A stretch of 40,279 nt of DNA from Deltaproteobacteria bacterium (GTDB taxonomy: Bacteria; Desulfobacterota; Desulfarculia; Adiutricales; Adiutricaceae): NCBI GenBank assembly GCA_031264185.1, contig JAISEL010000075.1:1-40279 (forward strand), written 5' to 3'. Below the pieces are notes generated by a model. The model saw nothing but the letters and a program-made list of their open reading frames with translations. It ran no database searches and had not been told where the DNA came from. A program made the position numbers and the translations under genes. This document shows positions 1 through 40,279 of this stretch, piece after piece (the first letter of the stretch is position 1; the number at the start of each line of letters is the position of its first letter).

Positions 1-172
1 GCGCCTCAAAAGTACTTAAAAGGAGAGATTTGCCGAACCTTCTGGGGCGGGATAAAAAATAGGCCTTGCCCTTTCTGGCCATTTCATAGACATACTGAGT
101 TTTGTCGGCGTAAACATAGCTGCCCAGGATGAGTTCTTTAAATGTTTGAATGCCGATTGGTATTTCTTTCAT
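1..172 (-). CDS. AAA-ATPase-like / PD-(D/E)XK nuclease family protein, 5' part only
   Basis: The first 57 codons read leftward from an ATG at 172 and run off the window edge. The N-terminus begins MKEIPIGIQTFKELI, continues with a YADKT motif and then SRPRRFGKSLLLST. This is the signature start of the AAA-ATPase-like family (PF09820 type), which usually carries a PD-(D/E)XK nuclease-like domain at its C-terminus. RPRRFGKS is its Walker A-like segment at about residues 44-51. A GGGGACAGGA ribosome-binding site precedes the ATG. These proteins are common, often multicopy, in anaerobes and Bacteroidetes, and have no proven function. The C-terminal domain lies outside the window, so intactness cannot be judged. 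Confidence 0.88.
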   Translation of the reverse strand, partial: MKEIPIGIQTFKELILGSYVYADKTQYVYEMARKGKAYFLSRPRRFGKSLLLSTFEA

Positions 173-953
173 TCCTGTCCCCATAGCTGGATTTTAGTCG
201 GATGATTAAAAAAGCCTCAATTCTTCGATTAATACTCGCTTATTGATCCTGTATTGTCAATGACTGCCTGTTGGAAAAAAGTTTCTCTAAAACGCCTCGG
301 ACATAACCGGAGCCGGAGGCTTTAAACTTGAGGCCGGAACCGATGACCTGGCCGAAATCCTTGGCTCAGTCTTTTTCTGGTCTGGCCGGAACCCTGTCGG
401 CCATTCTGAACATTGTCCGAACCGGTTGTCCTGACAATGGGACCGCTAAGATTTTGTCCGGAAAATTTGTTACGGCCATCGGCAGTTACGCTGTTCAACG
501 GGAATCCGGACGGATTTTTCTGCCTGCCAGCAAGGCTTTTGAGCCGAATTGCTATTGTCCAAGAGCTTTTGTCCGTACAAAACATGAATATGGACAAACT
601 AAAATCAACCGGCCTAAGAAGCTGTTTGAGTTTCTTGGGCAAACTATGAGCAGCCATTATCAAGGGGTAATGTGAGAGGCGGGACGAACCCAAAACGCTT
701 AGTCAGCGGCACAAGCGGTTATGCCGAGCTGAACATAAGGTCAAGCGCGGAGGCTGGTGCTGGCAGTGTGGCCGTTTCCGGGGCTTTAACAGCCAAATGA
801 ACCCGCTGTAGGAGTTCGCAGGCACAAATTTCCTGCCAACCTCGTAGAAATCGATGCTGGAGTGATTTTGGGTGGTCTGCTGGAACTGTTGCTGGGTCTA
901 AGGCAGGAGAAGAGGTTTGACCCTGGGTTTCCGATTTTGTACGTATGTACGTA
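173..953. other. Gap with no supportable gene
   Basis: Moderately GC-rich DNA with open frames on both strands (for example 328-675 plus and 322-693 minus) that overlap each other antisense and match no protein style I recognise. No good ribosome-binding site leads any of them. It may contain the left boundary of the integrase-bearing element to its right, but I could not find a copy of the tRNA-Leu 3' end here. Confidence 0.5.
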
Positions 954-981
954 TCAACCTCCCCCTTTAGGGGGAGGTTGA
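954..981. terminator. Perfect 12-bp hairpin 3' of the helicase gene
   Basis: TCAACCTCCCCC at 954-965 pairs perfectly with 970-981 around a TTTA loop. It lies 18 bp past the stop of the minus-strand helicase gene (1000). The only T-run (993-1000) is on the plus side and 11 bp from the stem, so it is not a textbook intrinsic terminator for the minus-strand gene. It may stabilise an mRNA 3' end or be a small palindromic repeat. Two copies of GTACGTAT lie just left of it (about 939-954). Confidence 0.5.
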
Positions 982-999
982 ACGGACGGACAATTTTTT

Positions 1000-3267
1000 T
1001 CATTCATCGGTGGTCTTATTTTCAGCAGCGTCATCTCCCGATCCGGGTTCAGCCTCATCCTGGGCCTGAGCTGGAATCTCGCTCAAGGAATTCTGGTCTT
1101 CGTCTTTCAAAGCTCCAGTCCCAGCTTCAAGTTTAGTCTTTGCCTCAGCTTTAAGCTTAACCCTACTTTTTTTTCTGGCTTCTTTTATTTTCGAAATAAG
1201 CTCAGGATTCTCGAAATAATCACGGTACAGTTCCTGCCTGTTTTCTAAGTCAAGCTTAGAGGCAACATCATCAACTTTGAGGCCATCTTCAAAGAGTTTT
1301 AAAGCTTTTTCTCTAATTTCCTCCTTAGTGGCTTGATCAAGATTCTTGGTCTTGGTTTTTTTTCCAGAGCCAGCTTTTTTAACAGATTTAACGGGCTCTT
1401 TCGGGACAGACTCCTCCCAAACTGCCGACGAGCCATCCTCCGAGAAATTCAATCTAAGTTCAAAATGTTGTCTTTGTTCAGCAGCAGCGTATCTGGCTTT
1501 GGTGAATTTTACTACAAAATTAGTACCTTTACTGCCTTTCACGGCTTCTAAGGCAATTACTGCATCAGCATTGTCCTCTTTAGCATTGGATCCACGTTGA
1601 TCGCCTTTTTTCCCAGCATGATGAACAAAAATAATGCTTGTACCAAGTTTTTTTAATTCTTGAAACCAATTATTGATTGGCACCCACGATAAAGGATCGT
1701 TGCCAAGCGAACTACTAGCTAAAGACGCTAAATTATCTATAAAAATAATATCAATACGCTCTTTTAGAATTTTATCATAAATATATTTCTGAAAATTTTT
1801 ATCTAATAAATCAATATTCTTGTTTTGAGCAATATTTAGACAAACAATAAATTTACCATTATTATTGATGTTATTATCTTTTATATTTAATAATCTCATC
1901 CTTTCTTGCATTTTTGAGTTAATAAGCTCCCCCTCAATATAAAGAACATTCTTAGGCGGAGAGACCATCCAGTCTGATTTTTGGAACGGACAGCTGCCTT
2001 CACTGAAGGCTTTGGCCAACTCAAGACAAAACCAGCTCTTTCCGACTCCTCTGTCTGAAAAAACTTCCATTATTCCTGGCTGGGGCAAAATTCCGGGAAT
2101 AATGTCAGGGGTTTCTTGGAACTCTGTTTCTAAAAAAGTCTTTGCTGAGTAACAAATAAGCTCAATTTCCTGTTCTTTAGTGTCTTCCAAGGTAAGATTG
2201 AAATATTTTTTAGCGAAATTAACAAATTGTTTTCTGTCAATTATCGGATACCTATAAAGGATTTCATTACTGGATGTTCTGTCCAATGCTTCATCAAAGA
2301 AGAGCCAAAATTTGAAACTAGAGGGGCGATAAGCATTAACAGAGCGATAGGTTTCATAGGCCAACCTGCATGATTCAGAAGTATTATAAACCGGAAAAAT
2401 AATATTCCTGTCCCTCAATCCAGACCAATCAACTTTTCCAACAGTATTATATTCTCCGCCAGGCCAGCTAACAGTCAAATACGGGTTTATATTGTTGTTT
2501 TTTAAGAAACAATTATTCAAATCATCACATTTTTCTTCATTATCAACAATTATTACGTTTTTTTCCGGGAAAGAATAAAGTCCTAAAATATTATAAATAG
2601 GATATGGTTCAGTAAAAAAAGATCTTTCAATTTTAATATATTTATTAGGCTGAGAATAATCTATTGGTCTCTGTAAAAGAATCGCCAATTTGCTATTATC
2701 TGCATATTCTACAGTAATTTTTCTAATGTATTGAACAAACACTATATTTAATAAATAATCAGAATTGTCTTTATAAGAGACAACAATTCCTCGTATACTA
2801 CCATCAAGATTCCTATATACAAAATATTTATGAATACTATATTCTATTTTATAACTATTAATACTTAAATGAATATATTCATCCACAATAGTTAATATAT
2901 TTTGTTGGTGGTATTCTGGAATATCATTATAAACCATAATATCACTTTTTTTCATTGAAATTCCAAAAAAATCAGCGAAACTCCTATAACTATATTCTTC
3001 TTTAATCGCTTTTATAGATGTATATAAGTCAATTAAATTCCTACCGGACTCTCGGTTTGAATTTTTCGTCCAACTTAAATCACGAGAGATATTATAATCA
3101 TGCCTCATAAATTCAAGTCTATTCGGTGTTTCATCGTCTAATGGCAACATTTTTCTTATATAAGAGACATAATTAGCTACAGAAATCCGCTCAATATATT
3201 CATATTCTATCATATCAGATAAATATTGTATCTTTTCTTTCGTATTATAATTTTTTATGTCATCCAT
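1000..3267 (-). CDS. RepA/DnaB-like AAA helicase with N-terminal degenerate TOPRIM primase region
   Basis: 755 residues. The C-terminal half is a RecA-fold ATPase of the AAA_25/RepA kind: Walker A SDRGVGKS at 404-411, Walker B IDIIFIDN at 505-512, and HH at 549-550 followed by an RGS motif. Residues about 148-320 align by eye with the TOPRIM region found ahead of such ATPases in phage- and island-type primase-helicases: VYRNLDGSIRGIVV matches their YRDADGxxxGYVxRF block, then comes VIIVDNEEK, SWPGGEYNTVGKVDWSGL, and a strand at 288-296. The usual VVEGEK is VDNEEK and the usual aspartate pair (WPDAD-like) is replaced by FPVYNTSE, so primase catalysis looks lost. The Lys/Glu-rich tail (about 625-755) is predicted disordered. 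The gene is strongly AT-rich and lies 69 bp downstream of the integrase on the same strand. It most likely replicates or maintains the element; the exact role is inferred. Confidence 0.8.
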   Translation of the reverse strand: MDDIKNYNTKEKIQYLSDMIEYEYIERISVANYVSYIRKMLPLDDETPNRLEFMRHDYNISRDLSWTKNSNRESGRNLIDLYTSIKAIKEEYSYRSFADFFGISMKKSDIMVYNDIPEYHQQNILTIVDEYIHLSINSYKIEYSIHKYFVYRNLDGSIRGIVVSYKDNSDYLLNIVFVQYIRKITVEYADNSKLAILLQRPIDYSQPNKYIKIERSFFTEPYPIYNILGLYSFPEKNVIIVDNEEKCDDLNNCFLKNNNINPYLTVSWPGGEYNTVGKVDWSGLRDRNIIFPVYNTSESCRLAYETYRSVNAYRPSSFKFWLFFDEALDRTSSNEILYRYPIIDRKQFVNFAKKYFNLTLEDTKEQEIELICYSAKTFLETEFQETPDIIPGILPQPGIMEVFSDRGVGKSWFCLELAKAFSEGSCPFQKSDWMVSPPKNVLYIEGELINSKMQERMRLLNIKDNNINNNGKFIVCLNIAQNKNIDLLDKNFQKYIYDKILKERIDIIFIDNLASLASSSLGNDPLSWVPINNWFQELKKLGTSIIFVHHAGKKGDQRGSNAKEDNADAVIALEAVKGSKGTNFVVKFTKARYAAAEQRQHFELRLNFSEDGSSAVWEESVPKEPVKSVKKAGSGKKTKTKNLDQATKEEIREKALKLFEDGLKVDDVASKLDLENRQELYRDYFENPELISKIKEARKKSRVKLKAEAKTKLEAGTGALKDEDQNSLSEIPAQAQDEAEPGSGDDAAENKTTDE

Positions 3268-3336
3268 AATTAGCTAACTTACTGATTTAACGGAAAATCT
3301 ATTTCCCATTGTAAATAAAAAATAATATCAACACCA

Positions 3337-5433
3337 TTAAATAATTGGATTAATATATTTAGAATTCTTTAAATGAGATAAATCAATGCCATAGTCAAGC
3401 TTTTCAATAACTGTCTGCAATTTTACTGGAGGAAATGGGCTTCCGTAGCGTTTTTTAGATAATTTAATAAGAGTATGGCCAAATATTTGAGTAAAAACAT
3501 CGTTTTGCAAATCATTTTGCTTATAAAAATCTGCAAATGTATGTCGTAAAGAATGAAAAGACTTCTTTTCAGCTGAAAAACCTGGCTTATTAAGTGTGCC
3601 TTTAATTAAAGCTGCAAATTGTTTGCCTGGTTGTTTCCCAAATTGAACTGTTTTGTCTGTCCGATTTAACTCAGGAAATAAACGAATACTCTTTTTCTCA
3701 GATAAATATTTATGGTATTCAATAAAACCTAAATTTATTAATGTGCTATGTATAGGAATTAAACGTATAGAACTACTAGTTTTTACTGACTTAATATTTT
3801 CTTGAGAATCATTATTCTTTTCATTAATATCAATAATCCAAATATTATCTTCCATATATATATCGCCTATATGTAATTGAGCGATTTCTTCAAGCCTCAT
3901 TCCAGTAAAAAGGCCAATCAAAGGCAACCAAAAATAAGCAGGAAACTTAAAAAGTCCTTCAGTATATTTAGGATGAGAAAAAATTAATTTTAGATCTTCA
4001 TTGCTAAAAGGAAATTTGTCATTAATTTCTTGGCTATTATCTTTAATTTGCAGCCCTTTAGCGGGATTTTCAGAAATTAACTGTTCATTTTTGCACCAAT
4101 CAAGCAAACTAGAGACACATTGAACAAGAAAATTAACTCGCTTCGCGGTCAGCACTCCAGGGTGATTCATTTTCAAAAGTTCTGAAATTGATTTGCCTTC
4201 AAATTTTTTGTTTGCGCGAGAAAAATTAGGCGGCAATTTTGCCAGCGTATCTCTATATCTCCTGACGCAAGCTCTGTCAATTTGATCTAATCGTATATCA
4301 CCTATAACAGATATAAACATTTCAAGATCAGATTTATGGGAAGAAATTTGGTTCTCTTTCCATTTTTTCGCGTCTATTTTGTCCTTGACAAAACGAACAA
4401 CCGCCTCAGAATAAGAGATGGATTGAGGCTTTTTAGCTACACTGTCATTTAAAATATTCGTAAGTTTGCTAATATCTTCAAAATTAACTAGTGCTCCAGA
4501 ATTAATATCCTGATTTTGTCTGTTAGATAAATTATTAATTACAAGATTTTTAATATCTTTAAGGTCAGTTGATATGTTTTTAAGATCAGAATCATAGTCA
4601 AATTCTGGTTTTGTTGTCGATTTGTTTTCCCCGCGACTTAGGCTGTAATCAATATCGGCCAAGGCATCCTGAATAGATTTATTACTTTTAATCATTTCAG
4701 CATATCGGTCCATTACATTTTGATTAGCTGGAGTTAAATATTTTATACACTCATTAACATCTAAAAGCTCAGTAATAAAATTTTTTGGCTTACTGTTATC
4801 TGTTAAGGTAAAATTATCTTCATAAGAAAAGTCGCCTTCAGCCCTTTTCGCTAAAATAGAATGGAATTTTATTTCAGATTCCAAAAAGAATTTAGTTACA
4901 ATTAATTTGTCCTCTTCCGGCGCCAGTTCGTTAAAACGCGAATCAATAATGCCAGCTGTTATAAGAGATGGAATAGCAATATCGGACCAGGAACGCAAGG
5001 ACTTTTCGTCTTTTATATCAGACACTAAATTCTTTACGATATATTGACAAGCTTCAGTATAATTATACTCAGGATGCACTGATTCAACGTCTTCAAAAAG
5101 CGCAGATGACTTACGGGGGGTTAAATCTCTGGAATCTTCTTCCAACTTCATGCTGATATGCTGATTAAGTCTGCGTTTCAGCTCGTTTAAGTCCATGTTA
5201 GGGGCATCCATCATTTCCTGTATAATGGCGAATATCAGTCCCGCAAGTTCCAGAGCTTTCCGGCGGAAGGGAGTTCTGAGGCTCAGCCTAATCTCTTGGC
5301 CCAGCCTGGATTTCAGATCTTCGGGGAAGGCCAGCCGAAAATAATAAAAATCCCCCCGCTTATAGACGTGCGACGGCCCACGGACCGATTTTTTGAATCG
5401 GCAGGAAGGCGGATCTGACGATGACATTTTCAT
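3337..5433 (-). CDS. Tyrosine recombinase / phage-type integrase
   Basis: About 698 residues from the ATG at 5433. An in-frame TTG at 5514 would add 27 residues, but they translate the 12-bp repeats upstream, so I prefer the ATG. The N-terminus (KRGDFYYFRLAFPEDL) is the DUF6538-like start typical of this integrase group. The core-binding domain is at about 340-460. The catalytic domain shows Arg in GMRLEEIAQL (about 513), a Lys-bearing beta-hairpin near 550, HSLRHTF (about 627-633), FGH (about 653) and the nucleophile in KKRYG (about 663). All five catalytic positions appear present, so the enzyme is probably active. It is longer than usual (400-500) because of an AT-rich insert between residues about 90 and 340. 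It stands about 140 bp from the 3' end of tRNA-Leu, the usual site for such elements. Confidence 0.9.
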   Translation of the reverse strand: MKMSSSDPPSCRFKKSVRGPSHVYKRGDFYYFRLAFPEDLKSRLGQEIRLSLRTPFRRKALELAGLIFAIIQEMMDAPNMDLNELKRRLNQHISMKLEEDSRDLTPRKSSALFEDVESVHPEYNYTEACQYIVKNLVSDIKDEKSLRSWSDIAIPSLITAGIIDSRFNELAPEEDKLIVTKFFLESEIKFHSILAKRAEGDFSYEDNFTLTDNSKPKNFITELLDVNECIKYLTPANQNVMDRYAEMIKSNKSIQDALADIDYSLSRGENKSTTKPEFDYDSDLKNISTDLKDIKNLVINNLSNRQNQDINSGALVNFEDISKLTNILNDSVAKKPQSISYSEAVVRFVKDKIDAKKWKENQISSHKSDLEMFISVIGDIRLDQIDRACVRRYRDTLAKLPPNFSRANKKFEGKSISELLKMNHPGVLTAKRVNFLVQCVSSLLDWCKNEQLISENPAKGLQIKDNSQEINDKFPFSNEDLKLIFSHPKYTEGLFKFPAYFWLPLIGLFTGMRLEEIAQLHIGDIYMEDNIWIIDINEKNNDSQENIKSVKTSSSIRLIPIHSTLINLGFIEYHKYLSEKKSIRLFPELNRTDKTVQFGKQPGKQFAALIKGTLNKPGFSAEKKSFHSLRHTFADFYKQNDLQNDVFTQIFGHTLIKLSKKRYGSPFPPVKLQTVIEKLDYGIDLSHLKNSKYINPII

Positions 5434-5459
5434 GGCTGCCACGACCCCCAAAAGGAGTT

Positions 5460-5484
5460 TTTTGGCACACACTTTTGGCACACA
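5460..5484 (-). repeat. Two 12-bp direct repeats upstream of the integrase
   Basis: TTTTGGCACACA occurs at 5460-5471 and again at 5473-5484, a 13-bp period, just upstream of the integrase ATG. Read toward the gene it is TGTGTGCCAAAA. Position and spacing suit recombinase arm sites or an autoregulatory operator. This is inference; no binding site of this sequence is known to me for this family. Confidence 0.5.
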
Positions 5485-5574
5485 GGCCAAAAACGGGCCT
5501 CGCGGTAAGGTCAACTGGTCGTCAAATCCGAAAAGCTAAGTAATTGTAATCACTTAACTTTTATTTTTTACAGG

Positions 5575-5661
5575 TGGTGCCGAAGGTCGGGATCGAACCG
5601 ACACGAGAAGAATCTCGCGGGTTTTTGAGACCCGTGCGTCTACCAGTTCCGCCACTTCGGC
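5575..5661 (-). tRNA. tRNA-Leu (anticodon CAA)
   Basis: An 87-nt minus-strand cloverleaf begins GCCGAAGTGGCGGAA and ends in an encoded CCA. The anticodon stem CGGGT/ACCCG encloses loop CTCAAAA, giving anticodon CAA (codon UUG). A long variable arm (GAGATTCTTCTC) marks it as class II, and GGTTCGATCC forms the T arm. The integrase gene lies on its 3' side, so it is the likely attachment target. Confidence 0.95.
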
Positions 5662-5694
5662 ATTAATCTAAATTATTTCCTGACTGTTGCAAGC

Positions 5695-5773
5695 TGGGGT
5701 GGGTAATGGGACTTGAACCCACGGCCTCCAGGGCCACAACCTGGCGCTCTAACCAAACTGAGCTACACCCACC
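5695..5773 (-). tRNA. tRNA-His (anticodon GTG)
   Basis: A minus-strand cloverleaf begins GGTGGGTGTAGCTC with the extra G at -1 typical of tRNA-His. The anticodon loop TTGTGGC lies in stem CCAGG/CCTGG, and discriminator C plus CCA are encoded. It lies 33 bp upstream of tRNA-Leu on the same strand, so the two probably share a transcript. Confidence 0.95.
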
Positions 5774-6230
5774 GTCTTTTTTTAAAATAATAGCAGAAAA
5801 AGGATACAAACTCAAACTATAAATAGTTGATTTTGTTATACCATAACCATTAAAAAATATAGTTACATCGATAATAATCTCAATAATAAAAATCTTTTTA
5901 AGGCTGTTAACAGGTATTTAGGCTGACAAAAAGCTTAAATTACCTGTAAACTACTCTCTGGCCGCTTTTTTCTTTCGGCCATTCAAAAAAAGCTTGTTAA
6001 AAATAATGTGAGGTTGCCTAACCCTCCGTTTGCGCCTTCATTTAATACTCCTTAATCTAAAATTAGTCAAGAAAATTTTTAGAGTTTGAAATGGAGAAAT
6101 TTTACCTTCCCTTTTATGTTTGACTTAATCGGGCTGGTTACATTTTTGGTGGTTCTCTTTCTTATCCTCTGACTTTTTTTAGGAGGTGAGGTGGATCTAC
6201 TATGAATGGGATAAAGAGGACCATATAGGA
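5774..6230. other. AT-rich gap with an isolated strong Shine-Dalgarno site
   Basis: No gene is evident. On the plus strand AGGAGGTGAGG at about 6181-6191 leads to an ATG at 6201, but the frame stops after eight codons (MNGIKRTI), before the decayed defence cassette. It may be the severed start of a gene lost when the cassette inserted or decayed, or chance. Confidence 0.4.
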
Positions 6231-6976
6231 TCACAAATCTTTGCGCGTATTAATATTATTATCATACAAAAGTATATCCCTAATTATTTCAAATATAGGT
6301 ACAAATGATTCAAAATCAATGCTATCGAATAGTGCTTGGCGGGAAGCGATTTTTTCAGCGAAATACTTCTTAGATAGAGCGATATTGGTGGTGCTGCCTT
6401 TTTCGGCTTTATAGACATCCTCATCAATTATTTTCATTTTACTATCGCCACATTTATTGCTACTTTTCTTTCCGAAACGAATGCCGTTACCCATTCCTGT
6501 GCAGTCAAGCTTGTCCCCCATATACAGGCACCTATTGTCGCCCTCTGGACACAGGACTTCGCTTTTGATAACTTCATAAGAGTAAAAGTGTTCAATACAT
6601 ATACCAACGGCGTTTGGTCACGAATTATAGGAACAGGCAGGACGAACGAGTATACCTTTGAATAAGGTGCTTCGCCGTGAACCCGGCAACGTTCTGCTGT
6701 GGTATTTCCTTCAGTACCGGACGAAACGGCGGCTAAATCTTTCGTAATAGCTGGCTTATCTGCATCAGCGATAAATATCACAATATTGTCACGCTTTATC
6801 TTTGACGTGTTTTTGCAAAGTGAAACCAATTTTACATCAAAAAAATCAATATCCATTCGTGGTGCTTTTCAACAGAACGCAAATATGAGTATGCCGCTTT
6901 TAAGTGTATCCAGTCAGTTTTTCTTTTCGGTTACAATAAGCGTCTTGCTCTTTGATGCTGTAATCTTTGAAGACAT
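6231..6976 (-). pseudogene. Frameshifted TOPRIM nuclease-like gene paired with an ATPase
   Basis: The start ATG at 6976 overlaps the stop of the upstream ATPase relic (TAATG), so the two were translationally coupled. Frame 1 reads MSSKITASKSKTLIVTE and then stops. Shifting frame restores KTDWIHLKAAYSYLRS, then DIDFFDVKLVSL, then DNIVIFIADADKPAITK, later IEHFYSYEVIKSE, and finally a GDKLDCTGMGNGIRFGKK to FVPIFEIIRDI tail. The order TEG-K-TD followed by IADAD is the TOPRIM Glu-Gly and Asp-x-Asp pattern. At least three frame breaks are needed, one of them inside the catalytic TEGK motif. Intact relatives accompany AAA ATPases in OLD-like or PARIS-like defence pairs. I recognise the arrangement, not a specific named family. 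Confidence 0.75.
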
Positions 6977-7478
6977 TACTGCTTGATATTTCTGAGTTGC
7001 TGCAAAATATTCATACGCCTTTTAAAATTCTGAAAACATTTCTCTCCAATTTTTCCGCCTTCTGGCATTTGAATTAATTCATAGCCATCAGTACCGCACG
7101 CCTCTTCCATTCCAAGTATAAACAGGGGTGAGTGATAAGTAATGATGAACTGAACTTTTGGAAACCGCTTAATGGGTTTTGGTAATATATCCCTTTGTAA
7201 ACTGCTGTATAAATGTAGTCCAACTTCATCTATGACTACAATACCAGAAATGTCGTCTAGTTTAATACTCTTGAGCATATTGTTGTAATCAGCATAGCGA
7301 ATTATTGTGACGAAAATAATAATAATAATGCCATTCGCCCAGTAGAAAGCGAATCAAAAGTCGGAACAACTATATTGCCTGTTTCTTTTTCGATTACCCT
7401 AAAGCGACCTGACGCTTTTACATTGCGCATATTTAATTCAAAGCAGACTGACTTTCCAATTATTATCTGACAAGAACA
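6976..7478 (-). pseudogene. AAA ATPase (OLD/SMC-like) remnant lacking its N-terminus
   Basis: Frame pieces give FELNMRNVKASGRFRVIEK, then PTFDSLSTGRMALLLL, and after a frame break in a run of TTA triplets (about 7309-7325) FVTIIRYAD, ISGIVVIDEVGLHLYSSLQ and KVQFIITYHSPLFILGMEEA. STGRMAL is in the ABC signature position, IVVIDE is Walker B with the catalytic Glu, and TYHSP is the switch His. The Walker A half of the gene is missing; directly upstream lies a methyltransferase stub, so a deletion has fused the two. The downstream TOPRIM gene overlaps it by TAATG. Confidence 0.8.
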
Positions 7479-7480
7479 GC

Positions 7481-7558
7481 TCAGATAATATTAAAATCCG
7501 CAAGGAGAAAGTCAAGATTAAATTCTCCTGCGCCTGCAAACAAGTCCAAAATATTCAT
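7481..7558 (-). pseudogene. Stub of a DNA (cytosine-5) methyltransferase
   Basis: From the ATG at 7558 the frame reads MNILDLFAGAGEFNLD, then a DFNII segment and a TGA stop after 25 codons. This is the invariant start of C5-cytosine DNA methyltransferases: the DLFAGxGG SAM-binding motif I followed by GF-x-V-I. Here the second motif Gly is Glu. The PCQ, ENV and target-recognition parts are absent. It begins 8 bp after the XRE relic stop on the same strand and is cut off at the ATPase relic, so a deletion of roughly the whole methyltransferase plus half the ATPase is the simplest reading. Confidence 0.72.
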
Positions 7559-7566
7559 CACTACCC

Positions 7567-7796
7567 TTACCCCATGATAAAACTATGTTTATCCAGTTCA
7601 GTAATAATTTCTTCAGATAACGCCTTAAAAAAAATAGTCCTTAATTTGGACAGCTGCGAGACGGCCCGGCTTTGAACCCCCGTTTTCCCAACGGTTAACC
7701 GTTGTAAAGCTTACGCTTAGTTCGTTCGTGGGCAAGTGTTTCCTGAGATATATCAAGTTCCTTGCGTATGGCCTTTACTATTTCGGAAATCGTCAT
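7567..7796 (-). pseudogene. XRE-family helix-turn-helix regulator, frameshifted
   Basis: The ATG at 7796 has a strong GGAGGT site 7 bp upstream. The frame reads MTISEIVKAIRKELDISQ, then ETLAHE, and breaks at a tandem GAAC duplication (GTTCGTTC, 7720-7727). Dropping one GAAC restores LSVSFTTVNRWENGGSKPGRLA, a classic Cro/C1-type recognition helix. A second break is a T-run of 8 near 7627-7635, where 7 would continue into KALSEEIITELDKHSFIMG. The reconstructed protein is about 74 residues. It heads the methyltransferase-ATPase-TOPRIM ruin and was presumably its controller, as in many restriction-modification operons. Confidence 0.75.
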
Positions 7797-7982
7797 AAGC
7801 ACCTCCATTAAGTTAATTATAGCAAGCTATCATGAGATGCAGTATAATTTTTTTACTTCACCATTATATGGAAAGCTGGGGCTTTAGAGCGATTCCACCT
7901 TTTCCTCCAGCCATAAAACAAATCCGAATCCCTCGCTCACCGGATAAATCAGCGAACGGTTGGGGTTCGGATTGACGAAGTC

Positions 7983-8075
7983 TGGCGGAGAGAGAGGGAT
8001 TCGAACCCTCGGTGGAGTTATAAGCCCCACACACGATTTCCAATCGTGCTCCTTCAGCCACTCGGACATCTCTCC
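7983..8075 (-). tRNA. tRNA-Ser (anticodon GGA)
   Basis: A 93-nt class II cloverleaf on the minus strand begins GGAGAGATGTCCGAGTGG and ends in encoded CCA. Anticodon stem CACGA/TCGTG encloses TTGGAAA, giving GGA. The long variable arm and the GGTTCGAATCC T arm are clear. It lies about 70 bp downstream of the VCBS gene and forms the right border of the decayed cassette region. Confidence 0.95.
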
Positions 8076-8147
8076 CTGGCAAGGAAGAACTTAATTAACA
8101 TACCAAAACTTAAATGTCAAGAAATTTTTCTTTTTTGGTCAAAATAA

Positions 8148-9404
8148 CTATCTTCTGGTGGTAGCAACCGGTTGGGCTGTTTCTTCCTGCTCAGGTTTCT
8201 GGGAATAGAGATCAATATAGCCGACGATAACTGAGCGTCCATCCCTCATCATGCCGCTGCCAGTATCAATGACCACCCCGACCACCAAATCTTTGGTGCC
8301 GTTGTTGTCGAAATCCTGGAAAACATAATCAACCGCCGGACCGGGCAACAAATTGGCGCTGTTAAAGAATGGAACCAAAGACAGGTTGGTGAACTTACGG
8401 GCCTCAATTATGCCGCTGTTATATGACCTCAGGTTCTTCATGAAAGGTACGCCGCCCTGATTGTTTTTGGCCACAATTATTTCATTAATGCCGTCACTGT
8501 CAATATCGTCGATAATAAGCCGGGTGGGCAAAAACACCAGATTTGGGCTCTGCTCCCTGTAAGTGGGCAGAACTATGTGGTTGGTGGTCCCGGCATAACT
8601 GTCAGGGCTCTCCCAGACTTTGCCGCCCCCGGTATCAAAGAGAGTCAGATGCTCGTCAACGGATTTAATAGCCGCCACCAGACGGGTGTTCTGGGTGCCT
8701 AAGTTGCCGATATTAAAACTGTAGAGATTTATATTTCTGGGCACCGGCACAAGACCCTGAGATTTTATTTCACCGTCTTTAAACTCCACGTAATGGGGTT
8801 TCCCGCCGTAAGACTCGTTACTGTTGGTCGAGGGCTTCTGACCGGTTAAACGTCTTTGCCCGGCCGGCCCGGTGACCCTCAGATACCAGGACAGATTTTT
8901 CACCAGAAGCTGGAGCTCTTTGGAGCCGTTATAAGCCAAAACCAGGGAAGAGGCTGTCTGATCACTGTACTGGGCCGAGAGGATGATCTCTTTTTTTCCG
9001 TTATTATCCGTATCGAAGAGATCCACGGACACTATAGTAATGTTGTTTTCGGTACTGAAAGTAGCCAGCTGCTCCAGAATCGGGCCGCTCCGGCGGGCCA
9101 GATAGACATTATGCGGGGTGACGTAGACCAGTTCATTGCGCCCGTCCCCGTCAATATCGGCCACATCCAAGCCCACTAACCGATCGGGAATATAGCTGCT
9201 GCGCCAAAGGGAGCTTTCTTTGATATTAGCCTCGTTGGAAACCACAAAATTGGGGTTCAAAGGGGAATCAGCCGGCGGCTTGTCCCGCCCCAGCAAACTG
9301 TAGGACGGATGGCGTTTGGCCGGTTCATCGGCACCATAAAAGACGGCGGAACCGAAAAAAATTGCTATGACCGAAAAAATGATCAGGTTGGTGATTTTCT
9401 TCAT
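8148..9404 (-). CDS. Secreted FG-GAP/VCBS-repeat protein
   Basis: 418 residues from ATG 9404, which has an AGGAT site upstream; a longer frame to 9485 adds residues with no signal-peptide character. The first ~25 residues (MKKITNLIIFSVIAIFFGSA) form a Sec signal peptide. Repeated Asp-rich calcium-loop motifs follow: DVADIDGDGRNELVYVT, FDTDNNGKKEIILS, IDDIDSDGINEIIVA and FQDFDNNGTKDLVVG. These are blades of a beta-propeller of the integrin-like FG-GAP/VCBS type. The role is unknown; such proteins are periplasmic or surface-exposed in many deltaproteobacteria. It follows the PilZ gene by 82 bp on the same strand and may belong to one transcript with the PilZ and receiver-TPR genes. Confidence 0.88.
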   Translation of the reverse strand: MKKITNLIIFSVIAIFFGSAVFYGADEPAKRHPSYSLLGRDKPPADSPLNPNFVVSNEANIKESSLWRSSYIPDRLVGLDVADIDGDGRNELVYVTPHNVYLARRSGPILEQLATFSTENNITIVSVDLFDTDNNGKKEIILSAQYSDQTASSLVLAYNGSKELQLLVKNLSWYLRVTGPAGQRRLTGQKPSTNSNESYGGKPHYVEFKDGEIKSQGLVPVPRNINLYSFNIGNLGTQNTRLVAAIKSVDEHLTLFDTGGGKVWESPDSYAGTTNHIVLPTYREQSPNLVFLPTRLIIDDIDSDGINEIIVAKNNQGGVPFMKNLRSYNSGIIEARKFTNLSLVPFFNSANLLPGPAVDYVFQDFDNNGTKDLVVGVVIDTGSGMMRDGRSVIVGYIDLYSQKPEQEETAQPVATTRR

Positions 9405-9486
9405 GAAGTAAATCCTTAAATTTACGTTATTTTGGCAATGACGAAAACCGCCTGCCGTGAATTGAACCCCAAAGCCGTAAGCCACC

Positions 9487-10146
9487 TTAAAGCCTTAAAG
9501 GGATGTGCTCAATGTCGTTTAAAAGCTCGCCTATCTGATTGTTGACCGCCGAAGTATTAGTCGGTAAAAATGATAAACCAGAGTAAAACGTCCCCTGAAA
9601 ATTGCGGCCGCTTTTCTTCTCCACCTGCAGGCCGTTAATGGTTTTCTGCTCATCAATGTAAAGATTCAGAAGAAGTTTCAACTCTGGAGGGATTTCGCTG
9701 GTTGAGGCCACCAAACAACCGCCCCAGGAGAGATCCAGCAAAAGACCTTTAGTCAGGATCTCCGGAACATTGGTCTCGTCCAACCGATCAACCGTCACCG
9801 GAATATGAACAGGGTAGCGCTTGTTGTTTCTTAAATTGGCCGTCTCTATACTGGCGGGATAAGACAAAAAGACCAGAGGCACGGGCCTAAAGCAACTGCC
9901 GATGACCTCACAGGAAAAATTGAAGATCTGGCCGTTATTAATAAAATTGACTGACCACTTACTGTTGTCATCAAGTTTGACCGGTAGCCCGTTAACCCGG
10001 GGTTGTTCCAAAACTATATAACGGCCAGGTTTGGAGCCGATAAAAATAGTATCCCATTTGGACTTAGTCGTCTCCATAGCCAGAAGACGGACTTTTAATC
10101 CATGAACCAGGGAATCAGGAAGTAAAGTAATCTTAGTTTCGGCCAT
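9487..10146 (-). CDS. PilZ-domain protein (c-di-GMP sensor)
   Basis: 219 residues. The N-terminal ~95 residues resemble the YcgR-like beta-barrel partner domain. The PilZ domain starts with LRNNKRYPVHIPV (about 105-117), which supplies the RxxxR-type motif as N-N-K-R, and continues to DLSWGGCLVAS, the [D/N]xSxxG motif. The first Arg of the canonical RxxxR is not obvious (L-R-N-N-K-R gives R-x-x-x-R), so both arginines are in fact present and c-di-GMP binding is plausible. It starts 5 bp after the receiver-TPR stop, so the two are co-translated. Likely targets are motility or envelope functions, but no flagellar gene is in view. Confidence 0.87.
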   Translation of the reverse strand: MAETKITLLPDSLVHGLKVRLLAMETTKSKWDTIFIGSKPGRYIVLEQPRVNGLPVKLDDNSKWSVNFINNGQIFNFSCEVIGSCFRPVPLVFLSYPASIETANLRNNKRYPVHIPVTVDRLDETNVPEILTKGLLLDLSWGGCLVASTSEIPPELKLLLNLYIDEQKTINGLQVEKKSGRNFQGTFYSGLSFLPTNTSAVNNQIGELLNDIEHIPLRL

Positions 10147-10151
10147 GCCGA

Positions 10152-11204
10152 TTATTTTTCTCCGGTTTTAAGTCTCAAGCCCATCTCGGCGGCCCTAAGT
10201 AAGTCCTGAGCCGCCACAAAACCGGGATTAAGGCTTAAAGCTTGTTTCAGAGTTTCCTTGGCTAAAATTTTATCGTTTTTATCTAAATAAACTCTGGATA
10301 AGTTAAAATAAATATTCTCGTCTGTGGGGTGAACCTTAATGGCTTTTTCATACGCCTTAATCGCTTCGTCCAGACGGCCTTGATGACGGTAAATTATTCC
10401 CAAACTATTATAAACGTTTGTAGTATCAGGTCGCAAGGTCAAAACCGTATTAAGGATCTCCTCAGCCTCATTTTCCTCATTTAATACCAGATGGAGGTCA
10501 GCGGCCCGTTCCAGACAGCCTTGAGCTTCCTGGATCCGGCCCAGTTTCTGGTATATAAGCCCCATCTGCTTAAAAGCCCTGGCATGCTGACTGTTGATTT
10601 TGGTCGCTTTCTTAAAGTAGCTTAGAGCCTCTTCAAAATTGCCTCGAATACTCAATATATATCCTAAATTATAAAAAATTTCAGCATTTTCGTGAATATC
10701 CAATATTTCATTACAGGTTACCAAAGCATCCTCGTAATTCCCTTTATTCATCTGTTCCTGGCACTTGCCGACCAGGTGGTCTACTTTCTCAACATCAGAA
10801 TCCCCCGGTTCCTGGATGGTCTCAATGATCTTCTGCTGGAAAGTATCGTCGGCGTAAGGAAAAGATAAAATATTGTCCACTCCGAAGCGGCCGGCTCGGA
10901 TTAAAAGCTTATTATTAACATTGGAGCTGTATAAAATTACGGTAGTTTTGAGATCAACGTCCAGCTGTCTGACCATGGATAGAAGCGACAGACCGGAAAT
11001 ATCAGGCAGCTCCTGGGATAAAATCAGGATATCCGGGGTGAAGTTTTTGAACATAGCCATGGCTTCAGACCCGTTTTCCGCATGCAGGTGGTTAAACAGC
11101 CCTATTTCCTGGAGAAGAGCGGCGTTTTTATCCAATTGGGCGATATTAGTGTCAGCCAAAAGGATCGTCGGCTGACCGGATTTTAAATTCAGGACATTCG
11201 CCAA
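10152..11204 (-). CDS. Pseudo-receiver domain plus TPR repeat protein
   Basis: 350 residues with a TTG start at 11204 (MANVLNLKSG); no in-frame ATG fits. Residues about 10-130 have the fold pattern of a response-regulator receiver: PTILLADTN, PDILILSQELPDISGLSLL, TTVILYSS and NILSFPYADD. The phospho-acceptor Asp is Ser63 and the Lys before the conserved Pro is Phe115, so phosphorylation is not expected. From about 140 to 345 there are at least five TPR units (for example AEIFYNLGYILSIRGNFEEA, TNVYNSLGIIYRHQGRLDEA). No output DNA-binding domain is present, so it is a scaffold-like protein. It is 54 bp downstream of leuC and 5 bp upstream of the PilZ gene. Confidence 0.88.
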   Translation of the reverse strand: MANVLNLKSGQPTILLADTNIAQLDKNAALLQEIGLFNHLHAENGSEAMAMFKNFTPDILILSQELPDISGLSLLSMVRQLDVDLKTTVILYSSNVNNKLLIRAGRFGVDNILSFPYADDTFQQKIIETIQEPGDSDVEKVDHLVGKCQEQMNKGNYEDALVTCNEILDIHENAEIFYNLGYILSIRGNFEEALSYFKKATKINSQHARAFKQMGLIYQKLGRIQEAQGCLERAADLHLVLNEENEAEEILNTVLTLRPDTTNVYNSLGIIYRHQGRLDEAIKAYEKAIKVHPTDENIYFNLSRVYLDKNDKILAKETLKQALSLNPGFVAAQDLLRAAEMGLRLKTGEK

Positions 11205-11258
11205 TAGTAACCATTCTCTTTTAGGCTGCCCAAAAGGCCGTTAAGCTCCTGAAACGGG

Positions 11259-12662
11259 CTAGATTGAGGCCGGACCGACAATCCTACCGGTCACCGCCGC
11301 CGCCGCCGCCGTAACGGGACTGGCCAGATGAGTCAAGGAACCTCGGCCCTGGCGTCCTTCAAAATTGCGGTTGGAAGTGCTGACACACCTGGCTCCGGTC
11401 GGCACCAGATCCGGGTTCATACCCAGACACATAGAACAGCCTGGTTCCCGCCACTGGCAGCCGGCTGACTTGAATATCTCAGCTAAACCCAGATCTTCGG
11501 CCTGTTTTTTTATAATTCCGGAACCGGGCACAACCAAAGTCCGGACATTTTTATTGACTCGATGATCTTTAAAAATTCCGGCGGCGGCTGTCAGATCCTC
11601 CAGCCGTCCGTTGGTGCAGGAACCAATAAAGACGTAATCAACTTTAATATCAGCCAAAGGCGTACCTGGTTTAAGCCCATGATAAGCCAGAGCGTTTAAG
11701 CCAGCTGCCCGTTCGTCGGGATTGAGAAAACCGGACGGATCCGGGACAGCCTGATCTAAGGAAATATTCTGGGCAGGATTGGTTCCCCACGTTACCCGAG
11801 GCCGGACAGATTCGCCGGTTATTTCCAAAGATTTGTCAAACCGGTACCCAGGATCTGTTTTATAAGTCCGCCAGACATTGGCCGCTGCCTCAAAATCGGT
11901 CCCATGCGGCGCATAAGGACGACCTCTTAAGTAAGAAAACGTCGTTTCGTCCGGAGCAATGAGCCCCAGTTTGGCTCCGCACTCAATGGCCATATTGGCC
12001 AGGGTCAGCCGTCCTTCCAAAGACAGTTTCTCGACCGCCGACCCTCTGTACTCAATCGCGTAGCCTGTCCCTCCCCCAACCCCTAAAATCTTGATAATAT
12101 ATAAAATCAGATCTTTGGCCATAACTCCGGGGCTAAGAGCGCCGCTAACCGAAACCGATAAATTTTTCGGCTTATGCTGAGTCAAAGTCTGGGTGGCCAG
12201 AACATGCTCCACCTCGCTGGTCCCAATCCCAAATGCCAGAGCTCCGATCGCCCCGTGGGTCGCGGTATGGCTGTCCCCGCAGACAACCGAGTGGCCAGGC
12301 AGAATGAGGCCCTGCTCAGGCATGGTCACATGGATAACGCCCTGCCGTATGTCGGTAACCCCGAAAAACGTCTTAATCCCGAACTCAGCCTGATTCTTTT
12401 CCAGAGCCGCCAACTGGGCTTCAGCGATTTGATCTTTTAACGGACGGTTTCGGTCATCAGTGGGTATGGAGTGGTCAATAACCCCGCAGGTCAGATCCGG
12501 TCTTCTGACTTTCCGGCCAGCGGCTCTTAGACCGTCAAATGCCTGGTTGGAGGTGACCTCATGAATCAGATGACGATCTATATACAATAAATCAGGTTGC
12601 CCAGTGGTTCTGTCCACCACATGGGCCTCCCAAAGTTTGTCCAATAAACTTAAACCTGGCAT
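11259..12662 (-). CDS. leuC: 3-isopropylmalate dehydratase, large subunit
   Basis: 467 residues, the usual LeuC length of the bacterial 4Fe-4S form. It isomerises 2- to 3-isopropylmalate in leucine synthesis together with the small subunit LeuD. The aconitase-family pattern is complete: VCGDSHTATHGAIGALAFGIG, FIGSCTNGR, and GCSMCLGMNPD, which together supply the three cluster cysteines. An AAGGACAGG ribosome-binding site precedes ATG 12662. leuD is not adjacent; the next gene on the strand is the receiver-TPR protein, so LeuD must be encoded elsewhere. No leader peptide or T-box is visible in the ~90 bp upstream. Confidence 0.95.
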   Translation of the reverse strand: MPGLSLLDKLWEAHVVDRTTGQPDLLYIDRHLIHEVTSNQAFDGLRAAGRKVRRPDLTCGVIDHSIPTDDRNRPLKDQIAEAQLAALEKNQAEFGIKTFFGVTDIRQGVIHVTMPEQGLILPGHSVVCGDSHTATHGAIGALAFGIGTSEVEHVLATQTLTQHKPKNLSVSVSGALSPGVMAKDLILYIIKILGVGGGTGYAIEYRGSAVEKLSLEGRLTLANMAIECGAKLGLIAPDETTFSYLRGRPYAPHGTDFEAAANVWRTYKTDPGYRFDKSLEITGESVRPRVTWGTNPAQNISLDQAVPDPSGFLNPDERAAGLNALAYHGLKPGTPLADIKVDYVFIGSCTNGRLEDLTAAAGIFKDHRVNKNVRTLVVPGSGIIKKQAEDLGLAEIFKSAGCQWREPGCSMCLGMNPDLVPTGARCVSTSNRNFEGRQGRGSLTHLASPVTAAAAAVTGRIVGPASI

Positions 12663-12696
12663 GAAACCTGTCCTTGGTAAAGATGATGCCTTCGCA

Positions 12697-12793
12697 CAAA
12701 CAACCTGTTTTCAGAAGTCGAGTTAAAAAAAGGTAATGATATCAAGTAATTATAAATCTAATTTTCTAAAAAACAGGCGTTTTGCGAGGCCGT
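12697..12793 (+). repeat. Dispersed ~98-bp repeat, copy 1
   Basis: This stretch matches 17001-17098 in the opposite orientation at roughly 80% by eye. Shared blocks are TAATGATATCAAGTA, TTATAAAT and TTTTGCGAGGCCGT. It lies directly upstream of leuC. It carries no open frame of note and could be a MITE-like or extragenic palindromic element. Confidence 0.7.
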
Positions 12794-13551
12794 AAAAGAT
12801 GACTTAAAGTATAATTCATATCCCCGGCCTGCCGGAAAACTGGCTGGTTATTAAATTCGAAACTTATTTCAGCAGGCTTACGCAAGCCGATTAAGGTAAG
12901 ATTATAGAAGATTGACCGCCAATAAACAAGACAGCTGGCCTCAAAAGATTGGAGCAAAAATATATGTTATTACCAATTTTTTATAAATTACATTTTATAT
13001 ATATAATTAATAATTTAATTATTAAATTTATATATAAACCATATAAACACATAAAAATTACTAATATATTATCAAATAACTAAAAAAATGAATTTAACCC
13101 AATATATTTCAGTTACCACTGAACCATAGGGACCGTAAAACCTTCCTAGGCCCCAAAAAAGTCGGACCAGGTGTAAATTGAGAGATTATAGTTGCTTTAC
13201 CTGTTGAAAACTGCTAGAAATAAATAAAAAATTATCCATACAGATTTATGGTACTTTTTTAATAAGATTTTTCCCCTTGGCTTTGAGTTTGGCTTGGCTA
13301 AAAAAACCATAAAAGATATAATATATGACATTTAAAATTTAAATTTATTAATTAGATAGTTATTTACATAATTAAAAATGATTACTAGTATTATAATATA
13401 ATTATTGACTTATTAAAATAATATAATTTCTATTTTTCTCTATTTATTCGTAATAAACCCCGGAGAAATGTGCTTGCCCCAAAAGCAAGTCCGCTAGACA
13501 GACAATTTTAAAACCGCCTTTCTTCTATTTCCGTCCTGAACAGGAGAAAAA
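12794..13551. other. Very AT-rich gap
   Basis: About 750 bp with long A/T runs, especially 12961-13090 and 13315-13440, including the near-palindrome TTAATAATTTAATTATTAA. No gene is supportable. CTTGC/GCAAG forms a small hairpin near 13470-13487. The region presumably contains the promoter of the CusF-like gene, but no clear -35/-10 pair stands out in such AT-rich DNA. Confidence 0.45.
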
Positions 13552-13953
13552 ATGCCACGATTTATTAGCCAATTCTTTAAAATCTCAACTGGCAAGCTCC
13601 TGAAATGGAGTGTAATTTTAAGTCTTTTTTTTTCTGCTGAAATGGCCCTGAGCCAAAGTCGGCTCCACTACCAGCAACCGGTCCCCCAAGCTCCAGGGCC
13701 AATGGCACCGAAAATTAAGGGCACTATTTTTTCCGCTTCAGGTATGGTTGTCGGGATCAAGGACAAACCAGCTCGTCTGGTTATCAAGCATCAACCCATC
13801 AAAGCCGTAGGCTGGACCTCCAAGACCAAAGACTTTCCGGTTGCTGACCGATCCCTTCTCAAAAATATCCGAAAAGGCGACCAGATACGTTTTGATATCC
13901 GTTTTGAGGGGCAAAAATATACTATAATAGACATTGAACATTTTAAAAAATAA
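13552..13953 (+). CDS. Periplasmic CusF-like protein with altered copper site
   Basis: 133 residues with AGGAG 7 bp before the ATG. The N-terminal ~35 residues are a signal peptide (KLLKWSVILSLFFSAEMALS). Residues about 54-130 follow the CusF copper-chaperone OB-fold pattern: GTIFSASGMVVGI, LVIKHQPIKAVGW, DFPVADRSLLKNIRKGDQIRF. In CusF, Cu(I) is held by one His, two Met and a stacking Trp. Here His80 and Trp88 are in place, but the WPxMTM segment is WTSKTK, so both Met positions are Lys (91 and 93). Copper binding is therefore doubtful. No efflux (CusCBA-like) genes are nearby; the gene stands alone in an AT-rich region. Confidence 0.75.
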   Translation: MPRFISQFFKISTGKLLKWSVILSLFFSAEMALSQSRLHYQQPVPQAPGPMAPKIKGTIFSASGMVVGIKDKPARLVIKHQPIKAVGWTSKTKDFPVADRSLLKNIRKGDQIRFDIRFEGQKYTIIDIEHFKK

Positions 13954-14273
13954 TATATTTTTATCTGATTTAAGCTAAAATAGTCTAAATCATCTTGATC
14001 TTTTCTGACGGTTGTTTTTCTTTCCGAATGACCTCTAAAGAAGTCGGATAAAAAAGGCACTAATCAGACTGCCAGTTCCACATCTTCATAGTTTAAAGAA
14101 ATATTAGCCGTTAATCTTTCTAAACTGCCTGTATTCCAGGGTTCTATCCGCTCGTCAGCCAATCAGTAAAGAGTTGTAATTCTTAAATAACTTCCCAATA
14201 AAGACAGGCGCAGGAGAGCTGGTTGACAAATGTCAAAAGCAGAAGCGTAAAAAAAACATTAGAGATGCTTTTG

Positions 14274-14776
14274 GCCGGAGAATTAGCGTCGGTCATTTTT
14301 TAATGAAAGGCTGATTTGTTTAAAATAACAATTTGACCGGACAATTCGAGGTCATAGAAATAATGTCTTCTACATAGTAAACGGCAATTTGAGTGATTTA
14401 AAGACAAAATATGCTTATAAAAATAACTTCAAGAATCAATGTACTATCCAGCGCTGGAAAATTTGTCACATATATTTTTCGGACAGTTCGTCGTATACCT
14501 GTTCAATTTAGCCGAATAGCTCGGCAGGGGGCAATTTCAGTCCGCCAAAAACACCCGGAAAAACTGACCAGATATTATAAATTCAGGGATTGAAAAATTG
14601 TCCTTTTTCCCCTTAATCAAATCGTATGCCTAAAATGGCCTTGAAGTAAAAACAATTAAATATATTAAAATCAAGGTGTTACTATCATAATTATTATTTC
14701 AAACTGTCATGAGTTTCTCTGGCTTCAACCCTGAGTCATGAATAATGCTTTAGCTGGTATGTTTCACGGTTCCCCT
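14274..14776 (+). repeat. Long non-coding direct repeat, copy 1
   Basis: About 500 bp that recur at 14837-15330 in the same orientation. Both copies begin GCCGGAGAATTAGCGTCGG and share GGAAAATTTGTCACATAT and GGGATTGAAAAATTGTCC. Identity is roughly 80% with small indels. Open frames are not conserved between copies, since stops fall at different places, so this is more likely RNA, a repeat unit or a relic than a gene. Confidence 0.8.
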
Positions 14777-14836
14777 ATATCGTGAAAAATAGGTTAGTCG
14801 GCATGTTTCACGGTAAAATCCATTTGAAGGGTTGTT

Positions 14837-15330
14837 GCCGGAGAATTAGCGTCGGTCATTTTTTAATCAAAGGCTGATTCATTTTAAAATAACAATTTGA
14901 CCGGACAATTCAAAACTGTAGAAATAATGTCTTTTACATAGTAACCAGCAATTTGAGTAATTTAATGACAAAATATATTTATAAAAATACCTTCAAGAAT
15001 AAATGTACTATCCAACGCTGGAAAATTTGTCACATATATTTTTTTGAACCGTCTGGCGTCTACCTGTCCGATTTAGCCGAATTGCTCAGTCGGTGTCAAT
15101 CTAAGCAGACCAAAAACACTCGGAAAAAATGATCAGTATTTTTGGATTCAGGGATTGAAAAATTGTCCTGTTTCTCCTTAATTAAATAGTAAGCTGAAAT
15201 TGACTTTAAGACAAAAACTGAAAAAATTTATTAAAATCAAGATGTTACATTACTCCAAACTGTCATTAGTACCTCTGGTTTCACCCCAGGTCTTGAAAAA
15301 CATTTTGGCTGATATATTTCTCGGTAAACT
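14837..15330 (+). repeat. Long non-coding direct repeat, copy 2
   Basis: Second copy of the block at 14274-14776, offset by 563 bp. It ends near CTGATATATTTCTCGGTAAA, matching CTGGTATGTTTCACGGT of copy 1. The ~60 bp between copies hold a further TTTCACGGT and an inverted CGTGAAA. Confidence 0.8.
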
Positions 15331-15889
15331 AATGAATCATAGTTAGAAGAAATCAGAATTATAATTTGTACCCAAACAAACATAACGCAAGGCAAAATAC
15401 CATTACAGCCGGAAATTTTATCTTCAGAACCGAGTCAGAACTCAAAAACAAATCCATAATAATCGAGTTTTGAAAAATTTTTGTTCATTGAAATTGCGGT
15501 TGTTTTAAATCTGATTATACGGGAATTGAAGTCTTGCCTTGGCCATGCCTCTGCTAAATAGAAAAAAAATTTATTATGATATATACAAATAGCTTTATGT
15601 AAAATATTTTTTAACTTAAAATTAATAATTTTTACTTTATTAACTAAAATATTTAAAAAATAAAGATCAATTAAGTTTTCTAAATACTACTAAAATACTA
15701 TAAATCTAGCTACAAAACCCAACAATAAAAATCATTTTTTAGGCAGATCAAAGAGGCTAATTCGTAGGAATTATTGCTTTTTTCAGATGAACGACTAATT
15801 TAGCATTTCCGGATTTTATGTATCTCAACAGTCAGAACTGACCTCCAGTCATGTCTGCACTAAAAATGCCATTTTAAAATAAAAGTTTG
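15331..15889. other. AT-rich gap
   Basis: No gene or clear structured element seen. It leads into a strong terminator at 15890 although no plus-strand gene lies between 13953 and that terminator. Confidence 0.4.
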
Positions 15890-15924
15890 GCCAATAAAAT
15901 TTCTATTGGCATTTTTTTATTTTA
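15890..15924 (+). terminator. Orphan intrinsic terminator
   Basis: GCCAATA (15890-15896) pairs with TATTGGC (15904-15910) around a 7-nt loop, followed by ATTTTTTTATTTT. This is a good plus-strand intrinsic terminator. The nearest upstream plus-strand gene ends at 13953, almost 2 kb away, which suggests an unannotated transcript from the repeat region. Confidence 0.7.
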
Positions 15925-16133
15925 TGGTATATTCTCTTAAGCGTGAAGGTCAGGAAATTAATCTTCCAAGCTACAAAGCGATGGTCAGGCTGTTTTTGAC
16001 AATCACTTTTCCTGCGAGCCAGTCTTTTGCTGTACAATTGGCAGGAAAAAATTTTTCTGTCAAATTCCATAAAGCGCATTAATTTTTAGTTCACTATTGC
16101 CTGTCATAGGTAAATTTGGTTCTGGAGAAAGAA

Positions 16134-16850
16134 ATGAAAAGCATTGACAAGATATTTTCAGAATCTCTCAAGTATTTTGTCCAACAGGAACGGTCCCAGA
16201 GAAGCTTTGCCGCCAAGGTTGGCATCTCTGCTCCCTACCTTAACGACCTTTTAAATGGTCGTCGGTACGGGGAGGACCAGACGAAGCGCAAAATTGCCAC
16301 CGCTCTGGGCTACCCTGATCGGCATTATGAAGACTTTCTGGACATTGGCCGGATAATTCTCAACGGCAGCCCAGTGCCGGAGACCGACAAGTTTGCCGGT
16401 CTGGGTGATGAAGCCCTGAGAATACGCGGCTTTCTGCCTCTGAACTATTCAGACCAGATGATTTTGGGTCCGGACAACTTGATCCAGGTAACTGACGATG
16501 TCCGGAGAAGCCATGTTGTTATACACGGACCAAGTCTGCGCCGGTCAACATCTTCCGGTCTTCAGGCCTTCCGGGTCCCTGATGATTCAATGGAACAGGT
16601 TATTGCAAAAAATAGTACCATCGTTGCAGACCTGGCCCAAAACGATCCTGAAAATCTGAGGGATGGACACAGCTATATCATCTGTCTGGAGAAAGATACC
16701 GGACAATGCACGATCAAGTACCTCAGCTGGGCTGAAAAAAATAAAACCCTCCTGATTTGCGCTGAAAACCGGAAATATAAGTCCTTAGTGCGCAATCTTG
16801 AGGACGTTAAAATCGTCGGCCGGATCATCATGGCCTATCGACCGTTTTAA
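16134..16850 (+). CDS. XRE/S24-family transcriptional repressor
   Basis: 238 residues. I chose ATG 16134 because GGAGA lies 8 bp upstream; a TTG at 16116 would add six residues. Residues about 9-65 form a Cro/C1 helix-turn-helix (RSFAAKVGISAPYLNDLLNGRR). The C-terminal half is a LexA/phage-repressor S24 domain with Ser152 in VPDDSMEQVI and a candidate Lys195 in TIKYLSW, so the Ser-Lys dyad appears intact. The linker shows no obvious Ala-Gly cleavage pair at the usual place, so it may act without self-cleavage. It stands alone between an upstream orphan terminator and its own terminator, and probably represses its own promoter or an unlinked prophage. No phage structural genes are visible. Confidence 0.87.
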   Translation: MKSIDKIFSESLKYFVQQERSQRSFAAKVGISAPYLNDLLNGRRYGEDQTKRKIATALGYPDRHYEDFLDIGRIILNGSPVPETDKFAGLGDEALRIRGFLPLNYSDQMILGPDNLIQVTDDVRRSHVVIHGPSLRRSTSSGLQAFRVPDDSMEQVIAKNSTIVADLAQNDPENLRDGHSYIICLEKDTGQCTIKYLSWAEKNKTLLICAENRKYKSLVRNLEDVKIVGRIIMAYRPF

Positions 16851-16875
16851 AAAGTCACGCCACGTTGCAACCAAT

Positions 16876-16906
16876 AAAAAAATTCCCAGCCCCTGGGAAT
16901 TTTTTT
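16876..16906 (+). terminator. Intrinsic terminator of the S24 repressor gene
   Basis: A 14-bp perfect stem (TTCCCAG core flanked by seven A and seven T) closes a CCC loop 25 bp after the stop. The A/T flanks make it work in either direction. Confidence 0.9.
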
Positions 16907-17000
16907 ATCACGTCATATTTATCTAAAATATATACAATTAATATTATAAAATATTTCTAGTATTAAAAAATACTGTTCTATCAAGTTAAATCAAAATATG

Positions 17001-17098
17001 ACGGCCTCGCAAAAATCCGTTTTGCAGAAAAATGCATTTATAACTACTTGATATCATTATCTTTTTTGAACTTGTCTTCTAAAAACATGGGTTTTTCC
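17001..17098 (-). repeat. Dispersed ~98-bp repeat, copy 2
   Basis: Reverse-complement match of 12697-12793. Read on the minus strand it contains TAATGATATCAAGTAG, TTATAAAT and TTTTTGCGAGGCCGTC. A partial echo, GATATCAAGT, occurs at about 17251 on the plus strand. Confidence 0.7.
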
Positions 17099-18013
17099 GT
17101 GAATCAGACAACATGTAATATTTTTCGGCATTTTTACCAATATATGTTGTGGCACCGAGTCGTTGCCAACGACATATTCATGACCCGGGAGTGAAGCACT
17201 GACATAATTACAGTTTTGCGAAGGCATCAAAATATTCCAAAAAATCATAAGATATCAAGTCCACCCCCGGTCGGTGAAAACGGTCGGCTAATCAGGTCCA
17301 AGGATTTTTTGCCTGCCCGATGTGATAGTCAGGCAGTTGTAAATTTACAGAAAACGGCCGTTTAAAAGCCAAATAAGATCACCTTGAGGTTCCTGCATAA
17401 CGGGTGTGAATACAAAAATGGAACAAACAGATGAGCAGAGGGATTTTGGTAAGCGTCGGAGACCAATTTCAGCTGACGTGAATTCCGGCTAAAGGAAAAA
17501 TATATTATTCTGGGCACTGGAGCCTGATCGGGTTTGCAGCGCACCCGAAAGACCAACAGCCAACAGTTACCTGATTGTCCAGAAAATAAATTTCCTGATT
17601 ATCGGCGGCAGACCGCTTAATCTCTGCGAAATCTAATGACTCCCCGCCGCAGACATAAATATTAGGCTTATGTAGACGACCAATTCAAGTTAAAGCATAA
17701 CTATTTAACAGGAACCGACTTTTCATTCTAGTTAGCGTTCAGGATGTCAGTAATTTATTGTTGAAATGTTATTTTTAATTTTATTTCTGAATTTATTATA
17801 TTTATTTTTCTGCTTAAAAGATCTTTATTATAGTTATAGGTATTTTGAAATTAATCTTGATTACCCATTATATCCTATATGTTCCAAAGATATCCTATAT
17901 GTTCCAAAGAATTTGGCTTGAGATTCTCCGACATCAAGATGTTATAATAACATTATAGTTCAATTTGATTGAAAAAAGTCAAAAATATATAATTCCAGCC
18001 AGGAGGATAAATT
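17099..18013. other. Gap with possible gene debris
   Basis: No intact gene. On the minus strand around 17360-17700, fragments such as NIYVCGGESLDFAEIKRSAA and RIIYFSFSRNSRQLKLV sit in different frames, as expected of a long-dead gene, but I cannot assign a family. The right end has the 20-bp tandem duplication listed separately and a strong ribosome-binding site for the transposase. Confidence 0.35.
17871..17910 (+). repeat. 20-bp perfect tandem duplication
   Basis: TATCCTATATGTTCCAAAGA occurs twice back to back, about 100 bp upstream of the broken transposase. It may be a recent slippage event or a paired binding site. Confidence 0.85.
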
Positions 18014-19083
18014 ATGGCTGGACAATACATCGTTGACAGGGATGTTGTATCATATTCCCACTCAATATGTGAGGCAAATGATAAGTCAGTTACTCAAGTC
18101 AAGAAAAGCCTCTGCGCCCTGTTGGGTGATGAGGCTAGGTTGGACGTTAACACCATTGCCAAAGTCCTTCAAATTGACAAGAGGACAGTTTTTCGTTACA
18201 GGGCCTATATGGAAGCGTTAGCCAGAAGAATATTGTCCCTAAAAAAAGCGGCTGGGGTGGGCGGCGATATGGACTCATGACCGAAGACGAGGAGGTTTCA
18301 CTTTGGAACCTTGGAATACGATTGCTCTCTCGGGTGAATTAGTAAGCATTAATGGAATTCATGCAGCACATGTGGAAGCTGCAGGCAGAGAGATATCTCT
18401 GTCTGCGACTTATAGGATGCTAAGGCGCCATGGATGGAGAAAAGTAAAACCAGATGCCAGGCATCCAAAAAGCGATCTGGCAGCTCAAGAGGAGTTTAAA
18501 AAAAATTCAAAGATTTTTTGTGGATGCCGTCCTTAATAAAAACGAAAAAGGACTCCCATTCAGGTTGATGTTTCAAGATGAGGCTTGATTTGGGCGGATG
18601 TCCCAACCTAAATCCTGCTGGGCTCCACATCCTGCAAGACCAATGGTTACGTTGGCCTTGGTTCGGGAATTCAGGTACATCTATGCTGCTGTCAGCCCTT
18701 GGGATGGCAGACTCTGTTATTCAATCACTGAAAAGATGAATACAGAGAATATGAATCTCCATTTATCCCAAGTTTCAAAACGGTTTCGAAATTCTTTCAG
18801 CATTATAATTTTCGATGGTGCGCCTTCAAATAGGAGTCATAATTTGATTGTTCCTAAAAATATTGGATTGATCCAGTTTCCTCCTTATAGCCCTGAGTTG
18901 AATCCTGTCGAGCAGATCTGGAGACTATTAAGAGGAAAATATTATGCTAATAGATCATTTAATACTTTAAGTGAAGCAATTTCTCAAGCTGATAAAGGAT
19001 TATGTGAAGTTGCTTCAGACAAAAAAGCTATTTCGAGGCTAACAAATTGGCCTTGTATAAGTGACATCTTGAACGCTTACTAG
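18014..19083 (+). pseudogene. IS630-family transposase, broken
   Basis: An ATG with AGGAGGAT upstream starts a helix-turn-helix N-terminus (DVNTIAKVLQIDKRTVFRYR). The frame then breaks near 18270-18300; LEPWNTIALSGEL, TYRMLRRHGWRKVKPD follow in another frame. A second break comes near 18515, and the restored frame reads FVDAVLNKNEKGLPFRLMF then QDEA. A TGA stands where IS630 proteins have Arg (QDEARFG). The last part holds FDGAPSNRSH and QFPPYSPELNPVEQIWRLL, the typical IS630/Tc1 DDE segment with the second Asp and the final Glu. At least two frameshifts plus one stop make it inactive. Terminal inverted repeats and TA duplications were not found with confidence. Confidence 0.9.
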
Positions 19084-19119
19084 AATCAGCTACGATCAGT
19101 ATTCAATAAATCAAGACCA

Positions 19120-20025
19120 TCAGCCACCGCAGGCTGCAGCCGCCTTTTTAGAGACTCGGACTGGCGGAATCTTGGTGGCGCATGGAACTTTGCTCTGGCA
19201 CAGACCGCAGCCGTAAGTTCCGGTCATGTCCGGCCAATTGGCCTCAATGTAAGGTATGGACGTTTTCAAAAAGTCCGAGCAGAGATGTTTGTTGTGGCCC
19301 TGGGCGGTAACAGCTCCAACCGGACACCTTTTGATGCACAGCCCGCAAGTCCCGGAATTAAAATAAAGGCAGTACTTCTGGTAGTCGTCAACCTCATAGT
19401 CCCTGACCGTGACAGGGAGAGGATGGTTTATAATAATGGACCCCATCCTGTGAGCTTTCCCCACTTTAGTGATCAGACCGTCACAGAGCCCAAAAGTCCC
19501 CAGGCCGGCCGCGAAACCGGCATGACGGTGCGACCACTTTGAGGTCAGCTGAAAGGAGGCACTGGGAAATACCTTCCAGTCCTCCAGATGGTCGGGCACC
19601 AAGGACAAAATCCCCATTAAATCCAGATTTTTCTTTAAATGCAGAGCCAGACCATCGACCACTCTCTGGTGGGAACCCCGGCTTCTGGCCCAGCCTTCCG
19701 ACAGGATCTTAGTGGCCTTATTCTGCTCTTTCATGGTCTTTTCTGTCTGAGGCAGAACAAAAACCATGACCGAAATATGGTCCAAAACCACCGGGGTATT
19801 CGGATACTCGCTATTAAAAGCCTCCAGAGGGGTAAGATAATCCGGATCTACCGACTTCTTAAAAGTCCCCCAAACCGGGTCTGAGCCTTGGGCATAGCCA
19901 AAGATTGGGGCGGCAAAAGCTTTCTCCTGAGCGGCCGGGTTGCCGTTAAAATTACCAGGACTGTCCATAAATTCTTTGGCCAGTTCCTCAAGTTGAACGG
20001 CCAAACTTTCAGGCTCCAGGCCCAT
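19120..20025 (-). CDS. QueG-like 4Fe-4S oxidoreductase
   Basis: 301 residues from ATG 20025, preceded by GGAAGGAGGTTCCC; a TTG at 20052 is less likely. The C-terminal part has a ferredoxin-type cluster CGLCIKRCPVGAVTAQG and a second Cys set ending YGCGLCQSKVPC, the double-cluster pattern of epoxyqueuosine reductase relatives. The N-terminal ~200 residues follow that family's corrinoid-binding region only loosely. It may be a paralogue rather than the true tRNA-modifying enzyme, since CxxCxxxxxC replaces the usual CxxCxxxCP. It stands alone, convergent with the dead transposase. Confidence 0.8.
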   Translation of the reverse strand: MGLEPESLAVQLEELAKEFMDSPGNFNGNPAAQEKAFAAPIFGYAQGSDPVWGTFKKSVDPDYLTPLEAFNSEYPNTPVVLDHISVMVFVLPQTEKTMKEQNKATKILSEGWARSRGSHQRVVDGLALHLKKNLDLMGILSLVPDHLEDWKVFPSASFQLTSKWSHRHAGFAAGLGTFGLCDGLITKVGKAHRMGSIIINHPLPVTVRDYEVDDYQKYCLYFNSGTCGLCIKRCPVGAVTAQGHNKHLCSDFLKTSIPYIEANWPDMTGTYGCGLCQSKVPCATKIPPVRVSKKAAAACGG

Positions 20026-20402
20026 GGGAACCTCCTTCCGTAAACTTGGCAAATGAAATGCTACTGGGTGTCAAAATAATAGCACGGGCCAGTCCTTTAA
20101 GTCAAAACACTCCGGATAAATGGACAAATCCTCAAACAATATATGTTAAATCGATATATTTAATTTTTTTATTATACTTAACAACCTATATACAATTAGT
20201 TAATGCTAATGAAGTTTAAATTACTCATTCCTGAACTGTCTAAAAAAGACTTGAAAAAAAAACCAACAACAATTAAAATCAGGTCTCTGTTTTAAGGCCC
20301 TAGGGTTGTTTTGGACCGAAATTTAAGGTCCGGTTCAATTTTACAGATATACATTTTAAAGGCCATGGTTCTGCTTAATAGACGCACAATGCAATTATTA
20401 TC

Positions 20403-20480
20403 GCCCTCGTAGCTCAGTATGGATAGAGCACAGGATTCCTAATCCTGGTGTCGCGCGTTCGAATCGCGCCGGGGGCACCA
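20403..20480 (+). tRNA. tRNA-Arg (anticodon CCT)
   Basis: A plus-strand cloverleaf begins GCCCTCGTAGCTCAG and ends in encoded CCA. Anticodon stem CAGGA/TCCTG encloses TTCCTAA, giving CCT (codon AGG). The T arm is GCGCGTTCGAATCGCGC. It is followed directly by a terminator. Confidence 0.95.
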
Positions 20481-20488
20481 TAAAATTC

Positions 20489-20528
20489 AAGGGGTTCAGC
20501 GATGCACGCTGAGCCCCTTTGACTTTTT
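20489..20528 (+). terminator. Terminator of tRNA-Arg
   Basis: AAGGGGTTCAGCG (20489-20501) pairs with 20507-20519 around ATGCA with one G-U pair, followed by GACTTTTTG. It lies 8 bp after the tRNA. Confidence 0.88.
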
Positions 20529-21127
20529 GCTCCAAGCACGGCTTCCTTCTTAAATTTTTCCGTATGTACAGCCAAATATGACACAAATACTCCTGAAAAT
20601 TGCCGTCGGCACCGTCGGCGACACTGAAATATTACCCCGGTGGATAATTATGATAAAAGAATTTATCCTTTGTTTATTCAATCTTTAGTATATTCAAAAA
20701 TTATGCAATTTCTATAGTCTATTTGTAGTATGGCTAAAGAATTATTATACCGTGATCATCTATAAATAATAAGGAATATTTGATCTATCGTAATTATTCA
20801 CCGGGTTAATATAAAACGATTGATTCAATAATTTTAACTTTTTTTATCATAAACATTATGATTAAAAAGTTTATTAATTTTATTTTTATATTCATTTTAT
20901 TGACTGAAACGAAACCGTCCGCCAATATAACTGTCCGTGGCAAACTTAAGACAGGCCCTATGGGTTTCTTCCTAAAAAGGCACACCGCAAAAGCCGAAAC
21001 CCAAAGGATCATAAGAGGTTTTTTAATTTGAAGAAACCAAAATGCTGTAATATAATAAAATGAACCTTCATGATCAGCTCAGGCTGTATCAACAGTATCA
21101 TGATGTCTTGGCCTATAGGAAGAGTAG
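20529..21127. other. Gap with no supportable gene
   Basis: AT-rich from about 20640 to 20900. A short minus-strand frame at 20806-21012 has no ribosome-binding site and an Ile/Lys-rich composition typical of AT-rich non-coding DNA. The promoter of the secreted protein at 21128 should be here. Confidence 0.4.
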
Positions 21128-21592
21128 ATGAATCTTTTTCTTGAACTTTTAGCCGTACGGAAAACGGCGGTTTTTTTTATCCTTTCCGTTTTGGCGGCTT
21201 TCTGCCTTCAAGGGCTGAGGCCGGGAGATCTTTTGGCGGCCGGGAAGTTAGAAGCCATCACCCCGGAGATTAAAGCCAAGGAACCGCCTCTGACTCAAAA
21301 AGACATTGATCTTTTTATCAAGTTTTTAAAATCACCCATCAAACTGGATTCTCCCAAGACCGACAATGTTCAGGCCGATCTGGAGTCCCATTTTGAAAAG
21401 TTCGCCTCGGCCAATAAAACTTCCCTTATCCATCTGGCCTATATAACGGAAAAGATTCCTAAGGCTTTAATCTACGCCATGGACTCCGACGCCGAGATCC
21501 ATGATCGCCTAAAGCCAAATACCAACGAATCAAAGATTTTAATGACCAACAAAGACAGGATCATTGAGGCCATTGTCGAAGCCGGCTCTTAA
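21128..21592 (+). CDS. Small secreted protein of unknown function
   Basis: 154 residues; GGAAGAG lies 6 bp before the ATG. Residues about 10-38 form a signal peptide (FFILSVLAAFCLQGLRPG, then LLAAGK). The mature part is a soluble, Lys/Asp-rich and probably helical ~115-residue domain (LTQKDIDLFIKFLKSP, SLIHLAYITEKIPKALIY). I recognise no family. The pattern of a leader followed by a short helical domain is frequent among uncharacterised deltaproteobacterial periplasmic proteins. It stands alone, convergent with the Sel1-repeat gene. Confidence 0.72.
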   Translation: MNLFLELLAVRKTAVFFILSVLAAFCLQGLRPGDLLAAGKLEAITPEIKAKEPPLTQKDIDLFIKFLKSPIKLDSPKTDNVQADLESHFEKFASANKTSLIHLAYITEKIPKALIYAMDSDAEIHDRLKPNTNESKILMTNKDRIIEAIVEAGS

Positions 21593-21852
21593 GATTTTCT
21601 TTTTCCGGCCCGGAGACTACTTCGTCCTTATAATTCCCCAAAAATCATGCCTATCTTTTTGGCCGCCATGGGACAATGGAGGCGAACCAAGCGGCCGTAA
21701 TGGCCGCCCGGGCTTGATCAGGCCGCCATTCAGGTCATGAACTTAACCCTGCGGTCTTTATTTTTAAGGCCCCAGGTTGCAGCATCTGAGACTTAAGCCG
21801 GAGAAATTGCAAGCGGATTCGGATTTTGCCTGAGACAACCCGTAAAGCCAGG

Positions 21853-22875
21853 CTAACCGTTTTTGAGTCTGACCAGAGCATCCTCGGCCGCCGGATAACC
21901 CTGTCCGGCAGACAGCCGGATCCATTTGAGCGCCTGCAACTGATCTTTTTCCACTCCGTCGCCGTTAAAATAACAGAGGCCTAAGAAAAACTGAGCCGCC
22001 GGGTCCCCTTGGTCGGCCGCCTGACGGTAAAGGCTGGCGGCTTTGTCAAGGCTCTTGTCCACCCCTCCCCCGTAATGATACTTAACCCCTAAGTTGACCT
22101 GAGCTCTGGTGTTTCCCTGTTCGGCGGCTCTATGGTACCATCTGGCGGCTTCGGCTTTATTCTGAGCTACTCCCTCCCCTTGATCGTACATAAAACCTAA
22201 ATTAGCCTGAGCCCGGTGATCGCCCTGCTCAGCTGCCAGGTGATACAGTTCAGCGGCCCTGGCTCTGTCCTTTTCAACTTCTTCTCCGTGGTAGTACATA
22301 AAACCTAAATTGGCCTGAGCCCGGTGATCACCCTGTTCGGCAGCCAGCTGATACCATTTTACGGCTTCGGCTTTATTCTGAGGCACCCCGGCCCCCTCTT
22401 CGTGCATATGGCCTAAATAAGTTTGAGCCTGAACCTGTCCCTTTCGGGCCGCCAACTGAAACCATTTGACCGCTTCGTCATCATTTTTGGGCAAACCGTG
22501 TCCGTATTTATAAAGGACACCGATGAGAGTCTGAGCCGGGCTGTAACCCTGCTCCGCAGACCGGTGAAACCAGCTCAGAGCCTCCCGGGTATTTTGAGTT
22601 ACGCCCTGGCCGTTAAAATACATAATGCCCAGATAAAGCTGGGCCTTGGCATAGCCCTGTTCGGCCGAAAGACTGAGCCATTTAAACGCTTCATCAAAAT
22701 CCTGACCTACGACCTGGCCCAGATAATAATGGTTTCCGAGGACAAACTGAGCCCTGAAGTGGCCGCTGCCGATTATTTTTTGACAAATTTCATATGACTT
22801 TTCATAATCAGCCGGGACATCTTCCCCAAAAAAGCACTTTTCGGCCAGGACGGCTTTTTTATCAATGTCATTCAT
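21853..22875 (-). CDS. Sel1-repeat (SLR/TPR-like) protein
   Basis: 340 residues from ATG 22875; the frame's longer TTG start at 22899 is unlikely. The ATG overlaps the upstream stop as ATGAATGA, so it is translationally coupled to the gene at 22868-23218. About eight 36-residue Sel1 units follow with the AxxxLGxxYxxGxGVxxDxxxAxxWxxxAAEQG pattern (for example AQLYLGIMYFNGQGV, AQTYLGHMHEEGAGV). Two units carry identical QGDHRAQANLGFMY segments, and their DNA is nearly identical 108 bp apart, which indicates recent repeat duplication. No signal peptide is present, so a cytoplasmic scaffold or adaptor role is likely. Confidence 0.9.
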   Translation of the reverse strand: MNDIDKKAVLAEKCFFGEDVPADYEKSYEICQKIIGSGHFRAQFVLGNHYYLGQVVGQDFDEAFKWLSLSAEQGYAKAQLYLGIMYFNGQGVTQNTREALSWFHRSAEQGYSPAQTLIGVLYKYGHGLPKNDDEAVKWFQLAARKGQVQAQTYLGHMHEEGAGVPQNKAEAVKWYQLAAEQGDHRAQANLGFMYYHGEEVEKDRARAAELYHLAAEQGDHRAQANLGFMYDQGEGVAQNKAEAARWYHRAAEQGNTRAQVNLGVKYHYGGGVDKSLDKAASLYRQAADQGDPAAQFFLGLCYFNGDGVEKDQLQALKWIRLSAGQGYPAAEDALVRLKNG

Positions 22876-23218
22876 TATCAGCCGGTTCCCAGCCGCCAAA
22901 TGATGAGGCCATCGAAGCAGACGGAGAGTCAGTCAGATCGCCGGCTGCCTGAGTTAATGATTCTTCAGGCTTATTGACAGCCGCCCTCAGCGCATCCATA
23001 TTTACGCCAAAAGAGAAGCCGCCGTCCGTTTGAGAGCTGCGGGAAATCCTCCTGTTAAAAATAATAAACTTGCCGGCCTGCTCCGTAATTTCCGCTCGGA
23101 TAAGCCTGGCCGGATAAGGCATCTCTTGATCGGCCAAAAATAAACCGACAGCCTTAAGTAAAACCCTTGTTCTGGAGCGTAACATTGAGGCCGGATTAAT
23201 ATTTGAATGATCTGCCAT
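22868..23218 (-). CDS. Small protein of unknown function, coupled to Sel1 gene
   Basis: 116 residues from ATG 23218. It is basic in the N-terminal half (MLRSRTRVLLKAVGLFLAD, RLIRAEITEQAGKFIIFNRR) and polar and low-complexity in the second half (SPSASMASSFGGWEP). No family recognised. Reality is supported by the 8-bp overlap with the Sel1-repeat gene and GC-rich codon use like its neighbour. The pair may form a partner-scaffold unit. The ribosome-binding site is weak. Confidence 0.6.
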   Translation of the reverse strand: MADHSNINPASMLRSRTRVLLKAVGLFLADQEMPYPARLIRAEITEQAGKFIIFNRRISRSSQTDGGFSFGVNMDALRAAVNKPEESLTQAAGDLTDSPSASMASSFGGWEPADNE

Positions 23219-23425
23219 AATAAACGCCTGCGCCCAAGATAGAACAAATTACTCTGAGGTGACTTTATGATAAAGGGGCAACCTTTTTTGGTTCAGACGC
23301 CAGGGGAAAGGGAATGGCGCCGAACGCTTTTGACCTGTTTTCCCCGCGACCCGGCTGAAGATATGAGCGGCCGGACAAAAAACGGCCTGGCTTCGGCTGC
23401 GCCGGATCTGACGCAAGCCGGGCCA

Positions 23426-24049
23426 TTAGTCGGAATCCAGCTTGTGATGGTATAAAAAACTCATTTCATCCCGGACATCTCCAGGAAGACGCAGTGTCCT
23501 TTCATTGATTATTTTGAGTTCACCTATGCCATTCGAATTTCCGTCTTCATATTCAATTAAAATCCTGTCATTTTTAACACTGTATGTAAATGATGCTGGT
23601 CCGCTATCGATAGCTTCATATAAAATACCGCTTTTGTTATCTGTGAAAGTGAAGGAGATTTCCAGCTGCGGGTTGAAATAGACGCCTAATTCAATGGCCT
23701 TTGAGGGGTTAACACACTCATCCAGATACAAATAGCTGTCTTCCGGTTGTACATCTCCGGTGAGCCGTAATGTCTTATCATTAACTATTATTAGTTCTTT
23801 CGGCAGACTTTCATATCCCTGAGTGTAGGTAATAAAAAGTCTGTCCTTTTTTACAGTGTAAGTAAACTCAGCCTCTTCTACTCCTCCTCCTTCAAAAAAG
23901 CCATGTTTGCTGTCAGTAAAGCCCAGTCCGCCGTCAAGCCCGGGATTGGAGTAATGCCCAAATTCAAGCGCCATCAAAACCGCAGAGTCAGCGAATAATA
24001 CGGCCAAAAAGACAAAACAAAAACCCAGAAAACGGTAAACAGCACCCAT
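23426..24049 (-). CDS. Secreted protein with two tandem lipocalin-like repeats, unknown function
   Basis: 207 residues from ATG 24049 with AAGGAG 8 bp upstream. Residues 1-27 form a signal peptide (RFLGFCFVFLAVLFADS). The rest is two ~80-residue copies of one unit: LEFGHYSNPGL, FTYTVKKDRLFITY, LIIVNDKTLRLTGDV, SYLY, matched by IELGVYFNPQL, FTYSVKNDRILIEY, LKIINERTLRLPGDV, SFLY. The short repeated beta-strands suggest a small beta-barrel of lipocalin or META-like style, but the family is not identified. It stands alone, followed by a gap containing no clear terminator. Confidence 0.78.
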   Translation of the reverse strand: MGAVYRFLGFCFVFLAVLFADSAVLMALEFGHYSNPGLDGGLGFTDSKHGFFEGGGVEEAEFTYTVKKDRLFITYTQGYESLPKELIIVNDKTLRLTGDVQPEDSYLYLDECVNPSKAIELGVYFNPQLEISFTFTDNKSGILYEAIDSGPASFTYSVKNDRILIEYEDGNSNGIGELKIINERTLRLPGDVRDEMSFLYHHKLDSD

Positions 24050-24109
24050 GTTGCACTCCTTACGGATGATGAATTTACAACAGAGCCTGAAAAACCGGCG
24101 GAAAGTCAA

Positions 24110-24546
24110 GTTTTAAAAAAGCATTCATCTGAATCATGCACCGCCGGCTTCAGCAGTTGCTCTGACTGACTGCAGCTTAACAGCCGCCCCGCCTGGTAAA
24201 AGAAACAGAACTTCAGCCCGAATAATTGGCCTGATGAAAAGTCAGCGTAATTTCGGACAGTCTGCTTTTAACAGTAATCCTGGCTATGCCGTTTTTTCTG
24301 TTATCTGCCTTAAGCGCGTAATAAACACTTGAAAGCTCTGTGATGAGTTATGCCCAATATCCATGAGTTCAGCTACCGTTCCTGCTCCGGATCGCTGTTC
24401 AAAGCGCGGAAAATTTTTCCGCAGTTAGTTTTCTGCTCAAACTGCATTTTTATAAAATCTCTTCCGCCCGGACTGGGCGCGCTCTGAAGGCCGGCCCGGT
24501 CGATTCCCCGCTCAAAACTCATTTTTTGGATTTTTCCCCGCGGCCG
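24110..24546. other. Gap between the secreted repeat protein and metY
   Basis: About 440 bp with no supportable gene. GC content rises toward metY. It presumably contains the promoter for the secreted protein at 24049. Confidence 0.4.
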
Positions 24547-24584
24547 GCGCCGGAAAAGCCGGGGAAACCGGCTCTTTCCGGCGC
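24547..24584 (-). terminator. Strong hairpin 3' of metY
   Basis: Arms 24547-24562 and 24568-24584 (GCGCCGG/CCGGCGC outer, AGCCGG/CCGGCT inner) pair with one bulge around a 5-nt loop, 9 bp past the metY stop. There is no U-run on the minus-strand side, so it may be a stability or Rho-linked 3' structure rather than a canonical intrinsic terminator. Confidence 0.6.
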
Positions 24585-24593
24585 TAAGACTTC

Positions 24594-25886
24594 TTAAACC
24601 AATGTTAAAGCCTCATCTAAGGCCTCAATAATATCGTCTATGTGTTCCAACCCCACGGACAGACGGATTAAATCGGTGTGCAGACCGCCGGCCGCCTGGG
24701 CTTCCTCCGACAGCTGGGAATGGGTGGTGGAGGCTGAGTGGATAATGAGACTTTTCGCGTCCCCGACATTGGCCAGCAAACTGAAAAGCTTAATGTTGTC
24801 CACCAGTTTAACTGCCGCCTCAGCTCCGCCTCTGACCCCGAAGACAACCATGCCGCCGGCTCCGTTGGGCAGATATTTCAGAGCCAGTCCGTGAGAGGGA
24901 TCGCCGGGCAGACCGGGATAACGAACCCACTCGACTTTAGGATGGGCTTTCAGATACTCGGCCACTTTCATAGCGTTTTCGCAGTGGCGGATCATCCGAA
25001 GAGGCAGGCTTTCCACACCCTGCAAAAACAGCCAGGCCGCATCCGGAGCCAAAGTCGGCCCCTGGTTTCTCAGACCCACTGTCCTCAGCCTTAAGGCAAA
25101 GGCTATGGAGCTTAAATCCCCTAAATCATGTCCGAACTTTAAGCCATGATATCCCTTATCCGGTTCATTGTACAGAGTAAACTTAGGGTCTTTCCAGTTG
25201 AAACATCCGGCGTCAACAATGGCTCCGCCGATACCGGTTCCGTGGCCGCCGATCCATTTGGAAAGAGAGTGGATGACCACATCGGCGCCGTACTCTACAG
25301 GCCGGAGCAAGACTGGAGTGGTGAAAGTCGAATCCACCAATAAAGGCAGATTGAATTCCCGGGCAATGGCCCGGTAGCCGTCTAAATCGGCCACATCCAA
25401 AACGGGATTACCTATGGTCTCCACAAAAACAGCCCGGGTCCGATCATTTATATTGGCGCGGACCGCTTTAAAGTCATTTACGGGAGTAAAGCGGGCAGTT
25501 ATATTGTTCTGCTGAGGCAGAATAGCCTCAAACATTGTATAAGTTCCGCCGTAGAGATTGACCGCCGAGACCAGTTCGTCACCATGCTGCAGAATGTTGG
25601 TGATGGTGAAGTAGGTGGCCGCCGTACCGCTGGACAGGGTCAGACCGGCTGCCCCGCCGTCCAAAGCCGCCAGGCGCTGTTCCAAGACATCGTTGGTGGG
25701 ATTCATCAGCCGGGCGTAAATGTTGCCCAGCTCCTTGAGAGCAAAGAGATTGGCACCGTGGGCGCTGTTTTTGAACTGGTAAGCCGTGGTACGGTAGACC
25801 GGAACAGCCCTAGCCAGTGTAGTGGGGTCCGGGACCTGTCCGGCGTGGAGGGCCAGAGTTTCCAGACGGTATTTTTGGTGGGACAT
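24594..25886 (-). CDS. metY: O-acetylhomoserine sulfhydrylase
   Basis: 430 residues, the usual length for the family. It is a PLP enzyme that makes homocysteine from O-acetylhomoserine and sulfide, the direct sulfhydrylation route to methionine. The start LETLALHAGQVPDPTT, the YARLMNPTNDVLEQRLAALDGG block, SSGTAATYFTI and the PLP-lysine segment VIHSLSKWIGGHG (Lys210) are all typical. The C-terminal SASTTHSQLSEE motif is also present. It is the middle of a minus-strand stretch but is isolated from tetR by a bidirectional terminator. No SAM riboswitch fits in the ~75 bp between that terminator and the ATG. Cystathionine gamma-synthase relatives are excluded by the long 430-residue form. Confidence 0.93.
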   Translation of the reverse strand: MSHQKYRLETLALHAGQVPDPTTLARAVPVYRTTAYQFKNSAHGANLFALKELGNIYARLMNPTNDVLEQRLAALDGGAAGLTLSSGTAATYFTITNILQHGDELVSAVNLYGGTYTMFEAILPQQNNITARFTPVNDFKAVRANINDRTRAVFVETIGNPVLDVADLDGYRAIAREFNLPLLVDSTFTTPVLLRPVEYGADVVIHSLSKWIGGHGTGIGGAIVDAGCFNWKDPKFTLYNEPDKGYHGLKFGHDLGDLSSIAFALRLRTVGLRNQGPTLAPDAAWLFLQGVESLPLRMIRHCENAMKVAEYLKAHPKVEWVRYPGLPGDPSHGLALKYLPNGAGGMVVFGVRGGAEAAVKLVDNIKLFSLLANVGDAKSLIIHSASTTHSQLSEEAQAAGGLHTDLIRLSVGLEHIDDIIEALDEALTLV

Positions 25887-25965
25887 AAAAACTCCTTATT
25901 AAAATCTAACGAAGCGGATAAAAAGTCTAAGTTTAAGCTATGATTATGCCCATATTACACAAAAA

Positions 25966-26009
25966 AAGGTTGAAGATCTATCATTTTGATCTTCAACCTT
26001 CATTTTTTT
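25966..26009. terminator. Bidirectional terminator between tetR and metY
   Basis: AAGGTTGAAGATC (25966-25978) pairs perfectly with 25988-26000 around a 9-nt loop. On the plus strand it is followed by CATTTTTTT; on the minus strand the A-run at 25961-25967 becomes a U-run. It would stop tetR transcription ~150 bp after the tetR stop. Confidence 0.9.
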
Positions 26010-26160
26010 GATCGGTTAAAAAAGCCGGAAAAAACAATAACTTAAGCAGAGAAAGCGATATGGTCCTTATTTTAATCAAACGGAGGGGCTGGGCCAATGA
26101 CTATCCCCACTGGCCAAAAAAGTCAGGCGGCCAAAATGACGTTAAAATCCGGCTTTTTTC

Positions 26161-26832
26161 CTAAACCCCGGCCAGCTTCAGGATAATCAGCTTCAATGAG
26201 TCGAACATCTCGCTGTAGGAGTACGGTGAATGGCGATCCAAACACTCATGGACCCTCAGATTGATGGCCATCAGGACATTGTGCATAACAATAGTCGAGA
26301 TGGTCTTGGTATCAAAAGGGTTGGCCAGCCCCTGCTCAACACACTTGTCAAACCAGTTCTTCAGGAAGTTGATGCTGTATTCCAGGAACGTGTTAGTCAG
26401 AATCAGACCCGAACGCTCATCGCGGAACTGTTCCGACTGGATCAGGGAAAAAGCGTAGCAGGTGAAGATGTTGCCCATCTTTTTAGGTTCCTTGAAGATC
26501 AGCTCGACCATCTCTTCTAAGCTGTGGCACTGGGCCAGGTTATCGTCTAAACGCCGGAAATAAAGCAGGTACAGATCCTCAGCGTGCCTTAAAACGGCCT
26601 CAAAGAGAGCCTCTTTGCTGCTGTAGTGATTGTAGAGAGAGGAAGGTTTAATGCCGATGACTTTGGCAATATCCCGGACCGATACCGCGTCGTAGCCCTT
26701 TTTGGCAAAAAGGATAGTGGAATTGACCAGGATGATTTCCTTGGTCTTGCCTACGTCCTCGACCAGGGGCAGATTGATGGTCTCACCGAGAATGTTGTAC
26801 TGATAGGTGGGAAACTTTTTTATGTTGGCCAT
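26161..26832 (-). CDS. TetR/AcrR-family transcriptional regulator
   Basis: 223 residues. The helix-turn-helix is at about 33-75 (TILFAKKGYDAVSVRDIAKVIGIKPSSLYNHYSSKEALFEAV), the standard TetR N-terminus. The C-terminal ligand domain is variable and does not identify a ligand. An N-terminal extension of ~25 residues precedes the first helix. No efflux or metabolic operon is adjacent: downstream lies the terminator and metY, upstream an 880-bp gap. The target is therefore unlinked or itself. Confidence 0.9.
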   Translation of the reverse strand: MANIKKFPTYQYNILGETINLPLVEDVGKTKEIILVNSTILFAKKGYDAVSVRDIAKVIGIKPSSLYNHYSSKEALFEAVLRHAEDLYLLYFRRLDDNLAQCHSLEEMVELIFKEPKKMGNIFTCYAFSLIQSEQFRDERSGLILTNTFLEYSINFLKNWFDKCVEQGLANPFDTKTISTIVMHNVLMAINLRVHECLDRHSPYSYSEMFDSLKLIILKLAGV

Positions 26833-27710
26833 ATTTCCATCAAAACCTTCAAAAGGACAGAGCCCGGAGCGTCACGCCCCGCTTAGGCCTTGGATTAAGG
26901 GACCGTCGGCTGAAGGAAAAAGCTCCGGCCTGGCCCAAAAAATCAACCGAACGATAGTTAGCCAGCCTTTATATATACAGAATAGAGTTCCTCTGCAGGA
27001 TCAGCTCAATAAATTTTGGCATATATTTCAGCATTTTTCAACCGTGCAGACTGCTAACAATCTTAGATTCCTTTTGACAGCCTTCGGGTAAAATTCATCC
27101 GGGGCCTTAAAAGAATCATAGCCTAAAAAACCAACTACCTGTGGTCTAACCATAGATCGGCCGGACAATCTGTTTTTCGCGGTAGCCGAAAATCAAAAAA
27201 TCTGACCTCAGAAAAAGGTAAATCGTTTCCTGGAAAAAATCAATAGGACCTGCTTATAAGCCAATTTTTGCCTTAAAAAACAATAACTTATCCTCTTTTC
27301 GCCCCAAAAGACTCCCGCATGTCCGGATTTTTAAGGCAATCTCTTGATTTTTATGGTTTTTAACCCGGCCTATTACCTGTATCCCATTTTTGTCCTTCTC
27401 CAACCGGAAAAAAGACATTTTTTCCGGTCCAGAGCTGTGAGCAGAGACACAACTCCACTTTTCTGGCCAAAAAAGGGACGGAAAAGAAAACCTGGCAGGA
27501 ATTAAATCCTAATCATTCTATAAGACTATAAGACTATAAGACTATACCCGAGGTCTATGAAAAAATCAACGCCCTAACGAACATGTTTTTACTTTTTTAG
27601 GACAAAAAAACCCTGTCCAAAATAAAATGGCCAGCATGCGCCGTTTTATTTTGAAGTACACGGCCTGATAATAGCCGGGAACTCTGCCTAACGTCCTGAT
27701 ATTAGCAAAC
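26833..27710. other. Gap with an octamer tandem repeat
   Basis: No supportable gene in 880 bp. (CTATAAGA)3.6 lies at 27518-27546. Several AAAA/TTTT-rich blocks surround poly-pyrimidine stretches; no RNA fold was recognised. Confidence 0.45.
27518..27546 (+). repeat. Octamer tandem repeat
   Basis: CTATAAGA is repeated three times plus CTATA. Copy number could vary between strains by slippage. No gene overlaps it. Confidence 0.85.
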
Positions 27711-28217
27711 TTAGAGCCCTACGGCCCAGAATTCTCGATAACTAAAAACCGAAAATTGGAGAGGCAGACATATTTTAACCGCCATTCTCTGACGCCAATT
27801 GGTATTATAGACCTCAAAAAACGGCATTTTCCAGTCCAGAGTGTAGTCCACCGGGGCAGTCCACTTCTGGATTAAGGAGTTGTAAAGGAACGGCAGAGAG
27901 ACACCCGGCGTCTCTATGCTGGCCCCGTAAGTTCCCCCTAAAAGAGGGAAAGGGATAAGATCCCGAGGCACCCGATCCTCGGGCCGGATTTCAACCGCCA
28001 GCCAGTACTCAAAAAGATTATTCGCCTGAAGACTGCAGCAGATTCCGTAAAGATCTCGGTTGGCTAAACCGTCGATCATCTGAATCCGGCCCAAAAATGC
28101 TCCCCAGAGTTTTTCGTATAACCCGCTAATCCCGTCGGAACTGACTATGGCGCAGTAACCGGCCAGATTCTTCTGGGGCAGCGTTTCTATGGCGTCAATT
28201 CTCAGGTTGCAGTTCAC
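27711..28217 (-). CDS. GyrI-like small-molecule-binding domain protein
   Basis: 168 residues from a GTG at 28217, preceded by GGGAGGTGGCAT, a strong ribosome-binding site. The pattern LPQKNLAGYCAIV, LYGICCS, YWLAVEIRPEDRVP, FPLLGGTYGAS, and FEVYN near the C-terminus follows the AraC effector-binding / GyrI-like fold. No DNA-binding domain is attached, so it is a stand-alone sensor or drug/nucleotide-binding protein. Its partners are not identifiable here. Confidence 0.78.
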   Translation of the reverse strand: MNCNLRIDAIETLPQKNLAGYCAIVSSDGISGLYEKLWGAFLGRIQMIDGLANRDLYGICCSLQANNLFEYWLAVEIRPEDRVPRDLIPFPLLGGTYGASIETPGVSLPFLYNSLIQKWTAPVDYTLDWKMPFFEVYNTNWRQRMAVKICLPLQFSVFSYREFWAVGL

Positions 28218-28817
28218 ATGCCACCTCCCGGCACAGGTCCTGAAAACGGGGTAGTGAATAACAGGTCCTGCCTTTCTCTTACCTTAGACCGCGCTACCTG
28301 ACTTACATGGAAGTTGAAAAAACAAGCATTGTGTACGCTGTCCAGCGGGCAGGTCCGCCAAAAACCTATTGCACTAAAAAGTCTGTAAATTAATATTGTC
28401 TGAAGTCGAAAATAACATTTTACATCAAAAAAACGCTTATTTTATATATAATTTACATAGATTAAAGGCATTCAAAAAACCAAACATCAGGACAAGTATT
28501 TGGCGGTGTCCTGACACATCTGCCCCTTAGATCACCAAAACATTCTGATTTGAGGCCTGATTTTTCATGCAGACGAACGAATGTTCATGGCACAAAGCTA
28601 TACCAAAATTCTTTTTTTTACAAGCCGTGTCAACTTCCAAAAATTGGTATAAATTTTCCTTTTAATACTAAAATGATTCTTTTTAATTGTATTATAGTGA
28701 TTTTATGAAAAGGCGGTGCCCGGCCTCTTTGGGAAAAATACTGTTATTACAGGGAGTTAAGAAAAAACATTTTTATTTTATTTTTTTCAGAAAATGAATA
28801 TTTTTCCGATCCTGAAA
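28218..28817. other. Gap upstream of the GyrI-like gene
   Basis: About 550 bp, AT-rich at 28380-28460 and 28600-28700. No gene. It lies between the GyrI-like start and the rubrerythrin terminator. Confidence 0.4.
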
Positions 28818-28847
28818 CGAAAAAAGGGACTCCAAAAGGAGTCCCTT
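28818..28847 (-). terminator. Intrinsic terminator of rubrerythrin
   Basis: AAGGGACTCC at 28824-28833 pairs with GGAGTCCCTT at 28838-28847 around a 4-nt loop. On the minus strand it is followed by a U-run. It is ~60 bp after the rubrerythrin stop. Confidence 0.9.
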
Positions 28848-28908
28848 GGTAGAAAACGTAAATTTGGCATCAGATATCACATCCTGAAAGACCAGGACCT
28901 GAAAAAAT

Positions 28909-29409
28909 CTACAGGACCTCGAAGTAAGCCTGAGCCTTGCTGCCGCAAATCGGGCACTTCTCCGGGATGCTATCTTCATGAATATGGCCGCAAACTTTGC
29001 AGACATAGACTTTCGGAGCAGCCTGCCCCGGATTGGCGGCCGCTTTCTTGTAGAGTTCGGCGTGAACTTTTTCGGCCTCATTGGCCAGGTGGAAATCATG
29101 TTCAGCCGCTTTGTCCCCGGCCGCCTTGGCGTGTTCGATCATTTCCGGGTACATCTTGGTGAACTCAAAAGTCTCGCCGCTGATGGCGTCCTGAAGATTT
29201 TCGGCTGTGGACTTAATGCCGTCCATCACCTTCAAATGGCTGTGGGCGTGAATGGTTTCGGCCTCAGCCGCCGCCCGAAAGAGCCTGGCGGCGTAAGGCA
29301 TCTTTTCGTCATCGGCTTTCTTGGCGTACGCCAGATATTTCCGGTTAGCCTGGGACTCCCCGGCAAAAGCGGCTTTGAGATCCGCAATAACTTTGCTGTC
29401 AGTAGACAT
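28909..29409 (-). CDS. rbr: Rubrerythrin
   Basis: 166 residues from ATG 29409, with GGAGG 8 bp upstream; 5 extra residues from a start at 29424 are less likely. It reduces hydrogen peroxide in anaerobes using a di-iron centre fed by a rubredoxin-like iron. Di-iron ligands are visible in AFAGESQANRKY, EAETIHAHSHL, YPEMIEHA and LANEAEKVHAEL. The C-terminal rubredoxin-like iron is in CKVCGHIHE and CPICGSK. It is monocistronic with its own terminator. A peroxide regulator box was not found with confidence. Confidence 0.95.
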   Translation of the reverse strand: MSTDSKVIADLKAAFAGESQANRKYLAYAKKADDEKMPYAARLFRAAAEAETIHAHSHLKVMDGIKSTAENLQDAISGETFEFTKMYPEMIEHAKAAGDKAAEHDFHLANEAEKVHAELYKKAAANPGQAAPKVYVCKVCGHIHEDSIPEKCPICGSKAQAYFEVL

Positions 29410-29812
29410 GACTGCAACCTCCATAAATATATATTAAAGCAACTTAGCTGATTCCAATGACCCTTAAACAGGGCCGCTACTGAGAAGAAAAAAGGAAGCT
29501 AACAAAATAACAGGCTAAAATTTATTCAAATTTACCCATTACTAAGCTTTAGCACCCGGCTTTAAGCGTTAAAAAATCAAAACGCCTCTCAAGGCATTTT
29601 AGGAAAACTGACAGTGTCCAAAAAAATCTGTCACCATAATAAGCTTTACTATCTATAACACAGAAAAATCTGAGCCTCAAGCTCAAAATAATTAATTTAT
29701 TCCCCCCAGACCGGAAAGCCTGAAAAGTTCAATATGTTTAATATTATTGGAATTATTAATTACTATTCCCATACTTTTGGTGAAAAAATCCGCCTTAATA
29801 TAATCTGTAAAG
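29410..29812. other. Gap between rubrerythrin and the UbiB-like gene
   Basis: About 400 bp, no gene. It should hold the rubrerythrin promoter; a TTGAAT-like -35 occurs near 29530 on the minus strand, but the -10 is not convincing. Confidence 0.35.
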
Positions 29813-31498
29813 CTACTTTCGATCTCTTCTGATAAAATCCCAGACAAGCCAGAACCCGATCAGCCCGGCCCCCAGAAAGCCCACTAAGCCTAAAACCGGC
29901 AGATCCCGCCAAAAAGGCGGCACTTTGGCGTGAATGACCAGGGCCGAGCCTATGACCAATGAGGCCAGAACAATGGACATGGCTAGCCGGTAGCTGGCCT
30001 GACTGACAGTCAGACCAAGCTTATGGAGGTCTTTGATGTTCATATCCGTCTGGATCCGCCCGGTCTTTAAGGACTTATACATGGGGGCCAGATCCCGGGG
30101 CAGGTTTTCCAAAATACCGTACAGTTCCATACCCCGCCTTTTAAGAGTCTCCTGCCACCAGGAGACGGTAAATCTTTTTTTGAAAAAAGAAGCTAAAACC
30201 GGCCTGGCCTCTTCGGTAATCTTAAAGTCCGGATCTAACTGAGTGCCCAGACCTTCGTACTGGACCAAAGCTTTAACCAATAACAATACGTCGGGCGGAG
30301 TCTTCAGCTGGTGCTGGAACAGAAGATCCAAACCGTCCCGGAGGCACTGGCCTATCTTTATGTCCTTTAACGTGCCCGAGAAATACGTTTCCAAAAAAAC
30401 CCCGATTTCCAATTCCAGGCGGTCCCGGTCAATTTCGGCGGTAACATTAAAAAGACGCAAAACGGCCCGAGTGACGGCCAGAGAGTCATGCCGGACCACG
30501 CCCACGGCCAGCTTAAAAAGCTGCTCCCTGGTTGAACGGTCGAGCTGCCCCACCAGACCGAAGTCCATAAAAGCCAGAACCGGTCCGGGCTGGACAAACA
30601 GATTGCCCGGATGGGGATCGGCATGAAAAAAACCAAAATGCATAAACTGTTCCATGGCCACTCGGGAGGCCAGTCTGGCCAGTTCCTTTCTTTGGAACCC
30701 GGCCGCTTCCAAAGCCTCTAAATCGGTGACTTTGAGGCCCATTAAGCGTTCCATTACCAGAATACTGCCGGTGGAAAACGACCGGTAGAGTTCCGGCACT
30801 TTTATCTCCGGGTTTTTGGCGTAAAGGCGGTAAAAGCGGGTGTGATTAAAGGCTTCCCGATGGTAATTAAGCTCAGACTGAAGAGAACGGCTGAACTCGG
30901 CCACCAGATCCTGAGGATGGACATATGCCAAGAAAGGCAGATGCTTTTCCACTTGTCCGGCCAGTTCGGTTAAAATCTCCAGATCGGTCTGAGCCTGTTT
31001 TTCAACCCCCGGCCTCCTTATTTTGACCACCACTTCCCGGCCGTCTTTGAGACGGGCCGTATGAACCTGACCGACCGAAGCGGCGGCCAGAGGTTCCAGG
31101 GAGACATCCAATAAGACCTCTTCGTCCAGTTCGCCTTTGATGATCTCTAAAACCTCGCCTAAAGGCAGGGCCGGTACGGAATCCTGGAGACGGACGAACT
31201 CTTCCAAATACTCATCGGGCAGAATATCCCGGCGGGTTGACAGGTACTGGCCCAGCTTGATGAAGACCAGACCCATTTCCTCTAAGGCCAGCCTCAGGCG
31301 CTGAGGTCTGGTCAGACCGGGAGACCGCTCGGCCAGTCCGACCAGTTTGCGGGCCCGAATTAAGATATCACCCAACCCCAGACGATCGAAGAGATCCCCG
31401 AAACCGAACTTGACCATAACTCTGGTCAGTTCGGTTAACCTTTCCAGGTGGCGGTAAGCTCGGCTGACCCGGGCAATTGGACTGGACACAGAAGACAT
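29813..31498 (-). CDS. UbiB/ABC1-family atypical kinase-like protein
   Basis: 561 residues, typical of bacterial UbiB. The KxGQ motif (VFIKLGQYLSTR, Lys81) and the Ala-rich loop AAASVGQVHTA (138-148) replace the usual kinase glycine-rich loop. VVVKIRRPG carries the ATP Lys159; HADPHPGNLF and AFMDFGLVG supply the catalytic loop and the metal Asp. Two C-terminal helices (LSIVLASLVIGSALVIHA and LVGFLGAGLIGFWLVWDF) are the membrane anchor. In aerobes it supports ubiquinone synthesis; in an anaerobe it probably serves menaquinone or another isoprenoid lipid. It is divergent from the plus-strand membrane protein 166 bp away, with no ubi/men genes adjacent. Confidence 0.9.
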   Translation of the reverse strand: MSSVSSPIARVSRAYRHLERLTELTRVMVKFGFGDLFDRLGLGDILIRARKLVGLAERSPGLTRPQRLRLALEEMGLVFIKLGQYLSTRRDILPDEYLEEFVRLQDSVPALPLGEVLEIIKGELDEEVLLDVSLEPLAAASVGQVHTARLKDGREVVVKIRRPGVEKQAQTDLEILTELAGQVEKHLPFLAYVHPQDLVAEFSRSLQSELNYHREAFNHTRFYRLYAKNPEIKVPELYRSFSTGSILVMERLMGLKVTDLEALEAAGFQRKELARLASRVAMEQFMHFGFFHADPHPGNLFVQPGPVLAFMDFGLVGQLDRSTREQLFKLAVGVVRHDSLAVTRAVLRLFNVTAEIDRDRLELEIGVFLETYFSGTLKDIKIGQCLRDGLDLLFQHQLKTPPDVLLLVKALVQYEGLGTQLDPDFKITEEARPVLASFFKKRFTVSWWQETLKRRGMELYGILENLPRDLAPMYKSLKTGRIQTDMNIKDLHKLGLTVSQASYRLAMSIVLASLVIGSALVIHAKVPPFWRDLPVLGLVGFLGAGLIGFWLVWDFIRRDRK

Positions 31499-31664
31499 GA
31501 CTTACTCGAATCGGCTTTTAACCGGCATTGGGTAAAAAATTTTCAGAAAAAGCGGCTTTACCTAAAAATACCCTTCTTAAAATGAGTTTTTTTATTCTAT
31601 TGCCACATTATCCTGTCTATGGTAGCATATTTTCAAGGTAAAAAAAGACCGGAAGGGGTGGAAT

Positions 31665-33485
31665 ATGCCTGAAGAATTGGTCGAAAACCAAGGGCCAAAA
31701 GAGGCGTCCGATTCGGATTCAGCCTCTCAAAAAGCGCCCGCAGTTCCGCGAGCGGATAATATTCAGGAGACAGGGTCTCCTTCCCCTCTGTCCACAGATG
31801 TCACGGTTGACCAGAACAAAGCTCCCAGTCCTGAGTTGAAGACCCAGACTCCAGATGGTCCCTGTAATCAGGCGGACGGAGTTACATTAGCTGAACCGGC
31901 AGATGTCCAAACACCGCCAATAGTCAGTCAGGCTGTCCAGGATCTCAATAACAGCCGGACAGAGCCCCAGGAATCTGAAACGCGGACCCCGGACAAGCCC
32001 TCCGAAAAGTCACTTTTTGGCTCTTTAATATGGCACTCTATTTTGGTCCTGTCTCTGGCCACAGTAGTTATCTGGGGCGGCATGTCCTTTATCGGCGACG
32101 AACCCTACCACTGGACGGCTCTGGTTCTGACCTTGCTTACTTTATTAGCCGCCGTTCCGACAGTCAAATTTTTCAGCCTGCCTTCCAGGGCGGGTCTGTC
32201 CTGTCTGGGGCTGACTCTGGCGCTGGCCATAACCAGCATGTACGATCCCAATGCGCACATAATACCGGGCGTCGGTTTTCCGGCAGTCTTTTCCCTGATT
32301 CTGTTCGTGACCTGGCTTTTGGTCCTGTGGGCGGTCTGGCGGGCCTACGGCACTTCCAAACCGGGAGTGGCCATCTTGCTGACGGCTGTTCTGGCCTATC
32401 CGCTGTTAGGCAGCGGCCTTAGTCTTTATAACTGCCTGTCCGGCTTTTTTTCCGGCTCGGAATATCCTGATTTAACCATCAGCTCTTTAAACCATTCGCC
32501 GGCCTTTGTGACTGGAGTATTGTCGGCCGCTCCGGTTATTTGGCCTCAGGCGGTTATGGCCATTTTAATTCCATTAATTGCTGCGATTTTAGTCATTCAC
32601 CGTCAAATTACCCGCATTACGACTAAAAAGTCTCCCCGGCACCTGGCCGGTTTCTGTCTGGGCCTTTGTTTTATAATCCTTTTAATCCCCGGGTTTCTGT
32701 CTTTCTCCCCCTTAAGCGACAACTCCTCTTTAGCCAAAGGCCTACGGGATATCACTCCGGATGCGGAGTTTAACTACACAACCCGCACCCAAAAAGCCCA
32801 ACCGGCGGCTGCGGCCGTGGGAGCCGCCGCTGAGACCAAGACTCCGGCCGAACCCGCCCAGGCCGCCCTTGAGACTCAGACACCTCAGGCCGAAACGGCT
32901 CAGGCTGTGGCAGCCAGTGTGCCTCTGCCGCCCAATACTCCTCCGACCGATACGGATACTCAGGAGGCCGCGACTTCAGCCGCAGCTCCCCCGGACGCCC
33001 AATCTACTCCGGCGGCGGCTCCGACGGCTGAAAATACTCAGACCCAACAGGCGGCCGACGGATCTGAAGCCGCCGCTGCGACCGCCCCTCCAGAGACTCC
33101 GGCCGCATCTGATGAGACAGGAACGGCGGCCTCCGTTCCTGTTGTTCAGGCCGCCCCCGACTCCACGGCCGACCAGGAGGAATCAACGGCTGTGGTGGTG
33201 GCTTCCGAAAGCCAGGCCGCCGCTCCGGCCGCCACGCCTGTCTCGGACGACACCCAGATCCCCGAGGGTTTCGAAACACTTAAAGCCGAGTCCGACAAGC
33301 AAAAAGCTACCGAGCAGGCCAGGATCGAATTTATTAACCGGCTCACTGAGCAAAATGAAATCTTAGAAAAGGAAAACGCCGAACTTAGCCAGAGAATTAA
33401 AGTCTTAGAAGCCCAAAATGAGCTCTATAAAGAGCGCCTGAGTTTCAGTGATCAGCTCCTTCACAATCTGTCCCAAAACCGGTGA
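31665..33485 (+). CDS. Multi-pass membrane protein with Ala/Pro/Thr-rich linker and coiled coil
   Basis: 606 residues; GGAAGGGGTGGAAT precedes the ATG. Residues 1-120 are polar and Pro/Asp/Gln-rich. About seven or eight membrane segments follow between 120 and 365 (for example SILVLSLATVVIWGGM, LVLTLLTLLAAVPTV, LILFVTWLLVLWAVW). Residues about 385-545 are Ala/Pro/Thr/Glu-rich and low-complexity, with the style of a periplasmic or cytosolic linker. The last ~55 residues form a coiled coil (RLTEQNEILEKENAELSQRI). No family recognised. The stop is 21 bp before the Mrp ATPase, so the two are probably one operon; the coiled coil could recruit the ATPase or a partner. Confidence 0.75.
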   Translation: MPEELVENQGPKEASDSDSASQKAPAVPRADNIQETGSPSPLSTDVTVDQNKAPSPELKTQTPDGPCNQADGVTLAEPADVQTPPIVSQAVQDLNNSRTEPQESETRTPDKPSEKSLFGSLIWHSILVLSLATVVIWGGMSFIGDEPYHWTALVLTLLTLLAAVPTVKFFSLPSRAGLSCLGLTLALAITSMYDPNAHIIPGVGFPAVFSLILFVTWLLVLWAVWRAYGTSKPGVAILLTAVLAYPLLGSGLSLYNCLSGFFSGSEYPDLTISSLNHSPAFVTGVLSAAPVIWPQAVMAILIPLIAAILVIHRQITRITTKKSPRHLAGFCLGLCFIILLIPGFLSFSPLSDNSSLAKGLRDITPDAEFNYTTRTQKAQPAAAAVGAAAETKTPAEPAQAALETQTPQAETAQAVAASVPLPPNTPPTDTDTQEAATSAAAPPDAQSTPAAAPTAENTQTQQAADGSEAAAATAPPETPAASDETGTAASVPVVQAAPDSTADQEESTAVVVASESQAAAPAATPVSDDTQIPEGFETLKAESDKQKATEQARIEFINRLTEQNEILEKENAELSQRIKVLEAQNELYKERLSFSDQLLHNLSQNR

Positions 33486-33506
33486 ACAGACGATTTTGAC
33501 CGGATT

Positions 33507-34316
33507 ATGACGACTACTTTCGGAGATCTTGAGCGCGGTATCAAGCAAAAAGAACTGGCCGAAGTTCTGGCCAGGTTAGGCCGCAAATATCTGGTTTTCA
33601 GCGGTAAAGGCGGGGTCGGTAAAACCACCCTGTCGGTTAATCTGGCCTGGCTTCTGGCTCGGTCCGGCCAAAGGGTGGGGCTTTTAGACGTGGATTTAAA
33701 CGGCCCTGATCTTGGGGCGGCTTTGTATATGGACGCCCAGGTTGTGGCCGATGAAAGCGGCCGTTTAATGCCTATCCAAGTCATTCCCGGTCTTTGGATC
33801 CTGACTGTTCAGCACCTCCTGGCCGAAAAAAACCAGGCGGTCATGTGGCGGGGGCCCAGAAAGATGCGGGCCATTATCCAATTTTTAGGGGAAACAGCCT
33901 GGCCGGAGCTGGACTATTTTATTATTGACTGTCCGCCCGGCACCGGCGATGAAACCCTATCCGTTATCCACCACATAAAAGACATAACCGCTCTGGTCGT
34001 CACGACCGGGCACAGTCTGGCCATAGCCGATGCCTATAAAGCCGTCTCCTGCCTGAAATCAAGTAACACGGACATAAAAGGCTTGGTGGAAAATCAGGCT
34101 TCTTTAGTCTGTCCGGACTGCGGCCGAACAATTGAGCTTAATCCTCCGGAAAACGTCCAGTCCCTGGCCCGAGAGACGGCTCTGAACGTCCTAACTCGCC
34201 TGCCTCTTGACCCCAAAGCTGCCAAATTGGCCGAAAAAAGCCAAAAACCTCTGGTCGAAGCCAGCCCCGATTCTCCTCTGTCCCTTCTAATAAAAAATCT
34301 GGCCCTGACTCTTTGA
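33507..34316 (+). CDS. Mrp/NBP35-family P-loop ATPase
   Basis: 269 residues. The Walker A segment is FSGKGGVGKTTLSVNLA (Gly33-Thr40), and LLDVDLNGPDLG and IIDCPPGTGDETLS are the deviant switch motifs of ParA/MinD-like ATPases. A CPDCG pair at about 213-217 in VCPDCGRTIEL is the Mrp/ApbC Fe-S carrier cysteine pair, so an iron-sulfur cluster scaffold role is likely. The N-terminal DUF59-like domain is absent, as in shorter archaeal and deltaproteobacterial members. It follows the membrane protein by 21 bp. Confidence 0.92.
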   Translation: MTTTFGDLERGIKQKELAEVLARLGRKYLVFSGKGGVGKTTLSVNLAWLLARSGQRVGLLDVDLNGPDLGAALYMDAQVVADESGRLMPIQVIPGLWILTVQHLLAEKNQAVMWRGPRKMRAIIQFLGETAWPELDYFIIDCPPGTGDETLSVIHHIKDITALVVTTGHSLAIADAYKAVSCLKSSNTDIKGLVENQASLVCPDCGRTIELNPPENVQSLARETALNVLTRLPLDPKAAKLAEKSQKPLVEASPDSPLSLLIKNLALTL

Positions 34317-35301
34317 TTTTTTTCATAAGGCGCCGGCTCCAGAGAGGCTTGAGTCTCCCTGTCCTGACAGCCCTGGGGGATATTATGCCAGGGAGCCAGC
34401 AGCAGGCAGATTTATTTATGCACCGTAAGCGGCCATTACAGCCGAAACGGATTTCCGCTGGCCTCAGCGGCTGGAAAACCTCTTCCGGCACCAAGCCTGG
34501 AAAAGGCCATCGGCCGTAGTTGGATTATCAGTTAAGTCAAATAAGTTTCTCTTTCCTGGCCGATTATCTGCAAAAAATCAGACTTCCCATGATAATTTAC
34601 AGTTTATCCTTAGACCAACAGCCCTGAAATTTTTGGAAAAACCGACTAAAAGCCTTACTTAATGCCCTTATTTCCGCCGGTTATCAGGCAGCCTGTTTTT
34701 TTGCCGTTATCAAGCCTCCAATAAGAGCCGTAAGTCTCTGCCTTTGTCAAATAAATTTCCGCTAAAATCCCAGGCCTCCGGACGCTAAACTTTGGGCTCA
34801 AAATATTATTTACTATTTTCCGACTTAACTATTTGATAAAAAATTTGATGCCCCTCTGTATGCAGCCAAAAAGACTGCTGCCCCAGCTTTAAACGCTCAT
34901 CAAGCAAGTCCTGTTTTTTAAAACCTCTATGGTCAACCACATTAAGGGCTTTTTCTGAAGCCCCAAAGGGGTCATTTTCTTCAGGCCAAAAGCTATTTTT
35001 TTGTTTTTTGACCATAAGTCTTCGAAATTAAAGGAGAAAATAATTCCTGTTTAATATCACCATATGGAAAGACACTAAGCCATAATTTGACAGGAAATCT
35101 TAATTTTTGTTGTCCAAAAAAGATGGTCGGGAGATAGATCCGCCAATGGCTCCACGATTTGGCCTGTCTGAGTCAGGGAACCGCCGAGCAGCAGGATTTA
35201 TCAGGGATCTGGAGACGGAAAATAAATTAAAAACAGGCAGCTGTAATAAATTAACCTCAAAGCAGATTAAAAGTTGGACAATCTTGTCGCAAGAGCCTCT
35301 A
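34317..35301. other. Gap with weak coding hints
   Basis: About 985 bp between the Mrp gene and the WYL regulator. GC-rich stretches at 34317-34510 have short open frames but no family match. Frame fragments such as ISAGYQAACFFAV in 34640-34720 might be relics of a gene but are interrupted by stops. The small frame at 34806-35015 is listed separately. TTGACA at about 35088 may be part of the WYL promoter, but the -10 is not convincing. Confidence 0.35.
34806..35015 (-). CDS. Possible 69-residue protein, doubtful
   Basis: A short frame of ordinary composition (KKQDLLDERLKLGQQSFWLH). There is no ribosome-binding site before its ATG and no recognised family. It could be a relic or chance. Confidence 0.2.
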   Translation of the reverse strand: MVKKQKNSFWPEENDPFGASEKALNVVDHRGFKKQDLLDERLKLGQQSFWLHTEGHQIFYQIVKSENSK

Positions 35302-36318
35302 ATGCCCTTTAAGTGGAGTGATGCAAAACCGGCGGCCAAACTATTGTCGCTGTACAGCTTACTGATGATCTCCAGCCGTGAGCTGACTCTGACCGAGATA
35401 TCACAAAAGCTTAACTGCTCTAAGCAGAGTGTCCTGCGCCTGATTAAACAGTTGGAGGCCTCAAGGTTCGGCAAAGTTATTGTCGGCAAAAAGGGCCGGG
35501 AAGCCTGTTACCGCCTGGATCGCCCCAAAAATATCCCCAGAGTTTCCTTAACTCTTGATGGCTTTAAAGATCTGCTTATGGCCCTTAATTTTATCGGGGT
35601 GGATCTTCCGATCGGCATGAAGAAAAATATAGATTCAACTCTTCTTCAGGCTGCCATTTTAGTCCCAAATGGAGTGGAGCCCAATCTCCTTGAACATCAT
35701 GGACGCTCTTTTCTTGGCCGCATAAATTACACCCCTTTTGCCGAGATGCTGGCAAACTGGCACAAAGCCATCGGTGAAGGCCGGATCTGTGCAGTCGCCT
35801 ACCGAGCCTCTTTGAAGGAGGCAACGGAAAAGTTCGATTTTGTCCCCAACCGGCTGAAGGCTCTTCATGAAGCCCTGTACGTTGAAGGCTGGAAAATAAC
35901 CAAAGACGAACTTGCAGCTATTCAGGAAAAACCACAAGTCTTAGAGGTCCACCGCTTTCAAAAAGTAACCCTGACTGGACGAAGCATTCCCGGGTTGCCG
36001 GTCTTGAGGCCGGGAAACTTCTATTTTGGTCTGGCCGACGAGGGGCTCTTCAAAGTAAAAGTCAAATTCAGCCCTGAGGCGGCAACCTATGCGGCCGAAA
36101 GGGAATGGAGCCAGGGTGAAAATAAAATCATTCATAACGACGGTTCTTTAACCCTGACTTTCTATGTCCGAAACAAAAGAGATGTCCTGTCGTGGATTTT
36201 TAGCTTCAGCGATCGGGCTACGATCCTCAAACCCAAATGGCTGAGGCAGGAAGTAATTAACAAAATTCAAAATATGCAAAACAACTACAATACCCCGGCC
36301 GGTACTTCTGATATCTAA
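35302..36318 (+). CDS. HTH-WYL domain transcriptional regulator
   Basis: About 338 residues from ATG 35302, which lies four residues before the helix-turn-helix region (KWSDAKPAAKLLSLY; LTEISQKLNCSKQSVLRLIKQLEAS). A TTG at 35107 or ATG at 35146 would add 52-65 residues of unlikely character. The middle holds a WYL-like segment (ICAVAYRASLKEA, FDFVPNRLKALHEALYVEGWKI), with YVEGWKI where WYL is expected. The C-terminus is the typical WYL extension (VKVKFSPEAATYAAEREW, DGSLTLTFYV, KPKWLRQEVINKI). Such regulators bind nucleotides or oligonucleotides and often control phage-defence or DNA-damage genes. No such cluster is adjacent, so the target is unknown. Confidence 0.87.
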   Translation: MPFKWSDAKPAAKLLSLYSLLMISSRELTLTEISQKLNCSKQSVLRLIKQLEASRFGKVIVGKKGREACYRLDRPKNIPRVSLTLDGFKDLLMALNFIGVDLPIGMKKNIDSTLLQAAILVPNGVEPNLLEHHGRSFLGRINYTPFAEMLANWHKAIGEGRICAVAYRASLKEATEKFDFVPNRLKALHEALYVEGWKITKDELAAIQEKPQVLEVHRFQKVTLTGRSIPGLPVLRPGNFYFGLADEGLFKVKVKFSPEAATYAAEREWSQGENKIIHNDGSLTLTFYVRNKRDVLSWIFSFSDRATILKPKWLRQEVINKIQNMQNNYNTPAGTSDI

Positions 36319-36402
36319 AAAATCCAAAATTTTTTCTTAACACATCAGTCTTCATTCAGGTCCAACAATTCTGGGTTCTGGGCCCCGAAAGCCTCTAAAG
36401 TT

Positions 36403-38064
36403 TTACGTCTTAACTTCCAGGGATTTCAGAACCTCAGTCCGGGCCAGATTGAGGCTCTTTAAAATGGCCTTTTTGAGGGTCTTTCGTCCAATAGGTTTAT
36501 CCTCCCGGCTGTCTTCCAGTCTGGTGATTATTTTGCCTCCGGGATGAATTCTGGAATAGGCCCGGGCTGCCCGGCCGGACGAGTCCGGTCTGAGCATTGA
36601 ATTATACACCCCAAGAGAAAAAAATTGGCTGGCTAGGTCATCTCCAAAAACTTTAGTAACTCCAGAGATATTACCCAGCTGACCTCTCTGTTCAGGAGTA
36701 AAAATTTCCGGAGGCTTTATATTATTAATTATACGGCTAAAATTAACAGTTGTCCGTTTAGTTTCACTTATTTTGTCGGGCTTAATTGCATATTTAGCGA
36801 TAATATCTGGAGGGATATGATTCATAAATTCGTAAAAAGAATCTGTCTTAATTAGAAAAGAACTGAAAACCCCCGCTAACTTCTGAATCCCTTCTTCGAA
36901 CCTAAGTTCTAAAACAGCTTTTCTGACCATAAACCGTTCGGCCTGTTGAGCCGAAGGAGCTGAGTATTCCATAATCTGGCCGAATAATTTCTTATTTTCA
37001 AAATACCAATCCAAAAAACCGTCAACATTTTTTTCCAGGCAGTCAAAGACTTCGTTAACTGTACGGATAATTTCCCACCGATCCCTCATGACCATATTAC
37101 GGAATAAACCGGCCTGCAGAGGCAGCACGGCCAAAAATTTTAAGTCGCAGTACCGCCCGTCTATCAACAAAAACGAACGAGCATCCCGGCCCCTGACCGC
37201 GCTTAAGATCTCACCGGCGCCAAGCCACGCCTCATCGGAAAAATGCGCCTTAAGCCTGTCTTTCAAGGGAATACAGAGGACCGCACATAAGAAGATTCCG
37301 ACCAAAGAACATAAAACTGCCCTCCGAGGAGTCACCATGGCCAAAGTTAGGGTCTGCGGCCCGGGATTTTTAATTTTTGGCCACAGGCTTTTTGGTAAAC
37401 TTACAAAGCTCACAGCCGACAAAAGCCCTCCGTACAAACAGAGACTGCTAAAAATCTGGATTAAATATCCGGTTAACGTCATCTGCTTAAACGTGCTGGC
37501 CGCAACCGCCCACCGACCGGCCCACTGAAGGTAATTTGAGGAAGAAAAACAGAAAGGAGCCAAAACCAGCTCCGAAGAAACAGATGACCACTGACCGAAG
37601 ATTATTAAAAATCCCAACCGAATCAGGACCAAAAAAACCGAAGTTATAAATAATGACCAGAAATTTAGTCTAAAATCCCGGAGACTGGAGACAGACTGAC
37701 TGCCGATTAACCCGTATAACAATAAGCGAACCAGAAAAAATAGAGGAAAAGCCGCCCCAACGTAAAGCCAGTCCCAAGACCTGACCATGGTCAGATTCAA
37801 AAGCACCCATGAAGAAAAAAAGAGACTTATAAAAAAAATGACAACATCGGCCACAAACAGGCAAACGGAATTTGTCAGGCCAGGGCTCTTAATTACGCCG
37901 GAACGAAAGACCCCAAACCAATTCATAGAAAACAGAGCCGCCGGAAAAGCAGCCCCCAAAACCCATACTATAAACAGCCCCAAGGGCATGGCCTCTGAAA
38001 ATAAAGCCAAAAGACATATCAGACCATAAACAAGAAGACTGGCTATCAGATTCGGAAAATTCAT
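36403..38064 (-). CDS. Large integral membrane protein of unknown function
   Basis: 553 residues. Residues 1-280 hold about seven membrane segments (for example LIASLLVYGLICLLALF, FFISLFFSSWVLLNLTM, FITSVFLVLIRLGFLIIF, CSLVGIFLCAVLCIPL). The C-terminal ~270 residues are soluble and basic (FMNHIPPDIIAKYAIKPDK, TLKKAILKSLNLAR). I recognise no transporter or enzyme signature. It is convergent with the WYL gene and stands alone; the 1.1-kb gap upstream has no obvious gene. Confidence 0.72.
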   Translation of the reverse strand: MNFPNLIASLLVYGLICLLALFSEAMPLGLFIVWVLGAAFPAALFSMNWFGVFRSGVIKSPGLTNSVCLFVADVVIFFISLFFSSWVLLNLTMVRSWDWLYVGAAFPLFFLVRLLLYGLIGSQSVSSLRDFRLNFWSLFITSVFLVLIRLGFLIIFGQWSSVSSELVLAPFCFSSSNYLQWAGRWAVAASTFKQMTLTGYLIQIFSSLCLYGGLLSAVSFVSLPKSLWPKIKNPGPQTLTLAMVTPRRAVLCSLVGIFLCAVLCIPLKDRLKAHFSDEAWLGAGEILSAVRGRDARSFLLIDGRYCDLKFLAVLPLQAGLFRNMVMRDRWEIIRTVNEVFDCLEKNVDGFLDWYFENKKLFGQIMEYSAPSAQQAERFMVRKAVLELRFEEGIQKLAGVFSSFLIKTDSFYEFMNHIPPDIIAKYAIKPDKISETKRTTVNFSRIINNIKPPEIFTPEQRGQLGNISGVTKVFGDDLASQFFSLGVYNSMLRPDSSGRAARAYSRIHPGGKIITRLEDSREDKPIGRKTLKKAILKSLNLARTEVLKSLEVKT

Positions 38065-39222
38065 TAAACCATCCTATCTTTAAAACCCACCAATCTACAG
38101 TCAAAGACGTAAAAATCTCTATAAGCGACTTTGGTTGGAGCTCTGGCCAAAAGCCCTGCTTTACCTGGCAGCCATTAAAAGGTCTTTATGTTACAATTGG
38201 GTGAAAATCCGTTTTCTGAGTCACATCAAGAAAGACCGCTTGATGAATCTTAGTCTGAAGACGAAGCAGAATTCAACCCCTTACAGAATAATAGCTGCCC
38301 AGCCACCGTAACCATTGACTTTAATGCTCAAGAAGATATGATTTTGGTATATAAATCCTGGTATGCAAAGCGATGAGGCGCACTAAACTAAATTAAGTTT
38401 ATTTCTACACTAATATTGTTATATTTTATCAAAAATTTAACCAGAGTCCAGATACCGTATGGCGAGATGATTAATTTCCTGTTGTTTAATGGCCCGGACG
38501 AAAAACTTGCTGTCTTGACACTGGCACTATCTGTAAATTTCAGGCGCAGATAACCCAGAATGCTGGGAATTTGACAGACTTCAGGATTATTAGCTCAATC
38601 ACCTGCTTTCTGAGTCAATAAGAGTCTGACTGGTAACAGCTTAGACTTTTGACGTCTTTTGCCGGCGAAAATTGCATCCTTCGGCAGTTCTGCCGGTTTC
38701 GGAGCTAATCTTTCAGCCAACGTCTTTTGGCAGAAAGTTCGGCCTCCGGCAATGTTGCGATTCAATTTCACCGACCAGACAACCAGTGGAGAAATCGTTG
38801 AAATCGTTAGCTGAGGCGGAAATTAGAGGCAAAGCCGATTGGCCGACTCTGGAATTATGTGCTTTTTCAGTACAGGAACAAAAATCCTGTGGTACATTTA
38901 GTGCGCAGGAAAAGAAGAGTGGCGCTGGGACACAAAATGTTCCGTATTATTTACATAACATTACCCATCAAGCAAATCCATAAAGATGTTACTGAGGAGT
39001 ATTTAGACTTGTCACTAATATAAATATATATTACAATATAATTTTACTAAAATATTATGTTATAGAAAGTTGAAAAGTAAAATTACCTAAATGAAGTTAT
39101 AAAAATTTTTATTTACTATTTCTTCTGCCCATCTTTGACCCTGAGTCTTTTCCCTCACGGCCTGTTTGGGGGCAAGCTGACGATGGCTGTTGGGCTGATT
39201 TTCATGGTAACCGGTTAAAAAA
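38065..39222. other. Gap with no supportable gene
   Basis: A 103-residue frame at 38672-38983 has no ribosome-binding site and a Ser/Cys-rich composition; I do not support it. AT-rich runs occur at 38390-38450 and 39020-39110. Confidence 0.4.
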
Positions 39223-40279
39223 ATGAATATTGCCAAAAATAATCACAACAACTTATGTTTTTATTTCAATTTCCTCCTGCTTACGGCTGTCATCTTTACA
39301 ACTGAACCGGCCTTCTCTGCTTCCCCTGACGGAGAACCTAGTGAGAAGAAAAGAATCTATATTGAAGATTTAGTCCTGGATTGGCTAAAAGATGACAATC
39401 ATCCTCCGCAATTAGATGAAATTGGACCTCTTTTAGGATACGTAGTCTATGAAGAAATCTATGCTAAGTCTTATCCAAATCCAAAAAATTATACTAAAGA
39501 ATATTACAGTATTGAAGAAACCAACTTACCGCTTGTTGGTAATGTCGTCTCGTTCTTTGACCGTGAAGTCAGAGCGGCTCAGGAAAGGATCTATCAGAAA
39601 GCAGTCCTAAACTATCTGACAAAGTATGGACCAAACAGACCGGTCATAAAAAAAGAGGAAGTCGCGGCCTTTAAAAAAAGGGCCGAGAAGGGTGATATCC
39701 AGGCCATCTGGGAGCTTAGGCGGTATTATGAACACCCGGACACTGAGAATTACAATCCTGAGCAGACCGAAGCCCGTTTCTGGCTGTTCAAGGCCATTGA
39801 AGCCGGAGATGAAGCGGCCATGCTGGAGGCCGGGTATGACCGGCCTTATACAGTTAGAACTAAACTCAGCTACCGGCAGACCGCTGTCATTTTGGACGCC
39901 CACTGTGAAAAAATTGATCAATCCGGCTCAAGGCCCAGACCTGCCTGTTTTCTCTTTAACCTGGTCATCAGCGACCAGCCCAAGGTAGTGGGCCATATAA
40001 TCCTGGATCAGGACCACCTTAGCGGGCGGTCTCTGACCCCGAAAGAATTGGCCCTGAAAAGGATTAACGGTCAGGTTATGGTGGAGTTAACCTCTTATGC
40101 GGACTTTGACCCGGATCTAAAACGCCGGGATTATTTTGATCTGACAGGCCGTTATGTTGGCCGCAGCGGGGCGGATTTTTTTGCCGATTATTTTTGGAAC
40201 TACCATCAGGCGGGTCACGGAGATCAGGCGCCTATTCTTAAGGTCAGCAGGAAGCATAAGGAATTGTCCAGGGTACCGG
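39223..40279 (+). CDS. Secreted Sel1-like protein, 5' part only
   Basis: At least 352 codons open to the window edge from ATG 39223; an in-frame stop 15 bp upstream fixes the upstream limit. Residues about 10-32 form a signal peptide (FNFLLLTAVIFTTEPAFS). Residues about 145-205 look like one Sel1 unit (AFKKRAEKGDIQAIWELRR, then EARFWLFKAIEAGDEAAM). The remainder (TPKELALKRINGQVMVELT) is not assigned. It is a periplasmic relative of the cytoplasmic Sel1 protein at 21853. The 3' end is outside the window. Confidence 0.7.
   Translation, partial: MNIAKNNHNNLCFYFNFLLLTAVIFTTEPAFSASPDGEPSEKKRIYIEDLVLDWLKDDNHPPQLDEIGPLLGYVVYEEIYAKSYPNPKNYTKEYYSIEETNLPLVGNVVSFFDREVRAAQERIYQKAVLNYLTKYGPNRPVIKKEEVAAFKKRAEKGDIQAIWELRRYYEHPDTENYNPEQTEARFWLFKAIEAGDEAAMLEAGYDRPYTVRTKLSYRQTAVILDAHCEKIDQSGSRPRPACFLFNLVISDQPKVVGHIILDQDHLSGRSLTPKELALKRINGQVMVELTSYADFDPDLKRRDYFDLTGRYVGRSGADFFADYFWNYHQAGHGDQAPILKVSRKHKELSRVP

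Follow-up and report, generated by a model that had tools for sequence, protein, structure and literature searches.

What filled the spacer between the tRNA-Ser and tRNA-His genes of this deltaproteobacterium, and what might it have done when it was intact? The window, the whole stretch of 40,279 nucleotides that was analysed, carries between these two genes several broken coding sequences, which an earlier note had read as a decayed antiphage-type cassette at 6231-7796. Both tRNA flanks are confirmed and the coordinates are correct, though the entire insertion is larger (5773-7982), and the four co-oriented pieces, a regulator, a methyltransferase stub, an ATPase and a TOPRIM domain, do follow one another in that order on the minus strand (7796-6261). 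We consider the region probably a recently dead antiphage insertion, in which the remnant of an XRE-controlled C5-methyltransferase restriction-modification system is followed by a fused gene for a PtuA-like ATPase and an Ec67-type TOPRIM, with a presumed abortive function. The insertion site comprises the following features.

7983-8075, minus strand: tRNA-Ser (gga), one boundary of the insertion site
5773-7982, no strand: the whole insertion, filling the tRNA-Ser/tRNA-His spacer
5695-5772, minus strand: tRNA-His (gtg), the other boundary of the insertion site

The spacer is 2.2 kb long in the relic-bearing genome and only 16-29 nt in three congeners (16, 17 and about 22-29 nt), and therefore we regard it as an insertion hotspot. 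The gap measures 4.8 kb and contains a Fic gene in the congener L168, and it holds 0.54 kb of other DNA in the congener L170. We looked for direct repeats clearly marking the attachment ends of the insertion and found none. Among the 297 genomes of the phylum, the relic-bearing genome alone gave TOPRIM matches, and the relic was most likely acquired laterally. An Rfam scan of the window returned tRNAs only, the coverage of retron RNAs in Rfam being incomplete.

Other traces of mobile DNA were seen in the same window and genome. Next to tRNA-Leu, at 1000-5514, are encoded a DUF6538/tyrosine integrase (725 aa) and an AAA_25 protein (755 aa), which likely form a mobile element; at the same site, L170 has a fragment resembling such an integrase. 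A direct repeat of about 500 nt (14269-15325, spacing about 564, parts 75-90% identical) lies in AT-rich DNA without ORFs longer than 100 aa. The DDE_3 transposase fragment at 18598-19083 is similar to one beside a second broken C5-methyltransferase of the same genome (L143, G000 C148:39628-40354), which has internal stops and a transposase-like remnant nearby.

Within the insertion, we distinguished five features, described here with reference to the closest intact homologue of the ATPase-TOPRIM part, the single 699-aa protein L048.

7567-7796, minus strand: XRE-family HTH regulator relic of about 75 aa (HTH_3, E=3.5e-10)
7484-7558, minus strand: first 25 codons of a C5-cytosine DNA methyltransferase (MNILDLFAGAGEF...; PF00145 positions 1-25, E=0.042)
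7463-7484, minus strand: deletion junction, at which the methyltransferase 5' end meets mid-gene ATPase-TOPRIM sequence and solid L048 homology begins at residue 276
6960-7463, minus strand: C-terminal half of a PtuA-like ABC ATPase, with signature LSTG, Walker B and switch His, and with Walker A missing
6261-6960, minus strand: Ec67/Eco2-type TOPRIM of the same gene as the ATPase, in which the catalytic positions (Glu, Asp, DxD, IE and Lys) can still be made out

The XRE relic starts at 7796, preceded by a TATAAT-like box and by GGAGGT as ribosome site, and runs to a stop codon at 7567-7569 through two lesions, a tandem duplication of GAACGAAC at 7720-7727 and, near 7630, a frameshift in a stretch of eight T. 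It is 54% identical to the XRE protein at the head of an Acetoanaerobium operon in which the last gene is Dcm, and XRE relatives head Dcm-containing loci elsewhere (L152, L125), which backs the earlier suggestion that the XRE and Dcm pieces are remnants of a restriction-modification system. Eight nucleotides past the XRE stop codon, an ATG at 7558 opens MNILDLFAGAGEFNLDFLLADFNII, and this methyltransferase stub ends in a TGA at 7481-7483, where the homology changes. Motif I is present at its N-terminus, and its peptide found twelve plasmid matches, most of them annotated cytosine methyltransferases with the match starting from query residue 1. Between 7484 and the ATPase part there was no match to motif IV (PPCQ), the target domain or a cognate endonuclease.

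The stub could in principle be a chance resemblance, with 7484-7558 merely being more of the ATPase gene, since a frameshift-tolerant alignment with L048 can be extended through it. Of five genuine Dcm proteins, the three that the peptide matched best gave scores of 46-49, about 6 s.d. above its shuffles (26.6 +/- 3.5), and the homologous ATPase stretch gave only 16-18; this contrast and the position of its ATG directly behind the XRE stop codon leave that reading a very slim chance. A genuine methyltransferase 5' end joined to the middle of another gene thus remains our reading of the stub. The join had been taken for a deletion that removed two or more kilobases, and this holds, the missing length included; about 275 N-terminal residues of the ATPase and the rest of the methyltransferase are gone.

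The ATPase and TOPRIM pieces are the remains of one fused gene. The relic matches L048 with E=1.1e-50, 3.9e-40 and 2.4e-35, values that chance would not produce, and the frameshift-aware alignment contains 261 identities in 414 aligned codons (about 60% identical), the first few codons running into the methyltransferase stub and not representing homology. It covers L048 residues 276-686 and is continuous from the ATPase into the TOPRIM, with no break. The Walker B motif (VVIDE) and the switch His (in ITYHSP), both recognised earlier, are indeed in the ATPase part. The last ~410 codons (~7463-6261) have suffered six frameshifts, three in the ATPase part (near 7461, 7306 and 7043) and three in the TOPRIM part (near 6922, 6857 and 6600), as well as one in-frame stop, the TAA at 7022, which stands opposite a Gln of L048. 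The earlier note had proposed a separate TOPRIM gene coupled to the ATPase by TAATG. This proposal fails because intact homologues are single ORFs and the alignment reads through unbroken; the TAATG is in the wrong frame, after the -1 shift at ~7043, and both this TAATG and the division into two genes stem from frameshifts.

Frameshifts could also arise from assembly or homopolymer errors in a gene that is still alive. The codon-position pattern of substitutions is indeed still coding-like and one of the shifts falls in a run of eight T, yet six shifts and an in-frame stop are crowded into ~1.2 kb while the flanking genes (445 and 725 aa) are intact, and the L048-homologous first 275 residues, including Walker A, are absent both at the locus and elsewhere in the genome. 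A living gene behind sequencing errors is thus barely credible, and a single intact gene at the locus is unlikely given the deletion and the intact flanking genes. The gene is dead on our reading: with Walker A gone and the frame broken, this copy cannot work. Substitutions between the relic and L048 by codon position (0.26/0.16/0.60) are distributed much as those between the intact L049 and L048 (0.23/0.20/0.58), and therefore most of the divergence arose under selection, predating death. The inactivation is, judging from this pattern, recent relative to the divergence from L048.

To which family did the gene belong? The relic ATPase matches the PtuA profiles of NCBIfam (8.9e-15) and PADLOC (3.5e-20), and for the modelled ATPase part, with Foldseek also run, PtuA structures match best (Z 25.6, rmsd 3.7 for 311 residues). 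The relic TOPRIM matches the PADLOC profile RT-Toprim_I-C (1.4e-18) over the whole domain, as intact relatives do. None of the TOPRIM models in Pfam matched at E 0.01, and a Foldseek search with the TOPRIM modelled in isolation brought no significant match (best E 0.05), so that the assignment of this fold rests on sequence and motifs. In Retron-Eco2, an enzyme with RNase activity, the active site consists of E374, D378, D460/D462, S513/E515 and K562 (PMC12405507). The TEGKTD block of the relic family aligns directly with Eco2 E374/D378, whereas the other TOPRIM positions correspond by their order. By sequence, the relic family is closest to a PtuA-type ATPase combined with an Ec67/Eco2-type TOPRIM, with no reverse transcriptase. 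An OLD/PARIS-like effector had been suggested for the pair, but the PtuA and RT-Toprim_I-C profiles match closer than OLD or PARIS.

The top TOPRIM match is thus a retron model, and the ATPase resembles the ATPase of type I-A retrons, which could suggest that the gene is a leftover retron effector, its reverse transcriptase lost in the deletion. But type I-C retrons fuse the reverse transcriptase to the TOPRIM itself, a place held here by the ATPase, and a motif scan found no other reverse transcriptase-like gene at most intact loci, the few motif matches being kilobases off. We consider a lost retron very improbable.

Intact relatives were found by alignment-based scans in viral contigs and at 73 loci in genomes. 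About 50 TOPRIM loci are ATPase-TOPRIM fusions, as classified by motif, and the intact homologues are single ORFs of about 609-699 aa (667 aa in L051). The TOPRIM used as a single protein query gave no match in viral contigs, and the plasmid and phage collections yielded one match each, to an RT-TOPRIM and an unannotated contig; NF041760 was unspecific across the phylum, matching 278 of the 297 genomes. A tree built from 76 TOPRIM domains places the relic together with L048 and L049 (support 100/100), two relatives on contigs from MAGs labelled Bacteroides and Clostridiaceae. Across 28 intact proteins, the ATP-binding positions are invariant (Walker A N38/G39/G41/K42, signature S315/G317, Walker B D353-E354, switch H385), as are the TOPRIM positions E454, D458, D519xD521, E576 and K650. 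The gene also occurs on phage contigs (L010-L012), next to what is presumably a P2-type portal gene, on our own reading without a profile match.

The Ec67-type TOPRIM was also observed in other protein contexts. Its fusion partners are reverse transcriptases (L088, L096), response-regulator receivers (L090, L097), DNA methylases (L102, L116; the methylase of L102 by Pfam), Schlafen AlbA_2 (L104) and, in a protein of 1600 residues, a Sacsin-like domain (L108). One clade (L087, L093, L098, L101, L107 and L112) consists of proteins of ~500 aa with a central TOPRIM between N- and C-terminal parts that have no assignment, of which L093 has no Pfam match.

Was the fused gene once part of the restriction-modification system beside it? 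The earlier note had pictured a restriction-modification module combined with an ATPase-TOPRIM pair in a single operon. The combination itself does occur elsewhere. In the HpaII-type locus L071, the order is M.HpaII-R.HpaII-84 aa-[ATPase-TOPRIM gene], and five type I loci, as a raw count, carry the gene (L067, L073, L074, L076 and L078). In L073 (3278-12036) and in L076, whose layout was taken from its near-identity to L073, the genes are nearly touching in the order hsdM-rhuM-hsdS-[ATPase-TOPRIM]-hsdR; the gene order of the PrrC locus is hsdS-prrC-hsdR. The ATPase-TOPRIM gene follows hsdS in L074 and L078 and hsdR in L067. The particular operon XRE-Dcm-ATPase-TOPRIM was not recovered: among 35 intact ATPase-TOPRIM loci, only one has a Dcm-type gene nearby and none an XRE-motif gene, nor did any show a relic-type XRE beside Dcm and ATPase-TOPRIM. 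No restriction-modification genes were present on the contigs of the four closest homologues, three of which are shorter than 5 kb.

Alternatively, an XRE-Dcm restriction-modification locus and a solitary ATPase-TOPRIM gene might have entered the spacer side by side as unrelated defence insertions, with only the later deletion joining them. The cargo of the spacer does vary among congeners (the Fic gene in L168, other DNA in L170), the other 34 of the 35 intact loci lack a nearby Dcm-type gene, and the closest homologues have none either. Against this, the pieces all share one strand and their order would suit an operon, and six intact loci have the ATPase-TOPRIM gene inside or beside restriction-modification genes. 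We rate two separate insertions as a serious contender, somewhat short of an even chance. With the methyltransferase/ATPase join being a deletion, it is plausible, though not proven, that all pieces once formed a single operon, and we infer the original link between methyltransferase and ATPase-TOPRIM gene from order and strand only.

As for function, the intact ATPase part might have sensed infection, or the failure of a linked restriction-modification system, and would then have released the TOPRIM nuclease. The released TOPRIM would cut host RNA, possibly tRNA by analogy with PtuAB, PARIS and PrrC, and this cutting would stop phage growth with the host cell being sacrificed. RNA as the target is suggested by the likeness to Eco2. 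Given its fusions to other sensor domains, the Ec67-type TOPRIM looks like a portable effector. A more speculative extension is that ATPase-TOPRIM fusions act as suicide RNases inside type I and HpaII-type operons, silenced by the intact restriction enzyme and freed when a phage inhibits it, which would amount to PrrC-like control of a retron-type nuclease that has no reverse transcriptase. We hold this extension to be possible but doubtful. Taken alone, the relic is nothing unusual for a dead defence gene at a tRNA hotspot, but it leads to a family that is intact and widespread elsewhere and whose nuclease, known from a well-studied retron, would be driven by an ABC ATPase in place of a reverse transcriptase. 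The placement between hsdS and hsdR makes the guarding of such nucleases by restriction-modification, beyond PrrC, directly testable.

Several known systems share parts of this design. PrrC in EcoprrI is described in PMC2610378 as an ABC-ATPase tRNase linked to type I restriction-modification and silenced by the restriction enzyme. It resembles the gene of L073 and L076 as an ABC-ATPase RNase in a type I locus, whereas its nuclease domain is not a TOPRIM, and guarding by restriction-modification belongs to PrrC and is only proposed for the ATPase-TOPRIM family. OLD class 1 proteins are likewise encoded by single genes with an N-terminal ABC ATPase and a C-terminal TOPRIM and are phage-borne too, yet the relic sequence is nearer to PtuA and Ec67 and the match to OLD among solved structures is only marginal (E=0.0027). 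PARIS (AriA/AriB, fused AriAB) also combines an ABC ATPase, AriA being a weaker match, with a TOPRIM nuclease, but the relic TOPRIM is of the Ec67 type, the match to the AriAB model lay mostly in the ATPase, and Pfam scans gave no match to the AriB-type DUF4435. HEC-04, which limits T4 and T5, and IbfA, which limits UAB_Phi20, are single ABC ATPase and TOPRIM proteins (PMC12111858). They are alike by architecture, whereas IbfA is shorter (518 aa) and HEC-04 was not among the best 25 PADLOC matches. PtuA of Septu and of type I-A retrons (Ec78/Ec83) is the best sequence and structure match for the ATPase domain, but it pairs with a separate HNH nuclease, PtuB, a family that was absent among the neighbour genes of those loci scanned, while the relic family has its TOPRIM nuclease fused. 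Retron-Eco2 (Ec67, type I-C RT-TOPRIM) is homologous over the whole TOPRIM, with PADLOC E-values down to 4.7e-40 (the intact P0002) and with TEGKTD and DxD motifs common to both, whereas the intact homologues have in place of the reverse transcriptase an ABC ATPase that carries the Walker A, signature and Walker B motifs.
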